Assembly (NCBI GenBank): GCA_017854775.1
Contig: JAFMHC010000004.1
Span: 1 to 50,662 of the forward strand
DNA from: Gammaproteobacteria bacterium
GTDB taxonomy: Bacteria > Pseudomonadota > Gammaproteobacteria > Arenicellales > Arenicellaceae
DNA length: 50,662 nucleotides
Direction: 5' to 3'
The position numbers and the translations under genes were made by a program. This document shows, one piece after another, positions 1 to 50,662 of this stretch. Each line of letters opens with the position of its first letter. The first letter of the stretch is position 1. The notes beneath the pieces are model-generated. The model did not search any database. It was not told where the DNA came from and saw only the letters and a list, made by a program, of their open reading frames with translations.

Positions 1-45
1 GAATAGTGTGCCGATCCTTGGCTTTCTTTGCCGCTTAGCGGCTTC

Positions 46-126
46 GTTCAACAAGAATAAAAACTTACATTCACTTCGTTCATTCGGACGCGCAAAAAAC
101 GCGCGCCCGTTTTATGGGCGTTATAC
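46..126 (+). repeat. attC site 1
   Basis: It opens with GTTCAAC, a full RYYYAAC match, and closes with GTTATAC at 120-126. The centre carries a TTCACTTCGTTCATT arm and the GGACGCGC block. A small GCCGC-TTA-GCGGC hairpin lies just before it at 30-42. Confidence 0.85.
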
Positions 127-128
127 CT

Positions 129-596
129 ATGCGTAAAATCCTCATTTTGATTTCCTTACTAGCTCTTTCTGGGTGTCCGTATGATCCTGACAGAATAATG
201 CGAAACCCACAGATCGAAAATATCGTTGGAGTTTGGGAAGGCCGGGGACTTTATGGTGACGTTCCATACAGCCTTGTGGAGATACAGGGAAACTCCACAG
301 GAGTAGTAGTCTTTGCTCATGATGAAGGCGCTGAGGTAGTAGCTACGATAACAAATTTCATTTTCGCCAAGGCCGACTTTAGTTTTGACTTGGTGCCAAT
401 AGATGATCTAGATAAAGGTGAGATAATGACAGTTAAAGCTAACCTAGTTTATGGTCAGCTTTGCGTCGTTGGAATTGATGGTGACGAAGATATAGAAATA
501 GGTTCTTTATGGTGCTTTATTAGGAAAGACAAACTTGAGAAATACGAAAATGACGCAACTGAAGCATATGAATCCTTCAAAAGTAAAAACGTATAA
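129..596 (+). CDS. Cassette gene: small predicted lipoprotein
   Basis: This encodes 155 residues. Starting at 129 rather than at an upstream start inside the attC site gives a clean lipoprotein signal: Met-Arg-Lys, a leucine/isoleucine-rich stretch and the lipobox LSGC with the lipidated cysteine at residue 16. The residue after the cysteine is proline, not aspartate, so outer-membrane sorting is expected under the E. coli rule. The mature part is acidic, with many Val/Ile beta-type segments, and I do not recognise a family. It is the sole gene of its cassette, only two bases after the closing core of attC 1, so any ribosome-binding signal must lie within the attC sequence. Its stop codon overlaps the opening core of attC 2. 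The substrate or role is unknown. Confidence 0.75.
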   Translation: MRKILILISLLALSGCPYDPDRIMRNPQIENIVGVWEGRGLYGDVPYSLVEIQGNSTGVVVFAHDEGAEVVATITNFIFAKADFSFDLVPIDDLDKGEIMTVKANLVYGQLCVVGIDGDEDIEIGSLWCFIRKDKLEKYENDATEAYESFKSKNV

Positions 597-659
597 GTTC
601 AAAAACTTACGTTCACTCGGACACGCAGAAAACGCGCGCCCGTTTGCTTGGGGTTATGT
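591..659 (+). repeat. attC site 2
   Basis: It opens at GTATAAG, where the last base differs from the usual C, and closes with GTTATGT at 653-659. It shares the CACTCGGACACGCAGAAAAC centre with its neighbours. The stop codon of the preceding gene lies inside the opening core. Confidence 0.85.
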
Positions 660-674
660 ATACAAGGTGACAGT

Positions 675-968
675 ATGAATAAAGACGATTATCCAGATTT
701 TTCCGAGAAATACCTTTCAATTAAAATTTCGGATTCAGAGCACAGCTTCGATCTCTGTAACCCGAAGTTTGAATGGCAAGCAGGAAAATTATTCATTGTT
801 GGAATAGTTCCAAAAGGTTCGTCGGAATCCAATTGGGATGCCGGCAAAATTAATGCTGTTTTGTGGGATGAGGTTCGGAGTTATCTTGTCTTTGACTCTT
901 TGGAAGAAATTACAAAAGCCTTTGAAATATCTGATAGATTTCATGTTGAAGATGAAAAGGATACATAA
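675..968 (+). CDS. Cassette gene: hypothetical acidic protein
   Basis: This encodes 97 residues. The ATG at 675 is chosen over one at 648 because it follows an AAGGTGA ribosome-binding sequence at 664-670, while the upstream start lies within attC 2. The protein is soluble, has no signal peptide and is acidic at both ends. A central segment, FIVGIVPKGSSESNWDAGKI, alternates hydrophobic and polar residues like a small beta-rich fold. I recognise no family. It fills its cassette alone and the stop codon sits in the opening core of attC 3. Small soluble one-gene cassette proteins of this kind include immunity-like and unknown proteins, but nothing here assigns one. Confidence 0.65.
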   Translation: MNKDDYPDFSEKYLSIKISDSEHSFDLCNPKFEWQAGKLFIVGIVPKGSSESNWDAGKINAVLWDEVRSYLVFDSLEEITKAFEISDRFHVEDEKDT

Positions 969-1052
969 CAATGCACCAAAGTTTGTTCCATTCGCTGCGC
1001 TCATTCCGAGTGACGGCGATAAAGCGCCCCGCCCCTTGGCTCGGCGTTATGA
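963..1052 (+). repeat. attC site 3 (variant centre)
   Basis: It opens with ACATAAC and closes with GTTATGA at 1046-1052. The centre differs from the majority type: CATTCGCTGCGCTCATTC followed by a C-rich arm. The same variant recurs at attC 17, so there are at least two attC subfamilies. Confidence 0.8.
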
Positions 1053-1062
1053 TTATTAGAGT

Positions 1063-1179
1063 ATGAGCAGTAAAAACTATGCTTGGTACATGTAACCTGA
1101 GCCTGAAGGGAAGCTGTATTCAAAATCAGATCTTGTGAAAATATTAAAGGTAAAAGTTCCAAGACATGTTCGTATTTAA
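1063..1179 (+). pseudogene. Broken cassette gene with in-frame stop
   Basis: The cassette between attC 3 and attC 4 has no intact plus-strand gene. From the ATG at 1063 the frame reads ten codons (MSSKNYAWYM), meets TAA at 1093-1095, then stays open for 27 further codons (PEPEGKLYSKSDLVKILKVK and onward) to TAA at 1177-1179, just before attC 4. One open frame spanning the cassette and interrupted once suggests a short gene killed by a nonsense mutation. The Trp-Tyr pair followed by a lysine-rich amphipathic stretch does not let me name a family. It could instead be an intact 27-codon peptide with an unseen start, or a non-coding cassette. Confidence 0.45.
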
Positions 1180-1189
1180 AACCATGATC

Positions 1190-1269
1190 TGTCACAAGAA
1201 CAAAAACTACCATTCACTGCGTTCATTAGGACGCGCAAAAAGCGTGCGCCCATTTTGTGGGCGTTATAT
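1190..1269 (+). repeat. attC site 4
   Basis: It closes with GTTATAT at 1263-1269. The opening core is degenerate (TGTCACA). The centre has TTCACTGCGTTCATT and GGACGCGCAAAAAGCG, like attC 1. Confidence 0.75.
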
Positions 1270-1275
1270 GCACAA

Positions 1276-1593
1276 ATGAATTGGTTACCAAATACATATA
1301 TAAAGATACTATTCCTTGGGCAAATTGGGTTCCATTTAGGTTTGCTTATCTCTATGTTTTACGGTCCTGAACTTGATCAATTAGTTACATTTAAAAACAT
1401 TTTATTCGTGGTTATGACTTTTGGTTTTTTAACGTTACTTGCAACACTTTTTGAAACGTTGATCGAAGAAGGTTTCTTGTCTGCTTTTCTAACTTTTTTC
1501 TCTTTAACCATTCCCATTTTAGGTTCGTACTTTTTATTTAGCTTTCTAATCAAAGAAATTAGGAAAGAAAACAAAATTGCAAACGGCATATAA
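1276..1593 (+). CDS. Cassette gene: small membrane protein
   Basis: This encodes 105 residues from the ATG at 1276; an in-frame GTG at 1255 would start within the attC site. Three hydrophobic segments are visible, roughly residues 10-30, 40-62 and 72-95, followed by a basic tail with Lys/Arg-rich KEIRKENK. This suggests an inner-membrane protein with the positive tail in the cytoplasm. No family is recognised. It is the only gene of its cassette, and its TAA lies inside the opening core of attC 5. Small multi-pass proteins of this type are frequent in environmental integron arrays; their roles are mostly unknown. Confidence 0.7.
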   Translation: MNWLPNTYIKILFLGQIGFHLGLLISMFYGPELDQLVTFKNILFVVMTFGFLTLLATLFETLIEEGFLSAFLTFFSLTIPILGSYFLFSFLIKEIRKENKIANGI

Positions 1594-1664
1594 CAAGCTC
1601 AAAAACTACCGCACACGGCGTGTGCTTGGACGCGCGGACACCGCCCGTTTGTCGGGCGTTATGT
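1588..1664 (+). repeat. attC site 5
   Basis: It opens with ATATAAC and closes with GTTATGT at 1658-1664. The CTACCGCACAC arm is present. The closing core contains an ATG that is in frame with the following gene. Confidence 0.88.
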
Positions 1665-1672
1665 GTACTAGG

Positions 1673-2113
1673 ATGATCAATGCAGCGAAACTCTTAGTTC
1701 TTCTGGTAAGTATGTTTTTTGCTCAAAGCTCTCAAGCTTTGTCGCTTGGATGCTCCAAGGGAAAACATAGTGAATTAAAATTACCTGATGAGTTTATTGT
1801 CTGGGCAATCGAAAAAGATGAATTGCTTGGAACGCATTATTCGCTTGAGTTAAAGAATACGATTGATACACTGAAACTCGAATCAATATTTCTTTTACGG
1901 CGGAATAAGGAGAAGATAGATTTTTTTATGAACTTGTCCTTCTTAGAAATGCCTAAAGGACCCACGGATAAATTTCCTTATGCTTCAACGGGCTTTAGCC
2001 TTTCAGATGAAATTAGAAGTGGTACAGAACTTTATGTAATGTTTCAAAGGCGGTATGAAAACTGTCTGCTAGAATCTAGGAAATATAGAATTGAATTACC
2101 ACATAACGAGTAA
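1673..2113 (+). CDS. Cassette gene: secreted protein, unknown
   Basis: This encodes 146 residues from 1673. An in-frame ATG at 1661, inside the attC 5 core, would add four residues. Residues 1-23 form a signal peptide: a short polar start, the hydrophobic core LLVLLVSMFF, and an AQSSQA cleavage region before LSLGCS. The mature part has two cysteines, in SLGCSKG and ENCLLESRKY, that could form a periplasmic disulfide. The rest is mixed alpha/beta with no motif I recognise. It is probably periplasmic or secreted. A second AAC-type core occurs near the stop, so the gene end merges into attC 6. Confidence 0.7.
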   Translation: MINAAKLLVLLVSMFFAQSSQALSLGCSKGKHSELKLPDEFIVWAIEKDELLGTHYSLELKNTIDTLKLESIFLLRRNKEKIDFFMNLSFLEMPKGPTDKFPYASTGFSLSDEIRSGTELYVMFQRRYENCLLESRKYRIELPHNE

Positions 2114-2173
2114 CAAAACTGCGCTTCGCGCCTTGGACGCGTTTTCAACGCACCCCTTGGCACGGCGTTATAT
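2108..2173 (+). repeat. attC site 6 (short)
   Basis: At 66 bp this is one of the shortest sites. It opens with GAGTAAC (an ACATAAC lies seven bases earlier) and closes with GTTATAT at 2167-2173. The centre is CGCTTCGCGCCTTGGACGCG. Confidence 0.8.
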
Positions 2174-2201
2174 TCTTTAACTGTAATCTAGGTTTCTAAC
2201 T

Positions 2202-2540
2202 TTGAAGTACTTCCTATATTTACTTGGCGTTATTCTGGTGTTGGGCGCTGTGCTAGTAGCTATTCCAATGTTCTTTCCCAAGGCATGTAATACCTTTGAA
2301 TATAGAGCTAAGCGTGACCTTAATAAAATCGCTTTAGCTATCGAAGCTTTCAAAGCCCAAAATAATGCTTACCCCACTAATTTGAATGTACTTGTTCCGG
2401 AATATATGGATAGAATTAGACGAGACCCTTGGGGTAATCGCTACAGCTATGCTGTTGGTAAAGATAACTTCGTAGTTAAAAGCTTCGGTGCAGATTCCAA
2501 GCCTGGCGGTATAGAATCTGCTAAAGATATTGAGTTTTAA
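2202..2540 (+). CDS. Cassette gene: GspG-like pseudopilin head on plain membrane anchor
   Basis: This encodes 112 residues starting from TTG at 2202. Residues 1-26 are one hydrophobic anchor. From about residue 33 the sequence follows the type II secretion major pseudopilin (GspG) C-terminal domain: AKRDLNKIALAIEAFKAQNN helix, AYP, then RRDPWGNRYSY, and a C-terminal SFGADSKPGG block that matches the calcium-loop region of the family. The prepilin leader is missing: there is no Gly-Phe-Thr-x-x-Glu cleavage motif, so it should not be processed or assembled like a real pseudopilin. Single-gene cassette. It may be an anchored decoy or a modified T2SS component; that is inference. Family assignment is fairly secure. 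Confidence 0.75.
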   Translation: MKYFLYLLGVILVLGAVLVAIPMFFPKACNTFEYRAKRDLNKIALAIEAFKAQNNAYPTNLNVLVPEYMDRIRRDPWGNRYSYAVGKDNFVVKSFGADSKPGGIESAKDIEF

Positions 2541-2567
2541 TATTTTTCATAGAGAATCGAAAATGAA

Positions 2568-2648
2568 ATATAACAAGGTCAAAAGCTACAGCACACTGCG
2601 TGTACTTGGACGCGCAGAAAACGCGCGCCCGTTTTAAAGGCCTTAGGT
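2568..2648 (+). repeat. attC site 7 (altered crossover base)
   Basis: It opens with ATATAAC. The closing core reads CTTAGGT at 2642-2648, so the normally invariant first G is C. The rest is the majority type with GCACACTGCGTGTAC and the GGACGCGCAGAAAACGCGCG block. Confidence 0.85.
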
Positions 2649-2683
2649 TTACGCGTTACCCACATACTATAAAGAGATTTAAA

Positions 2684-2977
2684 ATGAGCAATGAAGTAAA
2701 GCTAGTTATATTGATAAAAGTTGAGTCTGGTAAGGCCGACGAGCAAATACGACTATATGAAAAAATTAAACCTCTTGTATTGAGTGAGGAAGGTTGTCTC
2801 CAATACGAAATGAGCAGAGTCTCAGGTAGTGATGTTGAGTTTGTACTTATCGAACGCTGGAAATCTGAAGAGGACTTAACATTTCATGACAATACGGAGT
2901 ACATGAAAGAAGCTGACTCTATGAGCCCTTCATTTAGAGTTGGGGCCGCAACAGTTCTTAAATTGAATGGCATATAG
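2684..2977 (+). CDS. Cassette gene: antibiotic biosynthesis monooxygenase (ABM) domain protein
   Basis: This encodes 97 residues from the ATG at 2684, which follows AAAGAGA; an upstream in-frame start would lie in attC 7. The whole protein is one ABM/YgiN-like ferredoxin fold: a beta strand VKLVILIKVESGKAD, a helix, EEGCLQYEMSRV, FVLIERWKSEEDL and a histidine in TFHDN. In this family such proteins act as cofactor-independent quinol or anthrone-type oxygenases, or as small-molecule-binding dimers. The EGCLxYE, ERW and F-H spacing is typical and the length matches the family. It stands alone in its cassette, so the substrate cannot be inferred. Confidence 0.85.
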   Translation: MSNEVKLVILIKVESGKADEQIRLYEKIKPLVLSEEGCLQYEMSRVSGSDVEFVLIERWKSEEDLTFHDNTEYMKEADSMSPSFRVGAATVLKLNGI

Positions 2978-2979
2978 AA

Positions 2980-3060
2980 ACCTAACAAGGGTCAAAACTA
3001 CCGCACACTACGTGTGCTCCGACGCGCAGAAAACGCGCGCGGGTTTTAACGGCGTTATGA
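2980..3060 (+). repeat. attC site 8
   Basis: It opens with ACCTAAC and closes with GTTATGA at 3054-3060. The majority type centre has GCACACTACGTGTGCTCC and a full-length inner stem. Confidence 0.88.
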
Positions 3061-3093
3061 ATGTTTTAGATAGACTGCCTCACTAGTAGAGTA

Positions 3094-3360
3094 ATGTTAT
3101 CAAACATGAATCCTGAAGAACCATTTTCATTGGTTTTAGTAATTATCATCTATGTATTCGGTGCACTATTTGTTGCCCTGTGGCTCTATTTAACTACAAA
3201 GATCACTTTTTCGATCTTTAGTAAAGAGAGAGTAATTCTTAGAATATCTTTCTGGCTTATAATCGCTTGGGTTTTAGCAATAGTTTTATATTTTATTTTT
3301 CTTGTAGGTGGTGGGCTTATTGTTCTAGGAATTGAATTAATTAGAGAGCTCATAAAATGA
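3094..3360 (+). CDS. Cassette gene: small membrane protein
   Basis: This encodes 88 residues; the ATG at 3106 is an alternative start. Two long hydrophobic segments, about residues 12-35 and 48-82, are linked by a short basic loop (FSKERVILR), so the loop is probably cytoplasmic. The C-terminal stretch is very hydrophobic with a triple glycine. No family is recognised. Its two-helix hairpin shape and size resemble many unassigned cassette proteins and also small holin- or toxin-like proteins, but no specific motif supports that. Confidence 0.65.
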   Translation: MLSNMNPEEPFSLVLVIIIYVFGALFVALWLYLTTKITFSIFSKERVILRISFWLIIAWVLAIVLYFIFLVGGGLIVLGIELIRELIK

Positions 3361-3363
3361 AAT

Positions 3364-3445
3364 ACATAACAAGAGCAAAAACTAGAGCGCACTTCGTGCG
3401 CTCGGACTGCGAAAAAGCACGCCGCCGGTTTGTCGGGTGTTACCT
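3364..3445 (+). repeat. attC site 9
   Basis: It opens with ACATAAC and closes with GTTACCT at 3439-3445. The centre is GAGCGCACTTCGTGCGCTC, a perfect hairpin arm, followed by a GGACTGCGAAAAAGC variant. Confidence 0.85.
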
Positions 3446-3451
3446 GTATTG

Positions 3452-4009
3452 ATGAGTATGGAAGGCTACATAGAAATAAAATCGCAGGAAGAGCTGAATC
3501 AATTTTTATATGAAACGGTGACTTTTCATGATGGCATGTTAAAAGAGATGCAGGTAATTAACCGTGGTTACGTGATGAAGGACAAATCTATGAATATGGA
3601 CCATAGGTTTGACTCGAAAATCCTCTTTCAAACTCAGTGGGAACCAATAGCTTTTGAATTGGTCTGCATAGGTATAAACCACCTAAATATAACTAGTTCA
3701 GAAGAGTTTACGGGTAGTCCAAGCGAAGGGGAATTTGTTGATTCTCCTGTACAACAAATAGAGTTATCGCTCGACGGTGATTTTGTAATTCAATGTGAAA
3801 AATTATTTTATAAAATCACTCCAAAATTTCATGGTAATAGCGAGCATTTTGGCTCTCAGGTTCCAAGTACAAATATGGTGCAGGCTACAAAGCTTGAAAA
3901 TATTTGGCGGCAGTGTGGTAATTGTAGTAACGCATGGGAAATTTCTCTTGTATTTAAAATCGCTACTTGTCCTTCATGCAATAAAATAACATGCTTAAGA
4001 AACACGTAA
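3452..4009 (+). CDS. Cassette gene: hypothetical protein with C-terminal zinc ribbon
   Basis: This encodes 185 residues from the ATG at 3452; 3458 is equally possible. Residues up to about 145 form a beta-rich domain beginning with an EELNQFLYETVTFHDG segment. The FHD-G element and following strands recall small families seen among immunity-type proteins, but I cannot name one. At the C terminus CGNC and, about 20 residues later, CPSC make a four-cysteine zinc ribbon. It is cytoplasmic, with no signal peptide or membrane span. This is the largest soluble cassette product here. A role in binding nucleic acid or protein through the ribbon is only an inference. Confidence 0.65.
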   Translation: MSMEGYIEIKSQEELNQFLYETVTFHDGMLKEMQVINRGYVMKDKSMNMDHRFDSKILFQTQWEPIAFELVCIGINHLNITSSEEFTGSPSEGEFVDSPVQQIELSLDGDFVIQCEKLFYKITPKFHGNSEHFGSQVPSTNMVQATKLENIWRQCGNCSNAWEISLVFKIATCPSCNKITCLRNT

Positions 4010-4076
4010 CAAGAAGCCAAAGTTCGCCTACGGCGGGACACGCAGAATACGCGCGCGCCTTTGCTTAGTGTTAAAT
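4004..4076 (+). repeat. attC site 10
   Basis: It opens with ACGTAAC and closes with GTTAAAT at 4070-4076, a full GTTRRRY match. The inner arm is TTCGCCTACGGCGGGACACG. Confidence 0.85.
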
Positions 4077-4088
4077 TTACGAGATACC

Positions 4089-4514
4089 ATGGAAATTAAA
4101 TTTGACTACAACCCTAAAAGAATCGAGTTAATCGATCACGTAGTACGTGAAATGGATAGCATTGATGAAGAAGACAATAGAATTAGAAATAGCCCTCATA
4201 TACAAATTCGTTGTAAAGAGTTATCTAAAAAATATGAGGGTGCAGTTTACGTGTCTATTACATATAAAAATAGCGAAGGAAAGTTTTTAGGTTTAGATGA
4301 AGGCTCGGCTTGGAAAAACGATAAAAGCCCGTCTAAGTTAATATTAATTACTGTTCCAGTTTCAATCCCAACGGATTCGAAGGTTGCTGTATGCAATATT
4401 TCTGTTGATGAAAAATCTGGTTGGTTTTACCCTTTATCGGGTAAATTGGCAGTAATAATGTTGCTTTCTATTGTCGCTAGTTGGGTATTAAAATCGTACG
4501 GGTTACTTCAATGA
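4089..4514 (+). CDS. Cassette gene: hypothetical tail-anchored protein
   Basis: This encodes 141 residues from the ATG at 4089; an upstream in-frame start overlaps attC 10. Residues 1-115 are soluble and charged, with no motif I recognise. Residues about 118-138 are a single hydrophobic helix (KLAVIMLLSIVASWVLKSYG), so the protein is probably tail-anchored with its body in the cytoplasm. It ends one base before the degenerate opening core of attC 11. Function unknown. Confidence 0.65.
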   Translation: MEIKFDYNPKRIELIDHVVREMDSIDEEDNRIRNSPHIQIRCKELSKKYEGAVYVSITYKNSEGKFLGLDEGSAWKNDKSPSKLILITVPVSIPTDSKVAVCNISVDEKSGWFYPLSGKLAVIMLLSIVASWVLKSYGLLQ

Positions 4515-4515
4515 A

Positions 4516-4596
4516 ATTTAGCAAGGTCAAAAACTACCGCATACTTCGTATGCTCGGACGCGCAGACAACGCGTGCCCATTATAAGGGTGTTATAC
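4516..4596 (+). repeat. attC site 11
   Basis: The opening core is ATTTAGC (AAC changed to AGC). The closing core is GTTATAC at 4590-4596. The centre is majority type with GCATACTTCGTATGC. Confidence 0.82.
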
Positions 4597-4598
4597 CG

Positions 4599-5012
4599 AT
4601 GAACGTTAATTTACGGCGGATCTCTATTTTCTGTCTTATGATTTTATTGCTAAGCGGCTTTAATATGCCTCTTGTTTTAATCGAACCTAGCTCTTGGGAA
4701 ATAATTTCTGACTATGATTGCGAGGAGCTTCATATATTTAACGAAGATCAAACAATTAGTGTAAGTAGCGGCGAGTTGAAGGTAGTTAATGGCTATCTGA
4801 TTAACGAAATAGACAATAGTGATTTTCTATCATTTCAAACGATCGTTGTGGAAACGAACGAAAAACCGGACTGTCTGGGAGAAAGAAATAGCAAGATTGG
4901 CAATGAATTCAAGTTCTATATACAGTTCAAATCAAATAGAACTGAAATTCATTTTTACCATTGGCCTTCAAAAGATGGGTATATGAATATCTTCTTAAAG
5001 AAACTTCAATAG
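4599..5012 (+). CDS. Cassette gene: exported hypothetical protein
   Basis: This encodes 137 residues. The ATG lies only two bases after attC 11, so the AAGGG at 4584-4588 inside the attC site is the only candidate ribosome-binding sequence. Residues 1-28 look like a signal peptide or N-terminal anchor (arginine pair, then IFCLMILLLSGF). The remaining part is acidic with two cysteines, in YDCEEL and PDCLGE, that could pair in the periplasm. No family is recognised. Confidence 0.65.
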   Translation: MNVNLRRISIFCLMILLLSGFNMPLVLIEPSSWEIISDYDCEELHIFNEDQTISVSSGELKVVNGYLINEIDNSDFLSFQTIVVETNEKPDCLGERNSKIGNEFKFYIQFKSNRTEIHFYHWPSKDGYMNIFLKKLQ

Positions 5013-5013
5013 T

Positions 5014-5088
5014 GTATAACCAAAACTTACACCCGCTGCGCTCGTTGGGATGCGCAATAAGCGCGCACCCGTTTTGTGGGCGTTAGTT
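5014..5088 (+). repeat. attC site 12
   Basis: It opens with GTATAAC and closes with GTTAGTT at 5082-5088. The centre resembles attC 1 (CCGCTGCGCTCGTTGGGATGCGC). Confidence 0.85.
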
Positions 5089-5095
5089 CTATTCA

Positions 5096-5395
5096 ATGGC
5101 AATTTTAGTTCTACCATTTGCTCTTATATTTTTGTGGGGATTATTCTTCTTTATATTTTTGGCCATAAAATCTGCAGAAGGTGATACAACGAGATCAACA
5201 AGCAAATTTTGGTTGAAGTTCTTTGCGCTAGGAATTTGGTGTGGTTTTTTATCCGATTTAATTTTTGATTTCATTTATAGTCAAAATATAATGCCGTTAG
5301 CTATCCAAGAATCGGTATTGCCGCGAATAGGTTTCTTGGTCGGTGTGATAGCCGGTTGTGTCTATGTATTGGTTACACATGAAAGAAAGAACTAA
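5096..5395 (+). CDS. Cassette gene: small membrane protein
   Basis: This encodes 99 residues. Three hydrophobic segments are visible: residues 2-24, about 38-60 and 77-94. A polar linker, SAEGDTTRSTSK, follows the first. The C terminus is short and basic (THERKN). It begins seven bases after the attC 12 core with no clear ribosome-binding site, and its TAA lies within the opening core of attC 13. No family is recognised; it is probably an inner-membrane protein. Confidence 0.65.
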   Translation: MAILVLPFALIFLWGLFFFIFLAIKSAEGDTTRSTSKFWLKFFALGIWCGFLSDLIFDFIYSQNIMPLAIQESVLPRIGFLVGVIAGCVYVLVTHERKN

Positions 5396-5461
5396 CAAGA
5401 AGCAAAAGTCCGCCTGCGGTGGGACGCTCATAAATTCGCGCCCCTTGGCACGGTGTTATGT
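5390..5461 (+). repeat. attC site 13
   Basis: It opens with AACTAAC and closes with GTTATGT at 5455-5461. The centre is a short variant: CCGCCTGCGGTGGGACGC. The ATG in the closing core is in frame with the next gene. Confidence 0.83.
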
Positions 5462-5718
5462 ATGTAAAGATGCTTAGTGTTAGTGAAGCTAGAAACCTCG
5501 TTCTTTCAGAAATTGAAAATGAGTGTGGAATTCTTGACGATCACACTATTGAACGAGAATGGGGCTGGGTATTTTTCTATCAAAGCAATGAGTTCATAGA
5601 GTCTGGAAACTTTAGAGATATGTTGGCGGGTAATGCCCCGTATATCGTCAATAAAGAAACCGGCAACTTGCATATCACTGGAACTGCTTATGAAGTTAAG
5701 CACTATATAAATGAGTAA
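5458..5718 (+). CDS. Cassette gene: YrhB/Imm35-like protein
   Basis: This encodes 86 residues if it starts at the ATG embedded in the attC core; 82 from the ATG at 5470. The sequence follows the YrhB/Imm35 immunity-protein family: an N-terminal helix SVSEARNLVLSEIE, then REWGWVFFYQS, a LAGNAPYIVNKETG block and HITGTA followed by a YI end. GWVFFYQS, LAGNAP and TGTA are the clear family marks. Some Imm35 proteins sit beside polymorphic toxins; here there is no toxin in the same cassette, so it is an orphan. It could protect against toxins of other cells or have been captured for another role. The family call is firm, the immunity role inferred. Confidence 0.82.
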   Translation: MYVKMLSVSEARNLVLSEIENECGILDDHTIEREWGWVFFYQSNEFIESGNFRDMLAGNAPYIVNKETGNLHITGTAYEVKHYINE

Positions 5719-5740
5719 TAAAAAACTTTATAAATCACCA

Positions 5741-5819
5741 GCTATAAGGTCAAAAACTACCGCACATTTCGTGTGCTCGGACGCGCAGAAAACGCGCGCC
5801 CGTTTTAAAGGCATTATGT
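5741..5819 (+). repeat. attC site 14 (altered crossover base)
   Basis: The opening core is degenerate, GCTATAA. The closing core reads ATTATGT at 5813-5819, so the first G is A. The rest is majority type. Confidence 0.8.
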
Positions 5820-5848
5820 TTACATAGAATTATGCAAAGAGAATTAGT

Positions 5849-6316
5849 ATGAGTGTTTATGAACCACCTGCATCAAACCTAAAAGTAAATGATAACTATA
5901 GAGGCAAACCTGCTAAAGCAATATTTTTTGCCTTACTGATCAGCATGTTTGGCTCCATTATTGGGGCCATTGTTGTGGTTATAATATTTTCAATATATTG
6001 GGGCTCAATAGGAATAAACGCTGAACAGATAGAGTCTCTAACTCAAAAAGATACATCTATTCTAATTGCTTACTTAATAGAAAGTGGAATATTTTCAATT
6101 TGGTCTGGTCATTACGTAGCAAAAAAAACGAATTATCAAGAATATAAGTACTGTGTAATTATGGTTGTAATTAGTTCATTGATTGGTGCACTAATAATGC
6201 TTTCCGCACCAGCAATGTATTCAGATCAGCCATTGTGGTATTCGATCGTGGGCTTTATTTGTTACCCAATAATGGTGTTATACGGTTGTTGGTTGTTTGT
6301 TAAATCAAAAACATAA
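5849..6316 (+). CDS. Cassette gene: four-helix membrane protein
   Basis: This encodes 155 residues. An AGAGAA lies shortly before the ATG. A short N-terminal cytoplasmic tail, MSVYEPPASNLK, is followed by four hydrophobic segments at about residues 25-52, 70-88, 100-122 and 128-150. The proline-containing Y-x-P-P-x-S-x-L start is one I associate with small membrane proteins in several proteobacterial cassettes and genomes, with no known role. Single gene in its cassette; its stop codon lies in attC 15. Confidence 0.7.
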   Translation: MSVYEPPASNLKVNDNYRGKPAKAIFFALLISMFGSIIGAIVVVIIFSIYWGSIGINAEQIESLTQKDTSILIAYLIESGIFSIWSGHYVAKKTNYQEYKYCVIMVVISSLIGALIMLSAPAMYSDQPLWYSIVGFICYPIMVLYGCWLFVKSKT

Positions 6317-6388
6317 GTTCAAAAGCTACCGCACACTACGTGTGCTCGGACGCGCAGACAACGCGCGCCCGTTTTAAAGGCGTTAGTT
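6311..6388 (+). repeat. attC site 15
   Basis: It opens with ACATAAG and closes with GTTAGTT at 6382-6388. The majority type centre has GCACACTACGTGTGCTCGG. Confidence 0.86.
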
Positions 6389-6392
6389 GTAC

Positions 6393-7037
6393 ATGAAGAA
6401 ATTTCTACTAGATTACAAAGAGCCTATTATTGTAGCTTGTTGTCTGCTGCTATTAGTTATTGCGAACTTAGCTTCAGGTTATTTCCTTGACCCAACTATA
6501 CTGGGTTTCTTTTTAACGACTGTTTTTTTTATTGTGTTCGGTTTGTCTGCACTTATATTTTCAAGCATTTCAATTTTTCGATTATTCAAGAAGGAACATC
6601 GGAAGAAAACAGGAACTGTAAATGCTTTAGTATGTGCCTTATTTTTGGCAATGAACTTTTCTGACTTATTCCCAAATGCGAGTAATGGTGTTGAATATAG
6701 ATTAAAGCAATTTTCGAAGAATGACTTTCAAGAAATTGAAAACGAAGTAGAGTTGGCTTATGAAAAATTTGGAAAGAATTCCAAATTTTTCTCTAGAGGT
6801 GATGAAGGATATAAACAATTCTTGGATCGACTTAAAAGAAAGCACAGTATTTTTAATATTAGTTCTTTTCCAATAGATGTATTTAAAAGAGAGGATAGTG
6901 TTCGCCTTGAATGGGCAAGTGGACTGACTGGTGGGTTTGAAATAATAATATATGACGGTAAAAATCTGCCGCATTGGGCTGATAACTCCAAGCTTGTGCA
7001 CATCTACGAAAATGTAGCCTTCTACTACAAAAGTTAA
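6393..7037 (+). CDS. Cassette gene: membrane-anchored hypothetical protein
   Basis: This encodes 214 residues from the ATG at 6393. Three hydrophobic segments occupy roughly residues 10-30, 35-62 and 75-90. They are followed by a soluble domain of about 120 residues that is rich in lysine, glutamate and aromatic residues and ends in a Tyr-Lys-Ser tail. No motif is recognised in the soluble part. It is the longest cassette gene in the window. A membrane sensor or effector layout is possible but unsupported by a named domain. Confidence 0.7.
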   Translation: MKKFLLDYKEPIIVACCLLLLVIANLASGYFLDPTILGFFLTTVFFIVFGLSALIFSSISIFRLFKKEHRKKTGTVNALVCALFLAMNFSDLFPNASNGVEYRLKQFSKNDFQEIENEVELAYEKFGKNSKFFSRGDEGYKQFLDRLKRKHSIFNISSFPIDVFKREDSVRLEWASGLTGGFEIIIYDGKNLPHWADNSKLVHIYENVAFYYKS

Positions 7038-7047
7038 TGAAAAAGAC

Positions 7048-7125
7048 AACTAACAAGGCAAAACACCGTAACTCACGGCGTTCGTTTGGATGCGGTAAGC
7101 CGCGCCCGTGTTCACGGCGTTATAC
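7048..7125 (+). repeat. attC site 16
   Basis: It opens with AACTAAC and closes with GTTATAC at 7119-7125. The centre is a variant: ACCGTAACTCACGGCGTTCG with a TGTTCACGGCG end shared with attC 18. Confidence 0.83.
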
Positions 7126-7136
7126 AAGGATATCGA

Positions 7137-7424
7137 ATGAGTTCCAATACAAAAACGCCTGATGAATTTTGGGATCGTGCCGATAGCTTCATCGAGCTTG
7201 CCAATAAATATTGTGATGATGTAAAAATTGGTCAAGTTAGCTCTTCGTTGTTGTACGCGGCAGCTCGTTTTAACTCATTTGTTGTTGCTTCCTCTGCTAA
7301 AGATGCAGAGGAAATGATAAGAGAAAAGGACGCTGCGATTGAATATTTTACTGAGCAATATAAGAAAATGTTGTCTGAAAATTTAGATGAAAACATTAGG
7401 AACTTTAAGGTTTTAAAGGAATGA
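7137..7424 (+). CDS. Cassette gene: DUF3144 family protein
   Basis: This encodes 95 residues from the ATG at 7137, which follows AAGGA at 7127-7131; longer in-frame starts run into attC 16. The sequence matches the DUF3144 family along its length: FWDRADSFIELANKYC, then VSSSLLYAAARFNSFVVASS, then AIEYFTEQYKKMLSENLDE. It is an all-helical cytoplasmic protein. The family is widespread in gammaproteobacterial chromosomes, usually as a stand-alone gene of unknown role, so finding it as a cassette suggests capture of a housekeeping-type gene. Confidence 0.88.
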   Translation: MSSNTKTPDEFWDRADSFIELANKYCDDVKIGQVSSSLLYAAARFNSFVVASSAKDAEEMIREKDAAIEYFTEQYKKMLSENLDENIRNFKVLKE

Positions 7425-7433
7425 AGCACTTGT

Positions 7434-7523
7434 ACATAACGAGGCACCAAAGTAAGGCTTCATTCGCTGCGCTCATTCAGCGAGACGGAGATAAGACGCT
7501 CCGTCTTTGGCTCGGCGTTATGA
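7434..7523 (+). repeat. attC site 17 (variant centre)
   Basis: It opens with ACATAAC and closes with GTTATGA at 7517-7523. Its centre, CATTCGCTGCGCTCATTC, and GGCTCGGCG end match attC 3, the second subfamily. Confidence 0.83.
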
Positions 7524-7532
7524 GCACCTAGT

Positions 7533-7949
7533 ATGCGATCCTTGACTGTCTTTCTAGCTCTAATCATTTCGTTCACTAGCCTTGCGGAGGGCGTTATTGC
7601 AAATCGGATCGAGCTCAACCAAAGTAACGCTCAAGAGCTAGGAGTTGTGTTTTCGATTGAGTCAGGTCAATGTGATGAAAATACTCCTCTTCTTGAAGTT
7701 CGTCCTCGATGGGAGTTTCGAGAATCGATGTTAAGCGGGGCTTTTTTGTCTGTGTCTAATGGAGAGACGACCCTGATGAGGGGGAATGTATTGACGAGCC
7801 AGGATCCTGAAAATAGTGAGAAAGGTTTGATTATGTTTTGTCTCAATGAGTCTGTTTATACTGATACAAGGCTAGTATTGTTTTACTCTAAAGATGGGCA
7901 CACCACTGAAGAAGTATCTATAAAGGATTTCAGTAAGGTGCTGGAATGA
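7533..7949 (+). CDS. Cassette gene: secreted hypothetical protein
   Basis: This encodes 138 residues. Residues 1-18 are a signal peptide (Met-Arg, then LTVFLALIISFTSLAEG), so the product should be periplasmic. Two cysteines, in SGQCDENTP and MFCLNES, could form a disulfide. The mature part reads as a small beta-sandwich with alternating hydrophobic residues. No family is recognised. It begins nine bases after the attC 17 core. Confidence 0.7.
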   Translation: MRSLTVFLALIISFTSLAEGVIANRIELNQSNAQELGVVFSIESGQCDENTPLLEVRPRWEFRESMLSGAFLSVSNGETTLMRGNVLTSQDPENSEKGLIMFCLNESVYTDTRLVLFYSKDGHTTEEVSIKDFSKVLE

Positions 7950-7956
7950 ATTAGGC

Positions 7957-8025
7957 ATATAGCAAGGCAAAATACCTTCGCTTCGCTTGGACGCGCTTTG
8001 CGCGCCCGTGTTCACGGCTTTAGAT
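7957..8025 (+). repeat. attC site 18 (degenerate cores)
   Basis: The opening core is ATATAGC and the closing core TTTAGAT at 8019-8025, with the first G replaced by T. The inner stem GGACGCGCTTTGCGCGCCCG is intact. This is the first clear sign of array decay. Confidence 0.75.
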
Positions 8026-8089
8026 ATGTCACTGTTTAGATCCAAGAAAATTAGAGCTAACAAATAATGGACATCCAACTCTAGTATAA

Positions 8090-8362
8090 ATATTCGAGCT
8101 CTATTTGATCCCGCATCCAAATGTCGGAGGTCATTTTTATTCGAAAGGCTCTAAGGAATGGTCTAAATTAAAAAATCGTTGTGTTCTGATGCAGTTTGTC
8201 AGACAAGGTGGCGCATTAGTAATGCGGCCTCGAGTACTCCATTCATTAACTAAGCTAAAATCTGGAAAAAGACGTGTCCTGCATTTTTATTTGGCCCAAA
8301 CAATGCGCAGTGGGCAAATGCTATATAAAAAAGGCAAAAACTATCGCACACTTGAGTCCTGA
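8090..8362 (+). pseudogene. C-terminal relic of a 2-oxoglutarate/PhyH-type oxygenase
   Basis: The open frame has no good start: it follows a TAA at 8087-8089 and begins inside a domain. Its middle part, RQGGALVMRPRVLHSLTKLK followed by GKRRVLHFYLA, resembles the end of phytanoyl-CoA dioxygenase-like proteins. There a histidine (LH) and a downstream arginine close the iron and 2-oxoglutarate site. The part with the first histidine and aspartate of the metal triad is absent. The frame then runs into a truncated attC. A 13-codon frame starting right after attC 18 at 8026 may be what is left of the 5' end. Family call moderate; loss of function likely. Confidence 0.5.
8320..8352 (+). repeat. Truncated attC site 19
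   Basis: GCTATAT is followed by AAAAAAGGCAAAAACTATCGCACAC, closely matching the left half of attC 14 and other majority sites. The right half with the GGACGCGC block and GTTA core is missing. Confidence 0.6.
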
Positions 8363-8642
8363 GTGTTGCGGGCCTGTTTATGAAATGGGTCGAAGCTTTA
8401 CATCTCCGAAAGCATCAGATATCAAACAGTGGAAAAAGGTTCAAGGTTTGTATGCGGCAGGTTTTCGTTTCATTGGCAGCGGCCATCATGATTCATTACC
8501 TCTGCCAACAAAGTTGTCAGAGGTTGAAAGGTTCTTGCAAGAAAATCCTAAACATTATCTCAAGGTGGCAACACCTAACGAGAACTTAAAATTAACGCCG
8601 CTACGTTCAGTCGGGCGACGTACAAAACAGGGCGCCGTTTAA
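8352..8642 (+). pseudogene. Fragment of a conserved small hypothetical protein
   Basis: The open frame reads CCGPVYEMGRSFTSPKASDI, then KQWKKVQGLYAAGFRFIGSG and TKLSEVERFLQENP. The cysteine pair, MG-SF-PK, KQWKKV and GFRF pattern looks like a conserved family of small cysteine-containing proteins, but I cannot name it. Its N terminus is fused directly to the truncated attC, and its 3' end runs into attC 20, so both ends look damaged. A start at the ATG at 8385 would give 85 residues and might still be expressed. I treat it as a remnant made by a deletion that removed half an attC and the start of this gene. Confidence 0.45.
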
Positions 8643-8656
8643 GTAGGCGGCTATAT
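8573..8656 (+). repeat. Degenerate attC site 20
   Basis: It opens with ACCTAAC and ends in GCTATAT (GTTATAT with one change). AACTTAAA near the left pairs with TTTAAGT near the right, as the outer stem of an attC should. The centre differs from the majority type. Confidence 0.55.
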
Positions 8657-8663
8657 TCGAGAT

Positions 8664-9257
8664 ATGAAAAATTATAGAATCACAACTCTCTATTCTGTAC
8701 TTAGCTTGCTCAGTACAAATGCCTTAGCTGATAACTTTGAATCAAAGCTTGTTGATGCCGCGATTGAGCGCACAACAAAATCCGTTACCTACGATGGCTC
8801 ATATTTTTCTATCTCCTATCCAAACGGTGACGTACCTAAAAACATTGGCGTTTGCACCGACGTGGTAATTCGCAGTTATCGTAAGCTAGGCATTGATTTA
8901 CAAAAGCTGCTACATGAAGACATTGCTGCCAATTTCGATAAGTATCCTTCAAAGCGTATCTGGGGATTAACTCGTCCTGACAAAAATATCGATCACCGTA
9001 GAGTGCCCAATCTACAGACGTTCTTATCTAGACAAGGGACGTCGTTAGCAATCAGCAAAGCCCCAAGCGATTATAAGCCAGGGGATATTGTTACATGGAT
9101 GCTCGGTGGTAACTTGCCCCACATTGGTATTGTTACCGATCAAGAAGCAGCTGACGGCACACCAATGATTGTTCACAATATTGGCTCAGGGCCACAACAT
9201 GAAAACATGCTTTTCTCTTATACGATAACTGGGCATTACCGCTTTATGCCAAATTAA
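8664..9257 (+). CDS. DUF1287 (YijF-like) exported protein, likely last cassette
   Basis: This encodes 197 residues. Residues 1-22 are a signal peptide ending NALA. The mature protein is a DUF1287 domain, the family of E. coli YijF: SYPNGDVPKNIGVCTDVVIR with the conserved cysteine, a YRKLGIDLQKLLHEDI helix, GDIVTWML, LPHIGIVTD with a histidine, and a VHNIGSGPQHE end. DUF1287 belongs to the NlpC/P60-like cysteine peptidase superfamily, so a periplasmic peptidase or amidase role is plausible. It starts seven bases after degenerate attC 20 and is followed by another attC-like element, so it is probably a captured gene at the array end rather than flanking chromosome. Confidence 0.85.
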   Translation: MKNYRITTLYSVLSLLSTNALADNFESKLVDAAIERTTKSVTYDGSYFSISYPNGDVPKNIGVCTDVVIRSYRKLGIDLQKLLHEDIAANFDKYPSKRIWGLTRPDKNIDHRRVPNLQTFLSRQGTSLAISKAPSDYKPGDIVTWMLGGNLPHIGIVTDQEAADGTPMIVHNIGSGPQHENMLFSYTITGHYRFMPN

Positions 9258-9336
9258 ATATAGCAAAAATATCAACCTAAATGCACCGCTGCGCACAGGC
9301 GTCGCTCTCGCACCGCTCGATAAATTGGTGTCATAT
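9258..9336 (+). repeat. Possible degenerate attC site 21
   Basis: ATATAGC immediately after the DUF1287 stop matches the opening core of attC 18. GTCATAT at 9330-9336 is one change from GTTATAT. Length (79 bp) and position fit. The centre does not match other sites, so this is tentative. Confidence 0.4.
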
Positions 9337-9599
9337 CCCACGAATAAGTGGTCCCCAAAGTCAGAAGGCTGTTGTCGTTCAAGGGTTAGTTATTTAATTG
9401 CTGTATTCGACGTCGAATGGAGGCGGTGTGTCAGCTAACGTACTAACGTTTTTCCGGTGAGCGTCACCCTTGTTCTTTAAATTCAATCCTTTGAGGGTTA
9501 ATGCAGGTAGGTGAAAACGTCCATTTAAATGATTTGGGTGGGTGTCCGTTTCTCAGAAAATAGTGTTGTTATATATCGAATCTGTCGTTTCACATTGTT

Positions 9600-10349
9600 T
9601 CAACTCGCCCAAAACTTCAATAACTCTGCTTTGTAATGGTCACTGACATTAACGCTATCACCGTTTGCTAAGACCAGCCTATTTTTGTTATCAGAGGTGG
9701 ATTTTAATTCTCTTGCCAGGTCAATGCGTATGACTACTTGCCGGTGAACGCGGCAAAATACCTTGGGGTCTAGGAAGTCTATTAGGTTAGACAAACTCCC
9801 GCGGTGAAGGTGACAGCCTTCAGTATGATGAACTTCTACGTAATTTCCATTGGTGCCTAGCCAAAATATATTCTCGACATCAATCACACGTATCGATGCG
9901 GTCGACTTTATAATGATTTTTTTTAAATATTTGTTGTTTAGAAAATGCTCGTAGTTTGGTGGGAATGTTTGTTGGTTGGCAACCAACATATCTACCCTGG
10001 CTACACATTGCTTAAAACGCTCTGTGTCAAAGGGCTTTAAAATATAGTCTAGTGCGTAGAATTCAAATGCTTGAATTGCGTAGTCGTCAAAGGCGGTGAC
10101 AAATACGATATGCGGAATTTTTGTTGTCAGCTTAGTGAGTTTTTTCGCAGCGTCAACTCCACTCTCACCGGGCATATCAATATCAAGGAATAACACATCT
10201 GCATTATGCGCATCTATCGTTTCAAGCAAACGGTTTGCGTTACTTAGCTCCGCTACTAGTTTCCAGTGTGGGTGGTCTTTTATCGCCTCGATTAAATTAA
10301 GCCTTGCAAGGGCTTCGTCGTCGACAATTATGGCGTTAATTGAATTCAA
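9600..10349 (-). CDS. LytTR-family response regulator
   Basis: This encodes 249 residues. The N-terminal receiver domain has the acidic pair D10-D11, the phosphorylation site D56 in LFLDIDMPGESG, a threonine in FVTAFDD and the lysine in YILKPFD. Residues about 140-248 are a LytTR DNA-binding domain (IFWLGTNGNYVEVHH, FCRVHRQVVIRIDLARE). Its start codon overlaps the stop codon of the kinase gene as ATGA, so the pair is translationally coupled. In this family the regulator binds direct repeats in promoters of a few target genes, often near its own locus. The divergent beta-propeller gene is the nearest candidate target; that is inference. Confidence 0.93.
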   Translation of the reverse strand: MNSINAIIVDDEALARLNLIEAIKDHPHWKLVAELSNANRLLETIDAHNADVLFLDIDMPGESGVDAAKKLTKLTTKIPHIVFVTAFDDYAIQAFEFYALDYILKPFDTERFKQCVARVDMLVANQQTFPPNYEHFLNNKYLKKIIIKSTASIRVIDVENIFWLGTNGNYVEVHHTEGCHLHRGSLSNLIDFLDPKVFCRVHRQVVIRIDLARELKSTSDNKNRLVLANGDSVNVSDHYKAELLKFWAS

Positions 10350-11434
10350 TTTGTCGTGCCTACAGGTATTGATATGTTACACACATAAAGCTCGCCTTCA
10401 CGCGCATGTTTCAACGATGAGTCTTGCTCGAATATTACTTCTAAGCGAGATCTAAGGTTGCTAATGGCTGAGCCAAAACTTTGTTGGGGGTTTTCTATAT
10501 CGATATAAGTATTCGATATGCTGACTAACAATCGTGACCCTTGTCTATGTATTTTTAAATGTATTTGAACCGTATTCTCGGTTTTTGCCACGGCATGAAT
10601 AAAGGCGTTTTCAATCAGCGGTTGCAAAAGAAAAGGGGGTGTCTGGACGTGATCGAGCGCATCACCTATAACGGCGAGATACTCAAACCGTTTGCCAAAA
10701 CGTAGCTTTTGTAAGGCGATGTAATCGTCAACAAAGATAAGTTCATCGTGCAGAAAAACTTTATGGGACTTGGCGGACTCAATTGTATAACGCAATAAAT
10801 TACCCACTTTATTTACGGCGCTTAGAAGTTCATTTTTATTCCCAGTGCGAGCTAGCGCGCTAATTGAACTAAGACAGTTAAAGACAAAGTGAGGCCCTAA
10901 TTGTGACTGTAAAAGCTGCAGTTGGGTCTCGGATTGTTGCGCCTGAGCCTTTAACGCATTGAGCTGCGATTTAAGCGCATTTTTATGCATGAGAATGCAA
11001 ACACAGACGAAAAATGTTAAGGCATATAAGATGCCGTAGAAAAAAATGAGCGCATTGGGAGTGCTAATAAGCTGCTCAATTAACCCTTCTTGTAGTTGTT
11101 CGTTAAGCCATAAATTAATTGTGTAATCGATAATGAAATAGCTTGGCAACCAGAGTAATAATGCGATCAAAAATATAGCGCTGAATCCTTTTAAAATAGA
11201 TCCCTGTTTGATTTTTTTTAGTAGCTCAAACAAAACCAGACTAAAGACAGCCCAACTTCCGTAGGCTAAAAAGTAGTATGCGTAATGAGTAAAATCAAGC
11301 GTATATTCAGGGCGAGAAGCGATTGCATCAAAGTAACCGGTCATGAGGTGAACGTAAGCAATACATTGCCAAAGAAACAGTGCTATGCCGAAGCGCGCAG
11401 CGAGCAATTTAATGGTCGTGACTGTATGTTTCAT
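10346..11434 (-). CDS. LytS/YehU-type sensor histidine kinase
   Basis: This encodes 362 residues. Four hydrophobic segments lie in residues 10-150, followed by a coiled-coil stretch (ALKSQLNALKAQAQQ) and a His_kinase domain of the LytS type: phosphoacceptor H182 in QLGPHFVFNCLSSI, an N-box in PPFLLQPLIENAFIHAV, and a G-box near SAISNLRSRLEVIF. The usual NPHFLFN is GPHFVFN here. It phosphorylates the LytTR regulator encoded just downstream with a four-base overlap. No sensing domain outside the membrane is visible, so the signal may be membrane-linked. It is divergent from the beta-propeller gene, with an inverted repeat between them. Confidence 0.92.
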   Translation of the reverse strand: MKHTVTTIKLLAARFGIALFLWQCIAYVHLMTGYFDAIASRPEYTLDFTHYAYYFLAYGSWAVFSLVLFELLKKIKQGSILKGFSAIFLIALLLWLPSYFIIDYTINLWLNEQLQEGLIEQLISTPNALIFFYGILYALTFFVCVCILMHKNALKSQLNALKAQAQQSETQLQLLQSQLGPHFVFNCLSSISALARTGNKNELLSAVNKVGNLLRYTIESAKSHKVFLHDELIFVDDYIALQKLRFGKRFEYLAVIGDALDHVQTPPFLLQPLIENAFIHAVAKTENTVQIHLKIHRQGSRLLVSISNTYIDIENPQQSFGSAISNLRSRLEVIFEQDSSLKHAREGELYVCNISIPVGTTN

Positions 11435-11477
11435 AGTCTTAGTATTAATCGCTTTAGGCTTATTTACAACGCAATAA

Positions 11478-11513
11478 TTTAGTCACTACGAAAGGCTGCT
11501 TTCGTCACTAAAG
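11478..11513. promoter_or_regulatory. Imperfect inverted repeat in divergent promoter region
   Basis: TTTAGTCACTACGAAAG and CTTTCGTCACTAAAG face each other across a four-base centre, with a few unpaired bases. It lies between the divergent kinase and beta-propeller genes, a suitable place for an operator. No known site is matched. Confidence 0.35.
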
Positions 11514-11607
11514 CAGCTTAGTTGGGCCCTAGTGCCTTGTGTCTACTAATCGATGTGATAAAAATTCATTAGTTTTTATCCGCCCACCAACATCGAGGAA
11601 AACGACA

Positions 11608-12450
11608 ATGAAGCTTCAAATACGGTATTTAATTTCAATATTTTCTATTATTTTATTCTCAAGTTATGCCCATGCTGACAGGGAGCTTGCGCTGGCATAT
11701 TTAACCTTAGATGGTATCCATGTAAGCGATTCAGGTGTTATTTACGCTGCGGATGGCTTCGAAGGGACTAAGCTCTTTTACATCACGCCTGAGGGAGTCA
11801 CCTATGACTACGCATCAGGTCTTGATGGCCCGATTGACATTACCGAAGACAGCCGAGGGAATTTGTTTGTTACCAACTTCAATAGTGCCAAAGTTAGTAA
11901 AATTGACACGGACGGTGTTGTTACCGACTTTGCCAAAACCAATCAGGGGCCGGCTGGTATTACCATCGATAACAATGATAATTTGTACGTCACACACTAC
12001 GGGGTAGGTGACGGCGATGGCAATTCAATTTTAAAAATTACGCCAGATGGACAAACAAGTATATTTTCACAAGGGGGCATGTTGGAGGCTCCCGTTGGGA
12101 TTGCTATTGACGAAGATGGAAACATTTATTCTGCGAATTTTAACAACGGGGTCATCATCAAACACGATAAGCACGGAAGTCAGGCGTTTATCGCTACTGT
12201 AGAGGCTGAGGCCGGTTTCGCCGTTGGTCACCTTGCCTACGTTCAAGGCCGGATCTTCGCGACAGGCATAGCCAGTCAGAAAATCCATGTTATTCGAAAA
12301 AATGGTAACGTAAGAATTCGCAATATTGTAACACCAGGTGAGTTTCCTAATGGCATCGCGTTTAATCCAACAACAAGCGAAGTGATGTTTATTAATGCGT
12401 TTGCGCCGGCATCGGCGTTTACTAAAATACGTATTCGTCGCCGCCACTAA
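11608..12450 (+). CDS. Secreted SMP-30/NHL-type beta-propeller protein
   Basis: This encodes 280 residues. The ATG at 11608 is chosen because GAGGAAAA lies about eight bases upstream and a signal peptide follows (KLQIRYLISIFSIILFSS, cleavage after AHA). The mature protein is made of repeated blades with the pattern GIT(I/E)D..(G/N)N(L/I)Y(V/S)(T/A)N, for example EDSRGNLFVTNF, IDNNDNLYVTHY and IDEDGNIYSANF, typical of NHL or SMP-30 six-bladed propellers. Enzymes of this fold include lactonases; others are binding proteins. No definite metal-binding set can be read, so the activity is open. A terminator hairpin overlaps its stop codon, so it is a single-gene transcript. Confidence 0.83.
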   Translation: MKLQIRYLISIFSIILFSSYAHADRELALAYLTLDGIHVSDSGVIYAADGFEGTKLFYITPEGVTYDYASGLDGPIDITEDSRGNLFVTNFNSAKVSKIDTDGVVTDFAKTNQGPAGITIDNNDNLYVTHYGVGDGDGNSILKITPDGQTSIFSQGGMLEAPVGIAIDEDGNIYSANFNNGVIIKHDKHGSQAFIATVEAEAGFAVGHLAYVQGRIFATGIASQKIHVIRKNGNVRIRNIVTPGEFPNGIAFNPTTSEVMFINAFAPASAFTKIRIRRRH

Positions 12451-12464
12451 TATTGTGGCGTTTT
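12442..12464 (+). terminator. Rho-independent terminator
   Basis: CGCCAC and GTGGCG form a six-pair stem around TAATATT and are followed by TTTT. The loop contains the stop codon of the beta-propeller gene. Confidence 0.7.
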
Positions 12465-12613
12465 GATTTACTAACCGATATTTGATGCTAGTTGCTGCAC
12501 TAGGGCGGGGTACAAATCATGCCCAGTCAAGGCTTGTGATAAGCTGTTTATTGTTAACAAGGCGTTTATACGCCTTGCTCATTCACATAGACATTTAACT
12601 GGCCGGAGGTTTC

Positions 12614-14368
12614 TTGGGTTTGCGTGCTCAATTACGCCAGCGCCGATATCGGCGCTTGGGTTTAGCGCTGTTCGCCGCGTTAGCGGTTCACCTTGGCTTG
12701 GTGTTGAGTGGCAATTGGGGCATTCTGCTATTTTCTGCACCGTCGAATCAAGATCGGGTGCTGACGCTTACTCTTGAGAACACCACCTACGAGGGGCTGA
12801 AGGAAACAAGCCTCGAAGAACAAGATACGCCTAATGATGCCAAGCTAGGTAAGACCTCTGAAGTGCCGAAAAAAGCTAATGTCATAGATGAGGTACAGCA
12901 TCCTTTAGAACCGGCCACTATGACAGTGACCGGTGAGTCGCCGACGATAACTCCTGACCATGAGGACGTAGAGAGCCGCGTTAGACCCGCAGAGCTAAAT
13001 ACGGCTACTGTAGAATCAGGTGAGGCGCCGTTAGTGAGTTCTTGGTCATTATCTGAGCCGTTGCCTGAGCCGTCCAAGCCGATTATTTCGCAGAAATATT
13101 CCGATACGAAAATACTGCAGTCGTCGCATCAGGCCGATAGTGAACCGGCTGAGGGTGTTGCCAGTTTTGAACCAATTGACGCGCAAGAGCTTGAGATGAT
13201 AACTCGCAAAGCAACTCAATGGTCATCCAATATTTCAGAATATTCCGAGCCGAGGGAAACGCAGAAATGGCAGCAGGGCGATTATCAGTACAATGCGACT
13301 TTCGAGAAGCGAACGGCTGAAAATGACATGGATACTGATGAGGTGCTTATCGAAATAGCGACTAATCGCGATGGTAAAAAGCTAACTACTAGCCTTCGGC
13401 TTAAGAAGATGGCGTTCTCAAATTTTGCCCAATTTATTAACCATTGGGATTCTTCTATTAGTATTCATGACGATGAGATGAATGGCCGTTTTCATTCGAA
13501 TACCAGAATCAATTTACTAGCAAGCCGGAACGCTGCGCCACTCTTTCACGGCAAGGTTACAACTGCCTCGTACTTTGTCGATATCACCGGAGGTAAAACT
13601 AAAAAAGATATTTTTTTAGCTGGCATAGAAACCGGTGTTAAGCGAATTGAGATGCCAAAGCCGCGGACTTTGTTTCAAGAGGTGCAATCGATCAAGAGTA
13701 TTAATTCTAGAGTGGTAGAGCAAGACTCTAGAATTGTTTTCACTCATGACGGTCACTATTTAGTTCAACCTCGCAAGCTGACTAGCGTCATGCAACGTTA
13801 CCCTATAGGCGATCGACCTTTGTATATTCTAGCTGCGCCGCGCGTAAGCCTCTGGTTAAGCGGCACTGTGAATGGCGCTGTAGCGGTGTATTCGCCAGAG
13901 AGAATCGTGATCGAGGGGAGCTTAGAATATTTAAGTATCGAATCTATCGATCAGGGCGGTGACTTTCTCGGACTGATTTCAGGCCGTAGTGTGGTCGTGG
14001 CCAATCGTAAAGTAGTACCCGAAGGTGATCTAAACATTCAAGCGGCGATCTATGCAAAAAACCGATTTCAGGTAAAACAAATAGGCGGCAGGCAGGCTGG
14101 CACGCTAAATATTTATGGCAGTCTTAGTGTCGGCACTATCACCGCAACCGAACCGCGATACGCCACTAATATTGTATTCGATACCCGTTTAGAAAATAGT
14201 CGACCACCTGGCTTTCCGCTAACAGATCGCTATGAGTTGGTCGCTCAAAAACATCATTGGCAGCTTTCAGAGGACCCTTTCTATGAACCCATTGCGGACA
14301 CGGTCGAAGACGAGCTAGAAACTATCGAAGCGGAGTCTGATATTGAAACCCCGTTATTCAATGACTAA
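12614..14368 (+). CDS. Large envelope protein with TonB-like N terminus and polymer-forming tail
   Basis: This encodes 584 residues starting with TTG at 12614; GGAGGT at 12604-12609 decides this start. Residues 1-40 are a basic start (RQRRYRRLG) and one membrane span, as in TonB-like or divisome anchors. Residues about 45-200 are low-complexity, rich in Glu, Pro, Ser and Thr, and would span the periplasm. Residues 200-360 are an unassigned domain. From about 390 (YLVQPRKLTSVMQRYPIGDR) the sequence is a right-handed repeat with strands such as GAVAVYSPERIVIEGSLEYL and NIQAAIYAKNRFQVKQIGG, similar in style to bactofilin or DUF4900-type polymer domains near pilus systems. Function unknown; probably an inner-membrane protein reaching across the periplasm. 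Confidence 0.65.
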   Translation: MGLRAQLRQRRYRRLGLALFAALAVHLGLVLSGNWGILLFSAPSNQDRVLTLTLENTTYEGLKETSLEEQDTPNDAKLGKTSEVPKKANVIDEVQHPLEPATMTVTGESPTITPDHEDVESRVRPAELNTATVESGEAPLVSSWSLSEPLPEPSKPIISQKYSDTKILQSSHQADSEPAEGVASFEPIDAQELEMITRKATQWSSNISEYSEPRETQKWQQGDYQYNATFEKRTAENDMDTDEVLIEIATNRDGKKLTTSLRLKKMAFSNFAQFINHWDSSISIHDDEMNGRFHSNTRINLLASRNAAPLFHGKVTTASYFVDITGGKTKKDIFLAGIETGVKRIEMPKPRTLFQEVQSIKSINSRVVEQDSRIVFTHDGHYLVQPRKLTSVMQRYPIGDRPLYILAAPRVSLWLSGTVNGAVAVYSPERIVIEGSLEYLSIESIDQGGDFLGLISGRSVVVANRKVVPEGDLNIQAAIYAKNRFQVKQIGGRQAGTLNIYGSLSVGTITATEPRYATNIVFDTRLENSRPPGFPLTDRYELVAQKHHWQLSEDPFYEPIADTVEDELETIEAESDIETPLFND

Positions 14369-14512
14369 GCACTTGCTGAGCGTTTACTCGAATAGCCTAA
14401 CGGAAAAAGTAGGCTTCATGAATCTAGACTTGTGGAAGCCCTAACTTGTAGAATTATAAGCAACAGCGCATCATTAGCTATTGATGACCAATTTTTAAAT
14501 ACGAGAGCGTTC

Positions 14513-16255
14513 ATGATTCGATTTCTTTTTATCACCCTAGCCACAGTGCTTACTGTCGGCACAGTGAGTGCCGATGATCACTCTACTGATAGCCTTGAGA
14601 CTATTTTGAGCGACCATTGGGCGGCGGCTAATGAGGAGCAGTTATTTTTTCGTAAAGACCCTGATACCTTCCGTATGAATGGTAAGTTACCCGATATGTC
14701 TGAGCAAGGTCGAACTCGTCGGGCCGAGTTTAATCAGACGTTGCTGCGAAGAGTTGAGGCCATAGATAACAAATCATTAACCGCGCAACAGCAAGTGACA
14801 CTAAGGTTGTTTAAGTACGAGCGCGAAGCCGAAGCCGAAAGCTATACTCAATTAGATCGGTTCTACCCACTACATTATTATTCGAGCTTTTCATCATATT
14901 TCGCTGGCGCGCCCGGCAACATGTCGTTTCTGACTCAAGCTGACTACGACAACTATTTGCTAAGCCTAGCCGATTATCCGCGTTATGTTGACCAGTATCT
15001 AGTCGATCTACGAGAAGCAATCAGTAAGGGGCATGTGCACTATTGCGAGAGCTTTAAAGGTTATGAAAAAACTATTTCAAAACATATCGTCAACGACATA
15101 AAGGAAAGTGTTTTCTATGCGCCGTTAGCGGCTATTCCGCCGACCATCGGGGAAGAGCAACAGAACAGAATTGTTAGTGAGGGGGCCGCATTAATTAGTA
15201 ATACAGTAATACCCCAATATCAACGCTTCTACGACTTCTTCACTAAAGAGTACATGCCTAATTGCCGCAAAGAGGTTGGCATTACTGCGCTGGAAAATGG
15301 TCAAGAGTATTATCAATATCTCATTCGCTATCACACCACTACTGATTATAGCGCTGAGAAAATCCATCAATTAGGCTTAGACGAGGTGGCTCGGATTCGG
15401 GCTGAAATGGATGCTTTGATTAAGCAGATCGGCTTTCAAGGAGACTTCAAAGCCTTTGTTGAATTCCTACGTACCGACCCTCAGTTTTACACTACTACTG
15501 CCCGGCAGATGATAGAGAAGGCCAGTTACATCACTCGTAAAATGGCGGCGCAACTACCGAAGTGGTTTGGCGTGCTACCACGGAGTACCTTCGATATTAA
15601 GTCTAGCCCCGGCGGCGGCGCTTACTATGTGGCTTCTGATGGCAGCGGCAAAACATCAGGTACCTATTTCTTGGATACCAAAGATCTCTCTAGCCAACCA
15701 TTATATAACCTCGAAGCGCTAACCTTTCATGAGGCCGAGCCAGGTCACCATTTTCAAGGTTCGATTGCGATGGAGTTAGATGTGCCAGAGTTTCGCAAAA
15801 CTCTATACCATTCGGCCTATGGCGAAGGTTGGGGCTTGTACTCGGAAAGACTCGGTAAAGAAATGGGCTTCTACCAAGATCCGTACAGTGACTTTGGGCG
15901 ACTTACCTATGAGATGTGGCGGGCTTGCCGACTGGTCGTAGACACGGGCATGCACGCTAAAGGGTGGTCGCGTCAGAAAGCGATTGACTACCTAGCTGAT
16001 AACACCGCATTGAGCTTAGCTGATGTGGTTGGCCAAATTGATCGCTATATCACTTGGCCAGCGCAAGCCTTGTCTTACAAAATAGGCGAATTAAAGATTA
16101 GAGAATTGCGAGCGATTGCTGAAAAAAAATTAGGCGACGATTTTGATATTCGCGATTTTCACGACCAGATGCTGAGTAATGGGAGTTTACCGCTAGCGTT
16201 GTTAGAAGAGCTAACATTAGAGTGGATAGCACAAGTGAAAGCGTCGCATAACTAG
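14513..16255 (+). CDS. DUF885 family metallopeptidase, exported
   Basis: This encodes 580 residues. The ATG at 14513 begins a signal peptide (IRFLFITLATVLTVGTVSA) and is preceded by a purine-rich stretch; a longer frame upstream has no such signal. The DUF885 domain covers the rest. The zinc-site motif is FHEAEPGHHFQG, with the HExxxxHH spacing of this family, and GEGWGLYSERLGKEMGFY supplies the third acidic ligand. Proteins of this family are thought to be carboxypeptidase-like metalloenzymes related to M32 in fold. It would act in the periplasm on peptides, which fits the M28 peptidase, gamma-glutamyltransferase and amidohydrolases nearby. Confidence 0.85.
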   Translation: MIRFLFITLATVLTVGTVSADDHSTDSLETILSDHWAAANEEQLFFRKDPDTFRMNGKLPDMSEQGRTRRAEFNQTLLRRVEAIDNKSLTAQQQVTLRLFKYEREAEAESYTQLDRFYPLHYYSSFSSYFAGAPGNMSFLTQADYDNYLLSLADYPRYVDQYLVDLREAISKGHVHYCESFKGYEKTISKHIVNDIKESVFYAPLAAIPPTIGEEQQNRIVSEGAALISNTVIPQYQRFYDFFTKEYMPNCRKEVGITALENGQEYYQYLIRYHTTTDYSAEKIHQLGLDEVARIRAEMDALIKQIGFQGDFKAFVEFLRTDPQFYTTTARQMIEKASYITRKMAAQLPKWFGVLPRSTFDIKSSPGGGAYYVASDGSGKTSGTYFLDTKDLSSQPLYNLEALTFHEAEPGHHFQGSIAMELDVPEFRKTLYHSAYGEGWGLYSERLGKEMGFYQDPYSDFGRLTYEMWRACRLVVDTGMHAKGWSRQKAIDYLADNTALSLADVVGQIDRYITWPAQALSYKIGELKIRELRAIAEKKLGDDFDIRDFHDQMLSNGSLPLALLEELTLEWIAQVKASHN

Positions 16256-16332
16256 CATTTTTAGGATGACGTGGGATTTAAAAAAGCGGCACGCTTGCGT
16301 AATTTGATTTCCAAGATGATATTTAAACTTAT

Positions 16333-17112
16333 ATGAAAAAATACGTTATCTTTATTGTTTTGCTCGGCTTAAGTTTTAAGGCAGCAAGCGGGTATGACGA
16401 ACTAGCCGCTGTTGAAAAGGTATTTCGGTCTGAGAATATAGATGCCACTTTTGTTGTTGCCTCTGCCGATGGTGAGCTGCATAAAGTATTTAACCAAGAG
16501 CGGTCGCTGATTAGGTTTTCTCCGGCATCGACATTTAAAGTGTTAAACACATTAATAGCGCTTAAGTTTGAGCTGGTGGGTCTAGACGAGTCAGCATTTC
16601 AATGGGACGGGAATCAACGTGGGGTTTCAAGCTGGAATAAAAATCATTCCTTAAGTTCAGCTTTCAAAGTGTCGTGTGTTTGGTGTTATCAAAAAATAGC
16701 CAGAGAGGTAGGCGTTTCAAGATATGCCACGGAGCTAAGAGCGGCGTCTTATGGGAACCAAGCTGCTCATGCGCCGGTTGATCTATTTTGGCTAAATGGT
16801 GATTTAACCATTTCTGCCAATGAACAAATAGATTTCTTAAAGCGTTTGGTAAGTAACACCTTGCCTTATAGGCGAAGCCACCTAAAAACATTGAAAGAAA
16901 TTATGTTGGTAGAACAAACACCAAACTACTCTTTATATGCAAAATCAGGCTGGACTGGTGCCGAGTTGGCAACTGGCTGGTATGTCGGCTACGTCGAAAC
17001 AAGCCGCGACACGTTTGTGTTCGCAATGAATATGCTTATGCATGACGCTGAGCAAGCGCCATTGCGTAAAAAATTAGTCATTGAATCGCTCCGCGCACTT
17101 AAGTTGATTTGA
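16333..17112 (+). CDS. Class D (OXA-type) beta-lactamase
   Basis: This encodes 259 residues, the usual size. A signal peptide (KKYVIFIVLLGLSFKAASG) is followed by all class D marks in order: the active-site S66-T-F-K69 in SPASTFKVLNT, SCV at 114-116 (the S-x-V motif, here followed by WCYQ), YGN at 140-142, FWLNGDLTIS, and K204-S-G in AKSGW, then WYVGY. K69 is the residue carboxylated in this class. All catalytic residues are present, so it should hydrolyse penicillins in the periplasm; any carbapenem activity cannot be read from the sequence. It lies in ordinary chromosome with no cassette or IS beside it, so it is likely an intrinsic gene of the host rather than a recent gain. Confidence 0.93.
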   Translation: MKKYVIFIVLLGLSFKAASGYDELAAVEKVFRSENIDATFVVASADGELHKVFNQERSLIRFSPASTFKVLNTLIALKFELVGLDESAFQWDGNQRGVSSWNKNHSLSSAFKVSCVWCYQKIAREVGVSRYATELRAASYGNQAAHAPVDLFWLNGDLTISANEQIDFLKRLVSNTLPYRRSHLKTLKEIMLVEQTPNYSLYAKSGWTGAELATGWYVGYVETSRDTFVFAMNMLMHDAEQAPLRKKLVIESLRALKLI

Positions 17113-17133
17113 TGCTCTATCAGCTTGAAAAAT

Positions 17134-17166
17134 TTAATCAAGGTGCGCAGCTCGACACTTGATTAA
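17134..17166. terminator. Inverted repeat between convergent genes
   Basis: TTAATCAAG and CTTGATTAA flank 15 bases and overlap the 3' end of the aspartokinase-like gene. It could stop transcripts from both converging genes. There is no G+C-rich stem, so support is weak. Confidence 0.3.
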
Positions 17167-17923
17167 GAGTTGTTGCACTGACTTCAACCGGCTTAAGATC
17201 TGGCCCGATTCGAGATGCGTCCGATTCACCGATAGCGGCGATATCGATACAAATGTTTTTGCTCGCGGCAAAATCAATTGCTTCGGTTTGAATAAGCTCA
17301 CCGCCTATGATCCGCGCTGTCTGATAATCTATGTAAGATAGACGCTGTGCATCGCTGTATTTGTTTGGATCCATGTCGTAAAGGCCGTTAACGTCTTTTA
17401 GCAGCCGCACGCAGTCTAGCTTTAGTGCTTGTGCCACATAAACGGCGCTTATGTCGCTTCCGCCGCGCCCTAGCAGTATACAATTTTGTTCGAAATCAAT
17501 TGCCGAGAAGCCTGGCATAATGATGATCGGTGTTTGCTTAAGAGCAGCGATAATTTTCTCGGCATCTATCGAAACAGGTGCTGCGCAGTCGCGTTTTCCC
17601 TGGGCAATGAACGAGAACGCCAATGGTGTCTTGAATGATGCATTGAAGCCTTGTTGAATTAAATGCGTGCTCAAGTCAGTCGCCGATTGAAGCTCCCCGC
17701 TAGCAATCAGTTCGGCGTACTCAACACTGCTAGTGCAAAGGTTTCTGTCTCTTGCTTGTGAGATTAGCTGCTCGGTAACGCCAAAGTAGGCGGATACAAC
17801 GGCTATAACTTGAAAGCCTTCATCTAGGCACTTTTGAATTTCGCGTATTATGCGTGAAAAATCAGCGGGGCTACTTAGCACCGAGCCGCCAAATTTCAAT
17901 ACTGCGCGTTTTTGGGTGTTCAT
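17138..17923 (-). CDS. Stand-alone aspartokinase-like amino-acid kinase
   Basis: This encodes 261 residues. It is the catalytic amino-acid kinase fold of aspartokinase: the phosphate-binding KFGGSVL near the N terminus, VVSAYFGVTEQL, PGFSAIDFEQNCILLGRGGSD with the G-R-G-G-S-D nucleotide or substrate motif, and KDVNGLYDMDP. Ordinary aspartokinases are about 400-450 residues with two ACT domains at the C terminus; here the protein ends at the catalytic domain, so allosteric feedback by lysine or threonine is unlikely. Short aspartokinases occur in some biosynthetic clusters (for example ectoine), but no such genes lie beside it. Phosphorylation of aspartate is likely but another amino acid is possible. 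Confidence 0.82.
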   Translation of the reverse strand: MNTQKRAVLKFGGSVLSSPADFSRIIREIQKCLDEGFQVIAVVSAYFGVTEQLISQARDRNLCTSSVEYAELIASGELQSATDLSTHLIQQGFNASFKTPLAFSFIAQGKRDCAAPVSIDAEKIIAALKQTPIIIMPGFSAIDFEQNCILLGRGGSDISAVYVAQALKLDCVRLLKDVNGLYDMDPNKYSDAQRLSYIDYQTARIIGGELIQTEAIDFAASKNICIDIAAIGESDASRIGPDLKPVEVSATTLNQVSSCAP

Positions 17924-18312
17924 TGTTTATTGATCTCGTATTTATTTAAGAAGAGGCCAAATAAACGAAAAAAAACAAGGAAAGGGAGCGAATCGAAAAA
18001 CTGTCGATGGCCGGCTCACTTTAGCTGAATTTATTTCGCGCCCGCAATCAGAGTCAAATCGGCGCCTTCGAGATTATTATAACAAATTATTTTCGCTGTT
18101 GTAGCAAAAATAATTTGTTACTAATGTAGCGTCTACACTGCACCAAGTTGGGCGCTTATTACGCTAATAGCGAAGCAATTCTTTTACTGGCGAGGCTATG
18201 TTGTGACTTGACCTAGAGTATCTAACTCTTGCTTATTATTGGACAGTGATGCATTAACGATGTACAACTGGGTAGCGAAAATTATAGATATTAAAATAGG
18301 TTAGCCCGCCAT
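17924..18312. other. 389-base intergenic region between divergent genes
   Basis: There is no gene-sized open frame. It holds promoters for the leftward aspartokinase-like gene and the rightward M28 peptidase and one strong palindrome (listed separately). Nothing else stands out. Confidence 0.6.
18081..18119. promoter_or_regulatory. Long A+T-rich palindrome
   Basis: AACAAATTATTTT and AAAATAATTTGTT are perfect 13-base arms, extended inward by GCT and AGC after one mismatch, around GTTGT. The place, between divergent genes, suits an operator. As RNA it would be a 16-pair hairpin. No known regulator site is recognised. Confidence 0.5.
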
Positions 18313-20553
18313 ATGAGTATAAAATTTAATCTTCGATTGGCTGCTTTGCCTGGTTTGGTCGTTTTGACTGTCGGTTTGTTTTTAGTTTTCAGCTTTAGAT
18401 TGTTTATCGTTGGGCCGCCTGAAATTGCCGCTGGTCATGCCTTTCAAACTGACCGTGCGTTCTCACGGTTGGTTCGAATCTTGGCCGAGGAGTCTCCCCA
18501 TGCGGTTGATTCATTAGCCAATGATGGCGTGCGAGAACGATTACTCAGCGAGATTCGCTCGCTAGGTTTTAGCCCTATCGTTAGAGACGATTTTCATTGT
18601 AGCGAAGGCCGCAAGGCAATGCGTTGCGCCCGGGTTCGTAATGTAATGTTTTGGATTAACCAGCCGGGGCCGAATGCGGTAATGGTGGCCTCGCATTACG
18701 ACTCTGTACCAGCAGGCCCTGGTGCCGGGGATGACGGTGCGGGAGTTGCCGCGAGCCTTGAGATTGCTGCGCTCTTGAAAGATAAAGACTTAGCTCGCCC
18801 AGTGTTAGTACTGATTACCGATGGTGAAGAGATAGGCCTCGTCGGTGCCGCTTCATTTGTCGCTAAAGACCCTTTCGCGAAACTCGTTAGTGCCGTCGTA
18901 AGCATGGAAGCGCGAGGCGTAAGCGGGCCAGTGGCCATGTTTCAAACGAGCACACCGAACGGGCGTGATGTTAGCGCGCTTAAGTCAGATATAAAGACAG
19001 CTTCTAGTAATTCCCTCGCCAGCGATGTCTATGAGCGAATGCCAAACGGGACTGATGTTACTGAGTATCTAGCGCTAGATATAGACGTAGGTAACTTTGC
19101 CATTGGTGGCTCACCTGAGTTTTACCATACCTCGCGCGACAACCTTGCCATGTTGGACAAGCGTTCGTTCTTTCACATGGGCGCAAGTGCTTTTAATACG
19201 GTCGAAGCTTACCTAGAACAGTCCGGAGACGAGCCAGAGCAACAGTGGATTTACACTGACTTTTTGGGAGTTGTGGTACTTGCTTTACCTCAGTTATTTA
19301 GTATGCCGCTGATTGTGTTAGCCGGGTTTTTAACGTTGGCGGTGTTTTTCATTAAGGGAAGCGGTTCGCCAGTGCGCTCCCTAATGTTGCCGTTTGTGGC
19401 GATTGTTCTGGGGGTTGGTTTTGCACTTGCGATTACCATCGGGATTGATGCCGTTCGAGCGGAGGCACATTTTGCTGCGGCTCATCCATGGGCTCTGCGG
19501 GCAGCGCAGAACTCGGCCGCTTTGTTTGGCGCGCTGTTGGCAATATTGTTGCTTGGCAGGAGTGTCTCTAGGCGGCGCTTATTAATGTCTTCCTGGACAT
19601 GTCTGGCGCTGCTCGGCGGAGTTTTGAGTTTGTTCTTCGCTGGTGCTGCCATTTTGATTGTTCCGGCGTTGGTGGTGATGATCCTTTGTTGTTGTCTTAT
19701 CTTTATCAAAAAGGATACCGTTGCTGACCTATTGGCAATCGTCGCGTCGATTGTGTTTTTGGTAATTGTGGTGCCTATCTCAGCGCTAGGCGAAATGATG
19801 CTCTTCCTTGAGTATGCAGCACCGTTTACTATTTTTGTGGTTTTTTGTTTGCTGCTTATTGCGCCACATGTTTTACCGCGCGATGGATTTCAGCGTAAGT
19901 TTTCTTGGAAGCTGCCAATGGCGGGGCTAGGAGTAATTCTGTTTTTTACCCTAGCAGCTGCGATTGTGCCAGCGTATAGCGTCGATGCTCCGCGGGGCTT
20001 GTCGATCATACAGTTTACAGATGCTGACTCGGGCGAATCCCAATTCGGAGCGTTTGGTAAACAGCCTTTACCTAGCTCGATGACTGATGTCGCGCCATTC
20101 AAACGAGGCCTGATTATCGGCTTTGAAGACGCTGCTTATGTAGCTAAGGCGCCGAGCTTTGAAACCTTGGGAGTTGAGGTGATAATTGAAGGTGATGAGG
20201 TGGTTGCTGATCAGCGTTTGCTGACTATTCAAATTAACGCGGCAGACAGTGACATTGTTACCGCCCGCCTTGAGCCGAGAGACGCGATGGCTAAATCAAT
20301 GTCGATAAATGGGGTTGCTAAAAGTGATGCCGATACAAAACGTTTTCTTTGCCATGGGCGCGGCTGTCGATCAATAACGTTAAATCTAGCGGTAAGTATC
20401 CATGAGCCTGAATTAAACTTACAAGTGAATGGGTTCCGTTACGGCTTAGAAGAAGCGCAAGGCCTGAAGCTGTTGTCGTCGCGACCAGCAAGCGTGTTGG
20501 CGAGAGGTTGGGGTGACTTACGGCTTGTTTCTAGAACGATTAAATTGAAGTAA
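18313..20553 (+). CDS. Membrane-bound M28 family metallopeptidase
   Basis: This encodes 746 residues. An N-terminal membrane span (residues about 10-32) is followed by an M28 zinc aminopeptidase domain to about residue 300: ASHYDSVPAGPGAGDDGAGV with the first metal ligands His and Asp, LITDGEEIGLVGA with the catalytic and metal Glu pair, a SMEARG segment, and a final histidine near FYHTSRDN. Residues about 310-560 contain eight or so membrane segments, and a soluble C-terminal domain of about 190 residues completes it. This layout is that of the large membrane M28 exopeptidases related to eukaryotic Fxna/ERMP1. The peptidase domain should face the periplasm. It probably trims peptides, in line with the other peptide-degrading genes here. 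Confidence 0.88.
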   Translation: MSIKFNLRLAALPGLVVLTVGLFLVFSFRLFIVGPPEIAAGHAFQTDRAFSRLVRILAEESPHAVDSLANDGVRERLLSEIRSLGFSPIVRDDFHCSEGRKAMRCARVRNVMFWINQPGPNAVMVASHYDSVPAGPGAGDDGAGVAASLEIAALLKDKDLARPVLVLITDGEEIGLVGAASFVAKDPFAKLVSAVVSMEARGVSGPVAMFQTSTPNGRDVSALKSDIKTASSNSLASDVYERMPNGTDVTEYLALDIDVGNFAIGGSPEFYHTSRDNLAMLDKRSFFHMGASAFNTVEAYLEQSGDEPEQQWIYTDFLGVVVLALPQLFSMPLIVLAGFLTLAVFFIKGSGSPVRSLMLPFVAIVLGVGFALAITIGIDAVRAEAHFAAAHPWALRAAQNSAALFGALLAILLLGRSVSRRRLLMSSWTCLALLGGVLSLFFAGAAILIVPALVVMILCCCLIFIKKDTVADLLAIVASIVFLVIVVPISALGEMMLFLEYAAPFTIFVVFCLLLIAPHVLPRDGFQRKFSWKLPMAGLGVILFFTLAAAIVPAYSVDAPRGLSIIQFTDADSGESQFGAFGKQPLPSSMTDVAPFKRGLIIGFEDAAYVAKAPSFETLGVEVIIEGDEVVADQRLLTIQINAADSDIVTARLEPRDAMAKSMSINGVAKSDADTKRFLCHGRGCRSITLNLAVSIHEPELNLQVNGFRYGLEEAQGLKLLSSRPASVLARGWGDLRLVSRTIKLK

Positions 20554-20585
20554 GCGCGCGAGCGAGTTCCCCATTCGACTGATAT

Positions 20586-20630
20586 TTCTCGACTACTGAT
20601 ACTTCTCGACTATTGATACTTCTCGAGTAT
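20586..20630. repeat. 17-base tandem repeat, about three copies
   Basis: TTCTCGACTACTGATAC at 20586 is followed by TTCTCGACTATTGATAC at 20603 and a third partial copy starting TTCTCGAGTAT. A diverged partial copy precedes them. Confidence 0.75.
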
Positions 20631-20642
20631 AGCTTCATTACT

Positions 20643-20679
20643 AAAAAAGCAAATATGCTGCGACTCTTAAACGAGTCGC
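20643..20679 (-). terminator. Hairpin plus T-run, leftward
   Basis: Read leftward, GCGACTC-GTTTAA-GAGTCGC forms a seven-pair stem. A small AGCA-TATT-TGCT hairpin runs straight into TTTTTT. It can end the HMG-CoA reductase transcript or a short transcript from the SoxR-type promoter just upstream. Confidence 0.6.
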
Positions 20680-20724
20680 TGCGTTTTAAAGCCGGGGTTT
20701 GTTGTTGCTCAGTTGCTGGCTTAT
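20643..20724 (-). ncRNA. Candidate small RNA under SoxR-type promoter
   Basis: A leftward promoter overlapping a SoxR operator (20731-20761) would start transcription near 20724, and the hairpin with T-run would end it near 20643. That gives about 80 bases with no good coding frame before the terminator. It lies in the 3' flank of HMG-CoA reductase on the same strand. No RNA family is recognised. The existence of the transcript is inferred from the operator, the promoter spacing and the terminator only. Confidence 0.3.
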
Positions 20725-20730
20725 GGCTAG

Positions 20731-20761
20731 ACTTTAATGCCTCAAGTTAACTTGAGGTTAA
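20731..20761 (-). promoter_or_regulatory. SoxR operator and overlapping leftward promoter
   Basis: CCTCAAGTTAACTTGAGG at 20740-20757 is a perfect 18-base palindrome identical to the SoxR site in the E. coli soxS promoter. Read leftward, it sits between TTAACC (-35) and TAAAGT (-10) with a 19-base spacer, the same arrangement as soxS (TTTACC, 19 bases, TATACT). MerR-family activators such as SoxR need this long spacer. The rightward strand lacks an equally good pair. Confidence 0.75.
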
Positions 20762-20853
20762 GTATAAAGGTAATCGGATTTTATCGATATTGAAGTACTT
20801 TAGTTACAATATTCAGTCATTTCATCAACGTCTTAGTCGCTTAGTCGGCTAAC

Positions 20854-22029
20854 CTACGGTCGATTGCGGCCCAGCTTATCGTGGCTCGAAACCCAATCGC
20901 CAGCTAGCACCGCTGAGCCAAGAGATATCTCGCCGGCTAATACAGTTGCCGCGCATATCTCCGCCAGTTTTAATGCTTTGCCGTTGCCATAACAGTCCAT
21001 TATCTCTAGGCATTCGCGTTGACTACCTAAGCCGGTGCCGCCGCCGTAGCTGGCAACAATGACCGAAGGCAGTGTGATGCTCCAGTAAAGGTCACCGTTT
21101 TCCATCAAGTCAGAATATACGATCGCCGCCTGTGATTCGGCAATGTTAGCCGCGTCTTGGCCTGTAGCGATAAAGATAGCGGCTAAGCCGTTAGCGGAAT
21201 GCGCGCCATTGTTGCTAGTACCAGCGAGCATGCCGCCTACATTATTAACTTGCCGAGCATCGAATAAGGCTTTGGTATCAACACGCAAGAGTTTTAAGGC
21301 CACGTCTCGGGGTAATACGGCTTCAGCAACGACACGCGTACCCCTAGAGTGCAGTGTGTTTAACTGTGAGTGCTTTTTATCGGTATCAATTGCGCCTGAC
21401 AAGGTATAGCGGTTTAGCTTTGGGTAGTTTTCAGCAATCCAATTACAGGCGGCGAAAGTGGCCTTACCGCACATGTTCTGCCCTGCGGCATCGCCGGTGG
21501 TGTAATTGAATCGCACGAAGCGCATGCGAGATACACCATATTGTTCTACGTGTGACAGCTTGCCGATTGAGGTTGTTGCTTCAGCGATTTGACGAATAGT
21601 GTCTATATTTTCGTCAAACCAAATGCCAAAATCTCGCGCATCTTGTGCGTTGTCAAAATGGAATACTGGCGCACGCTGCATATATCGTTCGATAACAGTG
21701 GTTTTCACCCCACCGATTTCTGATAACACACGCATACCTCGGCTATAACTTGCCACCAAAGTGCCTTCAGTGGTCGCCATAGGCACGTAAAAGTCACCAT
21801 TTGCATGCTCGCCGTTAATACGCACCGGGCCGGCCAAACCAATCGGCACTTGCGCTACCCCAATCGGGTTCTCAATATTACCCATGAGGCTTTTCAGGTC
21901 TTGCGACGAATGCGCTACGTGCTTCAATTCCACACCGGTTTTTTCGGCAATGAAACGCTGTCGTTGTGCGATAGCCTCGGCTGAATAATTATCTTCCAAG
22001 CGCGGTATCTTTTTGTCAGAATCGATCAT
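20854..22029 (-). CDS. HMG-CoA reductase
   Basis: This encodes 391 residues. It reduces HMG-CoA to mevalonate, the committed step of the mevalonate route to isoprenoids. Visible marks: ENPIGVAQVPIGLAGPVR (residues 53-70), the catalytic glutamate E88 in TTEGTLVAS, GDAAGQNM at 179-186 (dinucleotide site), the aspartate in ATGQDAANIAES, YGGGTGLGSQRE, and H383 in SSHDKLGRNRP near the C terminus. The pattern is of the class I type catalytic domain without its membrane part. Most gammaproteobacteria use the methylerythritol route, so this gene is unusual and possibly acquired. It starts nine bases after the redoxin/monooxygenase gene and is probably co-transcribed with it. No other mevalonate gene is in the window. 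Confidence 0.93.
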   Translation of the reverse strand: MIDSDKKIPRLEDNYSAEAIAQRQRFIAEKTGVELKHVAHSSQDLKSLMGNIENPIGVAQVPIGLAGPVRINGEHANGDFYVPMATTEGTLVASYSRGMRVLSEIGGVKTTVIERYMQRAPVFHFDNAQDARDFGIWFDENIDTIRQIAEATTSIGKLSHVEQYGVSRMRFVRFNYTTGDAAGQNMCGKATFAACNWIAENYPKLNRYTLSGAIDTDKKHSQLNTLHSRGTRVVAEAVLPRDVALKLLRVDTKALFDARQVNNVGGMLAGTSNNGAHSANGLAAIFIATGQDAANIAESQAAIVYSDLMENGDLYWSITLPSVIVASYGGGTGLGSQRECLEIMDCYGNGKALKLAEICAATVLAGEISLGSAVLAGDWVSSHDKLGRNRP

Positions 22030-22038
22030 ACACCGCCT

Positions 22039-23985
22039 CTATTGTTGCCGTTGTTTGCGAATTGTTTGTAGCATTCCACCTAGTTCTTGTAGGTCTAATA
22101 GGCCATCTTTACTGGTATCAAATTGATCAAAGTTGTCACCTACTGCCCGAGTCAGGCCGTTAGTCAGTTCCGATTTTGCGACCTTGCCGTCAAAATTATA
22201 GTCCATTAAACCCTGCATTTGAAACAAGTCCGCTCGACCACGGTCATGAATGGGTTTGTCGGTGGTTTCATCAACCCAGCTGTAACCGACTGAGCCATAA
22301 AGCATCTCTTGCTCTGACTGCAAACCCCAATAGACAATTTCGCCTGGCGCCGGATTGCCACGGTTTTTGGCAGAATTATTGTAGATGGTTCGATGAACCA
22401 CTTTGCTGCCGGCAGGTACAGGTTTTGGTTCGGTAAATTGATAAGTGCGCTGCCAGTTAAAGTCATAGTTAGGTACTGACAGGATGGTTTCAACTTTGCC
22501 ATCAGGATATTGAATTTCAAAGGTAGAGCTTACACCACGATAATGCGAGTGCGGAAATAGCGCGTGGATTTCAGCGTCTTTATCAAACATGAAATAGGCT
22601 TTCTCTTCATGTTGCTCAGCATTAGCCGGAATCGCCAGTTCAAAATTAACGATAACCTGTTCGCGATAAAAATTCGCCGGTGGTTTGTCGGAAAAATGTA
22701 AGCCGATTCGGCTGCGGTCTACGGCTTTCTTACCATAGGGTGTGTAATGCATTTGAAATTGGTACACGCCGCCTTTGGGTACAAATACACCAGTACCGGC
22801 AGGCATTGATGATGCTTCGTTACCTGGTGCGTAGGTGATAATAAAGTTTTCAAAAATTTCTGATAAACGGCCTTGCGGTTGCTTTGCTGAAGAGCCGGCT
22901 AGAATATGGTGTACCGCTTTAGGGTCTCCGGGTATCACTTCGGCAGCAACAACCCAAACATCTCTATCGTAAGGGTTTGGAACATTGGGAAACTGATAAT
23001 CTACTGTGCCTGTGGCGGGTATTTCAAATGCTGGAATGTCGATGATTAGGTCAGGTTCACCTAAAGTCCATAGGTTTTCAAGTGGCTGTATTTGCTTTAG
23101 TGGGTCATCTCCTTCACCACGAGGTGCGCCAGCTTCGATCCACGCAATCAGTGTTTTATTATCTTGGTCACTCATGCCGACATCATTGCGCCAATGGCCA
23201 ATTTCAGGGTCGGCGTGCCACGGCGGCATGCGCTTAGTTCGCACAACTTCACGAATCATAGGGGCAAAGCCTTTGATCATGGCGTATTCAGACATGGCCC
23301 ACGGTGCGATACCACCTTGTACGTGGCAAGCCACGCAATTCTCTTTGAGGATTGGTGCAATGGTCTCACTGTAGCTAATCTTAGCTGGGTCGATATCGTC
23401 GTAATTGATTATGCAGCCCGGCGCGTTAACGGTGCTCGGAGTCACTTTTTTACCAGCGATAAGTGCATCAAGCGTATCGCGCACGTAGCGCTTATCGGCT
23501 TTATTTTTTTGACGTTCAAAGTCGACTCGGTCACTGAGCGGGCCGCGATACACTACCTGCCAGTTTCTTGGATCAATGACCAACACTTCACCGGTTCGAC
23601 TTAGCTTTAAAGAGCGCGCGACGATTTGGGTGCGATCTTTCATTATCGCGAAGTCGTTCCCCCATTCTTCCGCTTCGGCCACGATTGTTGCACGGCTGTC
23701 TTGCAAATTGGCGTTCAACATCAGAATTTCAACGCCTTGGTTAGCGTAGTCTTTGCGAATTGCTTTTAGGTCTTCCAAGTTAGATCTAACGATCTGACAA
23801 CCATTTCCTTGAGCGACAATAACAACGGCTTTATCGTCGCTATGGTAGTACAGTTCTTGGGCTTTGCCTTGGTGATCGATGAGTACGAAGTTATCGGCGG
23901 TTAGTGTGTCAGCCGCGGCGGCGCTTGATAAGAGTAATAGAGCTAGGCTCAGCAATAGACTGGACCGGATATAGTTGATAGACAC
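22039..23985 (-). CDS. Redoxin / cytochrome c / copper monooxygenase / EF-hand fusion, exported
   Basis: This encodes 648 residues from a GTG preceded by AGGAGA. Domains in order: signal peptide (SLLLSLALLLLSSAAAA); an AhpC/TSA-like redoxin domain to about residue 190, with CQIV at the resolving position and no CxxC pair; a haem c domain with CVACH and a likely axial methionine in RMPPWHAD; a copper type II ascorbate-dependent monooxygenase-like region (AVHHILAG, FQMHYTPYG, HSHYRG giving the copper histidines); and two EF-hand calcium loops at the C terminus (DYNFDGKVAKSEL, DTSKDGLLDLQEL). Such multidomain periplasmic proteins occur in several environmental phyla; substrates are unknown. It sits directly before HMG-CoA reductase, suggesting a shared operon. 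Confidence 0.88.
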   Translation of the reverse strand: MSINYIRSSLLLSLALLLLSSAAAADTLTADNFVLIDHQGKAQELYYHSDDKAVVIVAQGNGCQIVRSNLEDLKAIRKDYANQGVEILMLNANLQDSRATIVAEAEEWGNDFAIMKDRTQIVARSLKLSRTGEVLVIDPRNWQVVYRGPLSDRVDFERQKNKADKRYVRDTLDALIAGKKVTPSTVNAPGCIINYDDIDPAKISYSETIAPILKENCVACHVQGGIAPWAMSEYAMIKGFAPMIREVVRTKRMPPWHADPEIGHWRNDVGMSDQDNKTLIAWIEAGAPRGEGDDPLKQIQPLENLWTLGEPDLIIDIPAFEIPATGTVDYQFPNVPNPYDRDVWVVAAEVIPGDPKAVHHILAGSSAKQPQGRLSEIFENFIITYAPGNEASSMPAGTGVFVPKGGVYQFQMHYTPYGKKAVDRSRIGLHFSDKPPANFYREQVIVNFELAIPANAEQHEEKAYFMFDKDAEIHALFPHSHYRGVSSTFEIQYPDGKVETILSVPNYDFNWQRTYQFTEPKPVPAGSKVVHRTIYNNSAKNRGNPAPGEIVYWGLQSEQEMLYGSVGYSWVDETTDKPIHDRGRADLFQMQGLMDYNFDGKVAKSELTNGLTRAVGDNFDQFDTSKDGLLDLQELGGMLQTIRKQRQQ

Positions 23986-24133
23986 CTGTAGATCTCCTCT
24001 GACTTTATTTTTGTAGTTATTTCGACACTATTACATAGTATTGGTCGACAACCCGTCAAGGTTCTGCGGTTGATCGATGAGGTTGGCTGTTTGCGGTTCT
24101 AGGCGCACACAGATAGCATTTCTGTTTTCAAAT

Positions 24134-24167
24134 AAAAAGGCCTCAGAGATAACTCTGAGGCCTTTTT
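24134..24167. terminator. Strong bidirectional terminator
   Basis: AAAAAGGCCTCAGAG and CTCTGAGGCCTTTTT are perfect 15-base arms around four bases. Read leftward it ends the SapC gene transcript. Confidence 0.93.
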
Positions 24168-24202
24168 ATTAGGCGCCTAATTTAACCTTTGAAACTAAGG
24201 TT

Positions 24203-24985
24203 TTAGGCTTCGGCTCCCTCTTCTTTAGGAGTTTCCAGTTTCACTTGGGCAATGGTGTTTTCAGGGTTCTTTAGATTGTGTAACTTAATCAAGTTATTGA
24301 ATTGATAGATTGAAGTTAACATCGAGAATAGAGGTAGCAGATAGCTTTCTTTTCTCAACTCTTCAAATTTTTCGCTTTCAAGTTCATGCAGAGCGAGCTC
24401 GTCGATCGTATTCAGTCCCTTAAGTGTGTTAACACGACCATTATGGTACTGAACTTGTAGGTCAATGGCTTTTATCAAGCCAAACTCTTCGATTTTTTTG
24501 GCAAACTTATAGGTGTGCACGTCGTGCTTAACTTCTAATTCAAGTTGAGCCGTCGCTTGGCTTAGGCGAATAGACGCCTTGCCGTCTTCAAATAATGCTT
24601 CACCTTGGTCTTTTGAAAAGACATTGCTTTGCTCATCGATGCCAATTGTGAAGTTTTTTGTATCAGTGGGTGAACGCATCAAAAAGAAAGGGTAGGTTTG
24701 CATGCCGATTGGCAGATGCGTACCGGTCCAAGCGTCGTCTTCGACGAATAAATTACTCCCTATTTCAAAGCTGTTAATCGCAGAGAAGTTCCAATCCGAT
24801 TTTTCAGATGCACGACTGATCAACACTGGGAAGCTACTGACGGCCATCCCGATCTCACTGACCTTCAGGTTAATCATGTGTTGATTGGCAGCGACTTTAA
24901 GAGCCCCTTTTGGGTCCATCTTTAAGTCTGAATGAGCGCTTAAGGTCAGTTCTGTAAGGGTAGGAATTAGTTGTTCTTCGGCCAT
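24203..24985 (-). CDS. SapC family protein
   Basis: This encodes 260 residues with AGAAGAAAG before the ATG. The sequence matches the SapC family: an N-terminal block around FPVLISRASEKSDWNFSAIN, WTGTHLPIGMQTYPFFLMRS, NFTIGIDE, and GEALFEDGKAS. No signal peptide is present, so it is cytoplasmic. SapC genes are repeatedly found next to flavin-dependent tryptophan-halogenase-like genes and TonB receptors, as here, where the halogenase gene lies 80 bases upstream on the same strand. The name comes from an S-layer-linked gene in Campylobacter, but the role is unproven. A partner in the modification or uptake function of the cluster is inferred. Confidence 0.9.
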   Translation of the reverse strand: MAEEQLIPTLTELTLSAHSDLKMDPKGALKVAANQHMINLKVSEIGMAVSSFPVLISRASEKSDWNFSAINSFEIGSNLFVEDDAWTGTHLPIGMQTYPFFLMRSPTDTKNFTIGIDEQSNVFSKDQGEALFEDGKASIRLSQATAQLELEVKHDVHTYKFAKKIEEFGLIKAIDLQVQYHNGRVNTLKGLNTIDELALHELESEKFEELRKESYLLPLFSMLTSIYQFNNLIKLHNLKNPENTIAQVKLETPKEEGAEA

Positions 24986-25065
24986 GATCTTTCTTCTATT
25001 TCTATGATTGTGTATTAATTAGCCATGATAGTTTAGTAGATAACCTCCCATTCTTAAATAGTCGG

Positions 25066-26580
25066 TTATGTAGCTAGCCATTGCTGAATATATTGCCGAT
25101 GTGGCGGTAAGCTGCGCAACATCTGTTCGGTGATTTTTTGGTTTTGCTGGATGATACGGTTCGCTTGCGTATGCTCTTTATAAAGATACGCTTGGCGCTC
25201 GAAATCAGGCTTAAAGCCCATGCCGTACATCACATATTGGTAGCTAGCTGCGGGGAAAAGTTCTATCGCACTGTCAAAGTCAGTGTTGATCGGCCCGCGG
25301 TGACCCCAAATTTGCAAATCCTCTTTCAAGGAATCAGGAATACTAGCCTCTTCGGTGTGTGCTTGCCAATAGGCTTCGGGTCGTTTGCTGAGCATGTAAT
25401 GTAATTTTAAGAAATCAATAATACGTCCCCAACGATAACCCATCTGTTGGTTAAAGCGTTTGGCGGTGATGCGCATGATATTTTGATCGGGAGGGAGGTT
25501 CTCTGCAATATAACGAGCTGAAATTTCTACCAGCATAATAGCGGTCGCTTCGAGTGGCTCAACAAAGCCAGCCGACATGCCTACCGCGACACAATTACCT
25601 TTCCAAAACTGTTGGCGATGGCCAGACTTAAAGGTGATTTTACGCGGGCTTATGTCAGCCGCAGCTGGGCCTAAGTAAGCATGTAGATTGGCTTCTGCCT
25701 CATCGTCACTCAAAAACTGGCTTGCATAAACGTGGCCGACGCCGCGTCTGTGAGTTAAACCTATATCCCAAATCCAGCCAGCATTTTGCCCGGTGGCAAT
25801 GGTGTGGCTGGCTATGTCGTTATTATCCTCGGCGTAAGGCATGTGCAAAGCCAGCGCTGAATCATTGAACAGGTATTTTTCGGCGGAGATAAACGGCACT
25901 GCCATTTCCTTGCCGAGCAAAAGCGAGCTAAACCCGGTACAGTCGATAAATAAGTCGGCCTTAAGAGTTCGGTCTTGATCGAGCGCGATTGATTCGATAT
26001 TACCATCGGCCAATTTATTGGCATGTTGAACCGTACCGATAATGTGTTCAACATCGAGATTGGTTTTGCTAAAATCTTTCAATAGCTCGGCAAAGGCACC
26101 GGCATCAAAATGGTAGGCATAATTGCACTGGCCGGAATACTCGTTATCGCTCAAGCCACGCGGCGCAAGGCCAGCTTCGCAAATACGGTGTTGAAAATTT
26201 GCTTCTACGGCGAAGTCTTCAATGTTCGAGACATAAGGAGCAAGGTCTAATCGGCCATAGCCTAAGGGTACGGTAAAGGGGTGATAGTAAAAATCGCCGT
26301 TGCCATGTACCCAATCGACAAATTTGCCTCCTTGTTTGAAAGCCGTGAAGCACTTTCGAAATAAGTCACTTTCTTTGATGCCTATACGCCGAATGGTGTT
26401 TTTCATGGTCGGCCAAGTGCCTTCACCAACACCAACGGTCGGTATGTCGGAGGCTTCAACTAAGATCACTTTCAAGCTATTCGCTTGGTCAGATTTGTGA
26501 TGAGCGGCAATGATGGCCGCCGACAACCAACCGGCTGTACCGCCGCCAACAATGGCCAGAGTTTTTATTGTTTGAGACAT
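25066..26580 (-). CDS. Flavin-dependent tryptophan halogenase-like protein
   Basis: This encodes 504 residues. The flavin-binding GGGTAGWLSA lies at residues 12-21. VGEGTWPTMKNTIRRIGI follows, with a lysine in AFKQGGKFVDW (K82) where the halogenase catalytic lysine is expected, and GFVEPLEATAIM carries the glutamate near residue 350. The halogenase WxWxIP signature reads GWIWDIGL, with glycine for proline. The length fits PrnA-type enzymes. Many homologues beside SapC and TonB-dependent receptors act on unknown substrates, not free tryptophan. It precedes SapC on the same strand. Chlorination or bromination of an aromatic ligand is plausible for a marine cell, but the substrate is open. Confidence 0.9.
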   Translation of the reverse strand: MSQTIKTLAIVGGGTAGWLSAAIIAAHHKSDQANSLKVILVEASDIPTVGVGEGTWPTMKNTIRRIGIKESDLFRKCFTAFKQGGKFVDWVHGNGDFYYHPFTVPLGYGRLDLAPYVSNIEDFAVEANFQHRICEAGLAPRGLSDNEYSGQCNYAYHFDAGAFAELLKDFSKTNLDVEHIIGTVQHANKLADGNIESIALDQDRTLKADLFIDCTGFSSLLLGKEMAVPFISAEKYLFNDSALALHMPYAEDNNDIASHTIATGQNAGWIWDIGLTHRRGVGHVYASQFLSDDEAEANLHAYLGPAAADISPRKITFKSGHRQQFWKGNCVAVGMSAGFVEPLEATAIMLVEISARYIAENLPPDQNIMRITAKRFNQQMGYRWGRIIDFLKLHYMLSKRPEAYWQAHTEEASIPDSLKEDLQIWGHRGPINTDFDSAIELFPAASYQYVMYGMGFKPDFERQAYLYKEHTQANRIIQQNQKITEQMLRSLPPHRQYIQQWLAT

Positions 26581-26725
26581 ATTTTAAAGACTAACTATTG
26601 GAAGGTTTATATTACTGCAACTTAGATAAGAGTTTTGCCAATCTTTGAAAAAAGTTATTCCATGGGGCTTAATTGAACTTGGAGTGCTACTTTCTCCTAG
26701 TTATTGTTGGCAATTTCCTCGCCAA

Positions 26726-26763
26726 AAAAATGGCTCGCGAACCGAGATACGCGAGCCATTTTT
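26726..26763. terminator. Bidirectional terminator
   Basis: AAAAATGGCTCGCG and CGCGAGCCATTTTT are perfect 14-base arms around ten bases. Read leftward it ends the TonB receptor transcript before the halogenase gene. Confidence 0.92.
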
Positions 26764-26817
26764 AATTGTCCAAGTTAATCACTCAGCGTGAACCTGAATG
26801 ACGCATTTGGCCTAGCC

Positions 26818-29583
26818 TTACCATTTTCCACGAAGGCCAATTGCGTAACGAGCGCCATTATCTTCGATGTTGTAGGTTTGGTTAGCAAAACGGCCGTTTT
26901 GAACCAGCTCTTCTTCAGTGATGTTAATGCCCTCGAAGAATACTGTTAGCGTGTCATTTATGTCGTAGCTAGCGCTAATGTCAATTTGACCGAACTCTTC
27001 AGTATTGACAGGTTCTCCGTTAAAGCCATTATCTATTTGACGTAAGAAAGCCTCTCGGTTGTTGTAGGCGACACGTGCTTGCATTACCTCGTTCTCGTAG
27101 AAAAGAACTAAGTTTTGCGAGTCACCGAGACCTTCAAGTGCGAAGGTCTCGGTGGTATCAGCTCCAAGACTCACATTGCTATCTACGAAAGTAGCATTGG
27201 CGGAAATACCAAACCCGTTTTCGAAAATATGGGTTAGCGCGACTTCGAAGCCATCTACCTTGGCAGACTGCCCGTTGCGTGGACGCGCTACTGTATAGAC
27301 TTCCGTTTCGCCATTTAACTCTTCAGTAGTTGCGACAATATCTTGGCCAGCAATTAACGCACCCGGAGCACAAAGAGCGTCGGTACAACGGAAGCCGTCG
27401 GCGGCCGAGCGGCTGGTTAAGGTAAAGGTTTCTTGCGCCGTTAGAGTGGTAACGAAGTTGCCTATATCTTTATTGAAGTAGGCCACAGAGAACGAGTTTG
27501 AGTCGCCGTAATACCATTCAAAACCTATATCAAAGTTAGTTGATTCAAATGGTTTCAACGCTGGGTTACCACCTTGAGCGGTTAAGTTTTGACGGCGCGG
27601 CTCGTTATAAGTAGTTGCCGGAGATAGCTCAGATAAAGTCGCACGAGTCAACGATTCATAGGCTGCGAAACGCACAACCATATTGTCATTGAGATCTAAT
27701 TTAGCGTTCAAGCTTGGTAAGAAATTGTCGTAGCTGCTGCTTTCAGTAAACGTCGTCTCGGGGCCAAAGCGGTTAGAGAATAAGGTTAAATCGCTAGTTG
27801 GCACCACATCGGCGATGAAGCTTTGTACTGCGCGAACATCGATGTCAGTTTCAGCATAGCGAGCGCCAAGGTTTAACTCTAATGGCATGTCGGCAACGGA
27901 TAGTGTGAACGTGGCGTCTAGGTAAGCACTGGTGACATCTTCGTTAATGTTGAAGCGGTTGTTTTGCAGCGTCGGGTTAATACCGAAGCCGATGGTCTCT
28001 AAAAAATCTAAATAGGCATCGCCATCGTAAGTGTAGAATTGATTGATCAAGCCTGGGAAAAAGTTTTCAGCGGTAAAAGTGCGAATATCAAGTGCGTCGA
28101 TCGGTGCTTCGCGAGTGTAGCCACAAGGTGGGCAAGAGGATCCAAAAACCTGAAAGCGAGAATTTTCGCGCGATTGACTGTAAAGACCAAAGTTTATTTC
28201 TTGCAGTAGTTCAGAATCAAAAGCGTATTCAAAATCAGCTTTTAATTCGGTGATTTCGTCTTCGTTAGTGACGCCGTTTCGCTCATTGTAATGTAGACGG
28301 TTACGACTGATGTCTGGCAATTGGCCATTACCTAATTCGTCATGTGACACTATCGGTGTGCCGCCGGTGCCGTTAAATTGGTAATTGTTGATAATACCAA
28401 CTACGTTGAAGCGGTTTTGGCCAGCTTGGTCGTTAATTGCGTTTGACTGTGAGGCGTCAAAACTTGCGCTTAATCGGTCATTGATTGCCCATTCAATATT
28501 CAAACCAAAGCCGTCAGTTGTTGAGTCGCGGCTATTACGTGTGCTTGAGACGAAGTCAGATGCAGGGTCGCCGGAGCCTTGACTTAAGCCGATCTCCTGA
28601 GTGAAGTTAATTAAGGTTCCGGTCGATGGGTCAATTTGACCTGCGCCAACACGATCTGGCTCAAACCATGAGGCTAAATCGGTAACTAATGAATCAACTT
28701 CAAATTTAGATTCGAAACCGTCTAAGGTAATGCTCAAGTCGTCCGACGGGGCGTATTGTAAAACCAGCGCTACGTTTTCTCGAGTACGTTCTTGGTTGTC
28801 GACAATTTGATCCCAATTTCGAGGAATAAAGGCATTTTCAAACAATACGCCATCACGGTTATTTGAAATGGTTTGACCAGGTCGCCAGCCTGCTGTTTGA
28901 ATGCGGTTGATTTGCACATCACGTTCTTGGCGGCTATAAGACAAGCCTACTCCAAATGTATCGTCAGCAAAGGTGTTGCTCAATAGTAAAGAAACAGCAG
29001 GTGACGTTTCTTCAGATAGGGTTTCGTAAATTGCTTTTACCGAACCAGCGACTTGTAAGCCTGGAGTCGTTAAGGGGCGTGCGGTAGTGACATTAATCGT
29101 TGCACCGATGCCACCAGATTGAAGCTTCGAATTACCTGTTTTATAGACATTGGCGCCGGTAATTTGCTCTGACGCAAGCACGTCGAAACTAAATTCACGA
29201 CCGCCGGTTTCAGTAGCAATCTGACGGCCGTTTAATAGTACGTTGTTGAATTGAGGGCCTAAGCCACGAACCGTTACGGCCTGGCCTTCACCGCCGGAAC
29301 GATCAATCGCGACCCCGGGGATGCGTTGTAATGATTCGGCCACGTTTAGATCGGGGAATTTGCCCAAGTCTTCAGCGGAAATTGAATCGACAATGCCTGA
29401 TGAATCGCGTTTGATATCTTGTGCGCGTTTAATTGAGCTGCGAATACCGGTTACCACAACTTCTTCTAATGATACGCCCTCTTGTGCTAAGGCCATACTA
29501 GGAGCCATCATTGGGATGGCTCCAGATATGGCGATGGCAAGTGCGGTTCTTTTCAGAGCCGTACTCTTACGGTTGTTTTGCAT
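26818..29583 (-). CDS. TonB-dependent receptor (Xanthomonas/Caulobacter type)
   Basis: This encodes 921 residues with GAGGGAG before the ATG. A signal peptide ends at SMALA-QEG. The TonB box region is LEEVVVTGIRSSIKRAQDIK, and the plug has DLGKFPDLNVAESLQRIPGV and VRGLGPQFNNVLLNGRQ, the pattern of the TonB-Xanth-Caul subfamily. A beta-barrel follows and the final residues, ARYAIGLRGKW, end in an aromatic residue as outer-membrane barrels do. It imports a large ligand, often a carbohydrate or siderophore-like compound, using TonB energy. The receptor, halogenase and SapC genes share a strand; the terminator after the receptor suggests separate but related units. Confidence 0.94.
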   Translation of the reverse strand: MQNNRKSTALKRTALAIAISGAIPMMAPSMALAQEGVSLEEVVVTGIRSSIKRAQDIKRDSSGIVDSISAEDLGKFPDLNVAESLQRIPGVAIDRSGGEGQAVTVRGLGPQFNNVLLNGRQIATETGGREFSFDVLASEQITGANVYKTGNSKLQSGGIGATINVTTARPLTTPGLQVAGSVKAIYETLSEETSPAVSLLLSNTFADDTFGVGLSYSRQERDVQINRIQTAGWRPGQTISNNRDGVLFENAFIPRNWDQIVDNQERTRENVALVLQYAPSDDLSITLDGFESKFEVDSLVTDLASWFEPDRVGAGQIDPSTGTLINFTQEIGLSQGSGDPASDFVSSTRNSRDSTTDGFGLNIEWAINDRLSASFDASQSNAINDQAGQNRFNVVGIINNYQFNGTGGTPIVSHDELGNGQLPDISRNRLHYNERNGVTNEDEITELKADFEYAFDSELLQEINFGLYSQSRENSRFQVFGSSCPPCGYTREAPIDALDIRTFTAENFFPGLINQFYTYDGDAYLDFLETIGFGINPTLQNNRFNINEDVTSAYLDATFTLSVADMPLELNLGARYAETDIDVRAVQSFIADVVPTSDLTLFSNRFGPETTFTESSSYDNFLPSLNAKLDLNDNMVVRFAAYESLTRATLSELSPATTYNEPRRQNLTAQGGNPALKPFESTNFDIGFEWYYGDSNSFSVAYFNKDIGNFVTTLTAQETFTLTSRSAADGFRCTDALCAPGALIAGQDIVATTEELNGETEVYTVARPRNGQSAKVDGFEVALTHIFENGFGISANATFVDSNVSLGADTTETFALEGLGDSQNLVLFYENEVMQARVAYNNREAFLRQIDNGFNGEPVNTEEFGQIDISASYDINDTLTVFFEGINITEEELVQNGRFANQTYNIEDNGARYAIGLRGKW

Positions 29584-30153
29584 GACTATGCTCCCTCGAA
29601 TGTTAATGCTTATGATTAATTTTGTTTGTCGGGTGACAACAAGGGTGCAACGGCGAAGGCAGCCGAGTATAGGTACTCAGGCGAGCGCGAGCTGCGGTAA
29701 AATTGTTGCATTCATCCTCCAAACGATTTTTATTCAGCTTCGATATACGAGGTAAATTTACTCGGATAGCGAGGCTGTTATCGGTCTTCTCAGTGGTACT
29801 TATTTATTGGTTAAGCACTCACTGGAATTATCAGGTTGAGTAATCTTTTGACTGTATAAATAGACACACGATTATTAAATCGAAAGCTATAGGAGCAGTT
29901 CTTTTAAGTATCACTCTTTCTGATTAATCTGTTTTATCATATAAATAAGATAGAGGCAAACAGGTCGGTAAGCTTGAGGTCGTGTCTAGTTAGATCAAGG
30001 AATGACATTTTTTAGCACTTTTTCACGCGCAAATGTCCATTTTTAGTGTTGGGCAAGCTGCTATTAAACATTTATGGCTTAAATGTCTAGTAATTATATA
30101 GTTCCGGTTTTGCCGGAGTTTTAAACGAAAAGGTAATCTATTTACTTAAACGT
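29584..30153. other. 570-base intergenic region
   Basis: No supported gene. It contains the leftward promoter region of the TonB receptor and the 3' flank of the YkvA-family gene. A small GAGTA-TAGG-TACTC inverted repeat lies at 29665-29678. The length suggests regulation of the receptor, but no known operator is recognised. Confidence 0.5.
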
Positions 30154-30600
30154 CTAATTTTCGGTCGATGGAGGGAGTTGTTCGTTGTCTTGGTTTTTTT
30201 GTGCTGCTTCCCAGCTTAAGAAGCTCTCTAATTCCTTTGAAACTTTATTAAAAGTCCACATTAGTACCGCCGCGTCATCGGTAAAGCCAAGGCCTGCAAT
30301 GAAGTCTGGTAGGGCGTCTATTGGCATCACAAAGTAGATAATTGCAGCAACAATTAAACCAAAGTTTTCAAATGATATCTCGCGATACGTTCCGTTGGCG
30401 TAAGCGCGAATCAGTCGATAAGAGGACTTAATTGGCTCCAAAATTTCAACAATTTTAGTTTCCGCTTTCTTTGCTGCTTGTCGAGCTGCTTTTTTTTGCG
30501 CCATATTAGCTAAATCTATCAACCTAGCCGGTCTTTCAATAGTCGCACTTACCAAGCGTTTAGCTCTACGATAAGCGCGACTTTGAATAATTTTCTTCAC
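30154..30600 (-). CDS. YkvA/DUF1232 family protein
   Basis: This encodes 148 residues from a GTG at 30600. The N-terminal part is strongly basic and helical. The YkvA (DUF1232) signature lies at about residues 80-115: IVAAIIYFVMPIDALPDFIAG followed by LGFTDDAAVL. The short hydrophobic stretch with the PIDxxPD turn probably dips into the membrane. The C terminus is acidic. It starts 30 bases after the dehydrogenase gene on the same strand and may be co-transcribed. Function of the family is unknown. Confidence 0.88.
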   Translation of the reverse strand: MKKIIQSRAYRRAKRLVSATIERPARLIDLANMAQKKAARQAAKKAETKIVEILEPIKSSYRLIRAYANGTYREISFENFGLIVAAIIYFVMPIDALPDFIAGLGFTDDAAVLMWTFNKVSKELESFLSWEAAQKNQDNEQLPPSTEN

Positions 30601-30630
30601 TTTACTGATGATGTTCGGCGAGTTAAGTGA

Positions 30631-31761
30631 TTAGACGCCCAACGACGGGTTAATTAAAAACTTCTCGCCAGTTTTCTTAGCGTTGTACTTAGCAACGTAG
30701 CTAGGAGTCATGGCCTGCTTAAAGGTAAGCTCTTCGGTGAAGTTGCTGGCAAAAGTTGTGTCAATTTCGTCGGCGACACGTTTGTGCAGTTCAGCAACGC
30801 GTTGAGGGGTTATCTTGCCTAAGAATTGCATTAGTAGAAAACCACCAATACCCCATGACATGCCGTAGGCGCGATTCAGAATCGTTGGTGAGAAGTCTAA
30901 GCCACCGTAAATATAGACCTGTTTGTTCGATGGTGAACCATAAGTGTTGAAGCCAACCGCGTCTTTACTGCCGACCCGTTCCATAGCGGTAAGAATATCG
31001 CTGACTAGTTCGCCGCCGCCAATTGCGTCAAATGCTAAGGTGGCACCTGTTTCGTCAATAGCCTTTAGTAAATCTTTCTTAAAGCTGTCAGATGATGAGT
31101 TGCATATGTATTTGGCACCAATTTCTGTGAGGATATCTACTTGCTCTTGGCTCCGCACTATATTCACCAACGGCACATCTTCTGCGATACAGATTTTGTT
31201 TAGCATTTGGCCTAAGCCAGAAGCGGCTGCGGTGTGTATTAAGGCGGTGTGGCCTTCCATTCTCATGGTGTCTACCATGCCAAGTGCGGTAAGCGGGTTC
31301 ACAAATGATGACGCTGCCTGCTTCGCCGTTGTACCATCATTGTGTGCCATGCAGGCCTGTACCGGTACGCAACAATATTCTGCATAAGTGGCGCCAGATA
31401 GAATCGCAACTGTCTTGCCCATTAGCGCCTGAGCAGCATCACTCTCGCCAGCAGCGATTACCGTGCCAGCACCTTCATTGCCAACCGGTAGAACTTGGTC
31501 AAGGCGTGAGCTAACTCGGGAAGCCATGCCTGGGAAAAGTGGCGCACTCATGATTTTCTTGTCGTCACTGTACTCAAGGGTTGCTGCAGCTAAGTTTGCT
31601 GGGCCAAACATTGGCCACATGTCAGACGGGTTAATCGGCGCAGCTTCAACGCGAACGACAACTTCGTGAGCCTTGGGTGTAGGGACATCTACCTCGCGTA
31701 GAGAGAATTCAAGTTGGCCGTCAGACGAGATGTTGGAAAATAATTGATTATTGCGTTGCAT
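30631..31761 (-). CDS. MDR-family zinc-type alcohol dehydrogenase/quinone reductase-like protein
   Basis: This encodes 376 residues. The GroES-like N-terminal domain carries APINPSDMW and VGNEGAGTVIAAG. The Rossmann part has ALIHTAAASGLGQMLNKIC, where the usual glycine pair is AASGLG, then DAIGGGELVSDIL. The catalytic zinc cysteine and histidine pattern of true alcohol dehydrogenases is not evident, which points to the quinone-reductase or enoyl-reductase branch. NADPH-dependent reduction of an activated double bond or quinone is the likely reaction. The substrate is unknown. Confidence 0.83.
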   Translation of the reverse strand: MQRNNQLFSNISSDGQLEFSLREVDVPTPKAHEVVVRVEAAPINPSDMWPMFGPANLAAATLEYSDDKKIMSAPLFPGMASRVSSRLDQVLPVGNEGAGTVIAAGESDAAQALMGKTVAILSGATYAEYCCVPVQACMAHNDGTTAKQAASSFVNPLTALGMVDTMRMEGHTALIHTAAASGLGQMLNKICIAEDVPLVNIVRSQEQVDILTEIGAKYICNSSSDSFKKDLLKAIDETGATLAFDAIGGGELVSDILTAMERVGSKDAVGFNTYGSPSNKQVYIYGGLDFSPTILNRAYGMSWGIGGFLLMQFLGKITPQRVAELHKRVADEIDTTFASNFTEELTFKQAMTPSYVAKYNAKKTGEKFLINPSLGV

Positions 31762-31939
31762 GAGCGATTTTGCCTAGTTGATTTTTTTTAATTGTAACGT
31801 GTTCTGATATTAACATTCTAGCTGCATAGTAAATGTCACATTGAGGCTTCACGTTAATAATGTGATGTTCAATCACCGAAAACCGCTAGTGTTTGTTTGG
31901 CGGTGCTTTACACTTCACTTCTAGAGGAGGGAGTGACCA

Positions 31940-32836
31940 ATGTCGGTTAAAAATATCATCGAACTTGTTATCTTAGCAGCGCTTTGGGGAGCGTCGTTTT
32001 TATTCATGCGTATTGCCGTGCCAGAGTTTGGCGCGATTGCCTTGATTGAGGCGCGAGTACTCATAGCCGGCCTAGTATTATTACCATTCTGGTGGCTGCG
32101 TGAATCAGCCTTAAGCCGACAAAAAGTGAGGCAGCACTGGCCAAGGATTTTTGTCGTTGGCTTGCTTAATTCAGCTATCCCCTTCGTGCTTTTTGCTTAT
32201 TCGATGCTCTATATTACCGGTGGTATGGCGGCTATTCTAAACGGCACAGCGCCGATATGGGGTGCGGTTGTCGCATGGCTTTGGCTTAACAGCAGAATGC
32301 AATTGAGTGGTGTTGTTGGGCTTGTTGTAGGATTTATCGGCGTGGTAGTGCTTGTTTCTGATGAGTTGGCAGTGCCTGCACAGGGTAAAACGTTAGCGAT
32401 AGTTGCATCTGCATCTGCCCCCTTGTTATATGGCATCGCCGCAAACTACACCTCTGAAAAATTAGCCGATGTATCGGCGTTGAGTATCGCAACTTTTAGT
32501 CAGGTATCGGCAGCGCTATGTTTATTGCCCTTACTTTTTTGGTTTATGCCATCACAAATGCCAAGCTTCAAGGCATGGATGGCATTACTAGCCTTGGCGG
32601 TGTTGTGCACCAGCGTTGCTTACCTAATGTTTTTTCGCCTACTGGCTGAGATTGGTAGTACGAGAGCAATTACGGTTACTTTTTTGATACCGCTTTTCGG
32701 TTCATTATGGGGAGCTTTATTCATCGATGAAGAAATAACAGTGATGATGGTGGTTGGAATGGCAATTGTACTGTTCGGTACTGCGCTGGTTACTGGTGTA
32801 ATCAAAATCGGGCAACTAAGCAAGAAGTCCAGTTAA
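31940..32836 (+). CDS. EamA/DMT family transporter
   Basis: This encodes 298 residues with GAGGAGGGAG before the ATG. Ten hydrophobic segments in two similar halves make it a drug/metabolite transporter (two EamA repeats). Typical features are ALWGASFLFMRIA at the start, AILNGTAPIWGAVVAWLWL at the end of the first half, and FLIPLFGSLWGALFIDEEIT in the second. These inner-membrane carriers usually export amino acids or other small metabolites. The substrate is not readable from sequence. Confidence 0.9.
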   Translation: MSVKNIIELVILAALWGASFLFMRIAVPEFGAIALIEARVLIAGLVLLPFWWLRESALSRQKVRQHWPRIFVVGLLNSAIPFVLFAYSMLYITGGMAAILNGTAPIWGAVVAWLWLNSRMQLSGVVGLVVGFIGVVVLVSDELAVPAQGKTLAIVASASAPLLYGIAANYTSEKLADVSALSIATFSQVSAALCLLPLLFWFMPSQMPSFKAWMALLALAVLCTSVAYLMFFRLLAEIGSTRAITVTFLIPLFGSLWGALFIDEEITVMMVVGMAIVLFGTALVTGVIKIGQLSKKSS

Positions 32837-32953
32837 TGAGTTTCACCTAATTGCAATATTAAATTCACATCAGATTAAGCAATAGTCTGCATAATACGGC
32901 GGTCTCGATAGACAGAGAAAGCTAATTATTTTTGTTCAGCTATGGTGATTTTT

Positions 32954-34021
32954 ATGAGTGCTCCAGTATTAAATCTTGTCTCAAGTCAGATTAATCTTGA
33001 TCAACCAAGACAAAACGAGTTTGGCGAAACACCGCTGGCTTTTTCGCCAACAATTCGTTTGGCTGATGGAGGCGAGGCTGTTCCTCAACAATATTTAGAC
33101 GTTGATCGTAAGCTTGATAATCTATGTAATGTCGTTGCACATATTTCGCTACCTTGCGGCTATCAGCTATTCGCTGGTCAAAATGGCTCCTGCTTATACC
33201 TAGTTGTTGCTGTTATCGGTAAAGAGAATTACCCCACTTCGGCGAAAAGTGCGAGCAAAGACAAAGTAGTCTACAGCCGTCGCTGGTTAATCGAGCCAAC
33301 TACACCGACATCTGAAATTGTGCAAACCGCGTTGTTAGCCATGAAAAAAGCCCGTGAACACGAAGTGCGCGAGTTATTTACTGTGCGAATAGACCAGAGT
33401 TTAGACAAGAGTTTAGACAAGAGTTTAGACAAGAGTTCTCGTGTCGCGACACCGTTTAATTGTCATTTAGATCTGCCTTTAATGGCCGGTGATGGGTCGA
33501 CCTTAGGGAGTGCTTCGCCAGTAGATGTAGATACGCAGCTTAAAGGTTTGAAGTTCGCTGGCTACACCTTCGAGGTCCAGCAAAGAATTGAACTTGGTCA
33601 CAAACGACTGTTTGAATTAAACGTAGTCGGCAAATCCTCACATTTTCTGGAGTTAGCCGGCAGTTCAATTTCAGTCATTTGTCAGCACCAAGATCAACGA
33701 GACTTCGTGCATCAGCTGATTAACGCCCTAATTGCGCGGAGTGATCGCTTCGTTGATGAATTGTTCAGCTTCAAAGGGTTTAGGCGTTTCAGTCATACCT
33801 TGGATCCAATTAAATTGGCCAAATTTTCCTACAAAACGCGCAATATTAAGGTTGAAGACGCTCGCTTTGATAAAAACTTCGAGAACATGAGTTATAAGGT
33901 CGATGCGTCGAAAGCACCATTTTATAATGATGGTGAGCTTGGTCGACAGCAAAGACAATTAATTTCTAGCTTCAGTGACTTAGGTGGCTATTTGCCTCTA
34001 GAGAAGACCGCTAATCGGTGA
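32954..34021 (+). CDS. Hypothetical protein with internal SLDK tandem repeat
   Basis: This encodes 355 residues from the ATG at 32954; a start at 32942 adds four residues. It is cytoplasmic, with no signal or membrane span. Around residues 149-160 the four-residue unit Ser-Leu-Asp-Lys occurs three times in a row, coded by an exact 12-base tandem repeat at 33398-33433. The parts before and after look like two related halves, each with an LDxxL-type start and a GHKRLFELNVVGK or GSCLYLVVAVIGK strand, so an internal duplication is possible. No family is recognised. The next gene on the strand starts 187 bases later. Confidence 0.7.
   Translation: MSAPVLNLVSSQINLDQPRQNEFGETPLAFSPTIRLADGGEAVPQQYLDVDRKLDNLCNVVAHISLPCGYQLFAGQNGSCLYLVVAVIGKENYPTSAKSASKDKVVYSRRWLIEPTTPTSEIVQTALLAMKKAREHEVRELFTVRIDQSLDKSLDKSLDKSSRVATPFNCHLDLPLMAGDGSTLGSASPVDVDTQLKGLKFAGYTFEVQQRIELGHKRLFELNVVGKSSHFLELAGSSISVICQHQDQRDFVHQLINALIARSDRFVDELFSFKGFRRFSHTLDPIKLAKFSYKTRNIKVEDARFDKNFENMSYKVDASKAPFYNDGELGRQQRQLISSFSDLGGYLPLEKTANR
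33398..33433 (+). repeat. Exact 12-base tandem repeat, three copies, in coding sequence
   Basis: AGTTTAGACAAG occurs three times without change. It encodes Ser-Leu-Asp-Lys three times in frame, so changes in copy number would keep the frame. Confidence 0.95.
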
Positions 34022-34070
34022 TATCGCGATCAGTCGAAAGCGCTTAGGTGTTACCAGGGATGTATGCGAG

Positions 34071-34112
34071 GTAAGAGTACCGGCGCAAGAGTGCCGGCGT
34101 AAGAGTGCCGAC
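34071..34112. repeat. 14-base tandem repeat, three copies
   Basis: GTAAGAGTACCGGC, GCAAGAGTGCCGGC and GTAAGAGTGCCGAC are adjacent, upstream of the gamma-glutamyltransferase gene. Confidence 0.85.
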
Positions 34113-34207
34113 AGAATGGTTCCGACCTAAGAGGTTTTGCGATTCATAATAATTAGAGTATGTTATTTGACTAGTTAGCAAACCTTAGTAGAAACAAGAG
34201 TCGAATT

Positions 34208-35902
34208 ATGAGCGCAACAATCAATTTTGGTAAATTTCGGTCAGCGCAAGGCCTCCTTTTAGGTCTGGTCTTTTTACTGCTTGGTGCTTGTGCAACTCAC
34301 CCCAGTCAGCATCGGGAGGCGGCCTATGCGATGCCTGACCAATATGCGGCAAGCGCAGTTGAAGATGTATTGCGCGACGGTGGAAACGCAGTGGATGCGG
34401 CGATAGCGGCTGCATTTGTTTTAGCGGTTACCTTCCCAGAGGCAGGCAATATTGGCGGTGGCGGTTTTATGTTGGCGCATATGAATGGGCAAAATCACTT
34501 CTTAGATTACCGCGAGAAAGCGCCTTTAACGGCTAGCCGAGACATGTACCTTGATGCCAATGGCGACGTGATTGAAAAGTCTAGCCTAGTGGGGATTAGA
34601 TCCGCTGGCGTGCCAGGAACCGTTGCTGGTTTGTGGCAAGCGCATCAAAAATTTGGTTCTAAGCCTTGGAGCAGCCTAATTGCTCCGGCAATCAGCTATG
34701 CTGAATTCGGCTTTCAAGTTCACCCGAAAAAAGCCCAAGGCTTAGCCGAGACGATTGAATGGTTTGACGGTAAAGTCAATTTTGCCGAACACTTTGGTGC
34801 CATGGCTAACGGCGGGATCTTCAAGCAGACTGACCTAGCGGATGTGTTAAGGCGGATTGCTAAGCATGGGCCAGTTGATTTCTATAGCGGTCAAACTGCG
34901 CAGTTGTTAGTTGCTCAATCTAAACGAGACAACGGTTTAATAAGCGCTCAAGATCTTCAGGCCTACGAGGCGGTATGGCGTGTTCCATTGACGGCGAATT
35001 GGCGCGACTATCAAGTGATTACCGCACCGCCACCCAGTTCTGGCGGTTTTGCGGTAATTCAGTTGCTTAAAATGAAGCAGTTACTCGATCATGAGTTTTC
35101 TGGCCTCGAGACAAATTCAGCGCAGTACATTCACTTAATTGCCGAAATGGAGAAGCGTGTATTTGCTGATCGAGCGGAGTATTTTGGCGACCCAGATTTC
35201 TTTGATGTGCCAATAAATGAGTTAATCAGTGATGCCTATATCGAGCGCCGCGCGAAGCAAGTTAAGGTCGACTCGATAAGTACCCTTGAGCACGCAAAAC
35301 CTGGCTTAGACTCGCCGAGTACCACACATTTCTCGATCGTTGATAAGTGGGGCAATGCGGTTTCAAATACCTACACCATAAACTGGAGCTACGGCAGTGG
35401 CGTGGTGGTTGAAGGTGCCGGATTTATTTTGAACAATGAAATGGACGATTTTTCCACCAAGCCGGGTGTGGCTAATGTTTACGGCGTTATCGGTGGCGTA
35501 GCGAATGAAATTCAACCGTCAAAAAGAATGCTTTCATCGATGAGCCCAACTATTATTTTAGAGGGTGATGATGTTCGTATGGTGATCGGCACACCAGGCG
35601 GCTCGACTATATTCACGTCGGTCTTCCAAGGTATTATTAATGTTATCGACAATAATATGAGCGCCACTGAGTCAGTTGCTGCAAGTCGCTTTCATCATCA
35701 ATTGCTGCCACCCGATTTGATTACCACCAGTATAAGCATTCCCTTGGCCGTCGATACTACGCGAGAGCTGCAGAAGAAAGGCTATCGAGTTCAGCCGCAC
35801 GCATGGGAATTTGGCGACTTGCAATTAATTGAAACTATTAATGGCGAAACTCATACAGCCTCAGACCCACGAGGTATCGGGGTCTCGGGTGTGGTAGAGT
35901 AG
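34208..35902 (+). CDS. ggt: Gamma-glutamyltransferase, lipoprotein-type
   Basis: This encodes 564 residues. The leader GLLLGLVFLLLGAC is a lipobox with the cysteine at about residue 29, so the protein is probably membrane-anchored. The family blocks follow: GGNAVDAAIAAAFVLAVTFP, GNIGGGGFMLAH, RSAGVPGTVAGL, and the autoprocessing and catalytic threonine in SPSTTHFSIVD, then NNEMDDFS and MVIGTPGGSTI. The proenzyme is cut before that threonine into two subunits. It removes gamma-glutamyl groups from glutathione and related peptides in the periplasm. The downstream uridine kinase gene starts 30 bases later. Confidence 0.93.
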   Translation: MSATINFGKFRSAQGLLLGLVFLLLGACATHPSQHREAAYAMPDQYAASAVEDVLRDGGNAVDAAIAAAFVLAVTFPEAGNIGGGGFMLAHMNGQNHFLDYREKAPLTASRDMYLDANGDVIEKSSLVGIRSAGVPGTVAGLWQAHQKFGSKPWSSLIAPAISYAEFGFQVHPKKAQGLAETIEWFDGKVNFAEHFGAMANGGIFKQTDLADVLRRIAKHGPVDFYSGQTAQLLVAQSKRDNGLISAQDLQAYEAVWRVPLTANWRDYQVITAPPPSSGGFAVIQLLKMKQLLDHEFSGLETNSAQYIHLIAEMEKRVFADRAEYFGDPDFFDVPINELISDAYIERRAKQVKVDSISTLEHAKPGLDSPSTTHFSIVDKWGNAVSNTYTINWSYGSGVVVEGAGFILNNEMDDFSTKPGVANVYGVIGGVANEIQPSKRMLSSMSPTIILEGDDVRMVIGTPGGSTIFTSVFQGIINVIDNNMSATESVAASRFHHQLLPPDLITTSISIPLAVDTTRELQKKGYRVQPHAWEFGDLQLIETINGETHTASDPRGIGVSGVVE

Positions 35903-35932
35903 CCGCAGTTTAGTCGCTCACTTGGAGAGCAA

Positions 35933-36571
35933 ATGTCAAGATCTATCATTGCCATAGCGGGCGCGTCGGCCTCAGGGAAAACGCTGTTTGCGCAAACGGT
36001 TTATAAAGAGTTGTCTGCCGAATTAGAAGGGCGGCCATTAGCCGTGCTTGAAGAAGATGCTTATTATCGTGACCAAAGTCATTTAGAAATGTCGGTTCGT
36101 GAACAGACCAACTACGATCATCCCAAAGCGTTTGAGCATGAGTTGTTGGTGAAGCACATTTTAGCGCTTAAAAGCGGTAAAGATGTGGATGTGCCGGTTT
36201 ACGATTTTGCTAATCACACACGAGGTAGTGGTATTCGGTATGTGCAAGCGGCTGAATTCATTATCGTTGAAGGCATTTTATTGTTAAGTGACCCAGCTTT
36301 ACGCCAATTATTCGACGTCAGGGTGTTTATTGATACACCGCTTGATATCTGCTTACTGCGGCGTATTGAACGCGACACGCAAGAGCGCGGTCGTAGCTTT
36401 CAATCGGTTGCCGATCAGTACAAAGCAACTGTTAGACCAATGTACTATGAGCACATTGAACCCTCTAAGCAGCATGCACACATCGTTGTTACTGGCGGCG
36501 GCCGTAATCGCGTGGCGATTGACATGGTTAAAGAACACATCAAATCGTCGCTTCGGCAAATTACTATTTAA
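35933..36571 (+). CDS. udk: Uridine/cytidine kinase
   Basis: This encodes 212 residues with GGAGAG before the ATG. The P-loop is GASASGKTLFAQ at residues 10-21. DAYYRDQSHL holds the nucleoside-binding Asp and Tyr, TNYDHPKAFE follows, then PVYDFANHTR and the LLRRIERDTQERGR lid. These mark uridine kinase, which phosphorylates uridine and cytidine to the monophosphates for salvage. It lies between the glutamyltransferase gene and the nucleoside carrier gene; the carrier and kinase make a natural uptake-and-trapping pair. Confidence 0.92.
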   Translation: MSRSIIAIAGASASGKTLFAQTVYKELSAELEGRPLAVLEEDAYYRDQSHLEMSVREQTNYDHPKAFEHELLVKHILALKSGKDVDVPVYDFANHTRGSGIRYVQAAEFIIVEGILLLSDPALRQLFDVRVFIDTPLDICLLRRIERDTQERGRSFQSVADQYKATVRPMYYEHIEPSKQHAHIVVTGGGRNRVAIDMVKEHIKSSLRQITI

Positions 36572-36679
36572 ACCGCTTGCCGTTGCACCACTAACTGCAG
36601 TCGTATAAACAACGACTGCCTGACACACAGAGACCTGAGTTATGCTGAGGCCTCACATAATTATTGTAGAGATATTGCC

Positions 36680-37909
36680 TTGACCACTCTTATTAGCCTT
36701 TTTGGCATGTTCATTCTTCTCAGCATTGGCTTTGTGATTTCTAAGTATCGAAGCGATATAAATTGGCGCACTATCGCGGTGGCATTTTTACTGCAATTTG
36801 CGATTGGCGCATTTGCTCTGTATTTCCCGCTTGGGCGCAGTGTGCTAGAGAGTATTTCAGGCGGCGTGTCAGGCGTGTTGTCATACGCACAAAGTGGCAT
36901 CGACTTTCTGTTCGGCAATCTTGGTCGCGCATCGAGTGATGGCATCGGCTTTGTTTTCGCTTTACAAGTGCTACCGATTATTATTTTCTTCTCAAGCCTG
37001 ATTTCAGTACTCTATTACATCGGCATTATGGGCTGGGTTATTCGCGTTGTTGGTGGTGCCTTACAATGGCTTTTAGGTACCAGTCGTGCAGAGTCTATGT
37101 CGGCCACTGCCAATATTTTTGTCAGTCAAACTGAAGCGCCTATGGTTATTAAACCGTTTGTTGGCAAGATGTCGAATTCAGAATTATTCGCCGTGATGGT
37201 AGGTGGAATGGCAACCGTTGCAGGCTCAGTGTTAGCGGGTTATGTGGCCTTAGGCGTAGAAATGAAATATCTCCTAGCCGCTAGCTTTATGGCCGCTCCG
37301 GGTGGCTTTCTAATGGCCAAACTATTGCTGCCAGAAACGCAAGAAATAGATAATCATGAAGAAGTGGTTGAGCAAGAAACAGAGCAATACGCCAATGTTA
37401 TTGATGCCGCTGCCGGTGGCGCCGCAGCGGGGTTGAGTTTGGCGGTAAACATCGGCGCGATGTTGATCGCGTTTGTAGCGCTAATTGCGATGCTCAATGG
37501 TTTGCTCGGTGGGCTGGGTGGCTACTTTGGTATGCCTGACTTATCGATGCAGGGAATTCTCGGTCAACTGTTTCGCCCGGTGGCATTTATTCTTGGCGTA
37601 CCATGGAGTGAAAGCACCGTTGCCGGCAGCATGATTGGGCAGAAATTGGTATTAAATGAGTTTGTCGCATTTTTAGACTTCTCGGCTCAGAAGGAGTTGA
37701 TGAGTGCGCATACTCAAGCTGTTGTTACCTTTGCTTTGTGTGGCTTTGCCAATTTCTCGTCGATCGCTATTTTATTGGGCGGTTTGGCGACAATTGCACC
37801 GCATCGCCGTTCTGATGTCGCACGCATGGGAATGAGAGCGGTCACCGCCGCATTTATGGCTAACTTGATGAGTGCCGCGATTGCCGGATTCTTCCTATCG
37901 CTGGCTTAA
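36680..37909 (+). CDS. Concentrative nucleoside transporter (NupC family)
   Basis: This encodes 409 residues, starting with TTG at 36680. The CNT family pattern is clear: INWRTIAVAFLLQFAIGAFA, ALQVLPIIIFFSSLISVLYY, ANIFVSQTEAPMVIKPFVG (the nucleoside- and ion-binding region), GSVLAGYVALGV, and LNEFVAFLDF with the second binding motif. About ten membrane segments. It takes up nucleosides with protons or sodium. It follows the uridine kinase gene by about 110 bases on the same strand. Confidence 0.93.
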   Translation: MTTLISLFGMFILLSIGFVISKYRSDINWRTIAVAFLLQFAIGAFALYFPLGRSVLESISGGVSGVLSYAQSGIDFLFGNLGRASSDGIGFVFALQVLPIIIFFSSLISVLYYIGIMGWVIRVVGGALQWLLGTSRAESMSATANIFVSQTEAPMVIKPFVGKMSNSELFAVMVGGMATVAGSVLAGYVALGVEMKYLLAASFMAAPGGFLMAKLLLPETQEIDNHEEVVEQETEQYANVIDAAAGGAAAGLSLAVNIGAMLIAFVALIAMLNGLLGGLGGYFGMPDLSMQGILGQLFRPVAFILGVPWSESTVAGSMIGQKLVLNEFVAFLDFSAQKELMSAHTQAVVTFALCGFANFSSIAILLGGLATIAPHRRSDVARMGMRAVTAAFMANLMSAAIAGFFLSLA

Positions 37910-38061
37910 CCGCGATCGCTTGCGAGCACCGATTGAAACAACGCATTGAATTGACAGCATGACGGCGGTGAAAATACCCAGAGGGTGCTAGAGAATCACT
38001 TTTGAATCGCATGTTTGCGCTACAATAAATTTTTTTTAGACAACCAACAATAGGTCCGTGA

Positions 38062-39339
38062 ATGCGAGTTAAGTTTTTTCTAGCCTTAGTTTTTCTACTT
38101 TTATCAAGCAGCACGTTAGCCTCGACGGTGATTATTGCCGATGCGATGGTCGATGTGAATACCGGTAAACTGGTAGAAAATCCATTGATCACCATTGATG
38201 AGGGCCGTATCACCTCTATTCGATCTGCAACCGCAAACCAATTTACTGGTGATGTCATCGACCTTCGTGGCATGACAATATTGCCGGGCATGATCGATAT
38301 GCATGCGCACCTGACCTCAAGCTCGCAAGAACATGGTTATAAGCGTTTGGCTAGCTCGCAAGCTCGTGCAGCCTTACGCGGCGTTAAGCACGCAAAAGCA
38401 ACCTTGATGGCCGGCGTCACTACAGTGCGTAATTTAGGTGCTGGAGGCTTCATTGATGTTGCCTTGCGCGACAGCATTAACGCTGGCGATATCGTTGGTC
38501 CGCGCCTGTTTGTTTCTGGGCCCTCTCTAGGAATCACCGGCGGGCATTGTGATAATAATTTGTTGCCGGTCGATTACCAAGTGAGTAGTGATGGCGTGGC
38601 TGATGGGCCGTGGGAAGTGGCTAAGAAAGTGCGCCGCAATATTAAATACGGTGCTGACCTAATTAAGATTTGCGCCACCGGTGGTGTGCTGTCGAAAGGA
38701 ACTAAGGTTGGCGTGCAACAATACTCACTTGAAGAAATGCAAATGGTGGTCACTGAAGCGCATCGCCGAGGTATTACCGTTGCTGCGCATGCGCATGGCA
38801 CCGACGGCATTTATGCGGCAATAGAGGCCGGTGTAGATTCGGTTGAGCATGCCAGCTTTATTGATGACGCTGGTATAAAGCTGGCGAAGAAAAACGGTAC
38901 TTATTTGTCTATGGACATCTATGTGACCGAATACATTTTAGGTGAGGGCGCGGCGGCGGGTATTTTAGAAGAGAGCCTAGCGAAGGAACGAAAGACTGGG
39001 TCATTGCAACGAGAAAATTTTACTAAGGCGGTTAAAGCTGGCGTGAAGATGGTGATGGGAACCGATGCCGGGGTTTATCCTCACGGCGACAATCTAAAGC
39101 AATTGTCTCGTATGGTGCAGTTTGGCATGACACCTATGCAAGCGTTGCAGGCGGCATCAGTTAATGCGGCAACCCTATTGAACAAAGAAAATGATATTGG
39201 CTCGATCAAGGTAGGTGCTTACGCTGATATTGTCGCAGTTAAAGGCAAGCCTTTGGAGGACATCAGTGTAATGGAAGATGTCGTTTTTGTGATGCAAGGT
39301 GGCATCGTTGTAAAACCATATTCTAAGGTGAAGCAATGA
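38062..39339 (+). CDS. Exported amidohydrolase (Xaa-Pro dipeptidase-like)
   Basis: This encodes 425 residues. A signal peptide (RVKFFLALVFLLLSSSTLA) is followed by an amidohydrolase-superfamily barrel: MIDMHAHL (first metal ligands), DLIKICATGG with the lysine that is carboxylated, AAHAHG and VEHASFI (histidine ligands), and VMGTDAG with the catalytic aspartate. The GGVLSKGTKVGVQQYS block is common in the subgroup annotated as Xaa-Pro or imidazolonepropionase-related peptidases. It probably hydrolyses small peptides in the periplasm. Its stop codon overlaps the start of the amidase gene (ATGA), so the two are coupled. Confidence 0.9.
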   Translation: MRVKFFLALVFLLLSSSTLASTVIIADAMVDVNTGKLVENPLITIDEGRITSIRSATANQFTGDVIDLRGMTILPGMIDMHAHLTSSSQEHGYKRLASSQARAALRGVKHAKATLMAGVTTVRNLGAGGFIDVALRDSINAGDIVGPRLFVSGPSLGITGGHCDNNLLPVDYQVSSDGVADGPWEVAKKVRRNIKYGADLIKICATGGVLSKGTKVGVQQYSLEEMQMVVTEAHRRGITVAAHAHGTDGIYAAIEAGVDSVEHASFIDDAGIKLAKKNGTYLSMDIYVTEYILGEGAAAGILEESLAKERKTGSLQRENFTKAVKAGVKMVMGTDAGVYPHGDNLKQLSRMVQFGMTPMQALQAASVNAATLLNKENDIGSIKVGAYADIVAVKGKPLEDISVMEDVVFVMQGGIVVKPYSKVKQ

Positions 39340-40781
39340 AAGCATCACTTAAACCTCGTTTGCGATTGGCGCTTGGGTTGATATTTGCTATGAACCTGGT
39401 TGCTGTAACGGTGGGGCATGCTGCTGAATTGTCGGCGGTGCAGCAAGTGCAGCAAAGCCTCAAGCTTATTGACCTTAAAGACGACACGTATAATGCCGTG
39501 ATCGCGATTAGTCCAGACGCTGGATCACAGGCTAAGGCCATTGATCGGCGTGGCGAGTCTCCACTCAACGGCATGACTATTCTGATAAAAGATAATATTG
39601 ATCTCTTGGGTTTACCAACAACCGCTGGATCACTTGCTCTATTAGAGAATTACCCGGCAAAAGATGCGCCGCATATTGCTCAATTAAAAGCTGCCGGTGC
39701 GGTGATTTTGGGTAAAACTAACTTAAGTGAATGGGCCAATTTTCGCTCTGAAAAATCGAGTTCAGGTTGGAGTGCGGTCGGCGGGCAAACCGGCAACGCG
39801 CTTGATTTGAGTCGATCACCTTGCGGTTCAAGTTCCGGTTCAGGCGTTGCGGTGGCGCTCGGCTATGTAAAGGTCGCTATCGGCACCGAAACGCATGGCT
39901 CGATTATTTGCCCAGCGTCAAGTAACGGTGTTGTCGGCTTTAAACCTACTCATGGAATCGTTAGTGGCGAAGGGATAGTGCCACTCGCTCTTTCTCAAGA
40001 TACAGCCGGCCCCTTGGCTGATTCAATCGAAAATGCATCATTAGTTTTATCGGCAATGATCGACCCCAAAGCTGATAATTTTCAAGCTTTAGTTGATGGT
40101 TTGCAAAATTTACAATCAGGCCGAAAATTAAAGGGCATGCGAATTGGTGTAATGGCTTCAACCCAAGGCTACGACTCAAGACGAGACGAATTATTCAACG
40201 CCGCCATAGATAAGTTGAAAGCTAGTGGCGTGACCATCATTGATGACATAAAACTGGAGCCCTATGAGGGTTTTTGGGATCAAAACTATCAGTTGCTTCA
40301 GTACGAATTTAAACGCGATTTAAACGCCTATTTTGCTGGTCGTAATAACGCTTTGAAGGAAATGTCATTGACCAAACTGATTCAGTTTAACCAAGAAAAT
40401 GCGGCGCAAGAACTTAAGCATTTCGATCAAATCATATTCGAGAAATCTAACGCGCTGGAACTCACTGATAAAGAGTATCGTATTATTCGAGATAAAGGCC
40501 ACGCGACGACGCGCGAACAAGGTTTAGATAAGGCCTTTGCTGAACAAAAGCTAGATGCCATTATTGGCATTAGCGGCGGCCCTGCTTGGAAGATCGATCA
40601 TATTAATGGCGATTCATTTTTTGGCCCCGGTATGGCGGGCTACCCAGCTGTAGGCGGGCACCCTCATGTAACTATCCCCGGTGGCAAGATCGCTGGAATG
40701 CCAATGGGCATGTCGTTTGTTGGCAAGCGTTTTCAGGATCATCAACTGGCGCAGTTAATCTACCGCTATATGCAATTGTAA
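39336..40781 (+). CDS. Exported amidase (amidase signature family)
   Basis: This encodes 481 residues. A signal peptide (RLALGLIFAMNLVAVTVGHAA) precedes the amidase signature domain. The catalytic triad is visible: lysine in MTILIKDNID, the cis-serine in the SPCGSSSGSGVAVA block and the nucleophilic serine in ETHGSIICPAS. The family cleaves C-N bonds of linear amides. Because it is exported and coupled to the amidohydrolase gene by a four-base overlap, both probably act in succession on the same periplasmic amide or peptide. The exact substrate is unknown. Confidence 0.9.
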   Translation: MKASLKPRLRLALGLIFAMNLVAVTVGHAAELSAVQQVQQSLKLIDLKDDTYNAVIAISPDAGSQAKAIDRRGESPLNGMTILIKDNIDLLGLPTTAGSLALLENYPAKDAPHIAQLKAAGAVILGKTNLSEWANFRSEKSSSGWSAVGGQTGNALDLSRSPCGSSSGSGVAVALGYVKVAIGTETHGSIICPASSNGVVGFKPTHGIVSGEGIVPLALSQDTAGPLADSIENASLVLSAMIDPKADNFQALVDGLQNLQSGRKLKGMRIGVMASTQGYDSRRDELFNAAIDKLKASGVTIIDDIKLEPYEGFWDQNYQLLQYEFKRDLNAYFAGRNNALKEMSLTKLIQFNQENAAQELKHFDQIIFEKSNALELTDKEYRIIRDKGHATTREQGLDKAFAEQKLDAIIGISGGPAWKIDHINGDSFFGPGMAGYPAVGGHPHVTIPGGKIAGMPMGMSFVGKRFQDHQLAQLIYRYMQL

Positions 40782-40818
40782 GTTTGTCGAATTAATATCA
40801 TCTTGCGAGGAGACTATC

Positions 40819-41697
40819 TTGGCTGATCATCACGGGCACGGACATGGGCATTCTCACGGTTCAGGAAATGAGAAAGCGCTAGCAATTGCCGCTCTATTAA
40901 CCGGTGGATTTATGGTCGCCGAAGTCTTTGGCGGCATAGTGTCAGGCTCGTTGGCTCTTATCGCCGACGCCGGGCACATGCTAACCGACTTTGCCTCACT
41001 TTCCTTGGCGTGGTTTGCCTTGCGCTTGGCTCGCCTGCCTGCCAGTTGGAAGCGTACTTATGGCTTTGATCGATTTTCAATTTTGGCGGCGTTTGTCAAT
41101 GGTTTGTCGCTGTTCTTGATTGCGGCTTGGATTTGCTACGAGGCTTATCAGCGAATGCATCAGCCTGTCGAGGTAATCGGCAGCTTGATGCTGTGGATCG
41201 CGCTAGCCGGTTTGTTGGTAAATATCTTAGCGTTTTGGGTGCTTACTCGTGGTGAAAAAGAAAATCTAAATATTCGAGCTGCGACTCTACACGTTGTTGG
41301 CGACTTACTCGGGTCAGTGGCCGCGCTGATTGCCTCTATCGTAATTATCTACACAGGCTGGGTGTTGATTGACCCGATATTATCGGTTTTGGTTGCTCTA
41401 ATAATCTTGCGTTCGGCATGGTATGTGGTGCGTCAAAGTGCTCATATCTTACTTGAAGGTGCGCCTGAGGGTTTTGACCGAAGAGATGTGTCGAAGACCT
41501 TAGAGCAGGAAGTCGATGGCCTATTAAAAGTGCATCACATTCATGCATGGTCGATTACTCAAGAACGGCCGATGGCCACCCTGGAGGCCGCGATAACAAA
41601 AGATGCAGATGCTAAATTAGTGAAAGATAAGATCAAAAAAATTCTACATAATCGTTTTGGTATCGAGCATTCCACTGTTGAACTTAGTCGACGCTAG
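40819..41697 (+). CDS. Cation diffusion facilitator (zinc efflux type)
   Basis: This encodes 292 residues from TTG at 40819, chosen because GAGGAGA lies just upstream. A histidine-rich N terminus (DHHGHGHGHSHGSG) is followed by six membrane segments. The metal sites are HMLTD in helix II and HVVGD in helix V, the H-x-x-x-D pair of zinc transporters such as ZitB. A cytoplasmic C-terminal domain with HHIHAWSI and a final HSTVEL completes it. It exports zinc and perhaps cadmium or cobalt from the cytoplasm using protons. Confidence 0.93.
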   Translation: MADHHGHGHGHSHGSGNEKALAIAALLTGGFMVAEVFGGIVSGSLALIADAGHMLTDFASLSLAWFALRLARLPASWKRTYGFDRFSILAAFVNGLSLFLIAAWICYEAYQRMHQPVEVIGSLMLWIALAGLLVNILAFWVLTRGEKENLNIRAATLHVVGDLLGSVAALIASIVIIYTGWVLIDPILSVLVALIILRSAWYVVRQSAHILLEGAPEGFDRRDVSKTLEQEVDGLLKVHHIHAWSITQERPMATLEAAITKDADAKLVKDKIKKILHNRFGIEHSTVELSRR

Positions 41698-41724
41698 CGT
41701 CTGAGAGTTGCTTCGAGTGCAGAC

Positions 41725-41756
41725 AAAAAAGGGCCGCTTGCTAATTCAAGCGGCCC
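41725..41756 (-). terminator. Rho-independent terminator
   Basis: GGGCCGCTTG and CAAGCGGCCC form a ten-pair stem. Read leftward it ends in six T, so it serves the TonB receptor gene. It may also slow the rightward transporter transcript. Confidence 0.9.
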
Positions 41757-41798
41757 ACGTTTATAACGGTCTATCTAACAGATTAGTGTTATCGAATA

Positions 41799-44273
41799 CT
41801 AGAAACGATAGTTAAAGCGAGCACCTATAGTACGTGGCGTTAGCACGTTGGTTAAGAAGCTACGCACGTTAGCACCAGCGACATTTTGGTTTGATAGGCG
41901 AGTGCTTTGAGCACCGGTTTCGGCGAACTCATCAAATACATTGTCAACGTAAAGCGTTATTGAGTATTGATCTTGCACTTCATATACCGCTGATAGATTG
42001 GCTACCCCAAAGCTATCTAGGGTTAAGCTGCTTCCGCGACCACCTGCTCTTGAAAGAACATCACTTTGCCATGCGTAGCTGCCGTTGAGGTGCAAGTCTC
42101 GCCCATTTGCTAGTGGGATATCATAGCTGGCAAAGACCGAAAACTGTGTTTCGGGAGAACCCGGTAGACGGTCGCCATCGAGTCCATCTTCAAATGTTGA
42201 ACCAAAGCCTGGAGGGGTAATGGTGCGAATCAGAGATGGTACGCGTGCAGATAGCTCGCTTTTGGTATAGCTGAAGCTACTGCGTAAACGAAGTTGATCA
42301 GTAGCTATCCAGTCGACGCTCAATTCTACACCGCTTGATTCCGCTCCACTGGCGTTAATAGTAATCGGAATGCTCGCATTGACGGTCGCAGAAGCGAGTT
42401 GAGGGTCTTGCCAATCGACATAGTAGATAGCGCCGTTAACAGTAAGCTTGCCTCCAGCCCATTGAGTTTTGGCACCGAGCTCATAGTTTCGAGTTTGGTC
42501 AGGGCCATACGCTCGTTCATCAAATTCGGCAAAGTCATTTGGACCGGGGCCAAACTGCTGGCCGGGTGCTAAATTACAGTTCCCCTGTGGGGAGTTAGGA
42601 TCAAACGCTGGACATTCGCCACCACCGTTACCGCCGCCGATTCGAAAGCCTTCGCTGACGGTAAGATAAACAGTTGCGTCATCGCTAAGGTCATATGAGG
42701 TGTTGATTTTAAATAGCGTGCCGTCATCTTCTTGGCGTAATGATGGGTCGAATGCTCGACCACTAATAGCGTCTAAGCCTTCGGCTACAAAGCCGGGGTC
42801 AAATAATGGAAAATCAACGGTGCTTTGGCTTTCAATATCGTATTCGTAGTAGCGGCCACCGATAGTGACCTGCCACTTGTCAGTGATCTGATAGCCGATT
42901 TCGCCGAAGATGGCCGACTCCACAATTTCACTGGATCCTGCTGAAAAATATTCCAAATTATCGGGGCGATCAAAGCCAGCAAACTCGGCATACCCAGGCG
43001 TGAACTCTGCTGACGAAGCAACCGTTTCGAATTTGTTATAAAAACCACCGACAATCCAGTTAAGCGGACCATCGCTAGTCGATACTAGGCGAATCTCTTG
43101 GTTGAAGTAATCATTTTCTTCTTCTTCGAGTGTGAATGCAGTAAAAGTTGGGAAGGTTTCATATGAATACTCTAAGCTAATTAACAAGTCAGTTTGGTCG
43201 CGCTGACCAACTTCTTGGTAATCGGCAATACCGGTGGCCGAGGTTAGCTCGGCAAAGCCAAGGTCGGCAGTGATTTCTAATGCAAGTAAGCGGTTTTCTT
43301 CTTGGTTAGGCTCAAGTACTCGACTCGGTGATGCGAAGCGAGGCGTTGCGAATCCGCCACGAGCACCTGAAACACTCCGACCCTCATTATCTTCGTCTTG
43401 AAAGTAATACGTTAGGGTTGCATCAAATGTATCGCTAGGTTGCCAACGAACCGCAATCCGGCCTGAGCTAACTTCCTGGCCGTTAGCATCACGGCTAGGA
43501 TTGAAATTGGCGGCTGCCGCCGCAGGGTCGTTTCGGTCTGCATCAGGGTTAGACACGCCTGGGGTCTGCACCACAAATGGGTAGTCGATAAAGCCTTTAT
43601 CGTCCAGTCTGTCGAATGAGCCGCGAACCGCTAAGGTATCTGAGATTGGTTGATTGAAGGTAAAACCCAGGTCGGTACTTAGGCCGCCTCCTTGGCTTAT
43701 GTCGTAGACGTCACCGCGAACTTCGAACAGCGCCTCTTCAGTATTGGGTTTGTTTGGTATGTAGCGAATTGCGCCACCAAGTGTGCCAGCTCCATACAGG
43801 GTGCCTTGAGGACCGAGCAAAACTTCTACTCGTTGTAAATCGTTAAGCTTTAGGTCGATAGGCAATGGTATTTCACCAAGGTATGTGGCTACCGTGCCGC
43901 CGATATCGTTGCCTGCGCCTTGCCCAAGCGGTTCTGCGTTTAGGCCTCGGACGATAGTAACGTTGCCGTTTCGCCCTCCCTGGTCGACCGCGTTAATGCC
44001 GGGCACAAACGCTAATAGATCGGCGATCTCGCTAAAGCCTTGCTCCTCGATACGTTGGCCGTCTAGAGCGGCAATATTGATCGGCACATCTTGAACCGTA
44101 CCTGCACGCCTAGTCGCCGTAACAATAATCTCCTCAATGCCTGAGGCGACAACGGTGCTCTCTTGTGCAAATGACGGGCTAATAAATCCAGCACCCGCTA
44201 ATGGCAATGCTAACACTCGCGTTATCGCGCGAGCCGATGCTTTAAGTTTAAAACTCTTCTTTGTGTGTTTCAT
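41799..44273 (-). CDS. TonB-dependent receptor
   Basis: This encodes 824 residues from the ATG at 44273, which follows AGAGACAC; a start five codons earlier is possible. A signal peptide ends near PSFAQ. The TonB box is IEEIIVTATRR, the plug begins VQDVPINIAALDG, and GRNGNVTIVRGLNAEPLG is the plug core. A beta-barrel follows, ending in NYRF with terminal phenylalanine. The QDVPINI start is shared with receptors for large or hydrophobic ligands in marine and sphingomonad groups. It is divergent from the TPR-sulfotransferase gene, a pairing often seen, and a perfect inverted repeat lies between them. Confidence 0.94.
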   Translation of the reverse strand: MKHTKKSFKLKASARAITRVLALPLAGAGFISPSFAQESTVVASGIEEIIVTATRRAGTVQDVPINIAALDGQRIEEQGFSEIADLLAFVPGINAVDQGGRNGNVTIVRGLNAEPLGQGAGNDIGGTVATYLGEIPLPIDLKLNDLQRVEVLLGPQGTLYGAGTLGGAIRYIPNKPNTEEALFEVRGDVYDISQGGGLSTDLGFTFNQPISDTLAVRGSFDRLDDKGFIDYPFVVQTPGVSNPDADRNDPAAAAANFNPSRDANGQEVSSGRIAVRWQPSDTFDATLTYYFQDEDNEGRSVSGARGGFATPRFASPSRVLEPNQEENRLLALEITADLGFAELTSATGIADYQEVGQRDQTDLLISLEYSYETFPTFTAFTLEEEENDYFNQEIRLVSTSDGPLNWIVGGFYNKFETVASSAEFTPGYAEFAGFDRPDNLEYFSAGSSEIVESAIFGEIGYQITDKWQVTIGGRYYEYDIESQSTVDFPLFDPGFVAEGLDAISGRAFDPSLRQEDDGTLFKINTSYDLSDDATVYLTVSEGFRIGGGNGGGECPAFDPNSPQGNCNLAPGQQFGPGPNDFAEFDERAYGPDQTRNYELGAKTQWAGGKLTVNGAIYYVDWQDPQLASATVNASIPITINASGAESSGVELSVDWIATDQLRLRSSFSYTKSELSARVPSLIRTITPPGFGSTFEDGLDGDRLPGSPETQFSVFASYDIPLANGRDLHLNGSYAWQSDVLSRAGGRGSSLTLDSFGVANLSAVYEVQDQYSITLYVDNVFDEFAETGAQSTRLSNQNVAGANVRSFLTNVLTPRTIGARFNYRF

Positions 44274-44429
44274 GCTAGTGTCTCTCAAGTTGATAACACA
44301 TTGAGGCGTAAACGATGCGCCTGAAATGCGCTAGTTAATGGTCGGCTACCAATACGTAGTTTTGGTCCGTCATCCAGAGATGCCTAATTGCGTGCGTTCT
44401 TAATAAAAACGTTTTATATTCTTAGGCAA

Positions 44430-44450
44430 ACTACATACTGCGTATGTAGT
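44430..44450. promoter_or_regulatory. Perfect 9-base inverted repeat, likely operator
   Basis: ACTACATAC and GTATGTAGT face each other across TGC. It lies between the divergent TonB receptor and TPR-sulfotransferase genes, where a repressor or activator controlling both could bind. No regulator gene is adjacent. Confidence 0.5.
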
Positions 44451-44488
44451 CGATGCCTGTCAATACACATGATGGTGCGTTCGCGCAC

Positions 44489-44533
44489 TAAGTTGGTGCG
44501 AATTAAGTTGGTGCAAATTAAATTGCAGCAAAT
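44489..44533. repeat. 15-base tandem repeat, three copies
   Basis: TAAGTTGGTGCGAAT and TAAGTTGGTGCAAAT are followed by the diverged TAAATTGCAGCAAAT. They lie directly before the start of the sulfotransferase gene. Confidence 0.8.
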
Positions 44534-44536
44534 TGA

Positions 44537-46171
44537 TTGGTTAATTATGCTCAATCTCGAGCATACACAGATGGTAAAGAGACAGTGCCGAATCAAACTT
44601 CATCGTCGCAACGGCTAATTTCTGCTTTGCAAAAAATCTCCAGCAAACAGTATGAGCAAGTTCATGCTCAGGCAATCGAGATGATCCAAGTTAACGTCAA
44701 CGACCCCGTTGCCTATTGCTTGCTAGCGACTATCGCTGCCGAATTCGGTAACCATTCTAAGGCCGTTGAGCTGTTTGATCGTGCGGCAAAAATAGAACCA
44801 CAGAACGCTTATTTTCAAGCTTACTTGGGTAGAGCCTTAACCACTATTGGCAATCAACAAGCGGCCAAATCGGCCGCTGATAAAGCCGCATCATTGATCA
44901 ACAGCGATGCTCATTTGGCTGACACAATTGGTGTGATTTACAGCCGCACAGGTTTTCACGAAAATGCGGTTCCCTTTTTTGAGAAGGCCGTTAAGCTAAA
45001 TCCCACACCAGCAAATTTTCACTATAATTTGGCTGCGTCGCAGCAGTTCTTGGGTTATTTTGAAGCAGCTGAAAAGGCTTATTTTGAAACGCTTAATCGA
45101 GACCCAAATGCCTATCGTGCCTGGTCATCTATTGTTGGCTTGAAGCGACAAACGTCTGAGCATAACTATTTATCCGAATTGATTTCTTTATTCGAGACGC
45201 TGGTAAACGATGAGGATGCAAGTTTGCACCTAGGCCATGCAATTGCCAAAACCATGGAAGATTTAGAACGCTATGAGGACAGCTTTGAATGGTTACAAAA
45301 AGCCAAGCGTTTGAAGTTAAATGAGTCAGAATCTAAGGCTTTTTCTTATAGTCGCTTGTTTGAGGCGGCTAAATCTACCGCTAATGGAGCGTTTAACACC
45401 GCTGCCATTGAGAGTGATCCCGCGCCGATTTTTATTATCGGCTTACCTCGAACGGGTACGACATTAGTCGACCGTATTTTATCCAGTCATAGTGATGTTA
45501 CCGCTGCTGGAGAATTAAATATTTTTCCGGGCTTGATCAAACAGGTTGCCGAAACTGCTTCAAATATGGTCATGGACGCTGATACATTCATCGCATCTAA
45601 GGCGTTCTCAGAGCAAGCCTTAGATCGAATCGGACATAACTATATCAAAGCTGCCGCTGAATTAAGTCGAGGCGCCGACCGATTTACAGATAAAATGCCA
45701 CTTAACTTTTTTTATGCTGGTTTGATACACAAGGCCTTACCTAACGCCCGAATCATCGCCCTGAGGCGTGGCGCAATGGATAGCTGCCTGAGCAACTACC
45801 GACAGCTATTGACGGTTCAACACTCATATTATCACTATACTTATGACCTGAATGAGACCGCTAAATTCTACCGTCAATTTGATCAACTGATGTCACATTG
45901 GCGAGCCAACTTACCTGCAAACCGTTTTATCGAGGTAGCTTACGAAGACATCGTGCACGATCAAGAAAACCAAACTCGACGTTTACTTGAATTCTGTGGC
46001 CTCGAGTGGCAGCCGTCATGCATGCGCTTTCATGAGAATAAAGCGCCGGTCTCGACTGCCAGCTCGGTGCAGGTTCGTCAGCCGCTCTATTCAGGTTCAA
46101 TAGGGCGTTGGCAGCGTTATGGCGATAAACTCGATGGATTAAAGCAAGCGTTAGGCACGCTGGCTAAGTAA
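44537..46171 (+). CDS. TPR repeat protein with sulfotransferase domain
   Basis: This encodes 544 residues if it starts at TTG 44537; a GTG at 44585 after AAAGAGA is a good alternative. Residues about 35-200 form tetratricopeptide repeats (AIEMIQVNVNDPVAYCLLA, AVELFDRAAKIEPQNAYFQ, AVPFFEKAVKLNPTPANFH). From about residue 290 is a sulfotransferase domain: the phosphosulfate loop FIIGLPRTGTTLVDRIL, then the RIIALRRGAMDSCLSNYRQ block and a YEDIV segment. It would move a sulfate group from PAPS to an acceptor held by the TPR region, in the cytoplasm. Its place beside a TonB receptor is recurrent in such bacteria; the acceptor is unknown. Confidence 0.88.
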   Translation: MVNYAQSRAYTDGKETVPNQTSSSQRLISALQKISSKQYEQVHAQAIEMIQVNVNDPVAYCLLATIAAEFGNHSKAVELFDRAAKIEPQNAYFQAYLGRALTTIGNQQAAKSAADKAASLINSDAHLADTIGVIYSRTGFHENAVPFFEKAVKLNPTPANFHYNLAASQQFLGYFEAAEKAYFETLNRDPNAYRAWSSIVGLKRQTSEHNYLSELISLFETLVNDEDASLHLGHAIAKTMEDLERYEDSFEWLQKAKRLKLNESESKAFSYSRLFEAAKSTANGAFNTAAIESDPAPIFIIGLPRTGTTLVDRILSSHSDVTAAGELNIFPGLIKQVAETASNMVMDADTFIASKAFSEQALDRIGHNYIKAAAELSRGADRFTDKMPLNFFYAGLIHKALPNARIIALRRGAMDSCLSNYRQLLTVQHSYYHYTYDLNETAKFYRQFDQLMSHWRANLPANRFIEVAYEDIVHDQENQTRRLLEFCGLEWQPSCMRFHENKAPVSTASSVQVRQPLYSGSIGRWQRYGDKLDGLKQALGTLAK

Positions 46172-46202
46172 TCGCCCGAGAAAATTATCATTTGCTCTGT
46201 GA

Positions 46203-47309
46203 TTACTTCGTCAGCTTTAGTAGCCGCGCGCCAGTGCCATCTTCTAGAACCCAAAGGGCACCGTCTGGGCCTTGCTCGATCTCACGAATTCGTGCGCCCA
46301 TATCGAAACGCTCAATTTCTTTAGCGTTGTCGCCATCGACAGCGACTCGAATGATGGCCTTTGGTTTAAGGCCGGCGATTAAAAATGAACCACGCCAATC
46401 GTTGAACATTGTGCCTGAATAATAAATGAGTTCAGCTGGCGCAATGGTTGGCTTCCACCAAACCTTGGGTGCTTCGAATTCAGGCTGTGTATCGTGATCG
46501 GGGATTTTCTTGCCGCTATAATGATCGCCATTCGAGACGGTTGGGTAGCCGTAATTTTTAGCCCGTTCTACTAAATTCAATTCATCGCCATGCAAAGGCC
46601 CCATTTCGGTATTCCAAAGCCGGCCTTTGTCGTCGAACGCTAGGCCCAGCGGGTTGCGGTGGCCACTTGACCAGATCTCAGCCGTAACGCCGCCCTGTTT
46701 TGCGAACGGATTATCGTCAGGAACCGAGCCATCATAGTGTAGTCGAATAATTTTTCCGAGGTTGCCTGTCATGTCTTGAGCGGGGTCGAATTTCTGCCGT
46801 TCACCCGAAGAAATAAACAGATAGCCATCAGCGTCAAAGGCTAGGCGATGACCGTAATGGCCTTTGCCACTAACTTTCGGGCTTTGTCGCCAGATCACCT
46901 CTAGATTTTCGAGCGACCCTTGTTGCCCATCGAAACTAAGTTTTGCTCGTGCGACCGCAGCGCCATAGTTGCCTGCGTCATCAGACTCGGCATAGCTTAT
47001 ATAAACCATACTATTGCTCGAGTAAGCTGGATGCAGAATGATGTCACCCAACCCGCCTTGGCCTCCGTAAGCAACCTTTGGTAAGCCTGTTATAGGCTCT
47101 GAAATCTCTCCAGCTTGAGAGACCAATAATAGTCGACCGGCTTTCTCGCTAACCAGTAATTGCCCGTCAGGCAAAAAAGTCATCGCCCAAGGCTCATCAA
47201 ACTCGGCAATTGGGGAGACGTTGAAAGGAAGGTCGGCTGTTTTACTGAAGGCTGTGTTTGTTGAAGTCAAACATGCCAATGCGGCGAGTAGTATAAATAG
47301 TTTGTTCAT
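46203..47309 (-). CDS. PQQ-dependent aldose dehydrogenase-like (soluble GSDH family), exported
   Basis: This encodes 368 residues from the ATG at 47309, which begins a signal peptide (NKLFILLAALACLTSTNTAFS) after a CGGAGC site; the frame extends further upstream without a signal. The propeller family blocks are present: FDEPWAMTFLPDGQLLVSEK, GGQGGLGDIILHP, YGHRLAFDADGYLFISSGER, GHRNPLGLAF, and EMGPLHGDELNLV with the calcium and PQQ region. Related proteins (E. coli YliI/Asd) oxidise aldose sugars with PQQ in the periplasm. No PQQ biosynthesis gene is in the window. Confidence 0.9.
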   Translation of the reverse strand: MNKLFILLAALACLTSTNTAFSKTADLPFNVSPIAEFDEPWAMTFLPDGQLLVSEKAGRLLLVSQAGEISEPITGLPKVAYGGQGGLGDIILHPAYSSNSMVYISYAESDDAGNYGAAVARAKLSFDGQQGSLENLEVIWRQSPKVSGKGHYGHRLAFDADGYLFISSGERQKFDPAQDMTGNLGKIIRLHYDGSVPDDNPFAKQGGVTAEIWSSGHRNPLGLAFDDKGRLWNTEMGPLHGDELNLVERAKNYGYPTVSNGDHYSGKKIPDHDTQPEFEAPKVWWKPTIAPAELIYYSGTMFNDWRGSFLIAGLKPKAIIRVAVDGDNAKEIERFDMGARIREIEQGPDGALWVLEDGTGARLLKLTK

Positions 47310-47583
47310 TACAATGCTCCGATAAATAATTGGGTCAATTATATAGGCTTGGAGTGATGAAAACAGATAGGCTGATGTCAATGGCTGAAGAAGCGCCGAA
47401 TGCAATCTGATTATGAAGTGAAAGAAACCTAAGTGAACGTCTCAGTCACACAGGTTTAGACCGTAATCACCTCGTTCAGCTATAGTGAATTAGTAAGATT
47501 TTCAACCGCAGACACATGCCACTTGTCGTTCTTTTAATTCAAATAAAGATCCAAGCTAAAACAAGTCACCAGGAGAGCTGCTA

Positions 47584-48210
47584 ATGCGAGCTATAGCTAT
47601 TGCAACGTTAAGCCTAATACTTTCGATGTCGTCATTGTCTGCTAACGCAGTCGACGAGCCGCCGTACACGGTTATTGTCAATGAGTCAAAATTTGAATTG
47701 CGGCAATATCGCCCAATGCTAATTGCGCAAGTGACGGTAACCGGCGATATGCGTAAAGCTGGTAATAGTGGCTTTCGGCCACTCGCCGATTATATTTTTG
47801 GCAATAATAAGCCCGCCGAAAAGGTAGAGATGACCGCACCAGTGACTCGAACCGAGTCGACAAAAATTGCGATGACTGCGCCCGTCACACGAGTCAAAAA
47901 CCAGGATAAAAGTTGGGTGGTGGCGTTTGTAATGCCCGACAAGTGGACTAAAGAAACCTTGCCAAAACCAAATAACCCAGACGTTATGATACGAGAAGTG
48001 CCCAGTGAATTAGTCGCCACTATTCGCTTTTCAGGAAGGGGCAGTGAAGCGTCGCATGAGAAAAATCAGGCTAAGCTTGATCAATGGATCAGTGAGCAAG
48101 GTTATCGTCAAATCGGTGAGCCTCGTTATGCCGGCTACGATGCGCCTTGGGTGCCTTGGCCGCTTCGGCGTAACGAGGTGATGATTCCGGTCGCTAGCTT
48201 GGCCGAATAA
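47584..48210 (+). CDS. SOUL haem-binding family protein, exported
   Basis: This encodes 208 residues with AGGAGAG before the ATG. A signal peptide (RAIAIATLSLILSMSSLSANA) is followed by a SOUL domain: FELRQYRPMLIAQVTV, FRPLADYIFGNN, the pair EMTAPVTR and AMTAPVTR, a SWVVAFVMP strand and a closing RNEVMIPV. SOUL proteins bind haem or tetrapyrroles; in bacteria the role is not settled. It is alone on its strand, with a promoter region shared with the divergent dehydrogenase. Confidence 0.92.
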   Translation: MRAIAIATLSLILSMSSLSANAVDEPPYTVIVNESKFELRQYRPMLIAQVTVTGDMRKAGNSGFRPLADYIFGNNKPAEKVEMTAPVTRTESTKIAMTAPVTRVKNQDKSWVVAFVMPDKWTKETLPKPNNPDVMIREVPSELVATIRFSGRGSEASHEKNQAKLDQWISEQGYRQIGEPRYAGYDAPWVPWPLRRNEVMIPVASLAE

Positions 48211-48317
48211 GCCTGTTAGGTATAGTAAATCGAGTGTCGTGACGGGTAGCCTTTCTGGTCAATTTAGCACCAGAGGCTCTCGTGAGATGTCCGCCACAAC
48301 ACTTAATTTTCTTGCGC

Positions 48318-48788
48318 TTAAAGTTGGCTTAACACTGTCTCAGCGTCACTGACTTCAAAGCCTTCTTTTTCGACATTAAGGTGAGTCACAATGCCATTAT
48401 CGATAATCATCGAATACCGCTGAGAGCGAATGCCGCCAAAATCAGCTGTGTTTAACACAAGGTCCATTGCCGTGGTCAATGCCGCGCCGCCATCGGCGAT
48501 CATGTCAATGTTTTCAGCATTTTGTGCTGCCTGCCATGCTTTCATAACGAAGGCATCGTTAACAGAAAGGCATGCCACTAAATCTACGCCTTTGGCAATG
48601 ATGTCATCATACTTGACTACAAAGCCAGGTAAGTGGGCTTCCGAACAGGTTGGTGTGAATGCGCCGGGCAAAGCAAATAATACCGCTTTTTTGCCAGCAA
48701 AGTAATCGGCTGCTGAAACGCTGTCCTGGCCGCTTTTTGAAATAACAGTGATACTCGCTGCAGGAATTGAATCGCCTACTTTAATCAT
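48318..48788 (-). CDS. Peroxiredoxin (Prx5/AhpE-like type)
   Basis: This encodes 156 residues from the ATG at 48788, preceded by AGGGAG; the frame extends 30 codons upstream without support. The peroxidatic cysteine lies in PGAFTPTCSEAHLPGF, the Prx5 pattern. VNDAFVMKAW and the SQRYSMIIDNG strand are also typical. It reduces hydroperoxides, using glutathione or thioredoxin as reductant. No fused glutaredoxin domain is present. It is convergent with the SOUL gene. Confidence 0.93.
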   Translation of the reverse strand: MIKVGDSIPAASITVISKSGQDSVSAADYFAGKKAVLFALPGAFTPTCSEAHLPGFVVKYDDIIAKGVDLVACLSVNDAFVMKAWQAAQNAENIDMIADGGAALTTAMDLVLNTADFGGIRSQRYSMIIDNGIVTHLNVEKEGFEVSDAETVLSQL

Positions 48789-48958
48789 GGTTGTGCTCCC
48801 TAGGGTTGGTTGGAAAATCGTTTGATTAGCCGCGTAGTATAAAGCAGCTGGTAAAAAAACGAATATAAATACTGGCAAACAATACGTAAATGTAAGGTGT
48901 AAACACTTGAATTCAATCCAAGGCTATAAGAATCCAGCTTTACTTTTCGAAACGGTAT

Positions 48959-49075
48959 GGCCTAATCGAAGCAGTGCATTTGCTCAAGAGCCCAGCAAAC
49001 GCAGCCCATTTATCTAAATCAATAAAACAGTGCCGTGATGGGAGAACTGAGCAACACACATTAACCGATGATTGA
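48959..49075 (+). pseudogene. Relic of YefM-type antitoxin (C-terminal half)
   Basis: The frame reads GLIEAVHLLKSPANAAHLSK followed by SIKQCRDGRTEQHTLTDD and TGA at 49073-49075. HLLKSPANAAxLxKSI is the conserved C-terminal helix of YefM antitoxins, the part that wraps the YoeB toxin. The DNA-binding N-terminal half is not found upstream, so the gene is truncated. The stop overlaps the start of the toxin relic by a few bases, the usual coupling of yefM-yoeB operons. Confidence 0.7.
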
Positions 49076-49325
49076 AATTTTCTCTTGAACTAAAGAAGCA
49101 TGGTCTTATCTTGTTTACTGGCAAACTCAAGATAGAAAGACGCTAAAGCGAATTAATAGATTGATACTTGATGCACAGCGTTCTCCGTTTCAAGGGTTAG
49201 GAAAGCCGGAGCTCTTGAAAGAAACTCTCGCTGTTTTTAGTCTCAATGAATGGAATAAACTAGTATAGGTAGTTGATGAGGAGCAGATCACTGTCATCGC
49301 TTGTCGATATCACAATGAAAAGTAA
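49068..49325 (+). pseudogene. Relic of YoeB-family mRNA-interferase toxin
   Basis: One frame from ATG 49068 to TAA 49323-49325 keeps the family sequence: TKEAWSYLVYWQTQDRKTLK, RINRLILDAQRSPFQGLGKP, ELLKE, then VVDEEQITVIACRYHNEK. It is broken by TGA at 49086-49088, where the family usually has tryptophan, and TAG at 49266-49268, where tyrosine is usual. The stretch matching the family's SGFWSRRI segment is shortened by about three residues and lost the arginine needed for ribosome-dependent mRNA cutting. The histidine of CRYH remains. The toxin is dead; so is its antitoxin, which fits loss of the pair without killing. Confidence 0.85.
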
Positions 49326-49407
49326 TTTTATAAGAGCCAAAGCAATACCGTTTCGCTCATACGCACATCAACGCGCAAAGTCTTATGCTTACTAAGAGTC
49401 AAGTTTA

Positions 49408-50151
49408 ATGAAGAAAAGCTTAATTGTTTATCCATTAGCGATTATAGGTATTTTAATTTCCTATCAATACGGTCGAGGTGTGTGGTATCCGCTGGTATCA
49501 AAATTTATGGATAAGAAAACTGTTGCTAAGGTAATCGAAACATATGGCGATACAACTCGGAAAGACCTCACTCCTTTTTTTACTCAAGTTGGCCTAAGCT
49601 ATCCACCAAAGAAGTTAGCCTTAGTCGCTTTTAAAGATACCAAAACGCTTGAGTTATGGGCGTCTAATACAAGTTCTAATTATGTTCTAGTAAAAAGCTA
49701 TCCGATTAAAGCGGCTAGTGGTGAGCTTGGGCCAAAGCTGAGAGAGGGAGATCGTCAGGTTCCAGAAGGGATATACAAAATTGTAGGCTTCAACCCTAAT
49801 AGTTCATACCATCTCTCGATGAAATTAAACTATCCAAATGAATATGATTTAAAGTATGCCGAGGCGGAAGGTAGAAATGAACCTGGTACAAATATTTTCA
49901 TTCACGGCCGCGCCGCCTCTATTGGCTGCCTTGCAATGGGAGATCCAGCCATTGAGCAAATATTTTCACTCGTCCATGCCACAGGTCGTAAGAATACTAC
50001 TGTATTAATATCTCCTAGCGACCCGTCAAAAAATAAACTTGCGGTCCCAAGCGGCGCACCGGATTGGACAAGTAAACTTTATATAAAAATTGAAGAGTAT
50101 TATGAAAATATTAATTTAAAACATAAACTCAAAAACGAAAATGGCATCTAA
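49408..50151 (+). CDS. L,D-transpeptidase (YkuD domain), YafK-like
   Basis: This encodes 247 residues with AAGAG shortly before the ATG. Residues 1-20 are a signal anchor. The YkuD catalytic domain covers about residues 65-200: LALVAFKDTKTLELWAS, GDRQVPEGIYKI, and the active site H166 in IFIHGRAASIGC with C174 as nucleophile. The spacing resembles the YafK group, which in E. coli cleaves the link between lipoprotein and peptidoglycan, rather than the crosslinking group. The C-terminal tail is lysine- and asparagine-rich. The gene is richer in A+T than its neighbours and sits between the toxin-antitoxin relic and a GTTATGT-ended element, so a captured origin is possible. Confidence 0.88.
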   Translation: MKKSLIVYPLAIIGILISYQYGRGVWYPLVSKFMDKKTVAKVIETYGDTTRKDLTPFFTQVGLSYPPKKLALVAFKDTKTLELWASNTSSNYVLVKSYPIKAASGELGPKLREGDRQVPEGIYKIVGFNPNSSYHLSMKLNYPNEYDLKYAEAEGRNEPGTNIFIHGRAASIGCLAMGDPAIEQIFSLVHATGRKNTTVLISPSDPSKNKLAVPSGAPDWTSKLYIKIEEYYENINLKHKLKNENGI

Positions 50152-50199
50152 TCTAGCGTTTAAAAAAAAAGACTTAGCGCGTGCTTTACGGTGTTATGT
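50147..50199 (+). repeat. Possible attC-like remnant
   Basis: After the transpeptidase stop, TTAGCGCGTGCTTTACGGTG runs into TTATGT, ending with GTTATGT at 50193-50199, the core seen in array sites. The left core is poor and the outer stem does not pair well, so this is tentative. Confidence 0.25.
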
Positions 50200-50302
50200 G
50201 ATCTTTGGCTGAGGTCTCTATTAGTTGTCTGACAATGCCCCGAATTCGGAGGCTTGTTTTGCATGATCAAGTTCAAATTTTCAAAGGTAAGGGTCTGAGC
50301 AC

Positions 50303-50333
50303 AAAAAAGGCCCTCCACGAACGAAGAGCCTTT
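50303..50333 (-). terminator. Weak rho-independent terminator
   Basis: AAAGGC and GCCTTT form the base of an imperfect stem. Read leftward it is followed by T-rich sequence and serves the small secreted protein gene. Confidence 0.6.
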
Positions 50334-50356
50334 AAGTTAAACTAACCGCTGACTTA

Positions 50357-50647
50357 CTAGTCAGGTGTCGTTTCTTCTTTAGCTTTGTCCATGTTGTCTT
50401 TAGCGTCCATCATGTCTGTTTTTGCTTCATCAGTCATTGAGTGTTTAACATCATGCTCTTTATGCATTTCATCGGCTTTCATCGAATGCTTTGACTTCAT
50501 GTCTTTCAAGTCGCCAACTTTTTTCTCGCCTTCTTCGTGGTGGCCGGCATAGGCAGCGATGCTGCCAAGCGCCATAGAAGTAATTACAAGAGTCTTTAAA
50601 GTTTTTGCTAAAACTGATTTTGTCGATAACGGTTTTGTCGATAACAT
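50357..50647 (-). CDS. Small exported His/Met/Lys/Glu-rich protein
   Basis: This encodes 96 residues. A signal peptide (KTLKTLVITSMALGSIAAYA) is followed by a very hydrophilic tail: GHHEEGEKKVG, then repeats of KHSM, EMHKEHD, KHSM, TDMMDAKDNMD. The many histidines, methionines and acidic residues suggest metal binding or a disordered helix in the periplasm. Near the start the Leu-Ser-Thr-Lys unit occurs twice, coded by a 15-base duplication at 50616-50645. No family is recognised. Confidence 0.72.
   Translation of the reverse strand: MLSTKPLSTKSVLAKTLKTLVITSMALGSIAAYAGHHEEGEKKVGDLKDMKSKHSMKADEMHKEHDVKHSMTDEAKTDMMDAKDNMDKAKEETTPD
50616..50645 (-). repeat. 15-base tandem duplication at gene start
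   Basis: GATTTTGTCGATAAC and GGTTTTGTCGATAAC are adjacent (plus-strand reading). They code for the doubled Leu-Ser-Thr-Lys at the start of the small secreted protein. Confidence 0.85.
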
Positions 50648-50662
50648 AGGTGTTCCTCGATG

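Follow-up and report, generated by a model that had tools for sequence, protein, structure and literature searches.

What does a SoxR operator do in a short gap between two convergent genes, with no evident target gene in front of it? We analysed a window of 50,662 nucleotides (bases 1-50662 of contig C180) from an assembly of 4.86 Mb in 381 contigs, with an estimated completeness of 92.7% and contamination of 4.2%. The HMG-CoA reductase encoded in the window is 85-91% identical to four uncultured Arenicella records; the fifth match is Spongiibacter, at 53%. Because of the 85-91% identity, we assign the organism, a marine bacterium, to Arenicella or its close kin. The convergent genes for an M28 peptidase and HMG-CoA reductase leave a gap of 300 bases (20554-20853) that contains the site (Table 1). 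This is the 3' flank of the reductase gene, where a sequence-only reading of the window had placed it and had proposed a short SoxR-activated RNA as the simplest explanation.

Table 1. Features of the site and its flanks (coordinates in the window)
Feature	Position	Strand	Remarks
SoxR operator CCTCAAGTTAACTTGAGG, perfect palindrome	20740..20757		18/18 identity to E. coli soxS operator
-35 element TTAACC	20756..20761	-	read from sequence; flank matrix
-10 element TAAAGT	20731..20736	-	19-base spacer from -35; flank matrix
Predicted 82-nt RNA	20643..20724	-	putative start ~7 bases past -10; putative end at T6; no reading frame
7-bp G+C-rich hairpin GCGACTC/GAGTCGC	20660..20679		+ strand: terminator-like for peptidase gene; leftward: part of the predicted RNA's terminator-like 3' end
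4-bp stem AGCA/TGCT + T6 run (T6 at 20648-20643)	20643..20659	-	
HMG-CoA reductase gene	20854..22029	-	PF00368, 407.5 bits; same strand as site, upstream
M28-family peptidase gene	18313..20553	+	PF04389, 118.2 bits; convergent

We found that the operator is an exact copy of a characterised one. In E. coli K-12 the 18 bases of 20740-20757 recur unchanged in the soxR-soxS intergenic region (L101), so the earlier identification of the site with the soxS operator was correct at every base. These 18 bases are also the published E. coli SoxR box (excerpt of PMC4411124). In SoxR target promoters, including that of mfsA in S. maltophilia, the operator lies between -35 and -10 elements with a 19-base spacer (PMC4411124, in excerpt), and S. 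coelicolor SoxR promoters have been aligned with soxS (PMC4146615, in excerpt). The site has the geometry of SoxR-dependent promoters: read leftward, the operator is inside the over-long spacer of TTAACC-19-TAAAGT. No other position in the window matches the operator with three or fewer mismatches (0.03 expected), and the second-best match has five. Exact copies of the 18-mer are expected by chance at 5e-5 per 4.86 Mb.

The sequence around the operator also resembles that of SoxR promoters, in one direction. We aligned 12 promoters from congeners and built a matrix from the bases outside the operator only. The site scored 9.1 leftward and -28.7 rightward, against a window background of -21.5 +/- 7.8, and a score of at least 9.1 was reached at 7 of 101,244 window positions, counting the site itself. 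Because of these scores, the direction and geometry of the site are not a product of chance, and the leftward promoter with a 19-base spacer described in the sequence-only reading is upheld in that orientation alone. For comparison, E. coli soxS scored 12.1, and the 12 congener promoters, each left out of the matrix in turn, scored 16.2-22.6. The flanks of the site thus match the matrix less closely than do the congeners' own flanks. The -10 hexamer, TAAAGT, is shared with a promoter of the congener G005, which precedes a gene for a VOC-type protein (see below). We conclude that the SoxR-type promoter is real as a sequence and that SoxR is its likely regulator.

Elsewhere in the organism's genome there was little sign of further sites. 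The 16-base core of the operator has one exact occurrence in the whole assembly. With up to three mismatches it was found at 26 places, compared to 20 for a reversed control, and therefore weaker sites are not in clear excess.

SoxR itself is common in the genus. With a SoxR protein from a congener as query, orthologues were found in 14 of 17 same-genus genomes (E <= 4e-36), the one in G005 being incomplete at the end of its contig. G003, G004 and G014, as well as the organism's own genome, gave weak matches only (best E 1.9e-9); two of these three congeners without soxR are 99% complete. Two orthologues that were typed scored 184.9 and 163.6 bits against TIGR01950 (cut-off 116.9), and the best solved-structure match of the congener SoxR was 2zhg (E 1.9e-35), a SoxR that we take to be the E. 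coli protein. The motif CIGCGCLS was present in 12/12 SoxR frames in the 12 congener stretches that were read.

The congener operators adjoin soxR. A small VOC-type protein, whose G008 member belongs to the Glyoxalase/VOC families, occurs in the same 14 genomes as SoxR, and its gene is divergent from soxR in all 14, across intergenic gaps of 88-251 bases (e.g., L007:1018-1961 and L012:1035-1965). In 12 of the 14, an operator with at most four mismatches to the E. coli 18-mer lies between the two genes. In G001 and G007 (L039 and L037) the best match has five mismatches and both outer arms are changed, from CTCAA/TTGAG to CTAAA/TTTAG. This paired change may indicate a shifted SoxR recognition sequence. 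Within the genus, SoxR thus appears to have the VOC/glyoxalase-type gene as its main target; among the open-licence papers listed, nothing obvious linked SoxR to a glyoxalase. The exact 16-base core is present in 11 of 21 family genomes, including the organism's own. G013 has a second exact core, away from soxR at a contig end (L035:1501-1627, in G013:C274), which scored 5.0 with the flank matrix. The frame beside it is preceded by AAGGAGG, which resembles a ribosome-binding site, and is truncated by the contig end.

A soxR gene in the genome had been named as a check on the proposal, and here the outcome was divided: no SoxR orthologue was found in the assembly, but 14 of 17 congeners have one, and the block in which several of them carry it falls between two contig ends. 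The assembly contains four weaker matches to the SoxR model. Three of them were typed: all scored below the curated cut-offs of the MerR-type models, and the SoxR cysteine motif is missing from the translated sequences. The VOC partner and a PepSY protein were also not found in this genome, nor were DUF4389 and a presumably enolase-type gene, in searches run without a positive-control genome for these last two.

The genes at both edges of the soxR block are present, each at the end of a contig. On one side is C22:709-1317, presumably hemolysin III-like, followed by the gene C22:94-663 at the start of C22 (L104). On the other side is C250:8989-11232, presumably alpha-galactosidase-like, at the end of C250 (L105), a contig of 11,318 bases. 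Both edge genes surround soxR in 5 of 12 congener stretches (G006, G009, G013, G016 and G017); G001, G010 and G015 have a single edge or an altered order, and in G002, G008, G011 and G012 the soxR neighbours are largely different. We compared the ends of C250 and C22 with four of the five stretches (G006, G016, G009 and G017). Between the edges, 6.8-7.3 kb in these four, the genes have no match at the contig ends. Outside the edges the genes match in order, except for single genes (4691 and 18604 of L093, 19516 of L094 and 19063 of L088). We read the absence of soxR as an assembly gap because C250 and C22 stop at the two edges of the block. Two contig ends at one block are best explained if the piece with the soxR-VOC block was lost in assembly or binning, and the organism probably has SoxR. 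If so, the site would be a second target promoter besides soxR-VOC. A true deletion, or a soxR at another unassembled place, is possible; loss of the gene had been our initial preference and was set back once both flanks of the block proved to be contig ends.

We found no gene for the promoter to drive, in agreement with the sequence-only reading. The 82 bases between 20724 and 20643 contain no reading frame; their lone start codon, a TTG, falls within the terminator, and on this ground we rejected a hidden small gene there. A 32-aa frame (20540-20638) is situated beyond the T-run. A SoxR-type promoter usually has a target protein gene downstream; here no frame precedes the terminator. A protein gene in that position is usual, yet SoxR does not need one for binding.

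The stretch does have features of a small-RNA gene: its own promoter, a terminator-like end within ~50-300 bases, and no frame. The predicted RNA folds, in order, into a 5' stem, the 7-bp stem, the 4-bp stem and U6, with a minimum free energy of -20.6 kcal/mol (z -3.09 relative to shuffled sequences). A 7-bp G+C-rich stem followed by T6 within 15 bases was found at two places in both strands of the window (three matches, two of them at one place). The hairpin and T-run reported earlier within about 80 bases of the promoter are both present, but they are 11 bases apart, with the 4-bp stem between them. The leftward terminator is atypical in that T6 follows a 4-bp stem, and it was not called by a consensus terminator scan. 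That scan, of 20000-21500, made one call (1.7 expected by shuffling), on the + strand, which is the strand of the peptidase gene. On the + strand the hairpin has a z of -5.0 and is directly followed by UUUU, although this value, for 36 bases, is not strictly comparable with that of the 82-base RNA. The hairpin may simply terminate the peptidase mRNA. The interval from the stop codon of the peptidase gene to the hairpin contains a 17-base tandem repeat (2.9 copies, 20578-20626).

Searches for relatives or partners of the predicted RNA gave nothing. There were no Rfam matches in 20400-21000 at E values up to 5. When the 5' 45 bases of the RNA were scanned for duplexes with 45 start regions on the contig, 7 of 100 shuffles did as well as the RNA, which is not significant. 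A run resembling the Hfq-binding pattern (ARN)3 was rejected as evidence; such runs occur in 433 of 2468 82-base pieces of the window.

Our leading interpretation is that a real SoxR-activated promoter drives a short non-coding RNA, an account that we hold tentatively, at somewhat less than even odds; a promoter that has lost its gene is a close rival. In the proposed mechanism, SoxR, its gene probably in the unassembled soxR-VOC block, would occupy the operator in the 19-base spacer. A redox-cycling compound would oxidise the [2Fe-2S] cluster of SoxR, the DNA would be distorted, and RNA polymerase would start near 20724. Transcription would proceed leftward for ~82 bases, meet no frame, and end near 20643, where the hairpins and U6 are. 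Such an RNA could act in trans, or by base-pairing with the convergent peptidase mRNA, whose 3' end it overlaps. The more specific proposal, that it is a regulatory small RNA transcribed directly from this SoxR promoter 3' of the HMG-CoA reductase gene, and a post-transcriptional arm of a non-enteric SoxR regulon, as OxyS is for OxyR, is less likely than not. The original suggestion of a short SoxR-activated RNA therefore survives in part: the SoxR-type promoter is aimed at a short, terminated stretch with no gene, but the hairpin may serve the peptidase gene as its terminator.

It is also quite possible, if we would not bet on it, that the operator once had a SoxR-controlled gene on its left, since deleted or exchanged for other DNA, for instance when the peptidase segment arrived, so that the intact promoter would now yield at most a meaningless short transcript ending at the peptidase terminator. 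This fits the facts nearly as well as the short RNA, which leads. The gene 3' of HMG-CoA reductase differs among the window, L076, L078 and L080, which indicates that the place rearranges, and the convergent peptidase gene accounts for the hairpin. In addition, the SoxR-type site of G013 that is away from soxR fronts an ordinary-looking frame (L035). On the other hand, the operator, -35 and -10 are all intact, so the gene must have been lost recently or selection must have continued. With 12 SoxR and 11 VOC proteins as queries, the two families searched for, no coding remnant above chance level was found in 20301-21000. The best match (E 0.034) reads through the palindrome because the SoxR frame concerned is over-extended upstream. 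We also considered shared ancestry through a presumably DUF885-type gene found near soxR in G008 and near HMG-CoA reductase in the window, and rejected it (the two are 33% identical).

Comparison with relatives, which the sequence-only reading had suggested as a check, did not bear out conservation of the site and hairpin, and the absence of the site from these flanks is in keeping with a promoter that has lost its gene. In 800 bases 3' of HMG-CoA reductase in each of five relatives (L076, L078, L080, G008 and G011), the best operator matches had 7-8 mismatches; in L077 the contig ends at the reductase gene. When 20560-20860 (301 bases) was compared with 109 genomes of the order, at most six candidates being scored in each, neither the site nor the RNA turned up outside the organism's own genome; the only matches elsewhere were operator-centred, 29-40 bases long, in seven genomes. 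With 20560-20900 and all candidates scored in 18 genomes of the genus, the extra matches were to the end of the HMG-CoA reductase gene only. As far as the compared genomes show, the feature appears to be private to the species.

A third explanation, which we consider improbable, is antisense or interfering transcription: under redox stress SoxR would drive transcription leftward into the peptidase gene from its 3' end, and this, not a free small RNA, would be what matters. The layout is convergent, the predicted RNA would be antisense to the peptidase mRNA at its 3' end, and of the two terminators the leftward one is the less regular. However, the stems and T6 run come before the peptidase stop codon is reached, and no conservation was seen in the 109-genome search (at most six candidates scored per genome). 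In S. coelicolor, a SoxR-linked transcript antisense to an annotated gene was traced to a mis-annotated frame (excerpt of PMC4146615). We rejected mis-annotation of the peptidase: opposite-strand frames beneath it are no longer than 80 aa, and its own Pfam assignment is clear.

Another MerR-family regulator might act at the site in place of SoxR, and the four weaker SoxR-model matches in the genome are in its favour; the three that were typed are below MerR-type cut-offs and lack the cysteine motif, and operators of the same type adjoin soxR in congeners, which makes this very unlikely. Chance is barely credible as an origin, since we found nothing in its favour, the 18-mer is expected far less than once per genome by the figure given above, and the flanks match independently of the operator.

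We compared the site with known systems. The promoter of E. coli soxS has the same operator, but it and the promoters of S. coelicolor and of S. maltophilia mfsA drive protein genes, whereas here no frame precedes the terminator. The divergent soxR-VOC promoter of Arenicella is of the same operator type, -35/-10 layout and polarity; its operator is between soxR and the VOC gene, in contrast to that of the site, between two convergent genes. Small RNAs of the MicL/DapZ type resemble the predicted RNA in that a gene carries at its 3' end a promoter from which a short RNA is independently initiated (excerpt of PMC9438474). Those promoters are inside coding sequence, whereas that of the site is 96 bases past the stop codon and would have SoxR as activator. 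OxyS and the SoxR-dependent MicF are small RNAs that serve as a regulatory arm in oxidative stress (PMC2064960 and PMC8784731, both in excerpt); the sensor for OxyS is OxyR, unlike the putative SoxR here. The likeness that we draw to OxyS and MicF is one of regulatory logic and not of sequence. MicF, MicC and RydB of E. coli were reported to be SoxR-dependent, an effect ascribed to SoxS (PMC2064960, in excerpt).

Among the open-licence papers listed, and in excerpts of some of them, we recognised no report of a small RNA that a SoxR promoter produces directly, and a term search of the main text of a review of small RNAs from mRNA 3' ends (PMC9438474) did not return the word SoxR. Non-enteric SoxR is described as a direct activator of small sets of genes (excerpt of PMC8784731). 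A SoxR promoter aimed at a non-coding RNA, if that is what the site is, would add RNA control to such a regulon. If the promoter is only orphaned, it shows that a perfect SoxR site can outlast its target. On the far side of the HMG-CoA reductase gene, the adjoining gene (22039-23985) encodes a protein that has an AhpC/redoxin-type domain at its N-terminus and matches EF-hand models weakly.
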